From Candidatus Epulonipiscium viviparus (GTDB taxonomy: Bacteria > Bacillota > Clostridia > Lachnospirales > Cellulosilyticaceae): a stretch of DNA of 61,840 bases. The notes below the pieces were generated by a model, which saw only the letters and a list, made by a program, of their open reading frames with translations, was not told the origin of the DNA and searched no databases. The translations under genes and the position numbers were made by a program. Position 1 is the first letter of the stretch, and every line of letters starts with the position of its first letter. Below are positions 1 through 61,840 of the stretch, piece after piece. The DNA is taken from positions 1 to 61,840 of the forward strand of contig NZ_ABEQ01000006.1 of assembly GCF_000171335.1 (NCBI RefSeq), read 5' to 3'.

Positions 1-94
1 CTAAAATTTAGTACAAATCTTCTGATAGATATCATTATATAGTAATATATGGAGTATACACAAATTATATGTAAAAGGCAAGTAATTTTTGGCA

Positions 95-133
95 AAAAAA
101 AGAACCCAGGTTTCGGGGGATGAAACCCAGGTT
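95..133 (-). terminator. Left-facing hairpin terminator with no visible gene
   Basis: Read on the minus strand, AACC and GGTTTC pair with GAAACC and GGTT across two TG/TG internal mismatches and a 7-nt loop, and the hairpin is followed by eight T. The same bases form a 21-nt tandem direct repeat starting at 103 and 124 that shares AACCCAGGTT. The T run exists only on the minus strand, yet the first gene to the right is on the plus strand. It could end a small minus-strand RNA or be a chance structure. Confidence 0.45.
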
Positions 134-440
134 GAGGGGGGATTTAGCGATGTACCTCACACTTGGTACAATCATAGTATTGCCACAATTTAGAATTATA
201 TACAACTAAAATAAAAAAAAATTGTATTGTACAGGCAATATATCTAAAAAAAATAAGATGAATTATACATATATGCTAATAAATAATTTATTTGTTTTAT
301 GGACAAGTACTAATTGATTTGATAATATTTAAAAACGAAAAAAACGTTTTGTCTAATAATTAAAAAGAAAAAAATATATTTTTGTGAGTTATATTCAAAG
401 TTATTTAGAAAAAATATGAATAAAGTAAATGTTAAAAGCA

Positions 441-550
441 AACCAAGTTGCGAAATGAAAAATTTCTGATGGTTGACCGGACAGTAAGAGTGATTCGATA
501 TATAACGGTTACAAATTAATTTTGGAGGGTAACATAAATATCGTTGTCCG
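441..550 (+). ncRNA. Candidate structured RNA, two stacked-stem domains
   Basis: Five perfect inverted repeats nest without conflict. Domain 1: AACCA (441) pairs with TGGTT (470) and encloses GAAAT (452) with ATTTC (462). Domain 2: CGGACA (478) pairs with TGTCCG (545), encloses CGATAT (496) with ATATCG (538), and that encloses GTTAC (508) with GTAAC (529), leaving a 16-nt apical loop containing GGAGG. I could not match it to a known riboswitch or ribozyme. It lies about 130 nt upstream of the best promoter for the next gene, so it may be a separate small RNA rather than a 5' leader. The strand is uncertain. Confidence 0.4.
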
Positions 551-682
551 ATGGAGAACCGAATTTTGCACTTGATGTAGTTGCTTGAGTTAATAATACT
601 AAAAATTTGTGTATAAATGATGAAGTTAAGCTAATTATAATATGTAGTGAGGTTGTTTGTTGTATTTATTTTAAGAAAGAGG

Positions 683-711
683 TTGCTATGTGTGATTCCA
701 TTTGTTATTAT
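683..711 (+). promoter_or_regulatory. Sigma-A-type promoter of the GH86-like gene
   Basis: TTGCTA at 683-688, 17-bp spacer, TATTAT at 706-711, giving a transcription start near 718 and a leader of only about 28 nt before the ribosome binding site. Confidence 0.5.
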
Positions 712-745
712 ATACATATAAAACCAATATTTGGAGGAGGACATT

Positions 746-3448
746 ATGAAACTTAGAAATAAATTATTTGCTTTACTTTTATGCGGAGTTGTAGGATTTG
801 GTTCTGTAACAATAACGCAAGCACAAACAGTAAATTTGCCTGCAGAAGTGGAATTAAACCTCAAAGACTTTGCAACTATATCAGAATTAGCAAACAAATA
901 TCCAACCCAGTATTATACATTAGTAAATAGCGATGAAAAAAGAATACGTCGTGTAGAATTTTTAAAAGGGCCTCTTGTTGTGGATGGAGAAGTAACGGTA
1001 GATTTGCCAGCAGATATTATAAAAGCATTAAGATTTTTTGATGATATCAGAATGTCTGGAGAGGGATCTGCCAATACCAAAATTACAATCGTAAATCCCA
1101 AAGGCGAAACAATGGACTGGAAAGGTGGTTCATATGGAAGCGGTACCAAGACAACCAGATATTTAAAAACGAATACGTTGGCAAATACTACCATAGGCTT
1201 AGACAATCCGCTATTAGTCGTTGATGATAATGGGGAGCCGATATATGAAGGCTATAAAATGGTGTTAAAAGGTAATGCAGTGATAAATGAGATGGTTTTA
1301 TATGCGGAGCAGGGCGTTATCAACGAATACGATATTACTGCGTGGACAGTGATAGGAGAAGATAAGCCAACGTTGGATGTAACAGTCGATGTTGATATCA
1401 CAAAAAATCTTAGTATCGAAGGCGAAATAAAATTAGATGAAGACAAATTTAAACGACTACATATAGGAAGCGGGCCGATTTCTAGCTTTGACATGAATAA
1501 AAACACATCTACAGTTGATAAGACCAATAGTATCCCAATGTCTAAATATGGATTTTATCCGGGGCGAGGAACAATTAGATTTGGCCCTCATTTAGAAGAT
1601 ATAAAAGCGGGGCAAGCTCCAAAGTTGACTGCCGATGAAGAAAGGGAAGGATATACAGACTATGCATACCTGGAGAAGCTGACTGTATTTGATCAAGATA
1701 TAGTGGATAAAACCAATAGATTATTTCCATTTACTGGAGATGATTATGTAATGACATTCAATGACTGGCCATCTTGGATGCTAAACGATTCCAACGTGGA
1801 TTTAAGCGCGGGGACTCCCGCAGTTAAGCATTTTGATGCGGCCGCGGAACTGGCAGCAGAAACGATGAGATTGTTAGACCAAAAATATGCCGATGAAGGG
1901 CCGAAATATGTGGAGGTTAAAAACGAGTCTTCGCTTACAAACGAGTGGGAGTATCACAAAACTGAGCCAGATAAGGCCTGGGACTATTTAGCAGATTTTC
2001 ATAATCAGGTTGCGGATGCGGTAAAGGCGGTAGATGAGACAGTCTTAGTGGGTGGTCCATCAACTGCAAGCATGGGGATAGAGGCCGGAGACTTTAATAA
2101 GGCAAGAACGATAATGAAGTTTATGGATGATACCAAAGGTCACCTAGATTTTTATTCGCATCACTTTTATGAGTCGGAGACAGTTGTGTTAAATGATACG
2201 GGTAGTAATAATGTAGGATATACCGATGGAAGGTTAGAGGCAATATTTAGTTTATTTGAAAACCATATGTATCTGACTGACAACGAAAAACCGATTGTAA
2301 TTACGGAGCAGGGGACGTTATATGAGGGAGATGCTGATCGCGACTATTGGATAAAGCTCAAAAATTATAACACATACATGATGACATTTATGAATATGAC
2401 AGATACGGTAGAAATGATGGTACCATATTTGTATGGAGTGAAAAATTGGTTACCAAATTCTAAGGACACACTATATCTGTATGCAAACGCAAATACTGCA
2501 TTAAAAAATCCGACACCTATGATGAACTATTTGGATTTGTGGGATGAATATGCAGGGGCATTTGTACCGGTTAAATCCAATCAATATCGAGTGGATACCA
2601 ATGCAGTTTTGCAGGGAAATAAGCTGTATGTTGCAGTAAATAATATGAATCCGAATCGAGTGAATATTAATTTGGATATCGATACGGGAGACGCAAAAAT
2701 TGTGGATGTAACTCGCAAACACACATATTTGGAGCTTGGAGAGTTGGTGCATGAAGAAATTCCGGTAGAGGATATTACAAATGTGCCTATGCGCGTGGAA
2801 GAGACTAGCATATTTGAAATCACGCTAGATAAGGCACCAGAATTTGAGGAAACGGTGTATCGGAAAACTTATTATGGCGACAAAACTTTGGTGCCTACAT
2901 CTACCACGCCAGTAACATTCAATTTGGAATGTGATACAGAAGATTTAACCGCAGCAAACCTAAGAATCAATATAGCAAGTGATACGTCTGGATTTAAGGA
3001 AGATATGGTAATAAATGTAAATGGATATAGAGTATTGGTAGATTTGGGGCATACGGATCAGCCTGGCAGAATCTATACTTATGTTGATGTTGTAGTGCCA
3101 GCAGAATATGTTAAGGCGGAGAATGAAATTAAGATTACGTTGCCAGCCAATCATGGGTATATTGCCAATGTAGAAATGACAAACGACTACGCAGCTGCCG
3201 CGCCGGTTTCTGAAGATGTACTAGAGCTTGCCACAGAGACGGCTATCGCTATGTGGACTAGAGATAGAATAGCAGAAGTGCCAACGTCTGGATCTAATAA
3301 AGAAGCCTATGATGGATTAATTTTGGCGATTGAGTATGCCAAAGATGTTTGCGAATTTACATTAGCAACAGAAAAGGAAATTACAAAGGCGAGCGAAGCG
3401 CTTGCGAGAATGGTAGAATTAGCCGAAAGAACGCTAATAGCAAAATAA
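746..3448 (+). CDS. Secreted GH86-type beta-agarase/porphyranase-like glycoside hydrolase
   Basis: Predicted exported enzyme of 900 residues that would cut red-algal galactans such as agar or porphyran outside the cell. The start is the ATG 6 nt after GGAGGAGG; an in-frame TTG five codons upstream is less likely because it precedes that site. Residues 1-28 form a signal peptide (MKLRNK, hydrophobic core, then a TQAQT cleavage region). The central part has the TIM-barrel look of family GH86, with NDWPSWM, the candidate acid/base in VEVKNES (Glu394) and the candidate nucleophile in VITEQG (Glu521). Beta-rich segments follow, and the last 60 residues look helical and FIVAR-like. No anchor or sorting signal is seen, so it is probably released. 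The family call rests on motif recognition; exact substrate is unknown. It is monocistronic, with its own promoter upstream and an attenuator-type promoter directly downstream. Confidence 0.7.
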   Translation: MKLRNKLFALLLCGVVGFGSVTITQAQTVNLPAEVELNLKDFATISELANKYPTQYYTLVNSDEKRIRRVEFLKGPLVVDGEVTVDLPADIIKALRFFDDIRMSGEGSANTKITIVNPKGETMDWKGGSYGSGTKTTRYLKTNTLANTTIGLDNPLLVVDDNGEPIYEGYKMVLKGNAVINEMVLYAEQGVINEYDITAWTVIGEDKPTLDVTVDVDITKNLSIEGEIKLDEDKFKRLHIGSGPISSFDMNKNTSTVDKTNSIPMSKYGFYPGRGTIRFGPHLEDIKAGQAPKLTADEEREGYTDYAYLEKLTVFDQDIVDKTNRLFPFTGDDYVMTFNDWPSWMLNDSNVDLSAGTPAVKHFDAAAELAAETMRLLDQKYADEGPKYVEVKNESSLTNEWEYHKTEPDKAWDYLADFHNQVADAVKAVDETVLVGGPSTASMGIEAGDFNKARTIMKFMDDTKGHLDFYSHHFYESETVVLNDTGSNNVGYTDGRLEAIFSLFENHMYLTDNEKPIVITEQGTLYEGDADRDYWIKLKNYNTYMMTFMNMTDTVEMMVPYLYGVKNWLPNSKDTLYLYANANTALKNPTPMMNYLDLWDEYAGAFVPVKSNQYRVDTNAVLQGNKLYVAVNNMNPNRVNINLDIDTGDAKIVDVTRKHTYLELGELVHEEIPVEDITNVPMRVEETSIFEITLDKAPEFEETVYRKTYYGDKTLVPTSTTPVTFNLECDTEDLTAANLRINIASDTSGFKEDMVINVNGYRVLVDLGHTDQPGRIYTYVDVVVPAEYVKAENEIKITLPANHGYIANVEMTNDYAAAAPVSEDVLELATETAIAMWTRDRIAEVPTSGSNKEAYDGLILAIEYAKDVCEFTLATEKEITKASEALARMVELAERTLIAK

Positions 3449-3452
3449 ATAA

Positions 3453-3548
3453 TTGACTTTTGACGCGTTTTGTTATATACTGAAAACATGTTACGAGAGT
3501 ATAGAGAGTAGTGACTTTTTTTATAAAGCCATTGCTCTCTATTTTTTT
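3453..3548 (+). promoter_or_regulatory. Promoter and attenuator leader 1 (MFS-FAD dehydrogenase-Etf operon)
   Basis: Excellent promoter: TTGACT (3453), 17 bp, TATACT (3476-3481). Eight bases later comes GTTAC (3490), at about the start of the transcript. A hairpin from ATAGAGAGTAGTGACTTT (3501) to AAAGCCATTGCTCTCTAT (ending 3541), followed by seven T, is an intrinsic terminator lying before the first gene. GTTAC can instead pair with GTGAC (3511-3515) inside the terminator's 5' arm, a possible antiterminator. The same layout recurs at 9565 and 13477. Confidence 0.75.
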
Positions 3549-3589
3549 GTGCAAAATTTAGCGAAAAAGATATTTTGAAAGGAGATAAT

Positions 3590-4828
3590 ATGGATAGAGC
3601 ATTTATTAAGAAGTATGGGATATTAACATTGCTTGCAGCAGGAGCAGGAATAATTTATCAATTGCCTTACATAAGAGAAACATTTTATGTACCTATACAA
3701 AATGCAATGAATTTGACAGATGCCGAGATGGGTCTTTTGTCATCAGGATATGCAGCAGTTGCGCTAATTTCGTATTTTATAGGAGGTATAGTTGCGGATA
3801 GGTTTTCTGCGAGATATTTGCTTACGTTTTCGTTTTTGATAACAGGGATGTTGGGATTTTGGTTTTCGACATTTCCGAGCTTTACTGTTAGCAGAATAAT
3901 TTTTATATTGTTAGGGGTTTCTACTATTATTACGTATTGGTCGGCATGTATAAAGGCGACTAGAATGTTAGGTTCGGCAGAAGAGCAAGGCAGATTGTTT
4001 GGGTTACAAGAGGGGCTACGAGGTTTGATAAATGCAGTGGTAGTTTTTGGCATGACCTTTGCGTTTAATCAGTTTATTGATGAGGTAGCAGGAACAGCTG
4101 CAGCTATCAGAGTGTGTTCAACCGCTATTATTATAATTGGAGTATTAAACTATATCTTTATAGAAGATACTTCAAGAGAAGAAAAACCAGAATCATTAGT
4201 GGAAATAACAAAAGGTATGTTTCAAACATTACTAATACCTCGGATATGGATATTAGTTGCAATTGTTTTTACAGCCTATAGTGTGTATGGGTTGTTGGGA
4301 TATGTAACAACTTATGCGGTAAGATTTTATGGATTAAGCGCAGCGGCGGCGGCAACCATTGGAGGACTACGGTATTTGCTTCAAGGAGTGGGTGGTATAT
4401 TAGGAGGATTTTTAGCAGATAAAATATCTCGTAGTAAGGTAATAGTTATTGGATGTATAGGTCTTGCGATTTCGTTTGCATTATATCCTATAATTCCAGA
4501 AGGGGCACAATATTTGTCACCAGTTATTATTAACTTCTTCTTTGGATTGATATTTATTTATTTTGTACGCAGTCAATATTTTGCAATACATCAAGATTCG
4601 CATATTTCATTGGGAATGAGCGGGCGTGTGTCTGGAATTACGTCTGCGTTGGGATATGCACCAGATATATTCTTGTATACTATGGTTGGATCTTGGATGG
4701 ATTCGTATGGCAGAAACGGATTTAATATGACGTGGGCATACGCGGCAATTATGGCGACAATATGTATTGTGTTGACGATTATTTTAATGAGGATTAATAA
4801 AAAATTGGATAGTGAGCAAGCAGCATAA
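3590..4828 (+). CDS. MFS transporter, YqcE-like by context
   Basis: A 412-residue integral membrane protein with about 12 hydrophobic helices, the GGIVADRFSARY loop between helices 2 and 3 that resembles the conserved major facilitator motif, and GGFLADKISRSK in the second half. The start is the ATG 8 nt after GAAAGGAG; a TTG 15 nt upstream overlaps that site. It is the first gene after attenuator leader 1 and probably imports the substrate of the cluster. The neighbouring gene types (GlpP-like regulator, EtfA/B, FAD dehydrogenase, SDR, FGGY kinase) match the E. coli ygc cluster, which also carries MFS genes. The substrate is unknown; a sugar acid, polyol or similar small molecule would fit but is inference. 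Confidence 0.75.
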   Translation: MDRAFIKKYGILTLLAAGAGIIYQLPYIRETFYVPIQNAMNLTDAEMGLLSSGYAAVALISYFIGGIVADRFSARYLLTFSFLITGMLGFWFSTFPSFTVSRIIFILLGVSTIITYWSACIKATRMLGSAEEQGRLFGLQEGLRGLINAVVVFGMTFAFNQFIDEVAGTAAAIRVCSTAIIIIGVLNYIFIEDTSREEKPESLVEITKGMFQTLLIPRIWILVAIVFTAYSVYGLLGYVTTYAVRFYGLSAAAAATIGGLRYLLQGVGGILGGFLADKISRSKVIVIGCIGLAISFALYPIIPEGAQYLSPVIINFFFGLIFIYFVRSQYFAIHQDSHISLGMSGRVSGITSALGYAPDIFLYTMVGSWMDSYGRNGFNMTWAYAAIMATICIVLTIILMRINKKLDSEQAA

Positions 4829-4838
4829 GAAATTTGAG

Positions 4839-4867
4839 AGGAACGGGGAAGAATATTCACTGTTCCT
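4839..4867 (+). terminator. Short intergenic hairpin
   Basis: AGGAAC and GTTCCT form a 6-bp stem with a 17-nt loop, followed by TATTATAT, between the MFS gene and the first FAD dehydrogenase gene. The missing T run suggests a processing or partial-termination site. Confidence 0.3.
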
Positions 4868-4891
4868 TATTATATATGGAGGGATAAAAAT

Positions 4892-6178
4892 ATGGATATA
4901 CAAAATGTAATGGCATCAGATGTAGTAGATGAGTCGAAAATGATAGGTAATGCAGAAGGAATTTGCTATGCGGAAACTGAAGAGGATATTATAAACTTTG
5001 TAAAGTGGGTTATAGAAAAGAGCTCGACCATAACTATTCAAGGCTCGAAAACGGGGTTGGTTGGTGGAAGCGTTCCAAATGGTGGATATATTTTAAACTT
5101 GACCAAATATAACAAGATTGAAGCAGGCGATGCAAACAGTATAATAGCGCAGTCGGGAGCAACACTATTAAAGATAGGGCAGTATATTGATAAGCATTTT
5201 TCGAATTTGCGATTTATACCTAATCCAACAGAAAGCAGTGCAACAATTGGAGGCATAGTGTCAAACAATTCGAGAGGATTAAATAGATATGGAGAGGTTG
5301 GGCAATATATAAAAAATATTAAAGTATTGCTAGAAACATTAAAAATAGTTGATATAAAACCAGGTGAGGAATTATTTGATTTAGTAGTGGGTGGAGAAGG
5401 ACTATATGGGGTTATATTAGAAGTTGAATTAGAATTAAGTATAAAGCCGGCAGATATGTGGGCAATAGCATTTTTCTTTGAGGAGATCTTGGAAAGTGCC
5501 AAATTTGTGGATCAGATTAAAGGCTACAAAGAAATAGTTGCCATAGAATTACTGGATAAAAATGTAATAAAGTTGATACAACAACGCAGAGAAATGTCAA
5601 CGCAGCTGGCGCAAGTGCCAGTAATTAATGATAATTATGCTGCAATGATTTATATCGAGATAGAAGGTTTGGAAGAGGATATTATGGCAATGGCGGAGCA
5701 GTTATTAGAAATAGCGGCAGAGTGTAATAGTAATGTAGATGATAGTTGGGTATTTTCGGGATTAGCGGAAATGCAAAAAATCAGGAATCTTAGACATGCG
5801 GCAGTGGAAGTTATAGGAATGGAAATAGAAAAAATAAGATTACAAGATAGTAGAATAATGAAATTATCGAGTGACATTGCAAATAAAAAAACAAGTGCAA
5901 GTGACTTAGTAAAATTTTATTTAGAAGATAAAATAAACATAGAATATTGTATGTTTGGTCATATAGGAAGCCAGAATATACAAGTTAATTTGTTGCCCAA
6001 GACATATTTGGAATATATAGAGAGTGTAAAGTTAATGAAGAAGTGGGCTAAAGATGCTATAAAAGAGGGAGGAAAAATAGTAGCGGAGCAAGGATATGGA
6101 AAGTTGAAACCGTATATTTATGGAAAAGAAATAATGATGCAAGTAGAACAACAAAATAGGAGTGTAGTATTTCAATGA
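4892..6178 (+). CDS. FAD-linked dehydrogenase, GlcD-type, partner of EtfBA set 1
   Basis: A 428-residue cytoplasmic flavoprotein of the FAD_binding_4 (vanillyl-alcohol oxidase) superfamily. Typical sequences are QGSKTGLVGG (about residues 50-59) and NPTESSATIGGIVSNNSRG for FAD binding, and in the C-terminal half FGHIGSQNIQVNLLP, the counterpart of the GHIGDGN motif of GlcD and D-lactate dehydrogenases. It overlaps the following etfB by 4 nt (ATGA), so the three genes are translationally coupled. By analogy with the LctBCD-type lactate dehydrogenase/Etf complexes of anaerobes it would oxidise a 2-hydroxy acid and pass electrons to the Etf; the substrate is not shown by the sequence. It lacks the His-rich CHHHGVG stretch of the second FAD dehydrogenase in this cluster, so the two are not recent duplicates. 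Confidence 0.75.
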   Translation: MDIQNVMASDVVDESKMIGNAEGICYAETEEDIINFVKWVIEKSSTITIQGSKTGLVGGSVPNGGYILNLTKYNKIEAGDANSIIAQSGATLLKIGQYIDKHFSNLRFIPNPTESSATIGGIVSNNSRGLNRYGEVGQYIKNIKVLLETLKIVDIKPGEELFDLVVGGEGLYGVILEVELELSIKPADMWAIAFFFEEILESAKFVDQIKGYKEIVAIELLDKNVIKLIQQRREMSTQLAQVPVINDNYAAMIYIEIEGLEEDIMAMAEQLLEIAAECNSNVDDSWVFSGLAEMQKIRNLRHAAVEVIGMEIEKIRLQDSRIMKLSSDIANKKTSASDLVKFYLEDKINIEYCMFGHIGSQNIQVNLLPKTYLEYIESVKLMKKWAKDAIKEGGKIVAEQGYGKLKPYIYGKEIMMQVEQQNRSVVFQ

Positions 6179-6966
6179 AAATATTAGTGTGTATTAAACA
6201 GGTGCCGGCGTTAAACAACGAAGATGCAGACAAAAACACAGGGCTAATAATTAGAACAGGCGAAATGATATTAAATGCGTATGATTTATTTGCAATAGAG
6301 GCAGCGTTGAGGCTGAAAGATAAATATGCTGTAGAAGTTGATGTAATAACAATGGGGCCAGCATCAGCGAAGGCTGTAATAAGAGACGCATATGCATATG
6401 GAGTGGATTGCGGATATTTATTATCAGATAAAGCCTTTGCAGGAGCAGATGTGTTGGCAACCTCATATGCATTATTTCAAGGAATAAAGATTTTGGATGA
6501 ATATGATCTAATAATATGTGGAAAAAATACGACAGATGGAGATACAGGAATGGTGGGAAGTAGCTTAGCAAAGTGGCTAGAGATACCATATATTCCAAAT
6601 ATAAATCAAATAGTAATAGAAGAGACGGGATTAATGGTAACAGCAGTTAGGGAAAATCATAATGCAGTCATTAGGCTGTATAACAAGTGCGTAATAACAG
6701 TAGAACAAAAAGCGTATTGGCCGCGTGTGCAAAATTTAAAGCTGAAGATAGCAAGTAGGAAAAAAGATATAAGGCATTTGGTGTTGGATGATTTAGAAGA
6801 TAGAGACCCTACACATTATGGAATGAAAGGATCAGCAACGAGAGTTAAAAAAGTATATGCGCCAGTAAATAACTCTCAAAGTCAAATAATGATAGGCGAT
6901 AATGATGATGTGATAGATAGAATAGCCGAAGTAATTAAGCGATCTGTTGAGTGGAGTAAACAATGA
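6175..6966 (+). CDS. etfB: Electron transfer flavoprotein, beta subunit, set 1
   Basis: A 263-residue EtfB-family protein opening with MKILVCIKQVPALN and carrying the family's ICGKNTTDGDTGMVGSSLAKWL segment (about residues 123-144), which contributes to nucleotide binding, and a C-terminal arm. It forms a heterodimer with the EtfA encoded immediately downstream; start and stop codons overlap on both sides. Its role is to take electrons from the adjacent FAD dehydrogenase. Whether the complex is confurcating with ferredoxin cannot be decided by eye. Confidence 0.85.
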   Translation: MKILVCIKQVPALNNEDADKNTGLIIRTGEMILNAYDLFAIEAALRLKDKYAVEVDVITMGPASAKAVIRDAYAYGVDCGYLLSDKAFAGADVLATSYALFQGIKILDEYDLIICGKNTTDGDTGMVGSSLAKWLEIPYIPNINQIVIEETGLMVTAVRENHNAVIRLYNKCVITVEQKAYWPRVQNLKLKIASRKKDIRHLVLDDLEDRDPTHYGMKGSATRVKKVYAPVNNSQSQIMIGDNDDVIDRIAEVIKRSVEWSKQ

Positions 6967-7946
6967 ATAATGATATATGTGTTTATTTAAGAGTAGCAGA
7001 AAAGGAATTATCGAGAGGAAGTTTACAAATATTGGGATTGGGGCAAAAGTTGGCTAAAAAATTAAATTCGAAGATAATAGCAATAATTGCTGGAGACAAA
7101 ACCAAGATTATGAAAGCGACGGATTCTTTGCATATAGATGAAGTATGGTATATCAAAAAAGCGGAAAAAGAGGAATTAGATAATTGTCAGCTAGAAGCAA
7201 AAATGTGTCTGGACAAGATAAAGCCGAGTGTATTATTGATACTAGCAGATGCGGAAGGAAAAATATTAGCATCAGAGTTGGGAGTAATGTTTAGAACAGG
7301 AGTGACAGCAGATTGTATTAAAATAGAAGTGGATGAACTAGGATTATTACAGCAAACAAGACCTGCTTTTGGAGAAAGAATATTAGCAGAAATAATTACT
7401 CCAAAACGAAGACCACAAATTGCAACAATACGAGAAAATGTATTGCCTATAGATGTAGAAAATAGCGAATGTGATATAAAATATATAGCGGTAGATGAAC
7501 AAAAAAGGAGTAAAGAATTTGAAGTTGTTGGGCTACAAAATATAGTACAAATACAAAAAAAATCGATAGAGGATGCTTCAATTTTGGTGGCAATAGGAAA
7601 AGGTGTGTGCCACAAAGCGGAATTGGAGAGACTATATAAGTTTGCAGATAAAATTGGTGCAACAATAGCAGGAAGTAGAGGTGCAGTAGAAGCGGGTTTA
7701 GTTGATGCTGAATATCAAATAGGATTATCTGGAAAAAATGTAAATCCCGAATTATTGATAACCGTTGGAATAAGAGGTTCTATACAATTTTTGGCAGGAA
7801 TTAATAGATGTAAAAATATTATTGCAATAAACAATGATTTGGATGCACCTATTTTGAAAAGAGCAACTTACCCTGTTTGTTCAGATTGGAAATCGGTTAT
7901 AGAGAAATTAGGTAAGAAATTAGAGACCATGGAATTTAATAAATAA
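6963..7946 (+). CDS. etfA: Electron transfer flavoprotein, alpha subunit, set 1
   Basis: A 327-residue EtfA. The C-terminal FAD domain shows the expected run: AGSRGAVEAG, QIGLSGKNVNPELLITVGIRGS, and AINNDLDAPI near residue 285. It lacks the N-terminal ferredoxin-like iron-sulphur extension found in some anaerobic EtfA proteins. It overlaps etfB by 4 nt and is followed after 13 nt by the BCCT gene, so all appear to be in one operon. Confidence 0.85.
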   Translation: MNNDICVYLRVAEKELSRGSLQILGLGQKLAKKLNSKIIAIIAGDKTKIMKATDSLHIDEVWYIKKAEKEELDNCQLEAKMCLDKIKPSVLLILADAEGKILASELGVMFRTGVTADCIKIEVDELGLLQQTRPAFGERILAEIITPKRRPQIATIRENVLPIDVENSECDIKYIAVDEQKRSKEFEVVGLQNIVQIQKKSIEDASILVAIGKGVCHKAELERLYKFADKIGATIAGSRGAVEAGLVDAEYQIGLSGKNVNPELLITVGIRGSIQFLAGINRCKNIIAINNDLDAPILKRATYPVCSDWKSVIEKLGKKLETMEFNK

Positions 7947-7959
7947 GGAGGAATAGGGT

Positions 7960-9552
7960 ATGGATGAGAAAACTAAGAAATATACTTTGAGAAAAGGTGT
8001 ATTTTTTCCGCCATGGATTTTGGCAATTGTAATAGTTGTTATAAGTTTAGTGAATACAGATGGTTTTATAAATGGAATGAATGCCGTAAGTACTGTGATG
8101 TTGGATAGTTTCGCGTGGTTATTTAATTCGACCATTTTGTATGCCTTGGGAATTATTATAATAATATATTTTTCACCGCTTGCAAATGTGCGAATTGGCG
8201 GAAGCCAAGCTAAGCCTATTATGAAATATAGAGATTTGATATGGATAACATTATGTACCACGATTGCAGCTGGGATATTGTTTTGGGCTTGTGCGGAGCC
8301 GCTGTATCATTATTACGCGCCGTCAGTTCAATCAGGTGCGGATCCAGGTAGTACACAAGCGGCGATCTTTGCAATGAAAACTATGTATTTGGAGTGGACC
8401 TGGTCGCCATATGCCATATATACGTTAGCTACGTTGGGATTTGCATTTGCTTTTTATAATATGGATCAAAAATATACTGTAGCTGCAGCATTGGTGCCAT
8501 TATTTGGAAAAAAGGTTCTGAAATTTAGTGGAGTAATAGATGTTGTATGTTTATTTGCATTAATGGCAGGAGTGGCGGCATCATTGGGGACAGGTACATT
8601 GACTATTGCGGGGGGATTGGAGTCGGTTTTTGGAATCGAAAGTAATTCAGTTTCGTGGGGGATTATTATTACAATAATTGTGGTTACATTTGTTGTATCT
8701 TCAATATCAGGAATTATGAATGGTGTTAGAATATTATCTTCGATTAACGCAAAGATCTATATGATATTGCTGTTGTTTGTATTTATTTTTGGACCGACAG
8801 TGTTTATGCTAAACTTTGGTCAAGAATCTTGGGGAGAGTATATTAGAGATTTTATACCGATGAGTTTGTATACGGGAGAGATATATAATGATGGATGGGC
8901 AAAAGCATGGCCTATATTTTATTGGTGTAATTGGTTGGCTTGGGCACCATCAACGGGGATATTTTTGGCAGGAATATTAAAAGGATATACTATAAGGCAG
9001 GCGATACATTGTAATTTTGTAATACCCTCAATTTTTGCAACCATATGGATGGGGCTATTTTCCACTGCAACATTATATTATGAAATGGATGGACTAAAAT
9101 TGTATGAAACGATGCTTCAAAAAGGATCAGAATCGGTTGTATATTCAGTTTTTGAGCAACTGCCTTTAGCGGGTCTTATAATACCATTTTATCTGTTTAT
9201 TGTATTTATTTCATTTGTCACAGCATCAGATTCAAACACTACCGCGATGGGTGGACTGTGTACAAATGGTGTAACACAAGATGATCAAAAGTCGCCATCG
9301 TGGTTAAAAGTTATTTTGGGAGTAACGATAGCGATGGTAACTTGGGTAACTATAAGTTTTGCAGGGATTGACGGAATAAAAGCCGCATCAAACTTGGGTG
9401 GGTTTCCAAATATATTTTTGATATTGTTAATTGGTGGATCGTTGCTTAAAGTGGCATATAACCCGGCTAAATATGATATACATAAAGAAGATTATACTGA
9501 GAGTAAAATAAATAAATGTACAAAATGCACTAAAAAACAAAGGGAAAATTAG
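7960..9552 (+). CDS. BCCT-family transporter
   Basis: A 530-residue membrane protein with about 12 hydrophobic segments. FALMAGVAASLGTGTLTIAGG and WLAWAPSTGIFLAGILKGYTIR match the two conserved regions of betaine/carnitine/choline transporters. A strong AAGGAGG precedes the ATG by 11 nt. The C-terminus is a short charged, Lys/Cys-containing tail. BCCT proteins carry quaternary-ammonium or related zwitterionic substrates; a BCCT gene after an Etf pair recalls caiT-fix arrangements, but no carnitine genes are present. The cluster therefore has two unrelated transporters, and which one feeds which dehydrogenase is unknown. Confidence 0.8.
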   Translation: MDEKTKKYTLRKGVFFPPWILAIVIVVISLVNTDGFINGMNAVSTVMLDSFAWLFNSTILYALGIIIIIYFSPLANVRIGGSQAKPIMKYRDLIWITLCTTIAAGILFWACAEPLYHYYAPSVQSGADPGSTQAAIFAMKTMYLEWTWSPYAIYTLATLGFAFAFYNMDQKYTVAAALVPLFGKKVLKFSGVIDVVCLFALMAGVAASLGTGTLTIAGGLESVFGIESNSVSWGIIITIIVVTFVVSSISGIMNGVRILSSINAKIYMILLLFVFIFGPTVFMLNFGQESWGEYIRDFIPMSLYTGEIYNDGWAKAWPIFYWCNWLAWAPSTGIFLAGILKGYTIRQAIHCNFVIPSIFATIWMGLFSTATLYYEMDGLKLYETMLQKGSESVVYSVFEQLPLAGLIIPFYLFIVFISFVTASDSNTTAMGGLCTNGVTQDDQKSPSWLKVILGVTIAMVTWVTISFAGIDGIKAASNLGGFPNIFLILLIGGSLLKVAYNPAKYDIHKEDYTESKINKCTKCTKKQREN

Positions 9553-9564
9553 GAAATTTTAGTA

Positions 9565-9675
9565 TTGCATAATAGAGGGCGATAAGATATAATATTAGTA
9601 GTTACCTAAAGAGATGAAGAGGGAGTAACTTTGTATGTAGTTTTGCTATGTACAAAAGTTATGCCCTCTTTTTTT
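9565..9675 (+). promoter_or_regulatory. Promoter and attenuator leader 2 (second FAD dehydrogenase operon)
   Basis: TTGCAT (9565), 17 bp, TATAAT (9588-9593); seven bases later GTTAC (9601). A long terminator stem runs from AGAGGGAGTAACTTT (9618) to AAAGTTATGCCCTCT and is followed by T7. GTTAC is a perfect complement of GTAAC (9625-9629) within the terminator's 5' arm. It acts as a terminator for the upstream BCCT operon too, but the promoter lies before it, which marks it as an attenuator. Confidence 0.75.
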
Positions 9676-9720
9676 GTGTAATTTTTTTGTAATAAATAAA
9701 TTTGGGAGAGGATCATAAAT

Positions 9721-11157
9721 ATGAAAAAAGAAACAATTATAAGTGACTTAAAAGAATTGACAAGTGAATTAAATGTAATAACAGATTTAGAAATTTTAAA
9801 ACAACATAGTGCGGATAGATTTAGAAAATTTGAAACTATTTTTGGAGAATATACAAGACCTATACCAGTTGCTGTAGTGAAAGCACAATCTACAGAAGAA
9901 ATTGCGGAAATAATAAAATATTGTAATGAGCACAAATTGCCAGTGATCGCGAAAACGGGGGGCTCTTCAATAGAAGGTGGATTAGAGACGGCGCTTGAAA
10001 ATACTGTGGTAATTGATGGTTCAGAAATGAATAATATTTTAAATATAGACACTTATAATATGCAAGTAACATGTGAATGTGGAGTTTGCCTAGAAGATTT
10101 GGAAGAAAAATTGAGAAAGTTGGGATATACAACAGGTCATTCACCGCAGTCAAAACCGTTGGCACAAATGGGTGGACTTGTTGCGACTAGAAGCATAGGG
10201 CAATTTTCCACATTGTATGGCGGAATAGAAGATATGATAGTGGGAATGGAGATGGTAATGGCAGATGGTAGCATAGCTAGAATAAAGAATACGTCACGTC
10301 GTGCAGCAGGGCCGGATATAAGACATATCCCAATGGGAAGCGAAGGGGCTTTGTGCTATATTACAGAAGTAACTGTAAAGATTTTTAAATATATGCCAGA
10401 AAACAATAAATTTTATAGTTGGTTATTAAATGATATGAAAACCGGTTTTGAAATTTTGAGAGAAGTTATGGTTCAAGGATATAAGCCGTCATTTGCAAGA
10501 CTATATGATTTTGAAGATGGCGAATATTATTTTTCACATTTTTGTGAAGGCAAACCAGTGCTAATTTTTATGGCAGAAGGACCAAAGTCTATAGCAGAAG
10601 CTACCGGAGTAGCAATAGAAGAAATCGTTTCAAAGTTTGATACGTATAAAAAAGTAGATGAGAACTATATAATTAAATGGTATGCGGGGTTAAATTGGCA
10701 CCCAGGAAAAATTACAGAAGAGTATGAAATGATAGAAGCAACAAAAAATGTTGGATTTACAACCGAAATCTCTGCAAACTGGAGTAATATTTATGAAATT
10801 TATGAAGCTGTTATTACAAGAATTAAGAATGAAATACCAGATATAACGATGGTTGGAGGACATTCATCGCACAGTTATATTAATGGTACCAACTTATACT
10901 TTATGTATTATTATAATGTGGTAGATTGCGCCCCTACAGAAGAAATAAATAAATATCACAATCCTATCAATGCGATAATAGTAGAAGAGACTTTAAAAAG
11001 AGGGGGGTCAATGTGTCATCATCATGGTGTTGGCAAGTATCGTGTGCAATGGATTAAGGAAGAGCATGGAACGGCGTATCCTATTCTTAAAAAGTTAAAG
11101 GAAGCGTTTGATCCTAATAATATTATGAATCCTGGAACTGTAGTAGCAATAGAATAA
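9721..11157 (+). CDS. FAD-linked dehydrogenase, AGPS/YgcU-type, partner of EtfBA set 2
   Basis: A 478-residue FAD_binding_4 flavoprotein. FAD-loop sequences are KTGGSSIEGGLE (about residues 79-90) and SPQSKPLAQMGGLVATRSIGQFSTLYGG. The C-terminal part has GGHSSHSYINGTN, then MCHHHGVGKYR, which resembles the active-site His stretch of alkyl-dihydroxyacetonephosphate synthase, and ends in the family signature AFDPNNIMNPGTV. E. coli YgcU, in the ygc cluster, is annotated in the same way. It probably oxidises a hydroxylated substrate and reduces the Etf encoded downstream. It starts at the ATG after GGGAGAGGATC and is the first gene after attenuator leader 2. Confidence 0.75.
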   Translation: MKKETIISDLKELTSELNVITDLEILKQHSADRFRKFETIFGEYTRPIPVAVVKAQSTEEIAEIIKYCNEHKLPVIAKTGGSSIEGGLETALENTVVIDGSEMNNILNIDTYNMQVTCECGVCLEDLEEKLRKLGYTTGHSPQSKPLAQMGGLVATRSIGQFSTLYGGIEDMIVGMEMVMADGSIARIKNTSRRAAGPDIRHIPMGSEGALCYITEVTVKIFKYMPENNKFYSWLLNDMKTGFEILREVMVQGYKPSFARLYDFEDGEYYFSHFCEGKPVLIFMAEGPKSIAEATGVAIEEIVSKFDTYKKVDENYIIKWYAGLNWHPGKITEEYEMIEATKNVGFTTEISANWSNIYEIYEAVITRIKNEIPDITMVGGHSSHSYINGTNLYFMYYYNVVDCAPTEEINKYHNPINAIIVEETLKRGGSMCHHHGVGKYRVQWIKEEHGTAYPILKKLKEAFDPNNIMNPGTVVAIE

Positions 11158-11175
11158 TTGTGATAAAAAGTGGTG

Positions 11176-11199
11176 CCCTCTCTGGTTGTAAGGAGAGGG
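11176..11199 (+). promoter_or_regulatory. Hairpin covering a Shine-Dalgarno-like sequence before etfB set 2
   Basis: CCCTCTC (11176) pairs perfectly with GAGAGGG (11193), leaving a 10-nt loop. The 3' arm contains AGGAGAGG, the best ribosome binding site for ATGs at 11203 and 11209. The stretch AAAAGTGGTGCCCTCTC resembles the 3' arm of attenuator leader 2, so it may be a decayed leader copy. It could tune EtfB synthesis or cause partial termination. Confidence 0.35.
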
Positions 11200-11226
11200 T
11201 TTATGTATATGAAGGGAAATTTGATT

Positions 11227-11940
11227 ATGAATATTATATCTTGTTTTAAAATTTTTGCTGATTATGAAATGCTTGCTAATGAAGAATGGAAAATCGATAA
11301 CAATAAATTATTAGAAACGCAATATTTAAGAAATAGATATAGTTTGTATGATGAAATAGCATTGGAGTTATCGGTAAGAGCGGGAGCAGATAAGGTAACT
11401 GGATTAACTATAAAAAAAGAAGATTTATCTTTTAACACGCAGAACTTGTATAGTGTTGGAATTAGTGAGGTCGTGGAAATATATTCGAAAGAAGATGCGG
11501 GAGTGGCAATAGTAAGATATATAAAAGAATTGAATACTAATAATTATTGCTTAGTAATGGGGGCGCAATCGTCGGATAGTTATGGAGGCAGAGTGCCGTT
11601 TGAAGTAGCTCAAATGCTGGAAATAAGCTCTGTCGCAGATGTACACAAATTTAGTATTGAAGAAAATATAATAACTGCAACAATAATAAATGAAAAATAT
11701 GAAAAAATTGTAAAATTACCAGCACCGTGTGTTTTAGTTGTGGGCAATGTACCAAAGACATATCTCAAAGTTCCTACATTAAAAGATAAATTAAATGCTA
11801 AAAATAAACAAACAACTAAAATATATGATGATAATGTTACGATGGCAACTGATAATATGATCGAAATAACCTATATAACTCAAATGCGTAACAATGATTT
11901 AATAGAAATTGATGAATTAAGAGATATATGTTTTAGTTAA
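11227..11940 (+). CDS. etfB: Electron transfer flavoprotein, beta subunit, set 2
   Basis: An EtfB-family protein of 237 residues (more if an upstream in-frame ATG at 11203 or 11209 is used). I chose the ATG giving MNIISCFKIFADYEML, which aligns with the usual EtfB opening, preceded by GAAGGGA. The conserved region is VMGAQSSDSYGGRVPFEVAQML; compared with EtfB set 1 the TDGDTG element is altered to SSDSYGG, so nucleotide specificity may differ. It resembles the YgcQ/YgcR type of flavoprotein pair and is 12 nt upstream of its EtfA. Confidence 0.75.
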   Translation: MNIISCFKIFADYEMLANEEWKIDNNKLLETQYLRNRYSLYDEIALELSVRAGADKVTGLTIKKEDLSFNTQNLYSVGISEVVEIYSKEDAGVAIVRYIKELNTNNYCLVMGAQSSDSYGGRVPFEVAQMLEISSVADVHKFSIEENIITATIINEKYEKIVKLPAPCVLVVGNVPKTYLKVPTLKDKLNAKNKQTTKIYDDNVTMATDNMIEITYITQMRNNDLIEIDELRDICFS

Positions 11941-11952
11941 TGGAGGATAAGT

Positions 11953-12876
11953 ATGAACGTCAATATTTTATTAAATGGATATAGCGGGGATATAAATAAG
12001 CAGCTATTAGAAATTTATACAAAAGTGGATAGTAGGGCTATTAAGAATATTGTTGTAATAGGTACAAAGCAAATGTTGGAGGCAACGAAAAAAATATCGT
12101 TGTGCAAAAATATTTTATGGTGTGAACTGGATCAAGATATAGATGCGGTGGCGTTCATTGCGCAGTATATAGAGAAAGATGCGGTATACATTTGTGGATA
12201 TGGAATAGATAATCATATGTTGGCGGCTAAACTGGGAGTAAAGACAAAGGGAAGCACTTTAAATTTGGTGAATGAAATAGAGGTGAATAATCGGGTGACA
12301 CTATATAAAAATATGTATGGAGGTAATATAAGAGGAAAATACGTATTGGACAAATATCCCGTCTTTGTTAGTGTAACGTATAGTAATAGTGAATTGGAAA
12401 TAAAGCCAATAGCAGATGTGATAGTAGATAAGCTGTGTGAGATAACTAATTATAAAAATGATATTAATGTGGTGAAAAAGATAAAAATACCCGAAAAATA
12501 TGATTTGTTAAATGCAGAAAAAATAGTGTTGATTGGCAATGGGGTAAAAACTCAAAATGAGTTGGTGCTTATACAAGCATTTGCAAAGAAAATAAATGCG
12601 CAAATTGCGGGAACCAGACCGGTTGTATTAAGAGGACTGTTGCCATTAGAAGCATTGGTGGGTGTATCGGGAAATATAATAAGACCTAAATTATGTATAA
12701 CAATTGGCGTATCGGGGCTTCCGGCATTATATGAAGGCATTGAAAAAAGTGAAATGATTGTTAGTATAAATAACGATATGAATGCGCCGATAATAAAAAA
12801 ATCAGATAAATATATATGTGAAGATTTTAAAAAAATAATTAAGTTAATAATGGAGGAAAATAATGACGTTAAATGA
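11953..12876 (+). CDS. etfA: Electron transfer flavoprotein, alpha subunit, set 2
   Basis: A 307-residue EtfA with the C-terminal FAD domain AGTRPVVLRGLLPLEALVGVSG, LCITIGVSGLPALYEG and SINNDMNAPI. It diverges from EtfA set 1: the usual QH residues after the second Ser-Gly are replaced by LP, and the N-terminal half is short. It begins after TGGAGGATAAGT. Its 3' end overlaps the GlpP-like gene by 14 nt. Confidence 0.75.
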   Translation: MNVNILLNGYSGDINKQLLEIYTKVDSRAIKNIVVIGTKQMLEATKKISLCKNILWCELDQDIDAVAFIAQYIEKDAVYICGYGIDNHMLAAKLGVKTKGSTLNLVNEIEVNNRVTLYKNMYGGNIRGKYVLDKYPVFVSVTYSNSELEIKPIADVIVDKLCEITNYKNDINVVKKIKIPEKYDLLNAEKIVLIGNGVKTQNELVLIQAFAKKINAQIAGTRPVVLRGLLPLEALVGVSGNIIRPKLCITIGVSGLPALYEGIEKSEMIVSINNDMNAPIIKKSDKYICEDFKKIIKLIMEENNDVK

Positions 12877-13432
12877 ATTTATGGAAAAAATTGAAGCATA
12901 TCCAGTAATACCTGCAGTAAAAAATGACGCTTGGCTGGAAGAATGTTGCAAACAAGATAGTGAGATGGTATATGTTTTATATGGAGATATTTGTAATATA
13001 GCAGATATAGTAGATAGGATAAAAAAATGTAGTAAAAAGGCGATAGTTCATATAGATTTAATAACGGGATTAGAGTCAAAAGCAATAAGTGTAGATTTCT
13101 TGTATAAGATTACGAATTTGGATGGAATTATTAGCATGAAACCTGCAATGATAAAAAGAGCGCAAGAGCTGGGAATATTTACGATACAACGATTCTATTT
13201 GATAGATGGGATAACGTATAGCAACGTAATAAAACATGTGAAAATTGGTAATCCAGATGTGATAGAAATTATGCCTGCAGGAGTGCATAAAATTATAAAA
13301 TATCTGAAAAATGAAGTTGAAAAACCTATTATAGCAAGTGGTCTGTCGCAAGATACGGAGGATATAATGGCGGTATTAAATTCGGGAGGAGTTGCGGTAT
13401 CAACAACAAATAAAAATTTGTGGGACTGTTAA
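12863..13432 (+). CDS. GlpP-family antiterminator, YgcP-like
   Basis: A 189-residue protein matching the GlpP family throughout: PVIPAVKNDAWLEECC near the N-terminus, VHIDLITGL, ISMKPAMIKRAQELGI, QRFYLIDGITY, and the TIM-barrel-like end IEIMPAGVHKIIKYL, PIIASGLSQDTEDIMAVLNSGGVAVSTT. GlpP of Bacillus, with glycerol-3-phosphate bound, prevents termination in the leaders of glpD and glpFK. E. coli YgcP, in the ygc cluster, belongs to this family. Here the gene ends the second Etf operon, while three attenuator leaders stand in front of the three units of the same cluster, so it is the obvious candidate regulator, perhaps sensing the phosphorylated product of the FGGY kinase. That link is inference. 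The ribosome site TGGAGGAAAATA precedes the ATG, inside etfA. Confidence 0.8.
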   Translation: MTLNEFMEKIEAYPVIPAVKNDAWLEECCKQDSEMVYVLYGDICNIADIVDRIKKCSKKAIVHIDLITGLESKAISVDFLYKITNLDGIISMKPAMIKRAQELGIFTIQRFYLIDGITYSNVIKHVKIGNPDVIEIMPAGVHKIIKYLKNEVEKPIIASGLSQDTEDIMAVLNSGGVAVSTTNKNLWDC

Positions 13433-13476
13433 AAATATATAAAGCTAATAGTGAAAGTTAGTATATTTTGCCGGTA

Positions 13477-13590
13477 TTGACTTGCTGGAATTGTTATGTT
13501 AAAGTTAGAATAGTTACTAAGAGTAAAAGAGAGAGTAGCTTTTATATTTTGTGTTTTAGTGTGCGCAAATATAAAGGTTGCTCTCTTTTT
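13477..13590 (+). promoter_or_regulatory. Promoter and attenuator leader 3 (SDR-FGGY kinase operon)
   Basis: TTGACT (13477), 17 bp, TAAAGT (13500-13505); seven bases later GTTAC (13513). The terminator is the strongest of the three: AAGAGAGAGTAGCTTTTATATTT pairs with AAATATAAAGGTTGCTCTCTT around a 17-nt loop, followed by T5. GTTAC can pair, with one G-U, with GTAGC (13535-13539) in the terminator's 5' arm. The weak -10 is compensated only by its matching position relative to leaders 1 and 2. Confidence 0.7.
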
Positions 13591-13624
13591 GTCTTAATAA
13601 ACTAAAAAATAGGAGGACGTTTTT

Positions 13625-14410
13625 ATGAGTACATTAATTAATGATTTTTCTATGGATTTTTTTTCTTTGAAGGGCAAGAATGCAGTTGTAACAGGTGGTA
13701 ATAGTGGATTGGGTCAAGCATTTGCATTAGCTTTAGCAAAAGCGGGGGCAAATATTTTTGCAGTGGCATATGTCGATGATGATGGAACAACAAAGAAGTT
13801 AATTGAAGGATGCGGTGTAAAATATACATTTATGCAAGCTGATATAACAGAAGATAATAAATGTGAAAATATAATAGACGAAAGTGTAAAGGTTCAGGGG
13901 TCAATCGACATTTTGATCAATTGTGCGGGAATTTGTAATATAGCAGATGTTCTCGATTTTGGACGCAAAGAATGGGATCCTATGATTGCCATTAACCTAA
14001 CGGCAGCATTTGAGTTATCTCGTGCGGCAGCCAAATATATGATCCCTCAAAAAAGCGGAAGAATTATAAATGTATGTTCGTTATTTTCGTTTTTGGGAGG
14101 TTTGGGCTCACCAGCATATGCAGCCATGAAGGCAGGTCTTATGGGATTAACAAAAGCATATGCGGACGAATTGGGTAAACATGGAATTACTGTAAATGGT
14201 ATTGCGCCAGGGTATTTCCAAACAAGTATGACGAGCGGAACAGGAAGCGCTAATGACGAGAAATACAATAAGATAAAAGATCATGTTCCAGCAGATAGAT
14301 GGGGAGAAAGACAAGATTTAATGGGAGCGACAGTATTTTTGGCAAGCAAGGCAGCAGATTATGTAAATGGAACATTGCTAGTAGTTGATGGCGGATATTT
14401 GGTAAGATAA
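13625..14410 (+). CDS. Short-chain dehydrogenase/reductase, KduD/YgcW-like
   Basis: A 261-residue classical SDR. TGGNSGLGQA (residues 23-32) is the Rossmann nucleotide loop, NCAG at 99-102 the stabilising motif, and Ser152, Tyr165 and Lys169 (SPAYAAMKAG) the catalytic set. The end VFLASKAADYVNGTLLVVDGGYLV is typical of 2-deoxy-D-gluconate 3-dehydrogenase and 3-ketoacyl-ACP reductase relatives. E. coli YgcW is the same type of protein. First gene after attenuator leader 3, 36 nt before the FGGY kinase gene; together they probably reduce or oxidise and then phosphorylate the cluster's substrate. Ribosome site AGGAGG. Confidence 0.75.
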   Translation: MSTLINDFSMDFFSLKGKNAVVTGGNSGLGQAFALALAKAGANIFAVAYVDDDGTTKKLIEGCGVKYTFMQADITEDNKCENIIDESVKVQGSIDILINCAGICNIADVLDFGRKEWDPMIAINLTAAFELSRAAAKYMIPQKSGRIINVCSLFSFLGGLGSPAYAAMKAGLMGLTKAYADELGKHGITVNGIAPGYFQTSMTSGTGSANDEKYNKIKDHVPADRWGERQDLMGATVFLASKAADYVNGTLLVVDGGYLVR

Positions 14411-14446
14411 AAAGCTTGTAAAAATTGATTGAAAGGTCGAAAAAAT

Positions 14447-15874
14447 ATGAGTAAATATGTTGTAGGGATAGACCAAGGGTCACAAAGCACTAAAGTTTTT
14501 GTATTTGATGAGGAAGGAAATATAATAGCTGAAGGAAAGCAAGCGCTAAAACCGTATCATCTGCCAGAGCCAGGACATGTGGAGCACCCAGATGATGATT
14601 GGTGGGATGCAGTGTGTGGAGCTACAAGAAATTGTATGGCAAACTTTACGGGAAATAAAGACGATATTGTAGGCGTTGGGTTGTGTACAATAAGATATTG
14701 TAGAGCATATTTAAAAGCAGATGGAGAATTGGCGCAACCGGCTCTAAGTTGGATGGACGTTAGGGTATCAGAGCCATATGAACACAAAAATGAAGCAATA
14801 AAATATATAGTTGCATCGTCTGGATATATAACACATAAATTAACAGGAGAAACGAAAGACACTGTTGCAAACTATGAAGGTGGTTGGCCAATCGATGTAG
14901 ATAATTGGTGCTGGTCGACAAATGAAGCCGACTATATAAATACTGGAATGCCAAAAGATATGCTATTTGAATTGGTAATGCCAGGAGATATATTAGGCTA
15001 TGTAACAGAAGAGGCAGCCAAAGCAACTGGATTGCCTGTGGGAGTGCCTGTTGTGGCAACATCAAATGATAAAGCTGTAGAAGGTTTAGGAACAGGTTGC
15101 CAAGGTGAAACTACGGCTTGTATCTCGCTAGGAACGTATACTGCGGCAATGATGGAGGGAAAGGAAAACTTAAAAAATACAAAAGCAGTGTGGCCGAAAT
15201 TCTCTTGCGTACCTAATAAATATTTGTATGATAGCAATGGGATAAGACGTGGAATGTGGACGATAAGTTGGTTTAGAGATTTATTGGGTGAAACATATTC
15301 GGAGGCAGCTAAGTTGCTAGGAATGTCGTCAGAAGATATGCTAAATGAGGAAGCAAAAACGGTGCCAGTAGGTGCTGATGGGTTGATGATAGTTTTAGAT
15401 TGGTTGGCTCCAGTAGATGCGAGATATAAAAAAGGCGTAATGCTAGGCTTTGATGGGCGGCATACAAGAGCGCATGTATATAGAGCAATATTAGAAGCTG
15501 TCGCTATGACTATGAAAAAACATGTAGATGATATGATAAATGAATTAGGAGTTACATTGGATAAAATTATCATTACTGGCGGGGGCTCAAATAGTGATAT
15601 ATTCATGCAAATTTTTGCAGATGTATTTGGTATAGAAATGGTGCGCAATGAGATGAATGGAGCGGCGGCATTGGGAGCTGCAATATGTGCGACAGTAGCA
15701 ACTGGGATACATGAAAATTTTGATGTTGCAGTTGCAAAAATGGTAAAAGTGAAAAATACATTTAAACCAATACAAGAAAACCAAGAGTTATATGCAAAAA
15801 TGTTGCCGATATATGCCGATATAACAGGCTATACAGATGAAATACTAAAAAGAACTTATGAAATTTTTAAATAG
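14447..15874 (+). CDS. FGGY-family carbohydrate kinase, YgcE-like
   Basis: A 475-residue cytoplasmic kinase with the actin-like ATPase start GIDQGSQSTKVFVFDEEGN (residues 6-24), the substrate-side motif PEPGHVEHPDDDWW, ISLGTYTAAM (phosphate 2 loop) and the C-terminal IIITGGGSNSDIFMQIFADVFG adenosine region. The start is the ATG after GAAAGGTCG; a TTG 18 nt upstream would overlap that site. The segment between SWMDVR and HKLTGE looks short beside xylulokinases, so part of the N-terminal domain may be reduced. Family members phosphorylate glycerol, pentuloses and other polyols or sugars. Here the product is a good candidate for the inducer of the GlpP-like protein, as glycerol-3-phosphate is for GlpP. 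Confidence 0.8.
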   Translation: MSKYVVGIDQGSQSTKVFVFDEEGNIIAEGKQALKPYHLPEPGHVEHPDDDWWDAVCGATRNCMANFTGNKDDIVGVGLCTIRYCRAYLKADGELAQPALSWMDVRVSEPYEHKNEAIKYIVASSGYITHKLTGETKDTVANYEGGWPIDVDNWCWSTNEADYINTGMPKDMLFELVMPGDILGYVTEEAAKATGLPVGVPVVATSNDKAVEGLGTGCQGETTACISLGTYTAAMMEGKENLKNTKAVWPKFSCVPNKYLYDSNGIRRGMWTISWFRDLLGETYSEAAKLLGMSSEDMLNEEAKTVPVGADGLMIVLDWLAPVDARYKKGVMLGFDGRHTRAHVYRAILEAVAMTMKKHVDDMINELGVTLDKIIITGGGSNSDIFMQIFADVFGIEMVRNEMNGAAALGAAICATVATGIHENFDVAVAKMVKVKNTFKPIQENQELYAKMLPIYADITGYTDEILKRTYEIFK

Positions 15875-15886
15875 ATTATAAAAATA

Positions 15887-15925
15887 AAGGGTCGATTTGG
15901 AATAACAACCAAGTTGGCCTTTTTT
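15887..15925 (+). terminator. Intrinsic terminator after the FGGY kinase gene
   Basis: AAGG-GTCGATTTGG pairs imperfectly with CCAAGTTGGCCTT around a short AT-rich loop and is followed by T6. It closes the catabolic cluster before trmL. Confidence 0.75.
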
Positions 15926-15987
15926 CGTTGTTTATTACAGTAACTTGTGCTATGATGGATAAAAAAAAATAAGGTGAGGTTATAGTT

Positions 15988-16476
15988 ATGAACATAGTAC
16001 TTTTAGAACCAGAAATTCCGCATAATACAGGTGCAATAGCAAGGACATGCGCAGCAACAGGGGCAGCCTTGCATTTGATAGAGCCGTTGGGATTTAAGCT
16101 AGATGAAAAGCATGTGCGGCGTGCGGGGCTGGATTATTGGGACAAATTAAATATAAAAAGATATTGTAACTTTGCAGAATTTTTAGTGCAAAATGATTTT
16201 CCGAAAATATATATGGCAACGACAAAAGCAAAGCAAAAATATAGTGACGTATTATATGAAGCAGATGCGTGGATAATGTTTGGAAAAGAGAGTGGAGGCA
16301 TTCCGGAAGAAATTTTGCGAGACCATAAAGAAACTGCAATTAGAGTACCAATGCTAAAAGATATCAGATCGTTAAACTTGGCAAACAGTGTGGCGGTAAT
16401 ATTGTATGAAGCGTTAAGGCAACATGAGTTTTTAAATTTAGAAGTTGAGGGAGATCTTCATCAATTGAATTGGTAA
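15988..16476 (+). CDS. trmL: tRNA (cytidine/uridine-2'-O-)-methyltransferase TrmL
   Basis: A 162-residue SpoU/SPOUT methyltransferase of the minimal TrmL type: MNIVLLEPEIPHNTGAIART at the start, IMFGKESGGIPEEIL (about residues 96-110) and IRVPMLKDIRSLNLANSVAVILYE at the knotted SAM-binding C-terminus. TrmL methylates the wobble ribose of certain leucine tRNAs. Its length is normal for the family. Ribosome site AAGGTGAGG; it has no obvious partner gene here. Confidence 0.9.
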   Translation: MNIVLLEPEIPHNTGAIARTCAATGAALHLIEPLGFKLDEKHVRRAGLDYWDKLNIKRYCNFAEFLVQNDFPKIYMATTKAKQKYSDVLYEADAWIMFGKESGGIPEEILRDHKETAIRVPMLKDIRSLNLANSVAVILYEALRQHEFLNLEVEGDLHQLNW

Positions 16477-16587
16477 AAAATTATAAAAAAGTTTATATAT
16501 TTATGTATAATTTCGGAATATATGATAAATAATGAAAATTGTGAGTGGATTTTTAGATTTTTACAAATTTTAGGAGACGATTTAATC

Positions 16588-17262
16588 ATGAAGAAAGTTC
16601 TTTTAATAGCAGCAATTGCTATAACGATTAACATACCTTCGTTAGGGAACAGTATTTTTCCGGCAGCAATCGGATTTAGTGGAACTGTGGTAGATACTAA
16701 TGTAAATATCAGAATGAGCCCGAATTTGAATGCCAATATTGTAGATACCGTATCTACTAGCGATGTAAAAATTTTGGGCCAAAATAATGGCTGGTACCAA
16801 ATTGTATTTGCAGAAGATGTGGCCTGGGTTAGTTCGACATATGTGGATACTGACTATGCGGAATATATTCCTAATACATTTACAAAGGGAGAGCAAATTA
16901 TAAATTATGGCCTAAACTTCATTGGAACACCATATGTTTGGGGTGGAAACAGCCTTACAAGAGGCGTTGATTGCTCTGGATTTACAAAGGGAGTATATGG
17001 GGCTTTTGATATAGAGATCAGCCGTGTTTCGTATCAGCAAGCAAACGACGGTGATTATGTAGAAAAGAGCGATTTAGAAACTGGAGATCTTGTATTCTTC
17101 GATACGAGTGGGATTAACAATGGAAACATATCTCATGTTGGAATTTATATGGATAAAGGTAAATTTATCCATTCTGACGGAACAAAAGGCGTTATGGTTA
17201 GCAGCTTAAGTAGTCCGTATTATTCTCAAAATTATGTTAAAAGTGTTAGGGTAATTCATTAA
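16588..17262 (+). CDS. Secreted SH3b-NlpC/P60 cell-wall endopeptidase
   Basis: A 224-residue exported protein. The start is the ATG 10 nt after TAGGAGA; it gives a normal signal peptide (MKKVLLIAAIAITINIPSLG, then a region ending near PAAIG). Residues about 30-90 are a bacterial SH3 domain (VDTNVNIRMSPNLNANIVDTV, NNGWYQIVF, DVAWVSSTYV). Residues about 105-224 are NlpC/P60: GTPYVWGGNS, catalytic Cys in RGVDCSGFTKG, catalytic His in ISHVGIYMDKG, and a downstream KFIHSDG. It would cleave peptide cross-bridges in peptidoglycan during growth or division. Confidence 0.85.
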   Translation: MKKVLLIAAIAITINIPSLGNSIFPAAIGFSGTVVDTNVNIRMSPNLNANIVDTVSTSDVKILGQNNGWYQIVFAEDVAWVSSTYVDTDYAEYIPNTFTKGEQIINYGLNFIGTPYVWGGNSLTRGVDCSGFTKGVYGAFDIEISRVSYQQANDGDYVEKSDLETGDLVFFDTSGINNGNISHVGIYMDKGKFIHSDGTKGVMVSSLSSPYYSQNYVKSVRVIH

Positions 17263-17270
17263 TTGACCCC

Positions 17271-17298
17271 TTGCAAAATTAAAAATGTTTGATAGTAT
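17271..17298 (+). promoter_or_regulatory. Promoter of the iron alcohol dehydrogenase gene
   Basis: TTGCAA at 17271-17276, 16-bp spacer, TAGTAT at 17293-17298. It lies between the hydrolase stop codon and the TGGAGGG ribosome site. Confidence 0.4.
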
Positions 17299-17331
17299 TA
17301 AACTGTTACTATTTTAATTTTGGAGGGACTT

Positions 17332-18477
17332 ATGAATTTTAGTTATTATATGCCAACGAAAATATTTTTTGGACCGGATTCATTAGACAATTTAGCGCAG
17401 CTGGCGTTGCCGGAGGGAAAGGCTCTAATTGTTACTGGCGGAACTTCAACTACTAGGCTAGGATATGTGGATAGGGTTAAAAATCTTTTGCAAGAGGCAG
17501 GAAGAGAGTCGATAGTATACGACAAAGTACAGCCAAACCCAACAGTTGAGTCTGTGAGAGAAGCCTCAAAAATAGCACGCGAGAATCAATGTGGATTTAT
17601 TGTGGGGCTTGGAGGAGGGTCTTCTTTAGATGCGGCAAAGGCAGTTGCAATTATGTGTACAAACGATGGAGATTTGTGGGACTATATTGGAAGCGGCACA
17701 GGCCTTGGAAATCCTATGAAAGAAATGCCATTACCTATGATAGCGATAACAACAACTGCAGGCACAGGAACAGAAGCCGACCCGTGGATGGTCATTACAA
17801 ATGGCAAGGAAAAAATTGGATTTGGAGATTTTGATAAAACATTTCCGTTATATTCCATAGTGGATCCAAAACTGATGGTTTCTATTCCGGCACATTTAAC
17901 AGCATATCAAGGGTTCGATGCGCTATTTCATTCGTTGGAAGGATATATAGCAAATACGGCTAATGTGATGAGTGATTTATTTGCGCTTGAGTCAATTAGA
18001 TTGGTGGGCAAATATCTTCCTATTGCAGTGAAAAATCCAGAGGACATAGAAGCTCGCGGATACGTTGCTCTTGCTAATACCTATGCGGGGTTTGTAGAAA
18101 GTTTATCATCTTGTACGTCGGAGCATTCAATAGAGCACGCTCTTTCGGGGTTCCATCATGACTTACCTCATGGGGCAGGATTGATAATGGTATCATTAGC
18201 ATATTTTGAATTTTTCAATAAAGTTGTTCCAGATAGAATGATAGATATGGCAAAAGCACTTGGAAATGAAAATGGCGATATTGTGGAAGCGCTTGCTAGC
18301 TTGCAAAAGGCTTGTGGAGTAGATAATTTAAAAATGAGTGAGTTTGGTATTACAAAAGAGTTGTTTGCAGAGTATGCAAAGCATGCGCAAGAGGATATGC
18401 CAGGTCTTTTTGCAACTGATAGGTGTCAATTAACAACAGAAGATATAATCGAAATATTAGAAAAGTCTTTTAGATAG
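17332..18477 (+). CDS. Iron-containing alcohol dehydrogenase
   Basis: A 381-residue group III dehydrogenase. NAD-binding GLGGGSSLDAAKA (about residues 91-103), TTAGTGTEADPWMVI (about 145-159), and metal-ligand region with His in FDALFHSLEGY, EHSIEHALSG and FHHDLPHGAG. The ATG 5 nt after TGGAGGGA is the start; a TTG 12 nt upstream overlaps the site. The family reduces aldehydes or oxidises primary alcohols; butanol-dehydrogenase-like members are common in fermenting clostridia. Substrate not predictable. Monocistronic between its own promoter and terminator. Confidence 0.85.
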   Translation: MNFSYYMPTKIFFGPDSLDNLAQLALPEGKALIVTGGTSTTRLGYVDRVKNLLQEAGRESIVYDKVQPNPTVESVREASKIARENQCGFIVGLGGGSSLDAAKAVAIMCTNDGDLWDYIGSGTGLGNPMKEMPLPMIAITTTAGTGTEADPWMVITNGKEKIGFGDFDKTFPLYSIVDPKLMVSIPAHLTAYQGFDALFHSLEGYIANTANVMSDLFALESIRLVGKYLPIAVKNPEDIEARGYVALANTYAGFVESLSSCTSEHSIEHALSGFHHDLPHGAGLIMVSLAYFEFFNKVVPDRMIDMAKALGNENGDIVEALASLQKACGVDNLKMSEFGITKELFAEYAKHAQEDMPGLFATDRCQLTTEDIIEILEKSFR

Positions 18478-18485
18478 TAATTTTG

Positions 18486-18513
18486 GGATACCTTGTTGTG
18501 GTATCCTTTTTTT
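18486..18513 (+). terminator. Intrinsic terminator after the alcohol dehydrogenase gene
   Basis: GGATACC pairs perfectly with GGTATCC across TTGTTGT... loop and is followed by T7. Confidence 0.9.
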
Positions 18514-18544
18514 ATATAAGAAATCTAGAAAGGAATGAGGATTT

Positions 18545-19216
18545 ATGCGCAAGATTGTTGTTGTGCTATTTACGGTTATATTTATGAATTGCTATTGTTT
18601 GGGCATACCAGAAGATGAAGCAGTTGTGAAGGACGCAACTGAAGGAGACATGACAGAAGAAAAAATGAAAAATGCGTTAAAGGGTGAAACTCAAATTGCT
18701 AATGTCATTATAAAAAAGGTTCAAATTAATCCGAGAAGGTTATTTACTTTAGATACTGCAACTAATGCTCCATTAACTTTTGAGCTTCCAAATGATACGC
18801 AAATCTTTTCGAGAATTTTATATGAAAATTGTGCATTCACTAATTTAAAAAAAGATATGGTATTAATTGTAGAATATGAACAACTAGAAGATGGATTGGT
18901 TGCAAAAAATATAGAGGTGCTTAAAGGACTTAGTACCTTAATAGAAGGATTGGCTATTGGAATTGTAAAAGAAGTAAATTTAAAGCAAGGATATATTTTG
19001 TTAAGTAATGCGTCCATTGATGACAAAAAATTTGACGAACTTTTAATTTATATAGATCAGTTTACTAAGATACGAACTAGCAAGGATACTACATTATTGA
19101 GTAAAAATATATTAAAAACAGGTCAAGAATTGCGTATAATTACAAGTGGATTATTTACTAATTCAAATCCGCCGGAAACGGTAGGGTTAGAAGTTATTTT
19201 AATTCTTTTGCAGTAA
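18545..19216 (+). CDS. Exported protein of unknown function
   Basis: A 223-residue protein I do not recognise. Residues 1-20 (MRKIVVVLFTVIFMNCYCLG) look like a signal peptide; a Cys at 18 lies in a weak lipobox-like context. The mature part is rich in short beta-like segments (IANVIIKKVQINPRRLFTLD, GLAIGIVKEVNLKQGYILLS) that look like two copies of an OB/beta-sandwich pattern, as in small clostridial export proteins. It sits alone, about 60 nt upstream of potA, and could be cotranscribed with the polyamine transporter. Ribosome site AAAGGAATGAGG. Confidence 0.6.
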   Translation: MRKIVVVLFTVIFMNCYCLGIPEDEAVVKDATEGDMTEEKMKNALKGETQIANVIIKKVQINPRRLFTLDTATNAPLTFELPNDTQIFSRILYENCAFTNLKKDMVLIVEYEQLEDGLVAKNIEVLKGLSTLIEGLAIGIVKEVNLKQGYILLSNASIDDKKFDELLIYIDQFTKIRTSKDTTLLSKNILKTGQELRIITSGLFTNSNPPETVGLEVILILLQ

Positions 19217-19279
19217 TTTACAATTCTGGAAATAGGTGTATAATAAAGTTGTGAAACTTTTTCGAGAAAGGAGAACAGA

Positions 19280-20332
19280 GTGGAAGACTTTATTATAAGG
19301 GTAGAAAATTTATCGAAAACTTTTGAAGACGGTATACCGGTTTTAAGTGACGTAAACATCAACATAAGAAAAAATGAATTTGTTACTTTATTAGGACCTA
19401 GTGGTTGCGGAAAAACAACATTGCTGAGGATTTTGGGAGGATTTGAAGAGCAAACAGCAGGCGATGTTTATTTTGAAAACATATTGGTTAAGGGCATCCC
19501 TCCATACAAAAGAAAGCTTAATACTGTATTTCAAAAATATGCCTTGTTTCCACATATGAATGTTTCAGAAAATATAGCATTTGGTCTCAATATTAAGAAA
19601 ATAGATAAGGCTATTATTCAGCAAAAAGTAACAGAAATGTTGCAGTTAGTAAATTTGCAAGGATTTGAAGCTCGAAAAGTTACTTCGTTAAGTGGCGGGC
19701 AGCAGCAAAGGGTGGCTATTGCACGTGCGTTGGTAAATGAACCCGAAGTATTGCTACTGGATGAGCCTTTGGGGGCATTAGATTTGAAGCTTAGAAAAGG
19801 TATGCAAATTGAATTGAAGAAAATTCAGAAAAAGCTAGGCATCACATTTATTTTGGTAACGCACGATCAAGAGGAAGCGCTGACTATGTCTGATACCGTT
19901 ATTGTTTTTAAGGGAGGAAAAATTCAGCAAATTGGATCTCCTGCAGATATATATAATGAGCCAGAAAATGCTTTTGTGGCAGATTTTATTGGAGAGAGTA
20001 ATATATTAGAGGGGGTTATGATAAAAGATTATTTGGTGAAATTTGATGATATAGAATTTGAATGTGTTGATGCAGGTTTTGGAAATAACGTTGCTGTGGA
20101 TGTGGTAATTAGACCCGAAGATTTTCGAATTTTTGTAGATGATACTGGAAGGTTGGCGGGTAATGTTGTTGGAGTTACATTTAGAGGTGTACATTATGAA
20201 ATGGAAATTGAGTCTGGAGACAGGGTATTTGTAGCGCACTCCACAAAAATGTTTCCTGTTGGAGCAAGTGTAAGCTTGGACTTAGAACCGGAGGATATTC
20301 ATATTATGTGTAAGGAGGGTCAAAATGAATAA
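19280..20332 (+). CDS. potA: Spermidine/putrescine ABC transporter ATPase PotA
   Basis: A 350-residue ABC ATPase: Walker [10 protein letters not shown] (about residues 39-47), Q-loop in [10 protein letters not shown], signature LSGGQQQR, Walker [13 protein letters not shown], switch His in VTHDQEEA, and a C-terminal TOBE domain. The start is GTG, 7 nt after AAAGGAG. It overlaps potB by 8 nt. With the permeases and binding protein that follow it drives ATP-dependent polyamine import. Confidence 0.9.
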
Positions 20333-21149
20333 TAAAAAATATTTGATTGCCCCGTATGTAATATGGAGTTTTATATTTGTTATGATTCCCCTGATTTTGC
20401 TAATTGTGTATAGTTTTACAGAGCAAGTAGATGGTAAGTTTATTTTCAGTTTGGATAGTTATGCTAAATTTTTGGATCCGCTATATGTAGACGTGCTGCT
20501 AAGATCGTTTAGATTGGCTTTTATTACAACTATCGTGTGTTTTGTTGCAGCGTATCCGTTGGCGATGATTTTAAATTCAAAAGAGTTTTCGAATAAAACC
20601 ATAATACTTATTTTGATTGTTTTACCAATGTGGATGAACTCGCTGATGCGAACATATGCTTGGATGATATTGCTAGAAAATAAAGGCGTAGTAAATACTA
20701 TTTTGAATTTTTTGGGAATACCAACGCAACAATTTTTATATGGAGAAAGCGCGATAATTTTTGGGATGATCTACAACTTTTTTCCATTTATGATTTTGCC
20801 TATATATAATTCGATTTCTAAAATTGATAATGCGCTTATAGAGGCATCGTATGACCTTGGTGCAAATAAATTTGTGACATTTAGGCGAGTAATATTGCCA
20901 TTGTCGATGCCAGGAGTAATTACGGGCGTGATCATGGTATTTATGCCGTCGCTGACAACTTTTATGATCACTAGATTGCTAGGTGGTGGACAGGTAGTTT
21001 TGATTGGAAACATGATAGAAGAACAATTTACAAGAACTAATAACTGGGGATTTGGCTCTGCATTATCTATGATTTTGATGGCAATCATACTAGTTTCGAT
21101 TGTATTTTTCTCTAAGAATGAATCGCTGGACAAGGGGGGACTAGTATAA
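20325..21149 (+). CDS. potB: Polyamine ABC transporter permease PotB
   Basis: A 274-residue permease with six hydrophobic helices and the ATPase-coupling EAA loop [26 protein letters not shown] (written as positions about 163-188). [10 protein letters not shown] near residue 107 is typical of PotB. Ribosome site AAGGAGGG lies within potA. Its stop codon overlaps the ATG of the small ORF that separates it from potC. Confidence 0.9.
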
Positions 21150-21277
21150 TGAATAATGAAAAAAAATATGTAGGCGCAATTATGACTGTTCTATACGCAC
21201 CTACTGTTGCTTTGATAGCATTGGCGGCTAATTCAGCTAGAAAGAACTCTTCAAAGAATAGAGGGGAGCGTAGATAG
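21149..21277 (+). CDS. 42-residue ORF resembling a copy of the PotC N-terminus
   Basis: The ATG overlaps the potB stop (TAATG) and the stop codon overlaps the potC GTG start, so it fits the operon with no spare bases. The product begins [18 protein letters not shown] and continues LIALAANSARKNS; PotC begins MNNLKRIYLGIIIAILYAP and continues LIAFSFNSSKTTS, so most of the first helix is shared with one gap. After that the small ORF ends in the basic tail SSKNRGERR. It is either a vestige of a partial potC duplication or a small one-helix protein that could bind the transporter. Ribosome site AAGGGGGGAC. Confidence 0.6.
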   Translation: MNNEKKYVGAIMTVLYAPTVALIALAANSARKNSSKNRGERR

Positions 21278-22062
21278 TGAATAATTTGAAAAGAATTTAT
21301 CTGGGGATAATCATAGCGATTTTATACGCACCGATTTTGGTGTTGATAGCCTTTTCATTTAATTCATCAAAAACGACAAGTTGGCAAGGCTTTACTTTAG
21401 ATTGGTATACACAGATTATGCAAAATTCTAGCCTTCAATCTGCATTACAATATACCTTGATTGTCGCATTAGTTTCGTCTATAATTTCAACGATAATAGG
21501 AATTATGGCAGCGATAGTAATCAATAAGCTTCGGGGGGTAAAGCGGAGACTCATAATGGCAGTAACGTATATTCCGCTATTGAGTCCAGATATCGTAATT
21601 GGTATTTCGCTGATGATGCTATATTCGACACTGCAAATACCGTTTGGGTTAACAACACTAATACTGTCGCATATTACGTTTAGTACGCCATATGTAATAT
21701 TGTCGATAATGCCTAGGCTTATGCAGTTAAATCCAAATATGTATGAAGCAGCGCTAGATGTGGGGGCAACGCCGTTTTATGCCTTTAGAAAAGTAATTTT
21801 GCCAGACATTATGCCTGGGGTTATTGCAGGCGCGTTTATTGCGTTTACGATGTCGATCGACGATTTTGTAGTAAGCTTTTTTAATACAGCATCGGGAGTA
21901 AATACGCTTTCCATTCAAATTTATTCTATGGCAAGGCGTGGGGTAAGTCCAGAAATTAATGCGGTATCAACATTGATTTTCTTGGTAATTGTAACAATTT
22001 TAACAATCACAAATATTAAGGCAAGTAGAAAAGTAAGATTAGAGGGGGGTCAAAAGTATTGA
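21277..22062 (+). CDS. potC: Polyamine ABC transporter permease PotC
   Basis: A 261-residue permease with six helices; EAALDVGATPFYAFRKVILPDIMPG (about residues 165-189) is the EAA coupling loop, and SIDDFVVSFF is a PotC hallmark. It starts at a GTG preceded by GAGGGGAG, overlapping the stop of the small ORF upstream, and overlaps potD by 4 nt. Confidence 0.9.
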   Translation: MNNLKRIYLGIIIAILYAPILVLIAFSFNSSKTTSWQGFTLDWYTQIMQNSSLQSALQYTLIVALVSSIISTIIGIMAAIVINKLRGVKRRLIMAVTYIPLLSPDIVIGISLMMLYSTLQIPFGLTTLILSHITFSTPYVILSIMPRLMQLNPNMYEAALDVGATPFYAFRKVILPDIMPGVIAGAFIAFTMSIDDFVVSFFNTASGVNTLSIQIYSMARRGVSPEINAVSTLIFLVIVTILTITNIKASRKVRLEGGQKY

Positions 22063-23093
22063 AAAAATTTAGTATTTTGTTATCTTTGGGGTTAATGCTA
22101 GCTTTGGCTGGATGCAGTGGAGAAGCTGCAGAAGTAGTTAAAGTTTATAATTGGGGCGATTATATTGATGAAAGTACCAATCGAATGTTTGAAGAAGAAA
22201 CGGGCATTAAGGTGATATATGAGGTGTTTCCAACAAATGAAGAGATGTACGCAAAAGTAGCGAATGGAAATGCGGCATATGACGTGATTATCCCTTCTGA
22301 CTATATGATCGAAAAAATGATAAATGAAGACTTGCTTGCAAAGATAGACAAAACACAGATTTCAAACTACGATTTGATAGATAGAGAATTTATAGATTTA
22401 CCCTATGATCCAAACAATGAATATTCTGTGCCATACAGCTGGGGAACTATGGGAATCGTATATAATCCAACTATGATAGATGGAGAAATTGATCAGTGGG
22501 CAGATATGTGGGATCCCAAATACAAAAATCAAATTTTTATGTATGACAGCGAGCGAGATTCGATTATGGTGGCGCTTAAGATGTTGGGATATTCTATGAA
22601 CACAAGAGATTTGGGAGAGCTAGAAGAAGCTAAACAAGCGCTGATAGAACAGAAAGAATTGGTTTTAGCATATGTGGGAGATGAAGGAAAAGGCAAGATG
22701 GTTAATGGAGAAGCTGCGATGATGTTGGCCTGGGCAGGAGACGCAGAAATAATGAGAGTAGATAATGCCGATCTTGAGTATATAATTCCGAAAGAAGGTA
22801 CAAACTATTTTGTGGATGCAATGGTGGTGCCTAAAAACGGTGAAAATTATGATAATGCTCTAAAATATATCGATTTTATGTGTCGTCCTGATGTCGCAGC
22901 AATTAATATGGAATACATTGGATATTCGACGCCTATTTCTGAGGCCCGCGCTCTACTTCCAGACGAGATGAAGAATAGCGAAATTGCTTATCCAGATTTA
23001 AGTGAATTAAGTCTAGAAATGTTTAATGATCCATCTGACATTCTTGAGGTATATTCGAGAATTTGGACAGAAGTGAAAGCTGCAAGCAAATAA
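22059..23093 (+). CDS. potD: Polyamine-binding lipoprotein PotD
   Basis: A 344-residue solute-binding lipoprotein. Residues 1-18 are a lipoprotein signal ending in the lipobox LAGC, so Cys19 would be lipidated and the protein held at the outer face of the membrane. VYNWGDYIDES and FEEETGIKVIYEVF at the N-terminus, IIPSDYMIEKM and VPYSWGTMGIVYNP are typical of PotD/PotF. The start is a TTG overlapping the potC stop (ATTGA) after GAGGGGGG. Confidence 0.9.
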   Translation: MKKFSILLSLGLMLALAGCSGEAAEVVKVYNWGDYIDESTNRMFEEETGIKVIYEVFPTNEEMYAKVANGNAAYDVIIPSDYMIEKMINEDLLAKIDKTQISNYDLIDREFIDLPYDPNNEYSVPYSWGTMGIVYNPTMIDGEIDQWADMWDPKYKNQIFMYDSERDSIMVALKMLGYSMNTRDLGELEEAKQALIEQKELVLAYVGDEGKGKMVNGEAAMMLAWAGDAEIMRVDNADLEYIIPKEGTNYFVDAMVVPKNGENYDNALKYIDFMCRPDVAAINMEYIGYSTPISEARALLPDEMKNSEIAYPDLSELSLEMFNDPSDILEVYSRIWTEVKAASK

Positions 23094-23114
23094 GAAAAAT
23101 AGAAGGAGGTACAA

Positions 23115-23444
23115 ATGAATAAAGAATATCTTGTAGAACAAGACGATACTAATGATTCAACGGATATGATGCCACACTTAAGCCAAACTTTTGATGAAAA
23201 TCCTAGTGCGTGGACATCGTTTATATTGGGAATAGTCGCAAGTGTCGCATGGTTAATTCCTATCGCTGGGATACCAATTACTATTGTAGGAACAGTATTT
23301 GGTGCGATCAGTCAAAAAGATCCAAGAGATCGTGGTGTGGGAATAGCGGGGCTTGTGATCAATATTGTATTTATGGTATTTAGTGTAATTCAGTCTATAG
23401 TTTTGGTGTGGTTATACATCAAAAAGAAACAGCAAAATAAATAA
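23115..23444 (+). CDS. Small DUF4190-type membrane protein
   Basis: A 109-residue protein with a polar N-terminus (about 35 residues) and two hydrophobic hairpin segments: FILGIVASVAWLIPIAGIPI with TIVGTVFGAISQKDPRDRGVG, then IAGLVINIVFMVFSVIQSIV. The GxxxG-rich first segment followed by a KD-RG turn is characteristic of DUF4190. Function unknown. It follows potD by 21 nt with its own AGAAGGAGG and ends before a hairpin. Confidence 0.65.
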   Translation: MNKEYLVEQDDTNDSTDMMPHLSQTFDENPSAWTSFILGIVASVAWLIPIAGIPITIVGTVFGAISQKDPRDRGVGIAGLVINIVFMVFSVIQSIVLVWLYIKKKQQNK

Positions 23445-23452
23445 AATTTTTT

Positions 23453-23481
23453 AGAGCTATGGTATGTGTTGCTGTAGCTCT
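23453..23481 (+). terminator. Hairpin between the DUF4190 gene and the puuD-like gene
   Basis: AGAGCTA pairs with TAGCTCT around a 15-nt loop and is followed by TTATA. The T run is weak, so some read-through into the next gene is likely. Confidence 0.45.
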
Positions 23482-23518
23482 TTATACTACTACATGGTTT
23501 AGGGAGGGAGATATTTTG

Positions 23519-24226
23519 ATGCCAATTATTGGAATACCGTTAGCGACGATGACTACACCGACAAAAGAATCATATTACTTAAGCACAGAATATATACAAG
23601 CAATAGAAAAGATAGGAGCGTTTGTTGTACTATTGCCACATACTACAGATCAGGATAAAATTGTGAGACAAGTTAGCCATTGCGATGGATTTTTAATGCC
23701 AGGAGGGGATGATGTGACGCCTCATCTATATGGCGAAGAGCCGTTGACAAAATTGGGACAATGTGATGAAAAAGTGGATGAATACCATTTGCGTATAACA
23801 AAAGAAATAGTTGAACAAGATAAGCCGTTTCTTGGAATTTGCAGAGGGGCTCAAGTTTTAAATATAGCACTTGGAGGAAGCGTATATCAAGACGTAAGCT
23901 ACCATAGTGAGAACGTATTGTTGCATAGACAATCAGGGAAAAGACACGACTTGTGCCATAAAGTATATTTTCAAAAGGGAAGTAAGCTTTATAAACTTTT
24001 TGGAGAAAACATGTTGGTCAATAGCTTCCACCACCAATCTATCTCTACTCTAAGCCCCAAACTTATGATAAGCGCGGTAGCATCAGACGGAATAGTAGAG
24101 GCGGTAGAAAGTTTAATCTCAAAATTTTGTATTGGAGTGCAATGGCACCCAGAAATTATGGTATATAATCATAGTATAATGAACAAATTATTTGAAGCCT
24201 TGATAGATAGCTGCTTAGATCATTGA
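23519..24226 (+). CDS. Class I amidotransferase-like hydrolase, PuuD type (peptidase C26)
   Basis: A 235-residue protein of the gamma-glutamyl-gamma-aminobutyrate hydrolase family. It opens MPIIGIPLATMT; GFLMPGGDDVTPHLYGEEP precedes the nucleophile elbow FLGICRGAQVLN (Cys near 112), and the catalytic His-x-Glu is in GVQWHPEIM. The ATG follows AGGGAGGGAGA. Its place after potABCD suggests it removes glutamate from a gamma-glutamylated polyamine-derived amine, but none of the other puu genes are here. Its 3' end overlaps the convergent pfkB-family gene by 12 bp. Confidence 0.75.
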   Translation: MPIIGIPLATMTTPTKESYYLSTEYIQAIEKIGAFVVLLPHTTDQDKIVRQVSHCDGFLMPGGDDVTPHLYGEEPLTKLGQCDEKVDEYHLRITKEIVEQDKPFLGICRGAQVLNIALGGSVYQDVSYHSENVLLHRQSGKRHDLCHKVYFQKGSKLYKLFGENMLVNSFHHQSISTLSPKLMISAVASDGIVEAVESLISKFCIGVQWHPEIMVYNHSIMNKLFEALIDSCLDH

Positions 24227-25159
24227 TAATTTTTCGACAACGACTTGTTTACTAAGTTCCTCGACTTGTGCTGGATCTACAAAGCCAGTTGCTTCGCTGA
24301 GTGCATTAGAAGTCCCGCTTGCACTAGCAAGTTTTATAATCTGCGCTATTGGAAGTCCTCTATTTAGACCTGCCGCAAAGCCTGCAATCATAGAGTCACC
24401 ACATCCAACAGAGTTTACGGTTTTAACAGCTGGGATAACGATATTGTAAAGTTGATTTTCATATGCTACAACGCTACCGTCTTTGCCCATAGAAATAACT
24501 ACCAGCTCAATGCCTTTGTCAAAGAGGTTTTTGGCAGCAGAAATAGCTTCCTCTGTGGAGATACTTGTTTTGTCTAAAAGGTAGGCAAGCTCGTCGGTGT
24601 TAGGTTTAATCATAGTAGGTTTTATATCTGAATCTAAAGCAGATTTTAAATAGTCTTTGCTAGTATCGAGAAGTACCTTCTTGCCCTTGGCCTTGGCAAT
24701 AGCAACAAGCTCGTTATAAATTGCAGGTGAAGAGCCGGTGGGTACGCTTCCCGATATGGCAACAATATTGCATTTATCAACCAGCTTGGAATACATATCT
24801 TTAAATCTTTCTTCGTCTGCAGCAGTAACAGTAATGCCACCTTCGAGCACTTCGGTTTGAACGCCGGTAGCTTTGTCATACATATTGATACAAGTACGAC
24901 TTTCGCCATCCACATAGCAGAATTCAGCTTCAATGCCTAGTTTTTTGATCTCATTTTCTATATACTGTCCAGAAAATCCACCAACAAAACCAGTGGCAAT
25001 AACAGGCTCGCCCAATAAATGACAGACTCTAGCGACGTTGAGTCCTTTTCCTCCGGCACTAGCTTGGGTGCTTGTTGTACGGTTTACTTCACCAACCTGA
25101 AACTTGTCGATAACATATCTTTTGTCAATTGCCGCGTTTAGTGTTACTGTTAAAATCAT
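24215..25159 (-). CDS. PfkB-family 1-phosphofructokinase or tagatose-6-phosphate kinase
   Basis: A 314-residue ribokinase-fold sugar-phosphate kinase. MILTVTLNAAIDKRY is the family opening, SAGGKGLNVARV (about residues 37-48) the substrate side, and VNSVGCGDSMIAGFAAGL (about 247-264) the anion hole with the catalytic Asp. The ATG 6 nt after GGAGGTC is the start; an in-frame ATG five codons earlier overlaps that site. The members of this group make fructose-1,6- or tagatose-1,6-bisphosphate. Since galactose from agar can enter through tagatose-6-phosphate, it may serve the same diet as the GH86-like enzyme; that is inference. Confidence 0.8.
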   Translation of the reverse strand: MILTVTLNAAIDKRYVIDKFQVGEVNRTTSTQASAGGKGLNVARVCHLLGEPVIATGFVGGFSGQYIENEIKKLGIEAEFCYVDGESRTCINMYDKATGVQTEVLEGGITVTAADEERFKDMYSKLVDKCNIVAISGSVPTGSSPAIYNELVAIAKAKGKKVLLDTSKDYLKSALDSDIKPTMIKPNTDELAYLLDKTSISTEEAISAAKNLFDKGIELVVISMGKDGSVVAYENQLYNIVIPAVKTVNSVGCGDSMIAGFAAGLNRGLPIAQIIKLASASGTSNALSEATGFVDPAQVEELSKQVVVEKLSMI

Positions 25160-25194
25160 AAATATGACCTCCAATTAAAAGTTATAGTGTGTAC

Positions 25195-25223
25195 ATTCTA
25201 ATATAAAGCTACCCAATTTTCAA
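25195..25223 (-). promoter_or_regulatory. Promoter of the PfkB-family kinase gene
   Basis: On the minus strand TTGAAA, 17-bp spacer, TAGAAT, about 30 nt before the ribosome binding site. Confidence 0.55.
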
Positions 25224-25267
25224 TGTACGAAATAACAAAACTTTTACTATATATAAGGAATGAGTGC

Positions 25268-25294
25268 AACAAAATAAGGGAGATGCTATCCCCC
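25268..25294 (-). terminator. Terminator of the LplABC-type operon
   Basis: On the minus strand GGGGGAT pairs with ATCTCCC across AGC (one G-U pair) and is followed by TTATTTTGTT. It follows the binding-protein gene by about 12 nt. Confidence 0.7.
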
Positions 25295-25306
25295 TCATAA
25301 AAATTA

Positions 25307-26929
25307 TTATTTGAGACCTAACTTAGCTTTGTTTGTATCCACAATTTCTTGTTGCAATGCGACGAGTTGGTCAAAGCCCAGAGCATCGCGTTCTGCAACA
25401 AAGTCGGCAAATATCTGATCAAACGTTGCTTCATCTGCTGCACGAATCAGCGCCGGTAAAGTTTCGCCCCATAGAGTTCCAACTTTTAGCGCAATCTTTT
25501 CTTCTTCAGAGCCGATAGGAGCAGTGAGCCCGCCGTATTGTGATGCAAAGACAGTATAAGGATACGCCCATTCTTCGAGTTGTGCCAGCGGTTCTTGCGT
25601 TGGAGCGCTCCATTGAAGTTGCATAGGGAGATCTTGAAGCATCCAGAAGGTGTCCTCAGCTCCATATTTCCTATCATAGGAAACTCGATCAGACATAAGT
25701 AGTTCGGTGACTTCTGGTTTAGTGATATGTTCACCATCTACCACGTCATACATCTCACCTTCTATGCCGAGCTTGATGAGCTTTTGTCCATGCTCACTCA
25801 TCATATAGCTTAAAAATTGGATGGCACGATCGGGTTCTTCACAATTTTTAGAAATTAAAGTAACGGTCCAACCTTGGATGCCAACGCCAGGAAGCACGTG
25901 GTCATCTCCTGCAGAATTCTTTGGCCCATCAATTGCTAAATAAACAGTATCTGGATCGTTTGCAAAAAGAATTTGTTGCTGCGCGGCAAAGTCGGTGCGC
26001 TGATATAGCATAGAGAAGTAGCGACCCTGAGCTTGCTTTTCTTCCATTTGCGGCCTGCCATCAATAAATACATCATTGGCTATTAAACCATCTCTCCAAG
26101 CCTGATTGAGAGTTTTCAACCAAATAATATATTCTGGATCTGTAGTTCTATCATATAATTTGCCATCTTTCTCAAATGGAATAGCCAAAAAGTCTTGCAA
26201 CCATACATCTAAAGATGTGTTCCCAACTGAGCTAAATCCATTGGCACCAAAAGGAATAAGAGGTTGCCCATTCACTTCGGGGAACATTTCTTGTGCCGCA
26301 CTAAGCGCATCCAAAAAGCCCTCTGGAGTGGACATATCAGGGCTGCCAAGAGCTTCGTACATATCCTTTCGTACTGCAAAGATTGGGTTCGCTGCAATGT
26401 TATCGTACATCTCATAGTCTTCTGGTGTATAGGATGAATTTGGATATTGGTATAAATGCCCATCTGCACTAGTATACCAGCCCACTCTAGAATCATTAGT
26501 AACTTCAAAGAAATATGGGTCATACATTTGTGCAAGCTCATCTAACGCATAGACCATCTCGGCGTCTATAATTTCTGGAATTTGTCCTTCCCACCAGCCG
26601 AGTGTAATAATGTCTGGTAATGTATCAGAAGCAATCATCGTGTTTAATTTTTCTGCTTCGTTTCCAGCTGGAACTACAAAGTTGACTGTAACGCCGGTTT
26701 CCTCTGTAATCTTTTGAGAAGTCATATCCTCTCCCCAAGGTGTCGTAAACCAAGAAAAGTTGACATACCAGTCTAATTCTGTGGGTTCATTATTAAAAGT
26801 CCAACCAGGGATATCTGCAGAAACGGCATATTCTGGTGCTGTCAATTCTGTACTCGAAGAATCATCAGATCCGCATCCCACAAGCAACGTCATTCCTATC
26901 AATCCTAATAAAAATAAATTTTTCTTCAT
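25307..26929 (-). CDS. Family 1 extracellular solute-binding lipoprotein, LplA/YtcQ-like
   Basis: A 540-residue lipoprotein: signal MKKNLFLLGLIGMTLLVG with lipobox LVGC (Cys19), then a Ser/Asp linker. WFTTPWGEDMTSQKITEETGV near residue 60 and NTMIASDTLPDIITLGWWEG near 95 are typical of the large LplA-type binding proteins that serve complex oligosaccharides. It is last in a three-gene operon with two permeases but no ATPase gene, as is usual for families that share a MsmX-like ATPase. Confidence 0.85.
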   Translation of the reverse strand: MKKNLFLLGLIGMTLLVGCGSDDSSSTELTAPEYAVSADIPGWTFNNEPTELDWYVNFSWFTTPWGEDMTSQKITEETGVTVNFVVPAGNEAEKLNTMIASDTLPDIITLGWWEGQIPEIIDAEMVYALDELAQMYDPYFFEVTNDSRVGWYTSADGHLYQYPNSSYTPEDYEMYDNIAANPIFAVRKDMYEALGSPDMSTPEGFLDALSAAQEMFPEVNGQPLIPFGANGFSSVGNTSLDVWLQDFLAIPFEKDGKLYDRTTDPEYIIWLKTLNQAWRDGLIANDVFIDGRPQMEEKQAQGRYFSMLYQRTDFAAQQQILFANDPDTVYLAIDGPKNSAGDDHVLPGVGIQGWTVTLISKNCEEPDRAIQFLSYMMSEHGQKLIKLGIEGEMYDVVDGEHITKPEVTELLMSDRVSYDRKYGAEDTFWMLQDLPMQLQWSAPTQEPLAQLEEWAYPYTVFASQYGGLTAPIGSEEEKIALKVGTLWGETLPALIRAADEATFDQIFADFVAERDALGFDQLVALQQEIVDTNKAKLGLK

Positions 26930-26944
26930 ATCTAAATCCTCCTT

Positions 26945-27826
26945 TTATTCTTTAACAGCTCCGATAAGCATTCCTTTAACAAAATATTTTTGCAAGAAAG
27001 GGTATACACAAATTATAGGGAACGTCGTGATAACCATAGTAGACAATTTGATTGCAAGGGAAGTTGTAGTTTTGACGACATTTGTGGCAGAAGCGACCAT
27101 TTGATTTGAGCCAGATTCGGCAACTATGCGATATAAGAACGTTTGGACAGGTTGCAAGTCGGCATCATTTATATAAATTACTCCCGAAAAGTAGTCATTC
27201 CAGTGATAGACACCAGTAAATAATGCGATGGTTGCAAGGACTGGCTTCGACAAAGGCAATATGATTCTAAAGAAGATGACAAGGTCGTTGGCACCATCTA
27301 TAGATGACGACTCCTCTAGTGCGCTTGGAATTTCTTTGAAGAAGTTTACGAAAATTATTAAGTTAAAAAAGTTGAATAACGATGGCCAAATATATATCCA
27401 AAAGCTATCTAATAGCCCCAAATTTTTATATAGCAAGAACGCTGGTATTAAGCCCCCGCTAAAAAACATTGTGACTGTACCCATAGCTATGTAGAACTTG
27501 CGTCCTATTAAATTGCTCTTAGAAAGTGGGTAGGCAACCATTGCAGTAAAAAGCACATTTGTCACTGTGCCAACCAGAGTTCTTGCAATGGTGACGCCAA
27601 ATGACTTCATAAGCCCAGTGTTTGCAAATACCGCTGTATAGTTTTCGATGGTAAATTTGCGTGGCCACCAAAATATGCCCCCTAACATGGCATCTGCGCC
27701 CTCGTTAAATGAGTTAACTAGGATATACCAAATTGGATATAGCGTGATAAAACAGATGAATAACATTAAAACATTGTTTACGCAGTCAAATACAATTTCA
27801 CCATTGGTTCGATTTGATCGTCTCAT
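26945..27826 (-). CDS. Carbohydrate ABC permease, LplC/YtcP-like
   Basis: A 293-residue permease with six helices; EESSSIDGANDLVIFFRIILPLSKP (about residues 172-196) is the EAA coupling loop and the end YFVKGMLIGAVKE is the standard ending of this family. It lies 15 nt downstream of the first permease gene; ribosome site GGAGGGAAAGT. Confidence 0.85.
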   Translation of the reverse strand: MRRSNRTNGEIVFDCVNNVLMLFICFITLYPIWYILVNSFNEGADAMLGGIFWWPRKFTIENYTAVFANTGLMKSFGVTIARTLVGTVTNVLFTAMVAYPLSKSNLIGRKFYIAMGTVTMFFSGGLIPAFLLYKNLGLLDSFWIYIWPSLFNFFNLIIFVNFFKEIPSALEESSSIDGANDLVIFFRIILPLSKPVLATIALFTGVYHWNDYFSGVIYINDADLQPVQTFLYRIVAESGSNQMVASATNVVKTTTSLAIKLSTMVITTFPIICVYPFLQKYFVKGMLIGAVKE

Positions 27827-27841
27827 ACTTTCCCTCCTTTT

Positions 27842-28765
27842 TTAGAATAATGAACGCCCTTGTAATTTTTTTGTCGTAAAGTTAGCGATAATTAATAAAA
27901 TCATAGCAATAACAGATTTGAACAATCCGATGGCAGTTGCATAAGAATATCTTCCCGCACGCATACCCATTTCATAAACATAAGTGTCGATCACCTGGCT
28001 AGCATCTGCGTTTAGTACATTGCCTAGTAAGAAAATTTGGTCAAAATTGGAATTTAACATTCCGGCCACTGCCAAGATGAACATCACCGCGATAGTGCCT
28101 TTGATTGCAGGAACAGTAATGTGCCATATTTTTTGAATCTTGGTTGCGCCATCGATCGAAGCCGCCTCATACATTTGTTGATCGATTCCAGATATGGCAG
28201 CCAAATATATAATTGCAGACCAACCCAGCTCCTTCCAAGTATCAGAAATTATAGTGAGCCCCCAAAAATACTTCGGATCCGCCAAAAATGCGATCGGGGC
28301 ATCTATGATTCCAACTGCAACGAGAATTTCGTTGATCATCCCAGTCTCAGAAAGCCAAGTGATCAATAGTCCTCCAAGCACCACCCACGAAATAAAGTGT
28401 GGCAAATATGAAATCGTTTGAATAGATTTTTTATAGCGTGCATTTTTAACTTCATTCAAAAGTATTGCAAAAATAATAGGTAGCGGAAAGCCTATCAATA
28501 ATTTGAGTAAGCTGATTCCTAACGTGTTTGTCATAACGTTAAAAAACTTGGGATCAGTAAAAAACTCTATAAAATGCTCGAATCCCACCCAATCGGCTTC
28601 CCATATTGATCGTGTAATTTTATAATCTTTAAACGCTATCACAATTCCTGACATAGGTATGTAATTAAAAACGAACATCCATAAAATTCCAGGAAGCACC
28701 ATTAGCTGCAAATATTTCTGCCCCCATAATTTTTTTAGTAAACTTTTTTTTGATGATTTCTCCAT
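27842..28765 (-). CDS. Carbohydrate ABC permease, LplB-like
   Basis: A 307-residue permease opening MEKSSKKSLLKKLWGQKYLQLMVLPG, with the EAA loop YEAASIDGATKIQKIWHITVPAI (about residues 201-223). The start is the ATG 4 nt after GGAGGGAGT; the reading frame is open 77 codons farther upstream but that stretch crosses the terminator of the preceding gene and is not translated sense. It is the first gene of the LplBCA-type operon. Confidence 0.85.
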   Translation of the reverse strand: MEKSSKKSLLKKLWGQKYLQLMVLPGILWMFVFNYIPMSGIVIAFKDYKITRSIWEADWVGFEHFIEFFTDPKFFNVMTNTLGISLLKLLIGFPLPIIFAILLNEVKNARYKKSIQTISYLPHFISWVVLGGLLITWLSETGMINEILVAVGIIDAPIAFLADPKYFWGLTIISDTWKELGWSAIIYLAAISGIDQQMYEAASIDGATKIQKIWHITVPAIKGTIAVMFILAVAGMLNSNFDQIFLLGNVLNADASQVIDTYVYEMGMRAGRYSYATAIGLFKSVIAMILLIIANFTTKKLQGRSLF

Positions 28766-28804
28766 AAACTCCCTCCTTCGTTTATATAATTTATATATAT
28801 TTAT

Positions 28805-28834
28805 ATTATATAATACAAAATTAAATTTTGTGAA
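28805..28834 (-). promoter_or_regulatory. Promoter of the LplABC-type operon
   Basis: On the minus strand TTCACA, 18-bp spacer, TATAAT, about 30 nt before the ribosome binding site. Confidence 0.45.
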
Positions 28835-28888
28835 GTGAAATATTTGCTTTTTTAGTATTAAATTTTTACTAATCTTATTTAAATAGCA

Positions 28889-28918
28889 ATAAAAAAATGG
28901 CCAAGAATAATCCGGCCA
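28889..28918 (-). terminator. Terminator of the UroD-family gene
   Basis: On the minus strand TGGCC pairs with GGCCA across an 11-nt loop and is followed by T7. It lies 14 nt after the stop codon. Confidence 0.8.
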
Positions 28919-28931
28919 TCCAAATTTATAA

Positions 28932-29966
28932 TTAGACAAAACTGTGCGCTGCGTTAACCATAGCCTGAATATTAGCCAAAGGAATGTTGGGTGCAAGATC
29001 GCAACCTGGCATCAACAAAAATCCTCCGCTTCGTCCAGCAACTTTGGCGCGCCCGAGGCAATGCTCAAACACTTCGTCGGCAGTTTTAATTTGTAACACA
29101 TCATAAGGATTCATGTCTCCACAAATAGCGTAATTTCCTCTAGTTAACGGAAGCGCTTCTTCCAAATTGAGAGTATCCACAGAGAATGCTGCGATTCCAG
29201 AATCCAAAAGAGGTTTGATTCGAGCCCTGGTATTGCCACAAATATGCAACAAATATTTAACGTTTAACTTATTCAATGCTGCAACCATTCCAGTAACAGA
29301 AGGCAGAGCATATTCCTCAAACATTCCAGGGCTAATCATGTCTCCAGAAGAAACAGGGTCCCCAACCATAATAACATCAGCGCCATATTCAACCAAGAGT
29401 TGGGCAAATCTAGCAATCAATTGTGTTGAAAATTCTATAATTGCCACTGCGCTATCTTCGTCATCATATGCTTGCGTCAAGAAGTTTTGGACACCCACCA
29501 TCATTCCAGCAACGGTGAATGGCCCCCAAGATACTCCAACAATAACTCGCTCGTCGCCGTAATGTTTTTTGAGTAACGGAATCAACTTCAAGCCAGCAAC
29601 AAACTCATCATCCGCCAAAGCCTGATTAATAAGTTCATCTACTGAAAAATTTTTGATCTCATCCAAAGTTTTTAGCGGGGGTTTGCTAATCTCAAATGCT
29701 TCTCCAACTTTGTCATACTGGATTTCGCCTCCCATATATTTCAAAAAGAAATTCGATATATGAGCATTTGCGCATACATTATCAACTGCAAATTCATCAA
29801 AAGCTTTTATAACATGAGAAGCTCCAAAATCCGCTGCATTGAGGAGATCCTTGTGCGAGATTTGATCGCGCTTGACAATCCAAGTGTATCCATCCAGAAC
29901 TGCAACAGGCAGTCGGGGTGTTTCCTCAAAATTCAGTGCCCCCAAAAAAATTTCCTTACCGGTCAT
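28932..29966 (-). CDS. UroD-family protein with MtaA-type zinc ligands
   Basis: A 344-residue TIM-barrel protein of the uroporphyrinogen decarboxylase superfamily. It carries His241-x-Cys243 in LLHICGNTRARI and Cys322 in LLMPGCDLAPN, the His-x-Cys-x(n)-Cys zinc set of MtaA/MtbA-type corrinoid methyltransferases, which true decarboxylases lack. It also lacks the N-terminal arginine pair that HemE uses for porphyrin carboxylates. A methyl transfer role is therefore more likely than haem synthesis, but no corrinoid protein or MtaB/MtbC homologue is in the window. Ribosome site GGAGGGAACG. Confidence 0.75.
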   Translation of the reverse strand: MTGKEIFLGALNFEETPRLPVAVLDGYTWIVKRDQISHKDLLNAADFGASHVIKAFDEFAVDNVCANAHISNFFLKYMGGEIQYDKVGEAFEISKPPLKTLDEIKNFSVDELINQALADDEFVAGLKLIPLLKKHYGDERVIVGVSWGPFTVAGMMVGVQNFLTQAYDDEDSAVAIIEFSTQLIARFAQLLVEYGADVIMVGDPVSSGDMISPGMFEEYALPSVTGMVAALNKLNVKYLLHICGNTRARIKPLLDSGIAAFSVDTLNLEEALPLTRGNYAICGDMNPYDVLQIKTADEVFEHCLGRAKVAGRSGGFLLMPGCDLAPNIPLANIQAMVNAAHSFV

Positions 29967-30083
29967 ATCGTTCCCTCCTAATATTATCTTGCATATATTA
30001 TAGCTCGATTAGCACCCAAAACATTATAAATTTTAACTATAAACTTAAAATATTTACTGTACATGACCATAAAAATTAAAAAC

Positions 30084-33000
30084 TTAGCGCTTCGATGCCT
30101 GGCTAACTAGTTTAATAACCATCAAACATGCTACAACAGTTAACGCCTGAACAGTTAAAGTTTTGTAGAACTTGCGTTTGAGAGCAGATTTGTTAATAGG
30201 TTGTTTAATAACTTTGGCAATTTTGAGTTCGCCAGCCAAATCGGAGTCGATATGTTCGGCTCTGAATACTGAAATCGCAAGGTCAGCAGGGGGTTCGATA
30301 AAATCCAAAATGGCATTATCTTCCAAAAGGTGAGCATCGACAAACTCTTCAAAAGCAGTTACATCAATGGCTCTGTCATCAAATTTATCAGCATCATCGG
30401 AGGCATTATCAGCATGAGAAGCCGCGGTAGTTGCCGAAGATTTCTTAGCATTATTAGAAGCATCAGCATGAGAAGCCGTAGTTGTTGAAGATTCATCAGC
30501 ATCATCGGAGGCATCATCAGCATGAGAAGCCGCGGTAGTTGCCGAAGATTTCGTAGCATTATTGGAAGCATCTTCATGAGAAGCCGCGGTAGTTGCCGAA
30601 GATTTCGTAGCATCATCAGAAGCATCAGCATGAGAAGCCGTTGTAGTTGCCGAAGATTTCTTAGCATTATCAGAAGCATCGTCATAAGAAGCCGCGGTAG
30701 TTGCCGAAGATTTCTTAGCATTATCAGAAGCATCAGCATGAGAAGCCGTTGTAGTTGCCGAAGATTTCTTAGCATTATCAGAAGCATCGTCATGAGAAGC
30801 CGTTGTAGTTGCCCAAAATTTACCAGCATTATCAGAAGCATCAGCATGAGAAGCTGTTGTAGTTGCGATAGATTTGTGTGCTTCAGCTAGAATGTCATCA
30901 ATCTTAGAAACAGATTCATCAGTATTATCAGAAAGAACATGAATTTCAGAGGTCAATTTAATTGCAGCTGGAGCAGTTTCATCAGCATTATCAGAAGCAT
31001 CTTCATGAGAAGCCGTTGTAGTTGCCGAAGATTTCGTAGCATTATCAGAAGCATCTTCATGAGCAGCCGCGGTAGTTGCCGAAGATTTCGTAGCATTATC
31101 AGAAGCATCGTCATGAGAAGCCGCGGTAGTTGCCGAAGATTTCTTAGCATTATTGGAAGCATCAGCATGAGAAGCTGTTGTAGTTGCGATAGATTTGTGT
31201 GCTTCAGCTAGAATGTCATCAATCTTAGAAACAGATTCATCAGTATTATCAGAAAGAACATGAATTTCAGAGGTCAATTTAATTGCAGCTGGAGCAGTTT
31301 CATCAGCATTATCAGAAGCATCAGCATGAGAAGCCGTGGTAGTTGCCGAAGATTTCTTAGCATTATCGGAAGCATCATCATGAGAAGCCGCGGTAGTTGC
31401 CGAAGATTTCGTAGCATTATCAGAAGCATCTTCATGAGAAGCCACTGGAGTTGCCGAAGATTTCTTAGCATTATCAGAAGCATCATCATGAGAAGCCGCG
31501 GTAGTTGCCGAAGATTTCGTAGCATTATCAGAAGCATCGTCATGAGAAGCCGCGGTAGTTGTTGAAGATTCATCAGCATTATCAGAAGCATCGTCATGAG
31601 AAGCTGTTGTAGTTGCGATAGATTTGTGTGCTTCAGCTAGAATGTCATCAATCTTAGAAACAGATTCATCATCATTATCAGAAAGAACATGAATTTCAGA
31701 GGTCAATTTAATTGCAGCTGGAGCAGTTTCATCAGCATTACCAGAGGCATCATCAGCATGAGAAGCCGTAGTTGTTGAAGATTTATCAGCATCATCGGAG
31801 GCATCATCAGCATGAGAAGCCACTGGAGTTGCCGAAGATTTCGTAGCATTATCAGAAGCATCAGCATGAGAAGCCACTGTAATTGTTGAAGATTCGTCAG
31901 CATCATCGGAGGCATCATTAGCATGAGAAGCCACTGTAATTGTTGAAGATTCGTCAGCATCATCGGAGGCATCATCAGCATGAGAAGCCACTGTAATTGT
32001 TGAAGATTCGTCAGCATCATCGGAGGCATCATCAGCATGAGAAGCCACTGTAATTGTTGGAGATTCGTCAGCATCATCGGAGGCATCATTAGCATGAGAA
32101 GCTACTGGAGTTGTTGAAGATTCATCAGCATCATCGGAGGCATCATCAGCATGAGAAGCCACTGTAATTGTTGGAGATTCGTCAGCATCATCGGAGGCAT
32201 CATTAGCATGAGAAGCTACTGGAGTTGTTGAAGATTTATCAGCATCATCGGAGGCATCATCAGCATGAGAAGCCGTTGTAGTTGCCGAAGATTTCTTAGC
32301 ATTATCAGAAGCATCGTCATGAGAAGCCGCGGTAGTTGTTGAAGATTCATCAGCATTATCAGAAGCATCGTCATGAGAAGCCGCGGTAGTTGCCGAAGAT
32401 TTCGTAGCATTATCAGAAGCATCTTCATGAGAAGCCGTTGTGGTTGCCCAAAATTTACCAGCATTATCAGAAGCATCGTCATGAGAAGCCACTGGAGTTG
32501 CCGAAGATTTCTTAGCATTATTGGAAGCATCGTCATGAGAAGCCGCGGTAGTTGTTGAAGATTCATCAGCATCATCGGAGGCATCATCAGCATGAGAAGC
32601 CGTAGTTGTTGAAGATTTATCAGCATTATCAGAAGCATCGTCATGAGAAGCCACTGGAGTTGCCGAAGATTTCTTAGCATTATCAGAAGCATCAGCATGA
32701 GAAGCCGCGGTAGTTGCCGAAGATTTCTTAGCATTATCAGAAGCATCGTCATGAGAAGCCGCGGTAGTTGCCGAAGATTTCTTAGCATTATCAGAAGCAT
32801 CGTCATGAGAAGCCGCGGTAGTTGTTGAAGATTCATCAGCATTATCAGAAGCATCTTCATGAGAAGCCGTTGTGGTTGCCCAAAATTTACCAGCATTATC
32901 AGAAGCATCGTCATGAGAAGCCACTGGAGTTGCCGAAGATTTCTTAGCATTATTGGAAGCATCTTCATGAGAAGCTGTTGTAGTTGCGATAGATTTGTGT

Positions 33001-36000
33001 GATTCAGCTAGAATGTCATCAATCTTAGAAACAGATTCATCATCATTATCAGAAAGAACATGAATTTCAGAGGTCAATTTAATTGCAGCTGGAGCAGTTT
33101 CATCAGCATTATCAGAAGCATCATCAGCATGAGAAGCCGTAGTTGTTGAAGATTTATCAGCATTATCAGAAGCATCGTCATGAGAAGCTGCGGTAGTTGC
33201 CGAAAATTTCTTAGCATTATCAGAAGCATCAGCATGAGAAGCCGCGGTAGTTGCGATAGATTTGTGTGCTTCAGCTAGAATGTCATCAATCTTAGAAACA
33301 GATTCATCATCATTATCAGAAAGAACATGAATTTCAGAGGTCAATTTAATTGCAGCTGGAGCAGTTTCATCAGCATTACCAGAGGCATCATCAGCATGAG
33401 AAGCCGTAGTTGTTGGAGATTTATCAGTATTATCGGAAGCATCTTCATGAGAAGCCGTTGTGGTTGCCCAAAATTTACCAGCATTATCAGAAGCATCGTC
33501 ATGAGAAGCCACTGGAGTTGCCGAAGATTTCTTAGCATTATCAGAAGCATCGTCATGAGAAGCCACTGGAGTTGTTGAAGATTCATCAGCATTATCAGAA
33601 GCATCGTCATGAGAAGCCACTGGAGTTGTTGAAGATTCATCAGCATTATCAGAAGCATCTTCATGAGAAGCCACTGGAGTTGCCGAAGATTTCTTAGCAT
33701 TATCGGAAGCATCGTCATGAGAAGCCGCGGTAGTTGTTGAAGATTCATCAGCATTATCAGAAGCATCGTCATGAGAAGCCGCGGTAGTTGTTGAAGATTC
33801 ATCAGCATTATCAGAAGCATCGTCATGAGAAGCCGCGGTAGTTGCCGAAGATTTCTTAGCATTATCAGAAGCATCAGCATGAGAAGCCGCGGTAGTTGCC
33901 GAAGATTTATCAGCATTATCAGAAGCATCTTCATGAGAAGCCGTGATAGTTGTTGAAGATTTATCAGCATTATCAGAAGCATCGTCATGAGAAGCCGCGG
34001 TAGTTGCCGAAGATTTCTTAGCATTATTGGAAGCATCGTCATGAGAAGCCGTTGTAGTTGCGATAGATTTGTGTGCTTCAGCTAGAATGTCATCAATCTT
34101 AGAAACAGATTCATCATCATTATCAGAAAGAACATGAATTTCAGAGGTCAATTTAATTGCAGCTGGAGCAGTTTCATCAGCATTATCAGAAGCATCAGCA
34201 TGAGAAGCCGTAGTTGTTGAAGATTTATCAGCATTATCAGAAGCATCTTCATGAGAAGCCACGGTAGTTGTTGAAGATTCATCAGCATTATCAGAAGCAT
34301 CTTCATGAGAAGCCACTGGAGTTGCCGAAGATTTCTTAGCATTATCGGAAGCATCTTCATGAGAAGCCGCGGTAGTTGTTGAAGATTTATCAGCATCATC
34401 GGAAGCATCATCAGCATGAGAAGCCGCGGTAGTTGTTGAAGATTCATCAGCATTATCAGAAGCATCGTCATGAGAAGCCACTGTAACTGCCGAAGATTTC
34501 TTAGCAGCATTATTAGAGGCATCATCAGCATGAGAAGCCGTTGTAGTTGCCGAAGATTTCTTAGCATTATTGGAAGCATCGTCATGAGAAGCCGCGGTAG
34601 TTGTTGAAGATTCATCAGCATCATCGGAGGCATCATCAGCATGAGAAGCTGTTGTAGTTGCGATAGATTTGTGTGCTTCAGCTAGAATGTCATCAATCTT
34701 AGAAACAGATTCATCATCATTATCAGAAAGAACATGAATTTCAGAGGTCAATTTAATTGCAGCTGGAGCAGTTTCATCAGCATTATCAGAAGCATCGTCA
34801 TGAGAAGCCACTGGAGTTGTTGAAGATTTATCAGCATCATCGGAGGCATCATTAGCATGAGAAGCTACTGGAGTTGTTGAAGATTCATCAGCATCATCGG
34901 AGGCATCATCAGCATGAGAAGCCAATGGAGTTGCCGAAGATTTCTTAGCAGCATTATTGGAAGCATCGTCATGAGAAGCCACTGGAGTTGTTGAAGATTC
35001 ATCAGCATTATCAGAAGCATCAGCATGAGAAGCCGCGGTAGTTGCCGAAGATTTCTTAGTATTATCAGAAGCATCGTCATGAGAAGCCGTAGTTGTTGAA
35101 AATTCATCAGCATCATCGGAGGCATCATCAGCATGAGAAGCTACTGGAGTTGTTGAAGATTCATCAGCATCATCGGAGGCATCATTAGCATGAGAAGCTA
35201 CTGGAGTTGTTGAAGATTCATCAGCATCATCGGAGGCATCATCAGAATGAGAAGCCACTGTAATTGTTGAAGATTCGTCAGCATCATCGGAGGCATCATC
35301 AGCATGAGAAGCTACTGGAGTTGTTGAAGATTCATCAGCATCATCGGAGGCATCATCAGAATGAGAAGCTACTGGAGTTGTTGAAGATTCATCAGCATCA
35401 TCGGAGGCATCATTAGCATGAGAAGCCACTGTAATTGTTGAAGATTCGTCAGCATCATCGGAGGCATCATCAGCATGAGAAGCCACTGTAATTGTTGAAG
35501 ATTCGTCAGCATCATCGGAGGCATCATCAGCATGAGAAGCCAATGGAGTTGCCGAAGATTTCTTAGCAGCATTATTAGAAGCATCATTAGCATGAGAAGC
35601 TACTGGAGTTGTTGAAGATTCGTCAGCATCATCGGAGGCATCATTAGCATGAGAAGCTACTGGAGTTGTTGAAGATTCATCAGCATCATCGGAGGCATCA
35701 TCAGCATGAGAAGCTACTGGAGTTGTTGAAGATTCATCAGCATCATCGGAGGCATCATCAGCATGAGAAGCCACTGAAGTTGTTGAAGATTCGTCAGCAT
35801 CAATATCAGTAATTTCAGGCTCGTAAACTTCATGAACTTCGTATTCAGCGGCAGTTTTGCCAGTGATAGAGATGGCCTCAATTTCTTCGAATGACACGGT
35901 TGCAATGCGTTCTTTTTCTATGAAAGCAGCAGGCGCGACTGTAGATTCAGCTATTTTTGCTTTTTCCTTCAATACCATTTTAATGGAAGAATCTTTTATT

Positions 36001-37904
36001 CTAACAGCTTTCTGATCGTCGGCTTCATTAGCAATACATAAATCATAATCAACGCATTTGGTGCAAATTGTCAGGTCAAAATATAATTCTTGCCCATTTT
36101 TTACTTTTTTAGACACAATATCTTCATCTTGAACACATTTTTTAACAGGCTTATTCTTTTCCAAGACCAAATAATCAAGTCCTTGCTTGTATAAAACTTT
36201 ATCTGGCTTATTTTCTTTGGTAGAAGTTGCGTGAAGAGCCTGTTCCTGAGCGAAAGCAATAGCGGATGGATCCGCTGTTTCGATAAGAGCAAGACGATGC
36301 GCTTCAAATTCCCAATCCTCTTTGGAAGACAGCTTTTTGGTTGCAAAGAACTCTACATTGTAGCTCCTAAGCGTTTCGCAAAATTCAAAGGGTTCAAAAT
36401 CAAATTCTTTGGATTCATAAATAAATAGATGAGATTTAGCAGCGGTAATGGCAGTGTAAAAAATATTGAAATAATGGCGGATACGATTTTTATTTGTATC
36501 TGCACCACTTAATATTTTGGCCCAATCAGCCTTGGCGGAAGACATAATATCATAGCAATAAATATTTTCGTATTCCAAACCACGAATTTCGTTGACCAAA
36601 AATAATCTACCAATAGCAATGTTATATTTTTTGGCTAATGTATTCTTAATTTTTTCGCTACCAACAACGATAGCAAAATAGTGTTTATCAGCAATGGAAG
36701 CAAAGAGAGCTTTTTGATCTTTCAACTTAACCATATGTGGAAAAGGACCATTTCTGGCACCAACTTCTGTATAATCATAAAAAGTTCTTTCGCAAAAAGA
36801 CTGTCGGAGATAAGATACTTCGTTAACAAATTCTGACAGTTCTTTAATGGATCTGTAATTTATTTCAGAGAATCCGCAATACATATTGGGTGCAAATAGT
36901 GCAGAAAATGGTAAATACAGCAGTTGATTGGGGTCGCCAGTCCAAATAATTTTGGTAGAAGATAACCTAGAGATGGCAGCAATCTGTGCCTTGGTAAATT
37001 TATGAGCTTCATCGGCAATAATTAAATCGTAATCGGGAACTTTTGAGAGTCGCAAAACTTTCTTTGCAATATCATTAGCATCAAATAAATTCGATTCATC
37101 TAAAAAATCTTGATAGGCCTGAGCGAGCTTGTAAACTTGTTCTTTCGCACTGTGACTGAACTTGGAATACGGAAATTTTTTATATTCATGTAAAGGAAAC
37201 AGAGTATGATGAATAGAGTAACCTTTGATTATTTCTGAGATTTCGGCAGCTATTTCTGAAATTTCCTTTTTGCTTACGATTTGAAATCCGGTTTGAGCTT
37301 TGAGCCAAGTGATAGTGGCAGCAGCAGATTGAATTTGGTCGTTAGATATACCCGCAACTTGTGCTAATGCAGCGGTCGCAGAGGTAAAATCGGCAGTGGC
37401 CGCGGGATAATTAGATTGGGCGATCTCTAAAGCAAGCCGAGAAGCAGTGAGATATAAGGTTTGTCCAGCAGTTAATTTTTCTAAAGGAAGAATAGTTTTA
37501 CCAGTCCCTTTTGCCAAAAAAATTTGATTATTAAGAACCGGAGTGACATCGAGAATAGTGTGAACTTTTTTAATTGTGCGAGTAATAGAATGAGGAGCCA
37601 ATTTAATATGGTTATAATTAAGTGAACGGGCATCCCTTTCCTGAGCATCATGAGTTACATAACCTAAATATACAATATTTTTTCCAGAAGCATCAAATTT
37701 AAATAGGATACGATTGGCCCTATCAAGACGGAATTTAAAGATTTCTTCACTTTTAGATTTGCGAATAGTACGAATATAATAGCTGTTGGGCATATTCCGT
37801 AGCTGATAATTGCAGTTGCGCAAATGATTTTCGAATTGTTCTAGCTTGGGAAGAATATCAACATTTTTAGGGACAGTTTTACTAAAGTTTTTTTTAAATT
37901 GCAT
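30084..37904 (-). CDS. Giant RelE-like / SF1 helicase protein with acidic repeats and C-terminal membrane helix
   Basis: A single uninterrupted frame of 2606 codons; the start is the ATG 6 nt after AAAAAGGAG. Residues 1-100 resemble a RelE/ParE-fold toxin (YYIRTIRKS, FKFRLDRANRILFKFDASG, YLGYVTHDAQERDARSL). Residues 120-500 hold the ordered motifs of a UvrD/Rep-type helicase: I GTGKT (133-137), II DLIIADEAH (293-301), III WTGDPNQLLY (321-330), IV NYRS (349-352), V FLVNEIRGLEYENI (435-448), VI FYTAITAAKSHLF (482-494). The first Walker A glycine is Ala/Lys and the arginine normally in motif VI is Ala, so ATPase activity is uncertain. Cys590, 614, 617 and 623 could bind zinc. Residues about 700-2510 are acidic Ala/Ser/Asp repeats. 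The last 31 residues contain one helix, TLTVQALTVVACLMVIKLV, flanked by lysines, a tail anchor by appearance. No antitoxin or partner gene is adjacent; no function is known to me. Confidence 0.75.
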   Translation of the reverse strand: MQFKKNFSKTVPKNVDILPKLEQFENHLRNCNYQLRNMPNSYYIRTIRKSKSEEIFKFRLDRANRILFKFDASGKNIVYLGYVTHDAQERDARSLNYNHIKLAPHSITRTIKKVHTILDVTPVLNNQIFLAKGTGKTILPLEKLTAGQTLYLTASRLALEIAQSNYPAATADFTSATAALAQVAGISNDQIQSAAATITWLKAQTGFQIVSKKEISEIAAEISEIIKGYSIHHTLFPLHEYKKFPYSKFSHSAKEQVYKLAQAYQDFLDESNLFDANDIAKKVLRLSKVPDYDLIIADEAHKFTKAQIAAISRLSSTKIIWTGDPNQLLYLPFSALFAPNMYCGFSEINYRSIKELSEFVNEVSYLRQSFCERTFYDYTEVGARNGPFPHMVKLKDQKALFASIADKHYFAIVVGSEKIKNTLAKKYNIAIGRLFLVNEIRGLEYENIYCYDIMSSAKADWAKILSGADTNKNRIRHYFNIFYTAITAAKSHLFIYESKEFDFEPFEFCETLRSYNVEFFATKKLSSKEDWEFEAHRLALIETADPSAIAFAQEQALHATSTKENKPDKVLYKQGLDYLVLEKNKPVKKCVQDEDIVSKKVKNGQELYFDLTICTKCVDYDLCIANEADDQKAVRIKDSSIKMVLKEKAKIAESTVAPAAFIEKERIATVSFEEIEAISITGKTAAEYEVHEVYEPEITDIDADESSTTSVASHADDASDDADESSTTPVASHADDASDDADESSTTPVASHANDASDDADESSTTPVASHANDASNNAAKKSSATPLASHADDASDDADESSTITVASHADDASDDADESSTITVASHANDASDDADESSTTPVASHSDDASDDADESSTTPVASHADDASDDADESSTITVASHSDDASDDADESSTTPVASHANDASDDADESSTTPVASHADDASDDADEFSTTTASHDDASDNTKKSSATTAASHADASDNADESSTTPVASHDDASNNAAKKSSATPLASHADDASDDADESSTTPVASHANDASDDADKSSTTPVASHDDASDNADETAPAAIKLTSEIHVLSDNDDESVSKIDDILAEAHKSIATTTASHADDASDDADESSTTTAASHDDASNNAKKSSATTTASHADDASNNAAKKSSAVTVASHDDASDNADESSTTTAASHADDASDDADKSSTTTAASHEDASDNAKKSSATPVASHEDASDNADESSTTTVASHEDASDNADKSSTTTASHADASDNADETAPAAIKLTSEIHVLSDNDDESVSKIDDILAEAHKSIATTTASHDDASNNAKKSSATTAASHDDASDNADKSSTTITASHEDASDNADKSSATTAASHADASDNAKKSSATTAASHDDASDNADESSTTTAASHDDASDNADESSTTTAASHDDASDNAKKSSATPVASHEDASDNADESSTTPVASHDDASDNADESSTTPVASHDDASDNAKKSSATPVASHDDASDNAGKFWATTTASHEDASDNTDKSPTTTASHADDASGNADETAPAAIKLTSEIHVLSDNDDESVSKIDDILAEAHKSIATTAASHADASDNAKKFSATTAASHDDASDNADKSSTTTASHADDASDNADETAPAAIKLTSEIHVLSDNDDESVSKIDDILAESHKSIATTTASHEDASNNAKKSSATPVASHDDASDNAGKFWATTTASHEDASDNADESSTTTAASHDDASDNAKKSSATTAASHDDASDNAKKSSATTAASHADASDNAKKSSATPVASHDDASDNADKSSTTTASHADDASDDADESSTTTAASHDDASNNAKKSSATPVASHDDASDNAGKFWATTTASHEDASDNATKSSATTAASHDDASDNADESSTTTAASHDDASDNAKKSSATTTASHADDASDDADKSSTTPVASHANDASDDADESPTITVASHADDASDDADESSTTPVASHANDASDDADESPTITVASHADDASDDADESSTITVASHADDASDDADESSTITVASHANDASDDADESSTITVASHADASDNATKSSATPVASHADDASDDADKSSTTTASHADDASGNADETAPAAIKLTSEIHVLSDNDDESVSKIDDILAEAHKSIATTTASHDDASDNADESSTTTAASHDDASDNATKSSATTAASHDDASDNAKKSSATPVASHEDASDNATKSSATTAASHDDASDNAKKSSATTTASHADASDNADETAPAAIKLTSEIHVLSDNTDESVSKIDDILAEAHKSIATTTASHADASNNAKKSSATTAASHDDASDNATKSSATTAAAHEDASDNATKSSATTTASHEDASDNADETAPAAIKLTSEIHVLSDNTDESVSKIDDILAEAHKSIATTTASHADASDNAGKFWATTTASHDDASDNAKKSSATTTASHADASDNAKKSSATTAASYDDASDNAKKSSATTTASHADASDDATKSSATTAASHEDASNNATKSSATTAASHADDASDDADESSTTTASHADASNNAKKSSATTAASHADNASDDADKFDDRAIDVTAFEEFVDAHLLEDNAILDFIEPPADLAISVFRAEHIDSDLAGELKIAKVIKQPINKSALKRKFYKTLTVQALTVVACLMVIKLVSQASKR
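30372..35805 (-). repeat. Coding tandem array of 54/57-nt units, about 80-90 copies
   Basis: Within the giant gene. The basic unit encodes about 18 residues of the form ASH-DDASDNAKKSSATTA; a 19-residue variant reads ASHADDASDDADESSTTPV. Variable positions are limited: A/D/E after His, N/D in the second DN, K/D/T/G then K/E, and PV, TA, TT or TV at the end. Neighbouring units are often identical in DNA, a sign of recombination or slippage keeping the array uniform. All indels are multiples of three. Confidence 0.95.
30864..34779 (-). repeat. Seven copies of a 120-nt module dispersed in the repeat array
   Basis: A 40-residue module, beginning DETAPAAIKLTSEIHVLSDN and ending ESVSKIDDILAEAHKSIA, replaces simple repeats at 30864-30983, 31186-31305, 31615-31734, 32986-33105, 33253-33372, 34060-34179 and 34660-34779. 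The copies differ at one or two residues (D or T after LSDN; A or S before HKSI). Spacing is irregular, from about 270 to 1370 nt. Unlike the simple repeats the module has hydrophobic residues with helical spacing and may be a small binding or folding unit. Confidence 0.95.
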
Positions 37905-37943
37905 ATTAAACTCCTTTTTAATAAGTATAATTTTTATATTATG

Positions 37944-38009
37944 AAAATAACTAAATAGCATATCCACATACTCTGGATTATATGTAGAATATATAAAATT
38001 AGTTATTTT
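37944..38009. repeat. 11-bp inverted repeat between the giant gene and pheS
   Basis: AAAATAACTAA (37944) and TTAGTTATTTT (37999) are perfect inverted copies 44 bp apart, upstream of the giant gene and divergent from pheS. It could be an operator for the giant gene or, on the plus strand where T9 follows, a terminator-like stem. Not assignable from sequence alone. Confidence 0.4.
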
Positions 38010-38089
38010 TTTTTCAAGGGATAATATTAACATACTTTTGAGCAAAATTCAATTATGAGGAAAATTTATGATAGATTGGATTAGAGAGG

Positions 38090-38117
38090 TTGACACAATA
38101 AAAAAAAAGAGTAAAAT
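38090..38117 (+). promoter_or_regulatory. Promoter of pheST
   Basis: TTGACA, 16-bp spacer, TAAAAT; the leader is only about 20 nt, so there is no room for a T-box. Confidence 0.6.
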
Positions 38118-38145
38118 TAAGAAAGTTAGATGAAAGGAGACTATA

Positions 38146-39165
38146 ATGAAAGAACAATTAGAAAATATAAAAAAATCGGCAACAAATGAAATAGAAACGT
38201 CAAAAACTGTGAGAGAACTCGAAGATATCAGAGTTAAATATTTAGGAAAAAAAGGAGAATTGACAGCAGTACTGAAAAGTATGAAAAACCTGTCAAAAGA
38301 AGAGCGTCCAATTGTAGGACAAGTGGCAAACGAAATTCGCGAGGCATTAGAAGCTGCATTGAAAGATAAGAAAGTTGCACTCGAAAAATCAGAACAAGAT
38401 CAAAAAATAGCTAATGAAGTGATAGATATTACGCTTCCGGCAAAAAAAGTAGCAATAGGAAAAATGCATCCTCTGGATAAAACGTTAGAAGAGTTGTCTA
38501 ATATATTTATTGGGATGGGATATGAAATCGTATCTGGGAGAGAAATTGAAAGCGGATATTACAATTTCGATGCATTAAATTTGGGGAAAGAGCATCCGGC
38601 GCGTGATGAGCAAGATACGTTCTATATAACAGCAGATACAATGCTAAGGACCGCAACATCGCCAGTGCAAGTTCATACAATGGAGAACCAAGAGCTTCCT
38701 ATTAGAATGGTAGCGCCAGGAAAAGTGTATCGATCCGATGAAGTGGACGCAACACACTCGCCAATTTTTCACCAAATAGAAGGGTTGGTAATAGATAAAG
38801 ATATTACCTTTGGAGATCTAAAAGGAGTACTGGCAGAATTTGCCAAAAAATTCTTTGGAGATAAAGTAGAAGTAAAGTTTAGACCACACTATTTTCCGTT
38901 TACTGAGCCAAGTGCAGAAGTGGATGTAACATGTGTAATGTGTGGAGGAAAAGGTTGTTCAGTATGTAAAGGAGAAGGATTTATAGAAATTTTAGGATGT
39001 GGAATGGTGCATCCAAATGTGTTAGAGATGTCGGGAATTGATAGTAGCAAATATCAAGGATTTGCATTTGGGATGGGAATTGAGAGATTGACGATGTTAA
39101 AATATAATATTAATGATATAAGATTATTTTACGAAAATGACGTAAGATTTTTGGATCAATTTTAA
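38146..39165 (+). CDS. pheS: Phenylalanyl-tRNA synthetase alpha subunit
   Basis: A 339-residue class II synthetase subunit. Residues 1-85 form the N-terminal coiled-coil arm that contacts tRNA; motif 2 is around [29 protein letters not shown] and motif 3 is [16 protein letters not shown]. An extra [16 protein letters not shown] four-Cys insertion near residue 265 matches the zinc-type insert known in bacterial PheS. It pairs with PheT to charge tRNA-Phe. Ribosome site AAAGGAG. Confidence 0.95.
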
Positions 39166-39216
39166 GAAATAACGAAATATACAGTTGCAGAAGAAAGCAA
39201 CAAATTGGAGGAAAAC

Positions 39217-41601
39217 ATGAACGTACCAATGTCATGGCTAAAAGAGTATGTAAATATTGACGCAGACATAAAAACTTTTGTTGATAAAATGACTCTTACA
39301 GGTTCTAAAGTAGAAAAAGTAGAAGAAAGTGGAAAAGATATTACAAATGTAGTTGTAGGAAAAGTTGTCGCAGAAGAGAAACATCCGGATGCAAAAAGAC
39401 TGCGCGTCATGAAATGTGATATAGGAGCAGAAGTGATACAAATCGTAACTGCAGCGACAAACTTGCAAGTGGGAGACGTTGTTCCGGTGGCATTAGCAGG
39501 GGCAGACCTAGCAAATGGATTAAAAATTAAGAAAAGCAATTTGAGAGGAGTAGAATCTAACGGAATGTTTTGCTCTGTGGAAGAGTTGGGTTTATCCAAA
39601 GAGCAGTTTCCAGACGCACCAGATGATGGGATCTATATATTTTTGAATCCAGAAAACATGAAATTGGGAGAAGATGCGAAGCCATACTTTGGATTGGGAG
39701 AGCAAGTTGTAGAATACGAAATTACGTCTAATAGATCTGATTGCTTTAGCATTTTGGGAATAGCAACAGAAGTGGCAGCAACCTTCGATACAGCATTTAT
39801 GTTTCCTAAAATAGAAGTAGCAGAAACGAAAGAAGATGGCACAAAGCTAGCCAAGATTGCGATTGCATCGCCAGAACTTTGTAATAGATATGCAGCAAGA
39901 ATTATTAAAAACGTAAAAGTAAAGAGTTCTCCGAAGTGGCTACAAGACAAATTGATATCGGCTGGGTTGAGACCGATAAATAATATTGTAGACATCACAA
40001 ATTTTTTATTGCTAGAGTTTGGGCAACCAATGCATGCGTTTGATTATGATAAGTTGGCAGGGGCAGAAATAAACGTTCGACTAGCGAAGAACGGCGAAGA
40101 GATGACAACATTGTTGGGAGATACGATAAAACTGGATGATACAATGTTGATAATCGCAGATGCAGAAAAGCCTGTCGCAGTTGCAGGAGTTATGGGTGGC
40201 GAAGATACAAAAGTTACAGAAGAAACAACAACAATATTGTTTGAATGTGCAAACTTCAACGCGTTTTCGGTGCGACAAACTTCCAAAAAACTGGGAATAA
40301 TGAGTGATTCGTCCAAAAAATATGTAAAGGGCATAGATCCAGAAATAATTTCTTGTGCACTCGACCGTGCGGCACAGCTAATAAATATGACAGAAGCTGG
40401 AGATGTGTTAGCAGGAGTTATAGATATTTATCCTGTTCCAAGAGAGCCGATTACAATACCATATGATGTGGAATGGATTAACTCATTTTTGGGCATCAAA
40501 ATTTCGAAAGCAGAGATGGAAGCAATATTTAGACGAGTGAGATTTGTGGTAAATGCAGATGGAACAGTAACGATTCCGACAACTAGACCGGATGTAACAA
40601 TGAAAGCAGATTTGGCAGAAGAAGTTGCTAGAATATATGGATATGACAAAATTCCGGTAACATTAGAAAGAGCGACACCAACAGTGGGAGGAAAAACGTA
40701 CGAGCAAAAAGTAGAAGATAAGATTAAAGAAACGCTTCGAAATTGTGGAGCATATGGAATTCGCACCTATACAATAGAATCGCCAAAAACATTTGATAAA
40801 TTGGGAATTGACGAGGAGCTAAGAGATGCCGTCGTGATTCAAAACCCATTGGGCGAAGACTTTAGTATAATGCGAACTACCACTGCAAATGCGATGTTAA
40901 ACGCACTCAGTTTGAATAATAGTAAGCGCAACGAATCTGCCGCGTTATATGAAATTGGGAAAGTTTTTTTTAAGGCAAAAACGGAATTGGAATTGCCTAG
41001 TGAAGTAGAAAAAGTGACGGTAGGATTGTATGGACCAGAGGCAGACTTCTTTGATATAAAGGGCATTGCAGAAACGCTTATAAAAGCACTGAATATTAAA
41101 GACGCATCGTATGATAGGAACCAAGAATTGGCATTTATGCATCCAGGGAGATGTGCAAACCTGTTGGTAGGAAATAAGATTGTAGGATTTTTGGGTGAAG
41201 TGCATCCGGAAGTATTGAAAAGCTATGGATTCAGTCAAAAAGTCTATATAATGGAATTAGATTTGAGAACGTTAATCGATGTTGCGCAAACCGAGCGAGT
41301 GTATAAGCCGCTTCCAAAATTTCCAAGTATGACAAGAGACTTAGCAGTGATAGTGAGTCGAGAAGAGTTAGTTGGAGATATGATCAAATTGATAAATCAG
41401 CGTGGTGGGAAAATCCTTGTGGGCACAGAATTATTTGATGTGTATGAAGGGGAGCAAGTTGAAACGGGACAAAAATCTGTAGCATTTAACTTGGTATTTA
41501 GAGCTAAAGATAAGACATTAACCGATGAGGAAGTAAGTAAAAGCATCAAGAAAATTTTGAATGGATTAGAAACTAATTTTGCCGCGAAGTTAAGAGCATA
41601 A
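39217..41601 (+). CDS. pheT: Phenylalanyl-tRNA synthetase beta subunit
   Basis: A 794-residue beta subunit. Order: N-terminal MNVPMSWLKEYVNID, tRNA-binding EMAP-like domain (about 40-150), B3/B4 editing domain (about 210-390), B5 domain, catalytic-like core (about 480-690) and C-terminal anticodon-binding domain starting near KPLPKFPSMTRDLAVIV. Length is normal. The ATG follows TTGGAGGAAAAC; a TTG 12 nt upstream overlaps that site. It is 51 nt after pheS and ends the operon at a hairpin. Confidence 0.95.
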   Translation: MNVPMSWLKEYVNIDADIKTFVDKMTLTGSKVEKVEESGKDITNVVVGKVVAEEKHPDAKRLRVMKCDIGAEVIQIVTAATNLQVGDVVPVALAGADLANGLKIKKSNLRGVESNGMFCSVEELGLSKEQFPDAPDDGIYIFLNPENMKLGEDAKPYFGLGEQVVEYEITSNRSDCFSILGIATEVAATFDTAFMFPKIEVAETKEDGTKLAKIAIASPELCNRYAARIIKNVKVKSSPKWLQDKLISAGLRPINNIVDITNFLLLEFGQPMHAFDYDKLAGAEINVRLAKNGEEMTTLLGDTIKLDDTMLIIADAEKPVAVAGVMGGEDTKVTEETTTILFECANFNAFSVRQTSKKLGIMSDSSKKYVKGIDPEIISCALDRAAQLINMTEAGDVLAGVIDIYPVPREPITIPYDVEWINSFLGIKISKAEMEAIFRRVRFVVNADGTVTIPTTRPDVTMKADLAEEVARIYGYDKIPVTLERATPTVGGKTYEQKVEDKIKETLRNCGAYGIRTYTIESPKTFDKLGIDEELRDAVVIQNPLGEDFSIMRTTTANAMLNALSLNNSKRNESAALYEIGKVFFKAKTELELPSEVEKVTVGLYGPEADFFDIKGIAETLIKALNIKDASYDRNQELAFMHPGRCANLLVGNKIVGFLGEVHPEVLKSYGFSQKVYIMELDLRTLIDVAQTERVYKPLPKFPSMTRDLAVIVSREELVGDMIKLINQRGGKILVGTELFDVYEGEQVETGQKSVAFNLVFRAKDKTLTDEEVSKSIKKILNGLETNFAAKLRA

Positions 41602-41607
41602 GTTGAA

Positions 41608-41629
41608 GCCTCTCTAGTGATAGGGGGGC
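41608..41629 (+). terminator. Hairpin after pheT
   Basis: GCCTCTCT pairs with AGGGGGGC (two G-U pairs) across AGTGAT, followed by CATTTTATT. A modest terminator. Confidence 0.55.
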
Positions 41630-41862
41630 CATTTTATTAAACTTTTAAAAATTATTTTTGTGAGAGGTTTATGAAATATAAAAAATGTCAACACTATAAT
41701 TTAGTGAGCAAAAGAAATATAAGCTTACTCAATAGTGAAATATGAAAAGGTTTAAAAAATATAACAAAATAAGAGCTTCAAAAGTTTCGATAGAGGTATT
41801 AGTGTTGGAAAGAAGTTAAGGAAAAACTTTGATATCTTTTATAAGTGGAACTAGCTCACCCC
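41630..41862. other. Gene-free stretch upstream of the speD promoter
   Basis: No convincing gene. It contains a two-step stem: CACTA (41692) with TAGTG (41733) enclosing GTGAGC (41704) with GCTTAC (41723). A 24-codon ORF from 41671 has a poorly placed ribosome site and I do not accept it. Otherwise I see nothing. Confidence 0.4.
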
Positions 41863-41891
41863 TTGCTTATGTGAATGAATTAAAATATAAT
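41863..41891 (+). promoter_or_regulatory. Promoter of the spermidine biosynthesis operon
   Basis: TTGCTT, 17-bp spacer, TATAAT, about 30 nt upstream of the AAAGGGGG ribosome site of speD. Confidence 0.65.
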
Positions 41892-41931
41892 CATAATGAT
41901 ATTAATATTAATTAAAAGGGGGTATTGTAAA

Positions 41932-42762
41932 TTGAGTTCATCTAGGCTAAAACTACATGGATTTAATAACCTAACCAAAACTTTAAGTTTTAATATGTAT
42001 GACATTTGTTATACAAAAAATGAAGCTGACCGAACCGCGTATATTGAATACATTGATGAACAGTATAATGCAGATAGACTGACACATATCTTGACAACGG
42101 TGACAGAAATTATAGGAGCTAACGTCTTAAATATTGCAAAACAAGACTACGAACCGCAAGGAGCAAGTGTGACAATTTTAGTATCAGAAGGTCCTGTAAA
42201 TGCAAGAGAGCAAGAGATTCAGGTACACACAGCATCTCCGGGACCAATCCCAGGTGCAATAGCAGCTCATTTGGATAAAAGTCATATAACTGTGCACACA
42301 TATCCGGAATACCATCCACATGAAGGAATAAGTACATTTAGAGCAGATATTGATGTATCTACATGTGGCGAGATTTCACCCCTAAAAGCGCTTAATTATT
42401 TGATACACTGTTTTGATGCAGACATAATGACGATAGACTATCGTATTCGTGGATTTACAAGAGATATCACCGGCAAAAAGATGTTTATTGACCACAAAAT
42501 TAATTCGATACAGAACTACATTCCAGATGATGTGATTAATATGTATAATATGATTGATGTGAATATCTATCAAGATAAAATTTTTCATACTAAATGCAAG
42601 CTCAAAGAATTTGACTTAGATAATTATTTATTTGGTTATACAAAAGAAGAGCTACACCCGGGGCTGCGTCGAGAAATAGCAAAAAAAGTTAAGAGAGAAA
42701 TGGACGAAATTTTTTATGGTACCAACGTAAAAGACGCCATGTTCAAGATAGATGAATCATAA
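41932..42762 (+). CDS. speD: S-adenosylmethionine decarboxylase proenzyme, E. coli type
   Basis: A 276-residue class 1A SpeD, closely similar to the E. coli enzyme: [14 protein letters not shown] at the N-terminus, [19 protein letters not shown], and [15 protein letters not shown], where the proenzyme is expected to cleave before the Ser of KSH to make the pyruvoyl cofactor. The C-terminal domain [21 protein letters not shown] follows. It makes decarboxylated AdoMet, the aminopropyl donor for SpeE encoded next. The start is a TTG after AAAGGGGG; the frame is open upstream but has no ribosome site. It overlaps the next gene by 11 nt. Confidence 0.9.
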
Positions 42763-45082
42763 CAAAACCCCCCTACTTAGAGGGGTACTAGATTATGTGA
42801 AAACAGAGCCGACCTGCTTTGATGTTCCGGGGCATAAGATGGGAAAAGGCATAACACATTTACCAGATTTGTGGGGAGAAATGGTATTAAAAATGGACAT
42901 AAACTCTTCACCAGCAGTGGATAATCTGGCAAATCCAAAGAGTATTATTAAAGAGGCAGAAGTTTTGCTAGCAGATGCGTATGGGGCCGAGTTTGCATAT
43001 ATGTTAGTAAACGGATCAACCAGTGGTGTAATAGCTATGATTATGAGTGCGATATCATTTGGGGATAAAATAATTTTGCCTCGAAATGTTCATAAATCTG
43101 CGATAAACGCATTAATTCTCTCGGGAGGCATTCCAGTTTTTATAGATTCTGAAATTGATGAACAATTAGGGATATCAAATGGAGTAACACTAAGTAAGAT
43201 AGCCCATGCGTTGGATTTAAATCCGACAGTGAAAGCGGTATTTGTATTGCACCCAACATATTTTGGTGTAACATCAAACCTAAAAAGCATAATAAAATTT
43301 TGTCATGAGCGAGGCATAGCGGTTTTGGTGGATATGGCACATGGGGCGCATTTTGGATTTTCGGAATATACACCTGTAAATCCAGCAAGGCTAGGAGCAG
43401 ATCTTGTAACAACGAGTATGCATAAAACGGGAGGAGCACTCACTCAAACTTCTATAATTTTGCAAAATACAGGATTAATTACAAAAGAGAAAGTGCGATG
43501 CGCAATTAACTTATTGCAAACGACATCGGCATCATACTTATTGATGTGTTCGATAGATGAAGCGAGAAGGATGCTTGTGATAGAAGGAAAAGAGCGGCTA
43601 GATGCATTATATAAAATAGCGGCAAAGGCAAAAGCTGAAATAAACAGGATGAACGGACTTAGTTGTCTAATGCGGGAAGAATATGTTGAAGCAAAAGGAG
43701 TCTTTGATTTCGATGATTTAAAAATGGTTATTTCTGTAAAAGAGCTTTCAGTATCAGGATTTTTTGTATATGCATTATTGAAAGAAAAGTATAATATTCA
43801 AATTGAATTAGCAGAACCATTTGTGATCCTTGCAATTATTTCGTTTGGAGATACAGAACAAACAGTAAATAAATTAGTAACTGCACTTGCCAATATAAGT
43901 GAGTTATACTATAAAAAAGATAAAGGGAGCAAAAATACAATTCACTTTAATGAGTTTCCCAAAACAATTCTTTCTCCAAGAGATGCGTACTATTACGCCA
44001 AAAAAGAGGTTGACATAAGACAGGCAGTGGGTCAAATATGTGGAGAAGTTGTAATGATTTACCCTCCAGGGATACCAATAATTATTCCGGGAGAAAAGAT
44101 TAATCGAAAGCTCATTGACTATTTTCTGTACTTAATGCAAGAAAGTGTTATGATTTTGAAGGATAGTGAAGTTGTAGAGAATATATTAATAATAGATAAA
44201 AATTTGGAGGAAAATTCTATGGATTTATGGTATACAGAAAATCATCAAAACGATACAAAGTTTTCTATTCAGGTAAGCGAACATATTCATACAGAGAAAA
44301 GTGAATTTCAAGAAATAGACTTTTTTAAAAGTAAAACCTTTGGTACGTTTTTTACATTAGATGGGCTTATGATGGTAACTGAAAAAGATGAGTTTATTTA
44401 TCACGATATGATTGTGCATGTGCCTATGGCAGTTAATCCAGACGTTAAGAAAGTGTTAATAATTGGCGGAGGAGACGGAGGAACAGCGCGTGAAGTTTTG
44501 AGATATAGCAGTGTGGAACAGGTAGATATGGTAGAAATAGATGAAAGAGTAGTGCGTTTATGCCAAAAATATTTGCAGCAAACAGCTTGTAAGTTGGATA
44601 ATGATGTGCGCCTCAAGATGTATTTTGAAGATGGATTAAAATTTGTTCAAGAATGTGCAGATAATAGCTATGATTTAATTTTGGTAGACTCGACAGATCC
44701 AATAGGACCAGGAGAAGGGCTATTCACATATGCTTTTTATAATAACTGCAAGAGAATTTTGACAAAAAATGGTATATTAATTAATCAACATGAGAGCCCG
44801 TACTATGAAAGCTATGCTCATGAGATGCGTCGTTCATCGAAGAAAATTCGCGAAACATTTCCGATAGCAAAGGTGTATCAATTTCATATGCCGACATATC
44901 CATCTGGACATTGGTTATTTGGATTTGCGTCTAAGGAATTAGATCCTATTGTAGACCTAAAGGCAGACAAGTGGAATAGTCTGGGGCTAAAAACTAAATA
45001 TTATAATACGAATTTGCACGTGGGATCGTTTATGTTGCCAACATACGTAATAGAAATGTTAGAGGATACTGCAAATGTTTGA
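42752..45082 (+). CDS. Arginine decarboxylase-spermidine synthase fusion (SpeA-SpeE)
   Basis: A single 776-codon frame. Residues 1-489 are a fold-type I Orn/Lys/Arg decarboxylase of the Bacillus SpeA kind: [11 protein letters not shown] (24-34), NGSTSG (87-92), [12 protein letters not shown] and the PLP lysine in SMHKTGG (Lys225). Residues 490-776 are a full spermidine synthase: MDLWYTEN, the FxFKSKTFG region, [17 protein letters not shown] and [14 protein letters not shown]. The join is direct: LEENSM is encoded by TTGGAGGAAAATTCTATG, an intact ribosome site and start codon. The protein would thus link putrescine-pathway entry to aminopropyl transfer, with agmatinase encoded next. SpeA specificity for arginine is inferred from the adjacent speB. 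Confidence 0.85.
42770..42785 (+). promoter_or_regulatory. Hairpin just after the SpeA-SpeE start codon
   Basis: CCCCT and AGGGG pair around a 6-nt loop, 18 nt into the fusion gene and just past the speD stop codon. The gene has only a weak ribosome site (AGATAG), so this stem could influence coupling of its translation to speD. Confidence 0.3.
44204..44221 (+). promoter_or_regulatory. Internal ribosome binding site and ATG for stand-alone SpeE
   Basis: TTGGAGGAAAATTCTATG: GGAGG with 7-nt spacing to an in-frame ATG, exactly where free SpeE proteins begin (MDLWYTEN). It is a strong site, the same kind as those used by other genes in the window, so free SpeE is probably made besides the fusion. 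Confidence 0.7.
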
Positions 45083-45917
45083 TATGATAAAGGGACCGAA
45101 ATTTATTTCATGTGAAGCTGAAGTTGAAGATGCGGAGATTGTAATATTTGGGGCACCATTTGATGGAACGACATCATTTAAACCGGGAGCGCGTTTTGGG
45201 CCTATGGCTATAAGAGGAGATTCATTTGGGTTAGAGACATATTCACCGTATCAAGACGAAGATTTGGAAGATAAAAGAATAGCAGATGTGGGAGATTTGG
45301 ATTTTCCGTTTGGAAATCCAGAGCGAGTTTTGCAAAACATTAATAAATTTACATCTAGCATATCTGGAAAAAAAACATTAATGTTAGGTGGAGAGCACTT
45401 AGTAAGTTTGGGAGTAATTGAGGCGTTAGCAGAGCAATATCCAGATATGTGCATAGTTCATTTTGATGCGCACACAGACTTGAGAGAAGAATATTTGGGT
45501 GAGAAACTCTCTCATGCTAGTGTTATAAAGAGAGCATGGGATATTTTAGGAGATAAACGAATTTTTCAATTTGGAATACGTTCTGGAACAAAAGAAGAAT
45601 TTGAGTTTGCTAAGAGACATACTTATTTAAATAAATTTAATGCTTCTATGATTAAAGAAGTTTTACCTCAATTGAAAGGAAAGAAAATTTATCTTACAAT
45701 TGATTTAGATGTATTAGACCCTTCTATATTTGCAGGAACAGGAACACCGGAGCCAGGTGGTGTGAGTTTTAACGAATTTTTAGAAAGTCTATTATGTTTA
45801 AAAGGTCTGGATTTTGTTGGAGCTGATATTGTGGAGCTTGCACCGCACTATGATCAAAGTGGGGTATCAACAGCAGTGGCGTGTAAAGTTGTAAGAGAAG
45901 TTTTGCTTATGTTATGA
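45075..45917 (+). CDS. speB: Agmatinase
   Basis: A 280-residue ureohydrolase. Manganese-ligand motifs are all present: GGEHLVSLGV (about residues 96-105), IVHFDAHTDLREEY (about 119-132) and LTIDLDVLDPSIFAGTGTPEPGG (about 207-229). It converts agmatine to putrescine and urea. It overlaps the speA-speE fusion by 8 nt, which supports arginine rather than ornithine or lysine as the substrate of that decarboxylase. Confidence 0.9.
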   Translation: MFDMIKGPKFISCEAEVEDAEIVIFGAPFDGTTSFKPGARFGPMAIRGDSFGLETYSPYQDEDLEDKRIADVGDLDFPFGNPERVLQNINKFTSSISGKKTLMLGGEHLVSLGVIEALAEQYPDMCIVHFDAHTDLREEYLGEKLSHASVIKRAWDILGDKRIFQFGIRSGTKEEFEFAKRHTYLNKFNASMIKEVLPQLKGKKIYLTIDLDVLDPSIFAGTGTPEPGGVSFNEFLESLLCLKGLDFVGADIVELAPHYDQSGVSTAVACKVVREVLLML

Positions 45918-46222
45918 AAATATCGGCACGAGTACAAATTCAGAAAAAAATTAAATTTTTGCGAAAAATGAGAAAGAATATATCAAAGGGACGCTATCCA
46001 AAAGGACTATATTTTTTGTGTACAGCAAGAGATAACGTGCAAACATTGGAAATAATACAGGGTAAATTTTTAAATGAGAGTTATGATGAGTGTTATTTGA
46101 TAGGGTTAGCCAAAAGTAAGAAAATTATATTAGAATATTTAGTAAATATTATTGATGAGATCTATAATAAAGGAACAGTATCTTTGAAACAGTTAAAGGA
46201 GAAGGAAAGAAGTTTATGGTAA
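45914..46222 (+). CDS. Small basic protein of unknown function
   Basis: A 102-residue protein I do not recognise. The first 28 residues are strongly basic (KIKFLRKMRKNISKGRYPKG); the rest, YFLCTARDNVQTLEIIQGKFL and SKKIILEYLVNIIDEIY, looks alpha/beta. It overlaps speB by 4 nt and the next gene by 7 nt, so it is translated in the same operon. No signal peptide or membrane helix. Confidence 0.6.
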   Translation: MKISARVQIQKKIKFLRKMRKNISKGRYPKGLYFLCTARDNVQTLEIIQGKFLNESYDECYLIGLAKSKKIILEYLVNIIDEIYNKGTVSLKQLKEKERSLW

Positions 46223-47331
46223 TTTTACAATTGACGGGAAGTATTCTTTTTATTCTGCTGACTGTGATAATATTAATTTTATTTTTGCCGAATAAGTATG
46301 TTATTTATATGGAAAATTGGGAACAATTATTATTGAAGATTAAGTTTATGCTTTGGAACTTTATTAAAATACAATTTGAATATATTAATAAAAAAGTGTT
46401 ATTTGAAGCTTATGTATTTAATAAATTAGTGTATCCATCATCGAAAGAAAAAAAGAAGAAAAATAAAAGATTTGGTGTTGACTTAAAGGCAAAGAAAACT
46501 AAGAAAAATGTGGAGAAAACACAATCTGAAAAAACGCCTAAAGCGAATGTAGCGTCATCTGAAAAAACATCTAAAGCGAATGTAGCGTCATCTGAAAAAA
46601 CGCCTAAAGTGAATATGGCAGATACTGGAAAATACAAGACTTTTATAAAGGGAATTAAAACTGAAGTTGAAATGCCAAAGCCTGTAGAGAATTGTGTGTA
46701 TCAAGTTGGTGAATTAGATAAGGAATTTCAGCAAGTATTAGATGAAGAGTTTATAAGAAATATGAATTTTTCATTAGCAAAAGAGTTTGAGATTGTGTTT
46801 AATTATAATTTAACAGAGGAATTTGATAGAGAATTCAATTCTACTTTTAGTATTATATTTGATGATACTGAGAGTAGGGACAAAAGAGAAGCTAAAGCGA
46901 AAAAAGTTAAAGAAAATGCTGAAAAGACTGATTACAAAAAAGTTTTTAGTACTATAAAAAATAGTGAATATAGACACGATGCGGTATCGAGATTTGTAAC
47001 AGCATTGAAAAAAACGATAAAAGCGACAGCTCCAGACAAATTTCAGTTTGAAGTGGAAGTAGGTGCAAAGTCAGCAGCAACAACGGGAGAAATTATCGGT
47101 GCTTGCGCTATGTTTTATCCTTATTATGCTCCGTATGGAACAATTAATGGAAATTTTAGTGATGAAGTTCTTAAAGGTGATGCTTTTATAAAGGGGCAAT
47201 TTAATGTTGCGACACTGATGTTGATAATGTTAAATCTTATAGTGTATAAACCGTTTAGAATTTTTACGCAAGAGATTTTAGATAGTATGAAACCAGAGAA
47301 GAAAGAGGAATCAAATGATGACAGAAAATAA
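46216..47331 (+). CDS. DUF2953 membrane protein, YtfI-like
   Basis: A 371-residue protein with one N-terminal membrane helix (GSILFILLTVIILILFLP). The C-terminal half, from FQFEVEVGAKSAATTGEIIGACAMFYPYY to the end, is the DUF2953 core. Between them is a charged linker with three 11-residue tandem repeats (EKTPKANVASS, EKTSKANVASS, EKTPKVNMADT) encoded by 33-nt units. DUF2953 genes usually precede gerW as here; they are linked to sporulation by context only. Confidence 0.75.
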   Translation: MVILQLTGSILFILLTVIILILFLPNKYVIYMENWEQLLLKIKFMLWNFIKIQFEYINKKVLFEAYVFNKLVYPSSKEKKKKNKRFGVDLKAKKTKKNVEKTQSEKTPKANVASSEKTSKANVASSEKTPKVNMADTGKYKTFIKGIKTEVEMPKPVENCVYQVGELDKEFQQVLDEEFIRNMNFSLAKEFEIVFNYNLTEEFDREFNSTFSIIFDDTESRDKREAKAKKVKENAEKTDYKKVFSTIKNSEYRHDAVSRFVTALKKTIKATAPDKFQFEVEVGAKSAATTGEIIGACAMFYPYYAPYGTINGNFSDEVLKGDAFIKGQFNVATLMLIMLNLIVYKPFRIFTQEILDSMKPEKKEESNDDRK

Positions 47332-47761
47332 TATTGGAAGTTTGTTAAAAGATTTGGAACATTTTATTACGACTAAAACTGTGGTAGGAGAGCCAATCCA
47401 TATAGAGAGTACAATTTTAGTACCGTTAGTAGATGTAAGTTTTGGGCTTGGTATTGGCGGAAATAGCTCATCAAAACTGAAGGAAAAAAATAAGGAAAAA
47501 GAAAGATATGTTGATGGACCGATGGGAGCAAATGCAGGAGGTGTGGGCGCAAAAATTTCTCCAAGTGCTGTACTTGTAATTCAAAATGGGACGACACAGT
47601 TGATTAGTCTGAAAAACCAAGATGGGCTTAGTAAGTTATTGGATATGGCGCCTGGAATTGTAGCAAATATTCCGGATGTACTCAATAAATTAAAAGTGAA
47701 TAAGAAAACAGAACAAACGGTAGAACATAACGTGGATGAAGATGAGGAACTTATATTTTAA
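47315..47761 (+). CDS. gerW: GerW/YtfJ-family sporulation protein
   Basis: A 148-residue protein with the family core VVGEPIHIESTILVPLVDVSFGLGIGG, a Lys-rich insert, then GANAGGVGAKISPSAVLVIQNG. In Bacillus GerW is a forespore protein needed for proper germination. It starts inside the DUF2953 gene (17-nt overlap) after GAAAGAGG. Confidence 0.85.
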   Translation: MMTENNIGSLLKDLEHFITTKTVVGEPIHIESTILVPLVDVSFGLGIGGNSSSKLKEKNKEKERYVDGPMGANAGGVGAKISPSAVLVIQNGTTQLISLKNQDGLSKLLDMAPGIVANIPDVLNKLKVNKKTEQTVEHNVDEDEELIF

Positions 47762-47785
47762 AAAAGCTCCGAAAAAAGGAGCTTG
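47762..47785 (-). terminator. Terminator of the rubrerythrin gene
   Basis: AAGCTCC pairs perfectly with GGAGCTT across a 6-nt loop; on the minus strand it is followed by T4-6. It also lies directly after gerW and may end both transcripts. Confidence 0.75.
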
Positions 47786-47793
47786 TGTGGTGA

Positions 47794-48342
47794 CTAACTA
47801 AAAAATCTTTGTAGAAGACCTTGGAAAGCTTTACCGTGTCTAGCTTCATCTTTTGCCATTTCGTGAACAGTATCATGAATCGCATCAAGATTAAGCTGTT
47901 TCGCAAGAGTTGCTAATTCTTTTTTACCTGCAGTGGCGCCATGTTCGGCAGCAACACGCATTTCGAGATTTTTCTTGGTAGAGTCGGTTACAACTTCGCC
48001 AAGTAGTTCAGCAAACTTTGCGGCATGCTCGGCCTCTTCGAAAGCTGCTTTTTCCCAGTAGACTCCGATTTCTGGATAACCTTCGCGATAAGCAACTCTG
48101 GCCATGGCAAGATACATTCCAACTTCACTACACTCACCTTCGAAGTTGGCACGAAGACCGTCGACGATTCGTTGGTCAACCCCCTGAGCTACACCAACAA
48201 CATGTTCATCTGCAAAAACAAGACCGTTAGTTGCTTCTTGTTTTTTGAACTTACTAGCAGGTGCTTTACAAATAGGGCATTGCTTAGGTGGTTCAGTTCC
48301 TTCGTGAATATATCCACATACAGTACAAATAAATTTTTCCAT
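47794..48342 (-). CDS. Reverse rubrerythrin
   Basis: A 182-residue protein with the rubredoxin domain first: Cys6, Cys9, Cys22 and Cys25 bind one iron. The ferritin-like diiron domain follows, with Glu ligands in [37 protein letters not shown] and [11 protein letters not shown]. In clostridia reverse rubrerythrins are NADH-linked peroxidases protecting against oxygen. Ribosome site GGAGGATC. Confidence 0.9.
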
Positions 48343-48377
48343 TTTGATCCTCCTATAAATGTCAATTAATGAGATTT

Positions 48378-48407
48378 ACGATAGCATCTATGAGATGGGT
48401 TAGTCAA
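48378..48407 (-). promoter_or_regulatory. Candidate promoter of the rubrerythrin gene
   Basis: On the minus strand TTGACT, 18-bp spacer, TATCGT. A good -35 with a poor -10, as in promoters that need an activator. Confidence 0.35.
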
Positions 48408-48493
48408 CTATAATTATTATAAGTAGCCTATAATATAAAGTATAAGGCTGATATAATAACAATAGATTTTTTTAGATTAATGAAAGGAAAGGC

Positions 48494-50062
48494 ATGTATC
48501 TTACACTATATAGAAAGTACCGTCCACAAAAGTTTTCGGACATGGTTGGGCAGGAGCATATTACAAAAACATTAAAGAATCAAATAAAATTAAATAGAAT
48601 TGCTCATGCTTATCTTTTTACTGGTAGTAGAGGTACAGGAAAAACTACAGCGGCTAAAATCTTTGCACGAGCAATAAATTGTAAAAATTCAGTTGACGGC
48701 AAACCATGTGAAAAATGTGTAGTTTGCAAAGAGATCGCGGAGGGAGCTTTTGTTAATATTATAGAGTTGGACGCAGCATCTCATAATGGAGTCGATGATA
48801 TTCGCCAGATTAATGAGGAAGTATTATATACACCTGCGGTGGGAGTATATAAAGTATATATTATAGATGAAGTTCATATGCTTTCGCCAGCAGCCTTTAA
48901 TGCGATGCTAAAAACATTAGAGGAGCCACCGCCATATGTTGTATTTATTTTAGCAACAACAGATCCTCAAAAGATTCCTGCAACAGTTTTATCTAGATGC
49001 CAGCGATTTGATTTTAGACGAATTAGTACAAGTGATATCTGTGATTGCTTATTAGACTATATGCAACGTGAAAATATTGAGATAGAAAAAGAGGCAGTAG
49101 AACTGATTGCACGATTAGCAGATGGTGGAATGAGAGACGCGTTAAGTATATTAGAACAGTGTATTTCCTTTTATATAGATGAGAAAATCACACATAGTAA
49201 AGTGTTAAAACTTGTTGGGGCTGTTGATAACGCTCTACTTTTTGAAATGATGAATGCAGTGATAGAAATGGATGCAGCAAAAGCTATAGCAGTTTGTAAT
49301 GAGATTAATCAACAAGGCAGAAATATTAAGCAGTTTGCAAAAGATTTGCTTATGCATACCAGAAATTTATTGATAGCAAAAACAACAGAGCAAAAAACTG
49401 AAATATTAGATTATACGCAAGAGCACGTTAGAGAATTAACGCAGCAAGCAAATGAATTAGCAATAGAGACTATATTTAGATATATTAAGAATTTTACAGA
49501 ATTAGATATGGAGATGAAAACTTCGACATTTCCGAGAATTACACTAGAAGTGGCGGTTATAAAATTATGTACACCAGAGGTTGATTTGTCAAAAGATTCT
49601 GTTCTTGATAGAATGCTTTCGATAGAAAAACAATTGGAAGAAGTAAAAAAAAACGGCATTAAAGTAGTGGAGAAGGCTTCCGAGGAAGCTGTAGTAACAG
49701 AAATTGAAAGAGTAAAGGCAACGTCTGAAGAATACCAAACTTTCTTGCCAATATGGGAGAAAGTTTTAGCGAAATTGTGGTCATTAACGAGGTCATTATT
49801 TGAGGCTGGCACTCTAGAAATGTATGTAGAACATGATGTTATACAAATAGTAGATAGATCATCGCAAAATAATGCAGCTAATAAAAGATCCACATTGGCT
49901 GAAGGTGTGTTAAAAGAAATAAGGGATAAAATTATAGAAGTGACAGGTAAAGAATATACTATAAGAGCTATAGATGAAGTAATATATTCGCAAAATTCAG
50001 CAGCAGAAATATTATCAATGATTGGAAATAGAGTAAATTACTCAATTACAGCAGTAAAATAG
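48494..50062 (+). CDS. dnaX: DNA polymerase III subunits gamma and tau
   Basis: A 522-residue clamp-loader ATPase. Walker A GSRGTGKTTAAK (about residues 44-55), a four-Cys zinc site (CKNSVDGKPCEKCVVC), Walker B YIIDEVHML, and the sensor region LATTDPQKIPATVLSRCQRFDFRR. The C-terminal tau part is short. No obvious slippage heptamer for a gamma form was noticed. First gene of the conserved dnaX-ybaB-recR operon; ribosome site GAAAGGAAAGG. Confidence 0.95.
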   Translation: MYLTLYRKYRPQKFSDMVGQEHITKTLKNQIKLNRIAHAYLFTGSRGTGKTTAAKIFARAINCKNSVDGKPCEKCVVCKEIAEGAFVNIIELDAASHNGVDDIRQINEEVLYTPAVGVYKVYIIDEVHMLSPAAFNAMLKTLEEPPPYVVFILATTDPQKIPATVLSRCQRFDFRRISTSDICDCLLDYMQRENIEIEKEAVELIARLADGGMRDALSILEQCISFYIDEKITHSKVLKLVGAVDNALLFEMMNAVIEMDAAKAIAVCNEINQQGRNIKQFAKDLLMHTRNLLIAKTTEQKTEILDYTQEHVRELTQQANELAIETIFRYIKNFTELDMEMKTSTFPRITLEVAVIKLCTPEVDLSKDSVLDRMLSIEKQLEEVKKNGIKVVEKASEEAVVTEIERVKATSEEYQTFLPIWEKVLAKLWSLTRSLFEAGTLEMYVEHDVIQIVDRSSQNNAANKRSTLAEGVLKEIRDKIIEVTGKEYTIRAIDEVIYSQNSAAEILSMIGNRVNYSITAVK

Positions 50063-50075
50063 GGAGGAATATAAA

Positions 50076-50417
50076 ATGTCAAAACAAAATTTTGGAATGC
50101 CTAATATGGGGCAACTGATGAAGCAAGCACAAAAGATGCAAAAGCAGATGGAAGAAGCACAAGAAAAATTGGCGGACCTGACTGTAACAGCAACAGTGGG
50201 AGGGGGCATCGTAGAAGTTGTAGCGAGCGCTAATAAAGAAATAAGAAATGTGACAATCAAGGAAGAGGCAGTAGATCCAGATGATATTGAAACTTTAGAA
50301 GATCTAGTTATGACGGCTGTTAATGAGGCTCTTAGACAAGCGGAAGAATTATCTCAAAAAGAAATGGCTAAAATTACTGGTGGAAATCTGCCTCCAGGAA
50401 TGGGAGGATTGTTTTAG
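50076..50417 (+). CDS. ybaB: YbaB/EbfC nucleoid-associated protein
   Basis: A 113-residue DNA-binding protein: [25 protein letters not shown] forms the N-terminal helix, then [25 protein letters not shown] and [20 protein letters not shown]. It lies between dnaX and recR as in most bacteria. AGGGAGG precedes the ATG; its stop overlaps the recR GTG. Confidence 0.95.
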
Positions 50418-51019
50418 TGAATAATTATTATGGAAGCAAGATGCTTTCGCTAATTGGAGAGTTATCTAAGCTTCCGGGGATTGGTACAAAGTCTGCAAGT
50501 AGGCTGGCATTTTATATAATTTCTATGCCAAAAGATAAAGTAGATCAGTTGGCAAAAGCAATTGTAGAAGCAAAGGAAAATATTCGTTATTGTGAAAAAT
50601 GCTGTACCGTGACTGATGATGTATTGTGTCCTATTTGTAAAGATGATAGACGAGAAAAGAATCTTATTATGGTAGTAGAGGATTCACGAGATATGGCTGC
50701 CTATGAAAAAACAGGTGAATATCGAGGCGTATACCACATATTAAACGGAGCAATTTCACCTCTTATGGGAGTTGGACCCAATGATATAAAGGTTAAGGAA
50801 CTGTTAAGTAGAATAAAAAACGAGAAAATAGACGAGATAATATTAGCAACTAACCCAAATATAGAAGGTGAAGCAACAGCAATGTATATTAGTAAGCTCA
50901 CTAAACCACTTGGAGTGAAAACTACTAGGATAGCACATGGGGTTCCAGTTGGAGGAGATTTGGAGTATGTAGATGAAGTAACGTTATCACGTGCCTTACA
51001 GGGTAGAATGGAAATTTAG
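50417..51019 (+). CDS. recR: Recombination mediator RecR
   Basis: A 200-residue protein with the helix-hairpin-helix region [19 protein letters not shown], a four-Cys zinc site ([16 protein letters not shown]), the Toprim domain starting [28 protein letters not shown], and the Walker-like end. It loads RecA at gaps with RecF and RecO. GTG start overlapping the ybaB stop. Confidence 0.95.
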
Positions 51020-51045
51020 AACGTCCTATTAGTGGGCGTTTTTTT
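51020..51045 (+). terminator. Terminator after recR
   Basis: AACGTCC pairs with GGGCGTT (one G-U) across a 7-nt loop and is followed by T7. Confidence 0.85.
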
Positions 51046-51122
51046 ATTTATATTCCCTTGCCTTATTAATAAAAAAAAAGTATACTAAAAAAAATTAATA
51101 AATGGAAAAGGAAGAAGGAACT

Positions 51123-52976
51123 ATGTTTAAAATTTTATCAAAAATAAAAAAAGTATCAGATATCAAAGAATTAGATACAAAACAGCTAGAAGTTCTTTCG
51201 CAAGAGGTCAGGCAATTTTTAATTAGATCTATTTCTAAAACAGGAGGGCATCTGGCATCAAATTTGGGAGTAGTGGAGTTGACACTAGCATTGCATTATG
51301 TTTTTGATTCACCAAAAGATAAAATAGTCTGGGATGTGGGGCATCAATCATATACTCACAAAATTTTGACAAGTAGAAAAACAAAATTTAAAACATTAAG
51401 GCAATTTGGTGGAATAAGCGGATTTATAAAGCGTCAAGAAAGTCCACATGATATTTTTGAAACGGGGCATAGCTCGACATCTATTTCTGCAGCATTGGGA
51501 ATTGCAACAGCAAGAGATTTACAAAATGAAAAATTTAATGTAATAGCAGTGATAGGAGATGGGGCCTTAACAGGAGGAATGGCTTTTGAAGCATTAAACA
51601 ATGCGGGGCGTTCAAATAATAACTTAATAGTGGTGTTAAATGATAATGAGATGAGTATTTCGAAAAATGTTGGAGGTATAAGTAAATACCTTACATCGCT
51701 TAGAGCAAATCAAAAGTATCAAAATGTAAAAATAAAAGTGATACGTTGCTTAGAAAAAATTCCTAAAATTGGAGATTCATTAAAAGGAACAATTAAATAT
51801 ACTAAAGATAGTTTAAAAAACATGGTGATTCCTGAAACAATATTTGATCAGATGGGATTTAAATATTTTGGACCGATTGATGGGCATAATGTAGAAGGAT
51901 TAATTAAAATTTTTTCGCAGGCAAAAACAATTAATGGTCCAATATTAATTCATGTTAATACTATAAAAGGAAAAGGGCATTATTTAGCAGAAAAGGAGCC
52001 AGAAAAGTATCATGGGGTTTCTTCAGTTAGGGCTCAATCTGAATATACTTTCTCAGATGCCTTTGGAGACGCTATTGTTGATATAGCCAAAGATGATGAT
52101 AAGATTGTTGCCATAACTGCTGCAATGACAGAAGGCGTGGGGCTAAAAAAATTTAGTGAGAAATTTCCAAAACGATTTTTTGATGTAGCAATAGCCGAAC
52201 AGCATGCCGTAACTTTTGCAGCAGGCATGGCTATTGAGGGAATAAAGCCCGTAGTAGCAATATATTCTTCATTTTTGCAAAGGGCATATGATCAAATTTT
52301 ACATGATTGCGCATTGCAGAATTTACCTGTTGTGTTTGCAATTGATAGAGCTGGGTTGGTGGGAGAAGATGGGCAAACGCATCAAGGAATATTTGATATA
52401 GCATATCTTTCGCATATTCCTAACATGACGATTTTGTCACCCAAATATCCAGGTGAAATAAAAAGCGCATTAAAATATGCATTAGTTAAAAAAACACCTG
52501 TCGCGATAAGATATCCGCGTGGAAATGTAGAAGAAACAGAATTGAGTGCCGTGATTTATAATCAGGATATAAGTCCGGTAGTGCATATAAAAGGTAAAGA
52601 AATTTTAATTATGGCAACAGGAAAAGCAACTATTTGGGGATTGGAAGTATGTAAAGAATTGCAAAGCGACCATAATATAATAGCAGGTTTAGTTGAGATT
52701 CCTGTTATAACGCCATTAAATGTTGATGTTTTAATTGAATTGGTAAAAGGTTATAGCACTGTTGTGACAATAGAAGATCATGTTTTGACAGGCGGATTTG
52801 CTAGCTTGATTGTAAGAGCATTGGTGGCTAATGACGTGTCAAAAAAATATATTCAATTTGGCTATGAAGATGGTGTTATAGAACATGGAAAGATAGATGA
52901 ATTATTAAAAAAATATAATATGTTGCCTAAACAAATGGTAGCAATAATAAATGATAAAATGAACAAGGAAACTTAA
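51123..52976 (+). CDS. dxs: 1-deoxy-D-xylulose-5-phosphate synthase
   Basis: A 617-residue thiamine-diphosphate enzyme, first step of the MEP isoprenoid pathway. IVWDVGHQSYTHKILTSRK (about residues 66-84), GDGALTGGMAFEALNNAG with NLIVVLNDNEMSIS for thiamine-diphosphate binding, and the C-terminal AEQHAVTFAAGMAIEG and RAGLVGEDGQTHQG motifs. The ATG after AAGAAGGAA matches family starts; an ATG 21 nt upstream is in frame but has no ribosome site. First gene of the dxs-tlyA-nadK-argR block. Confidence 0.95.
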   Translation: MFKILSKIKKVSDIKELDTKQLEVLSQEVRQFLIRSISKTGGHLASNLGVVELTLALHYVFDSPKDKIVWDVGHQSYTHKILTSRKTKFKTLRQFGGISGFIKRQESPHDIFETGHSSTSISAALGIATARDLQNEKFNVIAVIGDGALTGGMAFEALNNAGRSNNNLIVVLNDNEMSISKNVGGISKYLTSLRANQKYQNVKIKVIRCLEKIPKIGDSLKGTIKYTKDSLKNMVIPETIFDQMGFKYFGPIDGHNVEGLIKIFSQAKTINGPILIHVNTIKGKGHYLAEKEPEKYHGVSSVRAQSEYTFSDAFGDAIVDIAKDDDKIVAITAAMTEGVGLKKFSEKFPKRFFDVAIAEQHAVTFAAGMAIEGIKPVVAIYSSFLQRAYDQILHDCALQNLPVVFAIDRAGLVGEDGQTHQGIFDIAYLSHIPNMTILSPKYPGEIKSALKYALVKKTPVAIRYPRGNVEETELSAVIYNQDISPVVHIKGKEILIMATGKATIWGLEVCKELQSDHNIIAGLVEIPVITPLNVDVLIELVKGYSTVVTIEDHVLTGGFASLIVRALVANDVSKKYIQFGYEDGVIEHGKIDELLKKYNMLPKQMVAIINDKMNKET

Positions 52977-52979
52977 AAA

Positions 52980-53786
52980 ATGAATGAATTAAAAGAAAGA
53001 TTAGATGTATTAATTACGAAAAGAGCTTTAGCAGATTCACGTGAAAAGGCGCAAGCATATATTATGGCAGGAGTTGTATATGTTGATGGGCAAAAAGAAG
53101 ATAAAGTTGGGTTAAAAGTAAAAGTCAGTGCTGAAATTGAAGTACGACAAAAAATGAAATATGTAAGTAGAGGCGGATTTAAGCTAGAAAAAGCTATTCA
53201 AAAATTTAACATCAGTTTAGCTGGTAAAATTTGTATGGATGTTGGATCGTCAACAGGTGGATTTACAGATTGTATGCTGCAAGAAGGGGCTGCTAAAGTA
53301 TATGCCGTAGATGTAGGATATGGGCAGTTAGCATGGACATTGCGCCAAAATCCAAAAGTAATTTCGCTTGAAAAAACTAATATGCGTTATGTAACTCAGG
53401 AAGAAATATCAGAACAAATTAATTTTAGTTCGATTGACGTATCGTTTATTTCTTTAACAAAAATTTTGCAGCCAACTAAAAATTTATTAGCAAAAGATGG
53501 AGAAATAGTTGCATTAATAAAGCCTCAATTTGAAGCTGGAAGAGAAGAAGTTAAGAAGCACGGAGTTGTAAAAGATCCTATAGTGCATCAAAGAGTGATC
53601 GAAAACATATGGAATTATGTAACTGAAATAGGTTTTTCTGTTGTAGGATTAGATTTTTCGCCTATAAAAGGACCAGAGGGTAATCGTGAGTATTTAATAT
53701 ATTTGTCAAATGAATATAAAGTTGATAAATTGGATAAAAATGACATAGTTGCTAAAGTTGTAAAGTTGTCGCATGAGGAGTTGTAA
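52980..53786 (+). CDS. tlyA: TlyA-family rRNA 2'-O-methyltransferase
   Basis: A 268-residue protein with an N-terminal S4 RNA-binding domain (about residues 5-65: RLDVLITKRALADSREKAQAYI) and an FtsJ-type SAM domain (MDVGSSTGGFTDCMLQEGA, VYAVDVGYGQL, SIDVSFISL, ALIKPQFEAG). In clostridia it stands between dxs and nadK as here. It starts 3 nt after dxs, with its ribosome site (AAGGAA) inside dxs. Confidence 0.9.
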   Translation: MNELKERLDVLITKRALADSREKAQAYIMAGVVYVDGQKEDKVGLKVKVSAEIEVRQKMKYVSRGGFKLEKAIQKFNISLAGKICMDVGSSTGGFTDCMLQEGAAKVYAVDVGYGQLAWTLRQNPKVISLEKTNMRYVTQEEISEQINFSSIDVSFISLTKILQPTKNLLAKDGEIVALIKPQFEAGREEVKKHGVVKDPIVHQRVIENIWNYVTEIGFSVVGLDFSPIKGPEGNREYLIYLSNEYKVDKLDKNDIVAKVVKLSHEEL

Positions 53787-53788
53787 AT

Positions 53789-54628
53789 GTGAAAATTGGG
53801 GTAGCTACTAATTTGGATAAAGACAAGGATTTAAAAGTTACATTGCAAATAGCAGAAATTTTAAAAAGAGAAAATATTGAGTTTGAATTGGAGTGTAATA
53901 ATAGAGAGATCTGTAGTTGGGCAGATATGCTAATTGTTGTGGGTGGTGATGGAACGATATTGCGAGTAGCGCAAGACGCAGTTCTCTATGATATACCTAT
54001 TTTGGGAATAAATTTGGGAAGATTAGGTTTTTTGGCAGATATAGAAGCTTCGGAAATAGATAAACTGTTGACAAAAGAAAATCTAGTTAAAGCCAAGATA
54101 GAAGAACGAATGATGCTTAATACTACTGTTACTAATGCTTTAATGAAATATGAATATCTAGCTTTAAATGAAACTAGTTTAATCCGTTCATTTAGTAGTA
54201 GAATAACAGAATTTGAAATAAGTGTAAACAAAAAAGTGGTTGATATTTATCCAGCAGATGGAATATTAATATCCACTGCAACAGGTTCGACAGCCTATAA
54301 TTTATCTGCTGGAGGACCTATTGTTGTTCCGGAAGCAGATAATATAATTTTAACTCCAATTTGTCCACATACAATTTATTCTAGAAGTATTGTTCTTACT
54401 AATAAAGATGAGGTTTCTATTAGATTACCAGATCAAGAAGAATTGAGTTTATGCATCGATGGAGTTGTTAAAATGTCAATAAATAAAAATGATACAATAG
54501 AAATTTGCAAGGCTTCAAAAAGAGTAAAACTTTTAAAGCTTTCTGACAGAGATTTTTTTGAGGTACTAAGTAAGAAAATATTTAAAAAGGACGATAACAA
54601 TGGGGAAGAAAGAAGAACGACAATCTAA
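53789..54628 (+). CDS. nadK: NAD kinase
   Basis: A 279-residue kinase with GGDGTILRVAQDA (about residues 53-65, the catalytic GGDGT), GINLGRLGFLAD, NETSLIRSFSSRITEF and ATGSTAYNLSAGGPIV. It makes NADP from NAD. The start is a GTG after GAGGAG; the ATG two bases upstream is followed by a stop in its frame. Its 3' end overlaps argR by 29 nt. Confidence 0.95.
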   Translation: MKIGVATNLDKDKDLKVTLQIAEILKRENIEFELECNNREICSWADMLIVVGGDGTILRVAQDAVLYDIPILGINLGRLGFLADIEASEIDKLLTKENLVKAKIEERMMLNTTVTNALMKYEYLALNETSLIRSFSSRITEFEISVNKKVVDIYPADGILISTATGSTAYNLSAGGPIVVPEADNIILTPICPHTIYSRSIVLTNKDEVSIRLPDQEELSLCIDGVVKMSINKNDTIEICKASKRVKLLKLSDRDFFEVLSKKIFKKDDNNGEERRTTI

Positions 54629-55058
54629 GATTTTAAATCTTATTAATGAATATAACATTCAAACACAAGAAGAATTAGTAGAAAACCTTGAAAAAGCAGG
54701 ATTAAGAGTGACACAAGCTACGATTTCTAGAGATATTAGAGAATTGAAGTTGACAAAAATTGCAATGAGTATAGATAAACAAAAATATATTGCATTAAAC
54801 AATGCAGAAATTAATATATCGGCAAAAGTGGTGCGAGTGTTTAAGGCAGGTTTTTTGACTATAGATATAGCACAAAATATTTTAGTTATAAAAACGCTTC
54901 CAGGAATGAGTCAAGCAGTGGCATCGGCTATAGATACATTTAATTACAAAGATATAGTTGGTACTATTGCAGGAGATGATACAATTTTTTGTGCTATAAA
55001 AGATATTGATAGAGCATCTTATATAATAAAAGAGTTTAATAAAATTTTAAATACTTAA
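54600..55058 (+). CDS. argR: Arginine repressor ArgR
   Basis: A 152-residue regulator: winged helix at residues 1-70 with VTQATISRDIRELKLTKIA, and the C-terminal hexamer/arginine domain with GMSQAVASAIDTF and GTIAGDDTIFCAIKD. It controls arginine metabolism; the window's arginine-consuming speA-speE/speB operon is a possible target, but no ARG box was identified by eye. Confidence 0.9.
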   Translation: MGKKEERQSKILNLINEYNIQTQEELVENLEKAGLRVTQATISRDIRELKLTKIAMSIDKQKYIALNNAEINISAKVVRVFKAGFLTIDIAQNILVIKTLPGMSQAVASAIDTFNYKDIVGTIAGDDTIFCAIKDIDRASYIIKEFNKILNT

Positions 55059-55067
55059 AAATGATGT

Positions 55068-55088
55068 AAAAACAATGTAATGTTTTTT
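55068..55088 (+). terminator. Weak hairpin after argR
   Basis: AAAAACA pairs with TGTTTTT across ATGTAA, followed by further T. A-U only apart from one G-C, so weak. Confidence 0.35.
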
Positions 55089-55232
55089 GTTTATTGATAA
55101 AAAATTCAATAATTCCTTGTATTTCTTTTTTATGAAAATAATACCTTATGAATAATCTGTAAAACTGTATAAATGTTACCTAAATAGGCAATTTTATAAG
55201 TATTAGTATATTACAGAATAGGATGTGTAAAC

Positions 55233-56531
55233 TTGTATGAGGATAAACATAAAAAAATATTATTGATTTTTTTATCACTTATAAGTATTATGATATTAAT
55301 AAGCCCAGTGGTAATTGCAAAATATTATTTACCAGATGAAATAAATATGGTTGTAGGTCAGGAATATAGTATAGATTTTAATATTCCAGTTAAAGCTACT
55401 ATAAAAGCTCAAGATGAAAATTTAATTTTAGATGATAATATAAATAATGTATTAGAGGGGATAAAAAACATAAATTTGAATGATCCTTTAGTAGTAAAAG
55501 CTGCAGATGAAGGAAGCGCAAAACTGAAAATAAATTTGTTAGGATCTATTCCAATCAAAACAGTTATCGTTTCGGTTCGTCCTCATATGGAAGTGATTCC
55601 GGGTGGAGATGTAATAGGAATAGAAATACATTCTGTGGGAGTTTGTGTTGTTGGAACTGGTGAATTTGAATCTGATGGGAATCAAGTACATCCTTGTAAA
55701 GGAAAGATTAAAAAAGGTGATCGAATTCTTTCAATTAATAATAATCCAGTAAATACTAAAGAAGATTTTAAAAAATATATAGAAACCAATTCTAATACTC
55801 CTGTAGTTTTGGATATCATGCGTGAAGATAAATATATTCAAACAGAAGTGGTACCTGAATATTCAAATGCAGAAGATAGTTATAAATTAGGAATATGGAT
55901 AAAAGATACTGTTCAGGGGTTGGGTACACTTACTTATGTTGAACCAGAAACGGGAAATTTTGGTGCATTGGGTCATGGCATAACAGATACCGATTTTGAA
56001 AAAATTATTCCTATTTCGCATGGAAAAATTATGGAAGCAGAAATAGATGGCATCAAAAAAGGTGAAGCGGGTGTTCCAGGTGAAATTAGTGGAATAATTG
56101 ATACAGCTGATGCAGCAAGTCTTGGTAGTGTAGCTAACAATACTAATTGCGGAATTTTTGGAATTATGGATGAAAATGATATAGAACAAGTGACCAAAGA
56201 AACAGTTCAAGTAGCTACTTCGAGTGAAGTAGAAGAAGGAGAGGCTGTAATTTTGGCTGATTTAACAGGAGAGGGAGTGCGGTCATATGATGTAAAAATT
56301 CAAAAGATAGCGAAGCATATTAGTGAACCGTCTAAAGGAATGATTGTAAAAATTATTGATGAAGAATTGTTAAATATTACAAAAGGAATAATTCAAGGGA
56401 TGAGTGGGTCTCCTATTATTCAAAATGATAAAATTATAGGAGCTATAAGTCATGTATTTGTCAATGATCCAACAACAGGATATGGAATTTTTATAGAGAA
56501 TATGCTAAAAACAGCAGAAAATATTGAGTAA
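55233..56531 (+). CDS. spoIVB: SpoIVB serine peptidase
   Basis: A 432-residue sporulation protease. One N-terminal membrane helix (residues 9-29), a PDZ domain with VHPCKGKIKKGDRILSINNNPV (about 152-173), and an S55 peptidase domain with GHGITD (His249) and QGMSGSPI (Ser393 by analogy with the B. subtilis catalytic Ser). It is secreted from the forespore and triggers sigma-K processing. It starts at a TTG after an AGGATG-type site. Its usual upstream neighbour recN is missing and spo0A does not follow. The absence of a clear sigma-A promoter upstream agrees with sporulation-sigma control. Confidence 0.9.
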   Translation: MYEDKHKKILLIFLSLISIMILISPVVIAKYYLPDEINMVVGQEYSIDFNIPVKATIKAQDENLILDDNINNVLEGIKNINLNDPLVVKAADEGSAKLKINLLGSIPIKTVIVSVRPHMEVIPGGDVIGIEIHSVGVCVVGTGEFESDGNQVHPCKGKIKKGDRILSINNNPVNTKEDFKKYIETNSNTPVVLDIMREDKYIQTEVVPEYSNAEDSYKLGIWIKDTVQGLGTLTYVEPETGNFGALGHGITDTDFEKIIPISHGKIMEAEIDGIKKGEAGVPGEISGIIDTADAASLGSVANNTNCGIFGIMDENDIEQVTKETVQVATSSEVEEGEAVILADLTGEGVRSYDVKIQKIAKHISEPSKGMIVKIIDEELLNITKGIIQGMSGSPIIQNDKIIGAISHVFVNDPTTGYGIFIENMLKTAENIE

Positions 56532-56714
56532 ATTGCATAAAAAAGTGTTGTAATTAATGGATGATACAAGGATAGCACTTTGTAGCGTCAATTTTTATAA
56601 TTTGAAAGAAGTAATAATAATTTGATTTGGTAATGAGTTTGCATATAATGAAAAGAATAATGAGTGATGTAAAATTTGTATAAAAGATATGATAAATAAA
56701 AAAAGGGTAATATG
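56532..56714. other. Gap where spo0A is usually found
   Basis: About 180 nt of AT-rich DNA with no frame, RNA or repeat that I can define. Confidence 0.5.
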
Positions 56715-56750
56715 AAATAGACTGTAAATGAATTTGCAGTCTATTTTGAT
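56715..56750. terminator. Bidirectional terminator between spoIVB and terD
   Basis: AAATAGACTG pairs perfectly with CAGTCTATTT across a 12-nt loop. On the plus strand TTTTGATTTT follows; on the minus strand only TTTC directly after the stem, then a T run farther on. It serves the convergent genes. Confidence 0.7.
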
Positions 56751-56751
56751 T

Positions 56752-57336
56752 TTAATGATATTTTTTTATTAAGGAATTTAGAGTAGGATCTGTCGTACCC
56801 TGTCCAATAGCATTGAAGCGCCATTCACTGTCTTTTTTATAAAGTTCACCAAATATGAGGGCGGTTAAATTAGAATAATCATCGGTTAAATTATATCTGC
56901 AAAGTTCGATATTATTTTTTGGATCTACTATTCTAATAAAAGCATTTTTTACATTGCCAAAATGTTGTTTGCGTTCTGTGGATTGATAAATATTAACTAC
57001 AACTATTAAGGAATCAAGAGATGGAGGCATTTTTGAAAAATCTACAATAATTTGTTCATCATCACCGTCACCATCACCTGTTAAATTATCACCAAGATGT
57101 GTGATGGCTCCACTTGGATGTGATAGGTTGCCATAATATATAACATCACTATTATTTGTGAGTTTTTTATTCGATAATGCAAGAACAGAAGCATCGCAAT
57201 CAAAAGGTTTAGTTTTTGAAAAAAGACTAGCTTTCTGATTTTTCGCATCCCATCCTAATCCGATTATTACTTGGGAAAGCCCAGGGCGTTCTTTGGTCAA
57301 ACTAATTTTTTGCCCTTTTTGTAAACTAACTGCCAT
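56752..57336 (-). CDS. TerD-family protein
   Basis: A 194-residue calcium-binding TerD-type protein: MAVSLQKGQKISLTK at the start, LGWDAK, SDVIYYGNLSHPSGAITHLGDNLTGDGDGDDEQI with the Asp-rich calcium site, and the end IFGELYKKDSEWRFNAIGQG. The family is linked to tellurite resistance and stress responses. Here it is alone, with no terB/terC/terE-type neighbours, between spoIVB and tuf. Ribosome site AAAGGGG. Confidence 0.9.
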   Translation of the reverse strand: MAVSLQKGQKISLTKERPGLSQVIIGLGWDAKNQKASLFSKTKPFDCDASVLALSNKKLTNNSDVIYYGNLSHPSGAITHLGDNLTGDGDGDDEQIIVDFSKMPPSLDSLIVVVNIYQSTERKQHFGNVKNAFIRIVDPKNNIELCRYNLTDDYSNLTALIFGELYKKDSEWRFNAIGQGTTDPTLNSLIKKYH

Positions 57337-57372
57337 TATAAATTCCCCTTTCTAAGAATTTAGATACAAAAG

Positions 57373-57414
57373 AAGGCTATACCTCCCGTATTAAAACTTG
57401 GAAATATAGCCCTT
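57373..57414 (-). terminator. Terminator of the str operon
   Basis: On the minus strand AAGGGCTATA pairs with TATAGCCTT (one bulge) and is followed by CTTTTG, just after tuf. Confidence 0.65.
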
Positions 57415-57423
57415 ATCTTTAGA

Positions 57424-58617
57424 TTATTCAATGATTTCAGAAACAACTCCAGAACCTACTGTACGTCCGCCTTCACGAATCGCAAATCTAAGTCCTTGTT
57501 GCATAGCTATTGGATGGATAAGCTCAATTTCCATTTCGATGTTATCCCCAGGCATACACATTTCTACGCCTTCTGGTAATTTAATTAGTCCAGTAACGTC
57601 TGTTGTACGGAAATAGAATTGTGGTCTATAATTTGAAAAGAATGGAGTATGACGACCGCCCTCTTCTTTTTTAAGAACGTAAACTTCAGCTTTAAATTTT
57701 GTATGAGGAGTGATTGATCCAGGTTTACAAAGAACTTGACCACGTTCGATTTCATTTCTTTGAACACCACGAAGAAGTGCACCGATGTTATCGCCAGCTT
57801 CACCTTGATCAAGAAGTTTTCTAAACATCTCAACTCCAGTACAAATTACTTTACGAGTTTCTTTTTTGATACCAACGATTTCTACTTCGTCTCCAACTTT
57901 TAGGATACCAGATTCAATTTTACCTGTGGCAACTGTTCCACGACCAGTAATAGAGAATACGTCTTCAACTGGCATAAGGAAAGGTTTTTCTGTATCACGC
58001 TTAGGAGTTGGAATATATTCATCGATGATTTCGAACATTTCAACGATTTTATCTCCCCAAGGACCCATTGGATCATTAAGAGCTTGAAGCGCAGAACCTT
58101 GAATAATAGGAGTATCATCTCCAGGGAACTCATATTCATTTAAAAGTTCACGAATCTCCATTTCTACTAATTCGATAAGTTCTTCGTCATCAACCATATC
58201 GCATTTATTTAGGAATACTACGATATAAGGAACACCAACTTGTCGAGAAAGTAGGATATGCTCACGAGTTTGAGCCATTGGCCCGTCAGTAGCAGCACAA
58301 ACAAGAATGGTTCCATCCATTTGAGCTGCTCCTGTGATCATGTTTTTAACATAGTCAGCATGTCCTGGACAGTCAACGTGTGCATAGTGACGATTTGGTG
58401 TCTCATATTCAACGTGAGCTGTAGAAATTGTAATACCACGCTCTCTTTCTTCTGGAGCTTTATCAATATTGTCGAAAGCGACTGCTTCACCAGTACCATA
58501 TCTTTCGTGAAGAGTTTTTGTGATCGCAGCAGTAAGAGTAGTCTTACCGTGGTCAACGTGTCCGATTGTTCCAATATTTACGTGTGGTTTGTTACGTTCA
58601 AATTTAGCTTTAGCCAT
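57424..58617 (-). CDS. tuf: Elongation factor Tu
   Basis: A 397-residue GTPase of normal length: P-loop GHVDHGKTT (residues 19-27), [23 protein letters not shown] and GSALQA, then the beta-barrel domains and the end [15 protein letters not shown]. Delivers aminoacyl-tRNA to the ribosome. Last gene of the rpsL-rpsG-fusA-tuf operon; ribosome site AAGGAGG. The 114-nt gap to fusA contains two small palindromes (TTGGAATAATTCCAA and AACTGAAAATATTCAGTT) of unknown meaning. Confidence 0.97.
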
Positions 58618-58731
58618 TTTAAAAAATCCTCCTTGAAATGCAACTGAATATTTTCAGTTAGTTTTATTATTAATTATTTCCATTTGATATTGGAATTATT
58701 CCAATTTATATTACTTTTGATACGAAACAAA

Positions 58732-60813
58732 TTATTTGCCGTCAGCAACAACTTTATCTTGAATACTCTTTGGACATTGCTCATAGTGATCAAATTCCAT
58801 AGAATAGTTGCCTCGACCTTGAGTTCTAGAACGAAGATCTGTCGCATATCCAAACATTTCTGCTAGTGGAACCAGAGCTCTAATTTCTTGAGCACCATTA
58901 CGAGCTTCCATTCCTTCGATTCTACCACGACGAGAGTTAATGTTACCAATAACATCGCCCATGTAGTCTTCAGGAACAATTACTACAACTTTCATAATAG
59001 GCTCAAGTAGTAATCCACCAGCTTTTTTCATAGCATCTTTGAATGCCATAGAACCTGCTATTTTAAATGCCATCTCGGATGAGTCAACATCATGATAGGA
59101 ACCATCGTAGCAGTCGGCCATGATACCTAAAACTTCGTATCCTGCTAGAGGACCACTTGTCATAGCATCTCTAATACCTTTGTCTACTGCTGGAATATAT
59201 TCTTTTGGAATAGAACCACCGACAACTGAGCTTTTAAATTCATAAGTTTTTTCAGAGTTAGGATCAAGTCTTGAAAATCTAACTTTACAGTGTCCATATT
59301 GACCACTACCACCAGATTGACGAACGAATTTGGATTCGATATCAACATCTTTAGCGAGAGTTTCTTTATAAGCAACTTGAGGAGCGCCTACATTAGCTTC
59401 AACTTTAAATTCACGAAGCAGTCTATCGACGATGATTTCAAGGTGTAATTCACCCATACCAGCTATAATTGTTTGACCAGTTTCTTGGTCTGTATATGCT
59501 TTAAAAGTTGGATCTTCTTCAGCAAGTTTAGATAATGCAATACCCATTTTTTCCTGACCAGCTTTAGTCTTTGGTTCGATAGCAACAGAGATAACAGGTT
59601 CTGGGAATACCATCGATTCAAGGATTACAGGATTATCTTCTGTACAAAGAGTATCACCCGTAGTAGTTCCTTTTAAACCAACTGCTGCTGCAATATCGCC
59701 AGCATATACTTTATCAATATCTTGTCTTGAGTTTGCGTGCATTTGTACTATACGACCGATTCTCTCTTTTTTGCCTTTTACAGAGTTATATACATATGAT
59801 CCTGATTCAAGTGTACCAGAATAAACTCTGAAGAAGGCAAGTTTTCCAACGAATGGGTCTGTCATGATTTTGAATGCAAGCGCTGAGAAAGGCTCTTCAT
59901 CAGATGAGTGACGTACCATAGGTTCATCGGTATCTGGGTCTATGCCTTTGATAGCTTCGATATCTGTAGGTGCAGGCATATACTCAACAATGGCATCAAG
60001 TAATCTTTGAACACCTTTGTTTTTATAGGCCGAGCCACAGAATACAGGGACGATTTGAGTTCCTATAACTGCTTTTCTAAGACCTGTTTTTAGCTCTTGC
60101 AAAGTAAGCTCTTCACCTTCTAAATATTTTTCTGCCAAATCATCATCAATACTTGCAATGGCATCAATTGCTTCTTCTCTAAATTTTTCAGCTTTTTCTT
60201 TCATATCATCTGGAATCTCAATTTCATCGATTTCTTTTCCAAGATCGTCTTTATAGATATAAGCTTTGTTTTCAAGAAGATCAATAATACCAATAAATTC
60301 ATCTTCAGCTCCGATTGGAAGCTGCATAGGAACTGCGTTAGTTCCTAGTCTATCACGCATCATGTCTACTGCGTTATAAAAATCTGCACCCATAATGTCC
60401 ATTTTATTTACAAATGCCATTCTAGGTACATTATACTTGTCTGCTTGTCTCCACACTGTTTCAGATTGCGGCTCAACGCCACCTTTTGCACAAAAGACAC
60501 CAACAGCACTGTCTAGAACCCTAAGCGAACGTTCAACTTCAACGGTAAAATCTACGTGTCCTGGAGTATCAATAATGTTTACACGATTGTTATTCCAAAA
60601 GCAAGTAGTTGCCGCTGAGGTTATTGTAATACCACGCTCCTTTTCTTGCTCCATCCAGTCCATAGTAGCGCCACCCTCATGAGTTTCACCAATCTTATGG
60701 TTTCTTCCAGTGTAGAATAAAATTCGCTCTGTCAATGTTGTCTTTCCGGCATCGATGTGAGCCATGATACCAATATTTCTAGTCCTTTCGAGCGGATATT
60801 CTCTTCCTGCCAT
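58732..60813 (-). CDS. fusA: Elongation factor G
   Basis: A 693-residue translocase: [15 protein letters not shown] (residues 18-32), [24 protein letters not shown], and domains II-V ending in [16 protein letters not shown]. It is a single copy of standard EF-G type. Ribosome site AGAGGAGG. Confidence 0.97.
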
Positions 60814-60844
60814 GTTATTCCTCCTCTAGGCTTTTGTGCCTTTA

Positions 60845-61461
<617 letters not shown>

Positions 61462-61840
61462 TTATTTTTTCTTAGGTCTCTTCGCTCCATATTTAGAACG
61501 AGATTGCTCTCTTTTTGCAACACCTGCTGTATCTAAAGTACCACGTATGATGTGATAACGTGTACCTGGTAAGTCTTTTACCCTTCCGCCACGAATCAAA
61601 ACAACACTGTGTTCTTGTAGATTGTGACCTTCTCCAGGGATATAAGCTGTAACTTCTATTCCATTTGTAAGACGAACTCTGGCAATTTTACGAAGAGCTG
61701 AGTTGGGCTTTTTGGGAGTAGCTGTTTTTACTGCTGTACAAACTCCTCTTTTTTGTGGGGAAGAAATATCAGTTGACTTCTTCTTGAGAGAGTTGTAGCC
61801 TTTTTGTAAAGCTGGAGCAGTAGATTTTTTTTCAATTGTT
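61462..61840 (-). CDS. rpsL: 30S ribosomal protein S12 (5' end outside the window)
   Basis: 126 codons of the C-terminal part, from [11 protein letters not shown] through [20 protein letters not shown] and [22 protein letters not shown] to [12 protein letters not shown]. About 12 N-terminal residues are missing at the window edge. The decoding-site PNSALRK and VKDLPG loops, where streptomycin-resistance changes usually occur, have the common wild-type residues. Confidence 0.97.

What the first reader, a model, noticed from the sequence alone, without database searches (positions are those of the whole stretch)
30084..37904. RelE-like toxin fold fused to a degenerate SF1 helicase, a giant acidic tether and a membrane tail
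One 2606-codon gene joins a RelE/ParE-like N-terminus, an ordered set of UvrD/Rep motifs, a Cys cluster, about 1800 residues of Ala/Ser/Asp repeat and a single C-terminal hydrophobic helix. I know of RelE-like domains near helicases, but not of one tethered to the membrane by such a linker. If fully extended the repeat could reach hundreds of nanometres. It might hold a nucleic-acid sensor or nuclease-like effector at the membrane, for example in defence, conjugation control or chromosome organisation. No adjacent antitoxin gene is visible.
Basis: partly seen in the sequence, partly recalled or inferred. Interest (0 to 1): 0.85.

Follow-up and report, generated by a model that had tools for sequence, protein, structure and literature searches.

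The report
Membrane-anchored pseudo-helicase in giant bacteria
The giant fish-gut bacterium Epulopiscium carries a 2,606-residue protein in which a toxin-like, probably RNA-binding head and a burnt-out helicase appear to hang from the cell membrane on a very long acidic string, and a second Epulopiscium species keeps the same layout with an unrelated string and anchor, which suggests the tether itself does something useful.

Summary
The gene (30084-37904, minus strand, 2,606 codons, AAGGAG ribosome site) lies in what is, by contig count and kinship, the Epulopiscium sp. type B draft. It encodes a RelE/YoeB-like head (fold evidence convergent, no single significant hit); an SF1 helicase core that, unlike 13 relatives, has lost the Q motif, part of the P-loop and the motif VI arginine; a conserved four-cysteine cluster; about 1,800 residues of acidic 18-residue repeats; and a C-terminal membrane helix.

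New: (1) an intact sister copy in the same genomes is RelE-like + normal-looking helicase + Sel1 repeats, so this gene is a duplicate that diverged inside the genus. (2) A second species (AS2M-Bin001) has the orthologue at the same site, with the head under purifying selection but an unrelated acidic 18-residue repeat and unrelated terminal helix: architecture kept, sequence not. (3) The wider family is patchy in Bacillota, and several members neighbour defence genes.

Best reading: a tail-anchored, probably ATPase-dead tether for nucleic acid or ribosomes, perhaps tied to the peripheral DNA of these cells. Function is inferred. Caution: in the finished type B genome the repeat has at least six frame breaks, possibly assembly error.

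The parts
30084..37904 (-). whole gene, 2,606 aa; ATG at 37904
   Evidence: orthologue starts at the same Met
37911..37916 (-). Shine-Dalgarno AAGGAG, 6 nt before the ATG
37590..37904 (-). residues 1-105, RelE/YoeB-like head; R65 and H85 invariant in the 11-member family alignments
36225..37562 (-). residues 115-560, SF1 (UvrD-like) helicase core, degenerate
37494..37514 (-). P-loop remnant AKGTGKT (residues 131-137), two residues shorter than in relatives and without the first Gly
36441..36443 (-). residue 488, Ala where relatives have the motif VI Arg
36036..36137 (-). C590-X23-C614-X2-C617-X5-C623 cluster, weakly like the transposase zinc ribbon zf-Tnp_2
30384..35792 (-). residues 705-2507, acidic Ala/Ser/Asp/Thr tandem repeat, mostly 18-19 aa units
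34656..34763 (-). 36-aa module AAIKLTSEIHVLSDNDDESVSKIDDILAEAHKSIAT, copy 1 of 7
34056..34163 (-). module copy 2
33249..33356 (-). module copy 3
32982..33089 (-). module copy 4
31611..31718 (-). module copy 5
31182..31289 (-). module copy 6
30861..30968 (-). module copy 7
30105..30161 (-). residues 2582-2600 TLTVQALTVVACLMVIKLV, C-terminal membrane helix; six residues follow
   Evidence: counterpart in AS2M-Bin001

Best explanation
The gene encodes a tail-anchored cytoplasmic tether protein. The C-terminal helix sits in the cytoplasmic membrane with the bulk of the protein in the cytoplasm (inferred: no signal peptide, helix at the extreme end, KRKFYK on its N-side). The 1,800-residue acidic chain is a disordered spacer. 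The head is a RelE/YoeB-like domain plus a helicase core that probably no longer hydrolyses ATP normally but may still bind nucleic acid, plus a probable metal-binding Cys cluster. It arose by duplication of an intact RelE-helicase-Sel1 protein inside Epulopiscium; the repeat domain was replaced by spacer and anchor. Most likely role: to hold RNA, ribosomes or DNA, or a partner of them, within reach of the membrane in a giant, highly polyploid cell whose DNA lies as a network under that membrane. Shown: anatomy, motif loss, purifying selection on the head, conserved architecture in two species. Inferred: topology, loss of ATPase activity, binding partner, role.
For: Motifs: both orthologues lack the Q motif, have a P-loop two residues short, and Ala or Val for the motif VI Arg; all 13 other members compared keep the P-loop and the Arg. 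Head under selection: dN 0.14 (residues 1-105), 0.33 (106-560), 0.19 (560-640) with synonymous sites near saturation. Architecture conserved: in AS2M-Bin001 one contig ends in the linker after pheST and the head; another contig ends in the same EPDVEIKV(D/E)EIE repeat, in 18-aa units, closed by a C-terminal hydrophobic helix (hydropathy 2.2), and continues into the same ABC permease as in the window. Tree: the two orthologues are sister to the Epulopiscium Sel1 paralogues, 100/100, stem 1.14. Same head and tail in a second genome of the species. [quoted passage not shown]
Against: In the finished genome of the species the array has at least six frame-breaking spacings, so as assembled the ORF ends near residue 790 and does not reach the anchor. 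pheS in that assembly also carries a frame disturbance at its start, so error is plausible but unproven. Units of the array vary almost neutrally (pN/pS 0.86). A strongly acidic spacer would be repelled by DNA. No nucleic-acid binding, topology or expression was measured. Linking the two AS2M contigs rests on shared repeat and synteny, not on a read. G001 and G003 show no such gene at this site.
Confidence: 0.45

Rival explanations
1. A membrane-anchored antiphage effector: the helicase core and Cys cluster sense foreign nucleic acid and the RelE-like head cleaves or blocks mRNA or ribosomes, with the tether keeping it at the site of DNA entry.
For: Two residues invariant in the family alignments, R65 and H85, line up with YoeB Arg65 and His83. 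Relatives sit beside DarT1-NADAR, the PADLOC candidate defence gene PDC-M26A, a probable reverse transcriptase, and AAA plus HNH genes. Patchy distribution: 7 of 392, 8 of 391 and 10 of 398 genomes at different cut-offs.
Against: ATPase motifs expected for sensing or translocation are lost in just this clade. No YoeB Glu46 equivalent seen. No antitoxin or defence gene adjacent; neighbours are pheST and a sugar ABC transporter. The Sel1 sister copy keeps the ancestral form.
Confidence: 0.25
2. A relict: after duplication the helicase decayed, and the repeat is a slippage expansion with no function, on its way to loss.
For: Degenerate motifs, near-neutral variation between repeat units, frame breaks in the finished genome of the species, gene not found in two congeners.
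Against: Head dN far below dS across 61% protein identity; the window array keeps frame, every anchor spacing a multiple of 3; only 2 amino-acid changes among 8 nucleotide changes in the first 704 codons between the two type B genomes; an unrelated repeat plus anchor is kept in a second species.
Confidence: 0.2
3. A surface or wall protein whose acidic repeat is an extracellular stalk, as in Sdr-type proteins.
For: Asp/Ser-rich repeat before a C-terminal hydrophobic helix with a positive end.
Against: No signal peptide, no LPXTG motif, and the head is made of intracellular nucleic-acid domains.
Confidence: 0.03

Closest known systems
RelE-like + SF1 helicase + Sel1/TPR/ankyrin proteins (annotated as UvrD-helicase domain-containing, TPR or ankyrin protein; e.g. 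Paraclostridium WP_247014280.1, Cetobacterium WP_330112254.1, and the Epulopiscium Sel1 paralogue)
   Same: Same order of RelE-like head and SF1 core; shared invariant Arg and His in the head; one member (G1057) also has a C-terminal CxxCxxxxxC cluster
   Different: They keep the ATPase motifs and most end in superhelical repeats; no giant linker or terminal membrane tail was seen in those read
[quoted passage not shown]
   Same: RelE-superfamily-like domain in the cytoplasm on a membrane protein
   Different: ToxM has a central membrane helix, an extracellular C-terminal domain and an antitoxin; here the helix is terminal, a helicase core and 1,800-residue spacer intervene, and no antitoxin is adjacent
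YoeB/YafQ/HigB/RelE mRNA interferases
   Same: Predicted fold and the positions of one Arg and one His
   Different: No Glu46-like base, no antitoxin, multidomain; activity untested
UvrD/Rep/GajB/RTasHel-type SF1 helicases
   Same: Recognisable core and motifs Ia, III, IV, V
   Different: Q motif, full P-loop and motif VI Arg lost

Membership tests
RelE/ParE (BECR) toxin superfamily | fold | tested here: inconclusive
   Model of residues 1-105 has pLDDT 60 only; about 43 of the 50 best PDB chains are RelE/YoeB/HigB/YafQ-type or carry such a domain, but none has E below 0.001. Profile search finds YoeB at E 0.4. hhalign score 21.6-22.7 against at most 16.3 for shuffles. Leans to met.
RelE/ParE (BECR) toxin superfamily | match to a Pfam RelE/ParE family | tested here: not met
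   no PF05016 match in G000; no RelE-family Pfam hit for the head
RelE/ParE (BECR) toxin superfamily | catalytic residues | tested here: inconclusive
   R65 and H85 invariant and aligned with YoeB Arg65 and His83; Glu46 equivalent not seen
type II toxin-antitoxin module | adjacent antitoxin gene | tested here: not met
   neighbours are URO-D and pheST
SF1 UvrD/Rep helicase | homologous core domain | tested here: met
   PF00580 26.9 bits, cut-off 23
SF1 UvrD/Rep helicase | Q motif, complete Walker A, motif VI Arg | tested here: not met
ToxM | central membrane helix with extracellular C-terminal domain | tested here: not met
   helix at 2582-2600 of 2606
tail-anchored membrane protein | single hydrophobic helix at the C-terminus and no signal peptide | tested here: met
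   by hydropathy only; insertion and topology not testable here
Gabija (GajAB) | GajB match and adjacent GajA | tested here: not met
   no GajB hit for the window protein, though the Sel1 paralogue has one; neighbours are not GajA
Sdr-type surface proteins | signal peptide and LPXTG | tested here: not met
   read from the sequence

The most novel reading that the evidence does not exclude
A dedicated membrane tether, built from a retired RelE-helicase, that positions chromosomes, ribosomes or transcripts under the envelope of a giant polyploid bacterium, with reach set by a fast-changing acidic repeat whose architecture, not sequence, is selected.
Probability: 0.2. Interest if true: 0.85.

Novelty: new variant of a known kind. 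Interest (0 to 1): 0.64.

Why it matters
How Epulopiscium keeps its many chromosome copies in a layer beneath the cytoplasmic membrane is an open question; transertion is offered as a partial answer (PMC8245194). A tail-anchored protein with a nucleic-acid-type head and a very long spacer is a concrete candidate that localisation could test. It would also be a clear bacterial case of a pseudo-helicase kept as a scaffold, and of selection on linker architecture rather than sequence. The RelE-helicase-repeat family around it, with several members beside defence genes, has no Pfam name for its first domain.

Tried and rejected
AlphaFold2 on residues 1-650 with a two-sequence alignment failed (pLDDT 35), so no helicase model is claimed. 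Four viral-collection scans found no relative, nor did the phage collection. An AddB/Cas4-like iron-sulphur cluster was considered for the Cys pattern: the C-X2-C-X5-C spacing fits from memory, but only 23 residues separate the first two Cys, too few for a nuclease domain between them; the weak hit is zf-Tnp_2 (E 0.003). Surface-stalk reading rejected (no signal peptide or LPXTG). The tail helices of the two orthologues do not align better than shuffles (score 28, shuffled maximum 32), so they are called unrelated. The repeat and module occur nowhere else in the five Epulopiscium genomes searched. An insecticidal toxin matched a short piece of the head model; it was named only and not pursued.

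Full report
Origin. The window is contig 87 of a 92-contig, 2,686,047-base assembly. The Epulopiscium sp. type B draft is described as about 2.7 Mbp in 92 large contigs (PMC3416734), and the only relative found in the named genome collection is Epulopiscium sp. AS2M-Bin001. A 'same species' genome, G096, is one contig of 3,282,261 bases, which fits the circular chromosome of approximately 3.28 Mbp reported for type B (PMC8245194). These identifications are inferences from size and kinship.

The gene. The ORF, start and domains are as stated. The helicase match passes the Pfam cut-off. The head has no Pfam name.

Head. With 11 members as a profile, YoeB chains are among the best PDB matches, but only at E about 0.4. 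Profile-profile comparison with RelE/YafQ-type toxins of related genomes scores 21.6-22.7, against at most 16.3 for column shuffles, over the beta-strand part only. A 105-residue model of modest confidence gives helices followed by four strands, and about 43 of its 50 best PDB matches are RelE/YoeB/HigB/YafQ-type toxins or carry such a domain. No single result is significant alone; together they make the RelE fold likely. R65 and H85 are invariant in the family alignments and align with YoeB Arg65 and His83, the transition-state stabiliser and general acid (PMC3814384).

Helicase core. Among 15 members compared, only the window protein and its orthologue lack the Q motif, have a shortened P-loop, and have Ala or Val for the motif VI Arg. 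The orthologue also has EE for DE in motif II. Motifs Ia, III, IV and V are kept. ATP hydrolysis is therefore probably lost; this is inference.

History. The two type B genomes, AS2M-Bin001 and a third Epulopiscium (G003) each have a sister protein with intact motifs and Sel1 repeats. The tree puts the window protein and the AS2M orthologue together and sister to these, 100/100, on a long stem. The orthologues are 61% identical; dN is 0.14 for the head, 0.33 for the core and 0.19 for the Cys region while synonymous sites are near saturation.

Linker and anchor. The array is acidic, its unit spacing is always a multiple of 3, and its units vary almost neutrally while the seven 36-aa modules are nearly identical. 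In AS2M-Bin001 the head contig ends inside an acidic linker. The end of another contig of that genome carries the same repeat (EKIEPDVEIKVDEIESDA, 18 aa), closes with YYKKAILASLAVAVTFLWLKAILKRLFK and a stop, and runs on into the permease gene that also follows in the window. Neither repeat nor tail resembles the type B ones. This is the strongest sign that spacer plus anchor matter. The two contigs were compared, not joined.

Caveat. In G096 the array is longer (119 against 99 copies) and at least six anchor spacings break the frame, while 12 kb of flanking unique sequence shows few indels. The tail is 99% identical. Error confined to repeats and real breakage cannot be told apart here.

Family context. 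Relatives occur in a few percent or fewer of the genomes sampled in the phylum and on plasmids of Paraclostridium, Cetobacterium, Piscirickettsia and Thermus. Neighbours of some are DarT1 with its NADAR antitoxin, PDC-M26A, AAA and HNH genes and a gene that reads as a reverse transcriptase by its YADD motif. Defence is thus a fair guess for the family, less so for this diverged copy. At the pheS site of two other Epulopiscium drafts other genes are found.

Verdict. A real, unusual architecture: a new variant of a RelE-helicase family, apparently turned into a membrane-tethered protein. Its role is inferred.

Noticed in passing
L109:1626-7999: DarT-domain gene, NADAR antitoxin, RelE-helicase protein and a 234-aa gene in one row, in genome G962.
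   Followed up: partly
L015:3945-4664, L035:3848-4450, L109:7295-7999: A 200-240 aa protein without Pfam match follows the RelE-helicase gene in three relatives; possibly a partner.
   Followed up: no
L108:3603-7193: A RelE-helicase-TPR protein ends in a CxxCxxxxxC cluster like that of the window protein.
   Followed up: partly
42752-45082: One ORF fuses an Orn/Lys/Arg decarboxylase to a spermidine synthase.
   Followed up: no
46524-46614: 33-bp tandem repeat inside a 371-aa ORF without Pfam match at the threshold used.
   Followed up: no
55233-56531: SpoIVB peptidase, a sporulation gene, in a bacterium that forms live internal offspring.
   Followed up: no
L033:1438-2493: The URO-D-like gene of the finished genome of the species has a 21-bp, Pro-rich insertion absent from the window.
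   Followed up: no
L015:7296-8258: Protein that reads as FHA-domain by eye, with an N-terminal hydrophobic stretch and a long EEAARAEAAVRA repeat, next to a RelE-helicase gene.
   Followed up: no
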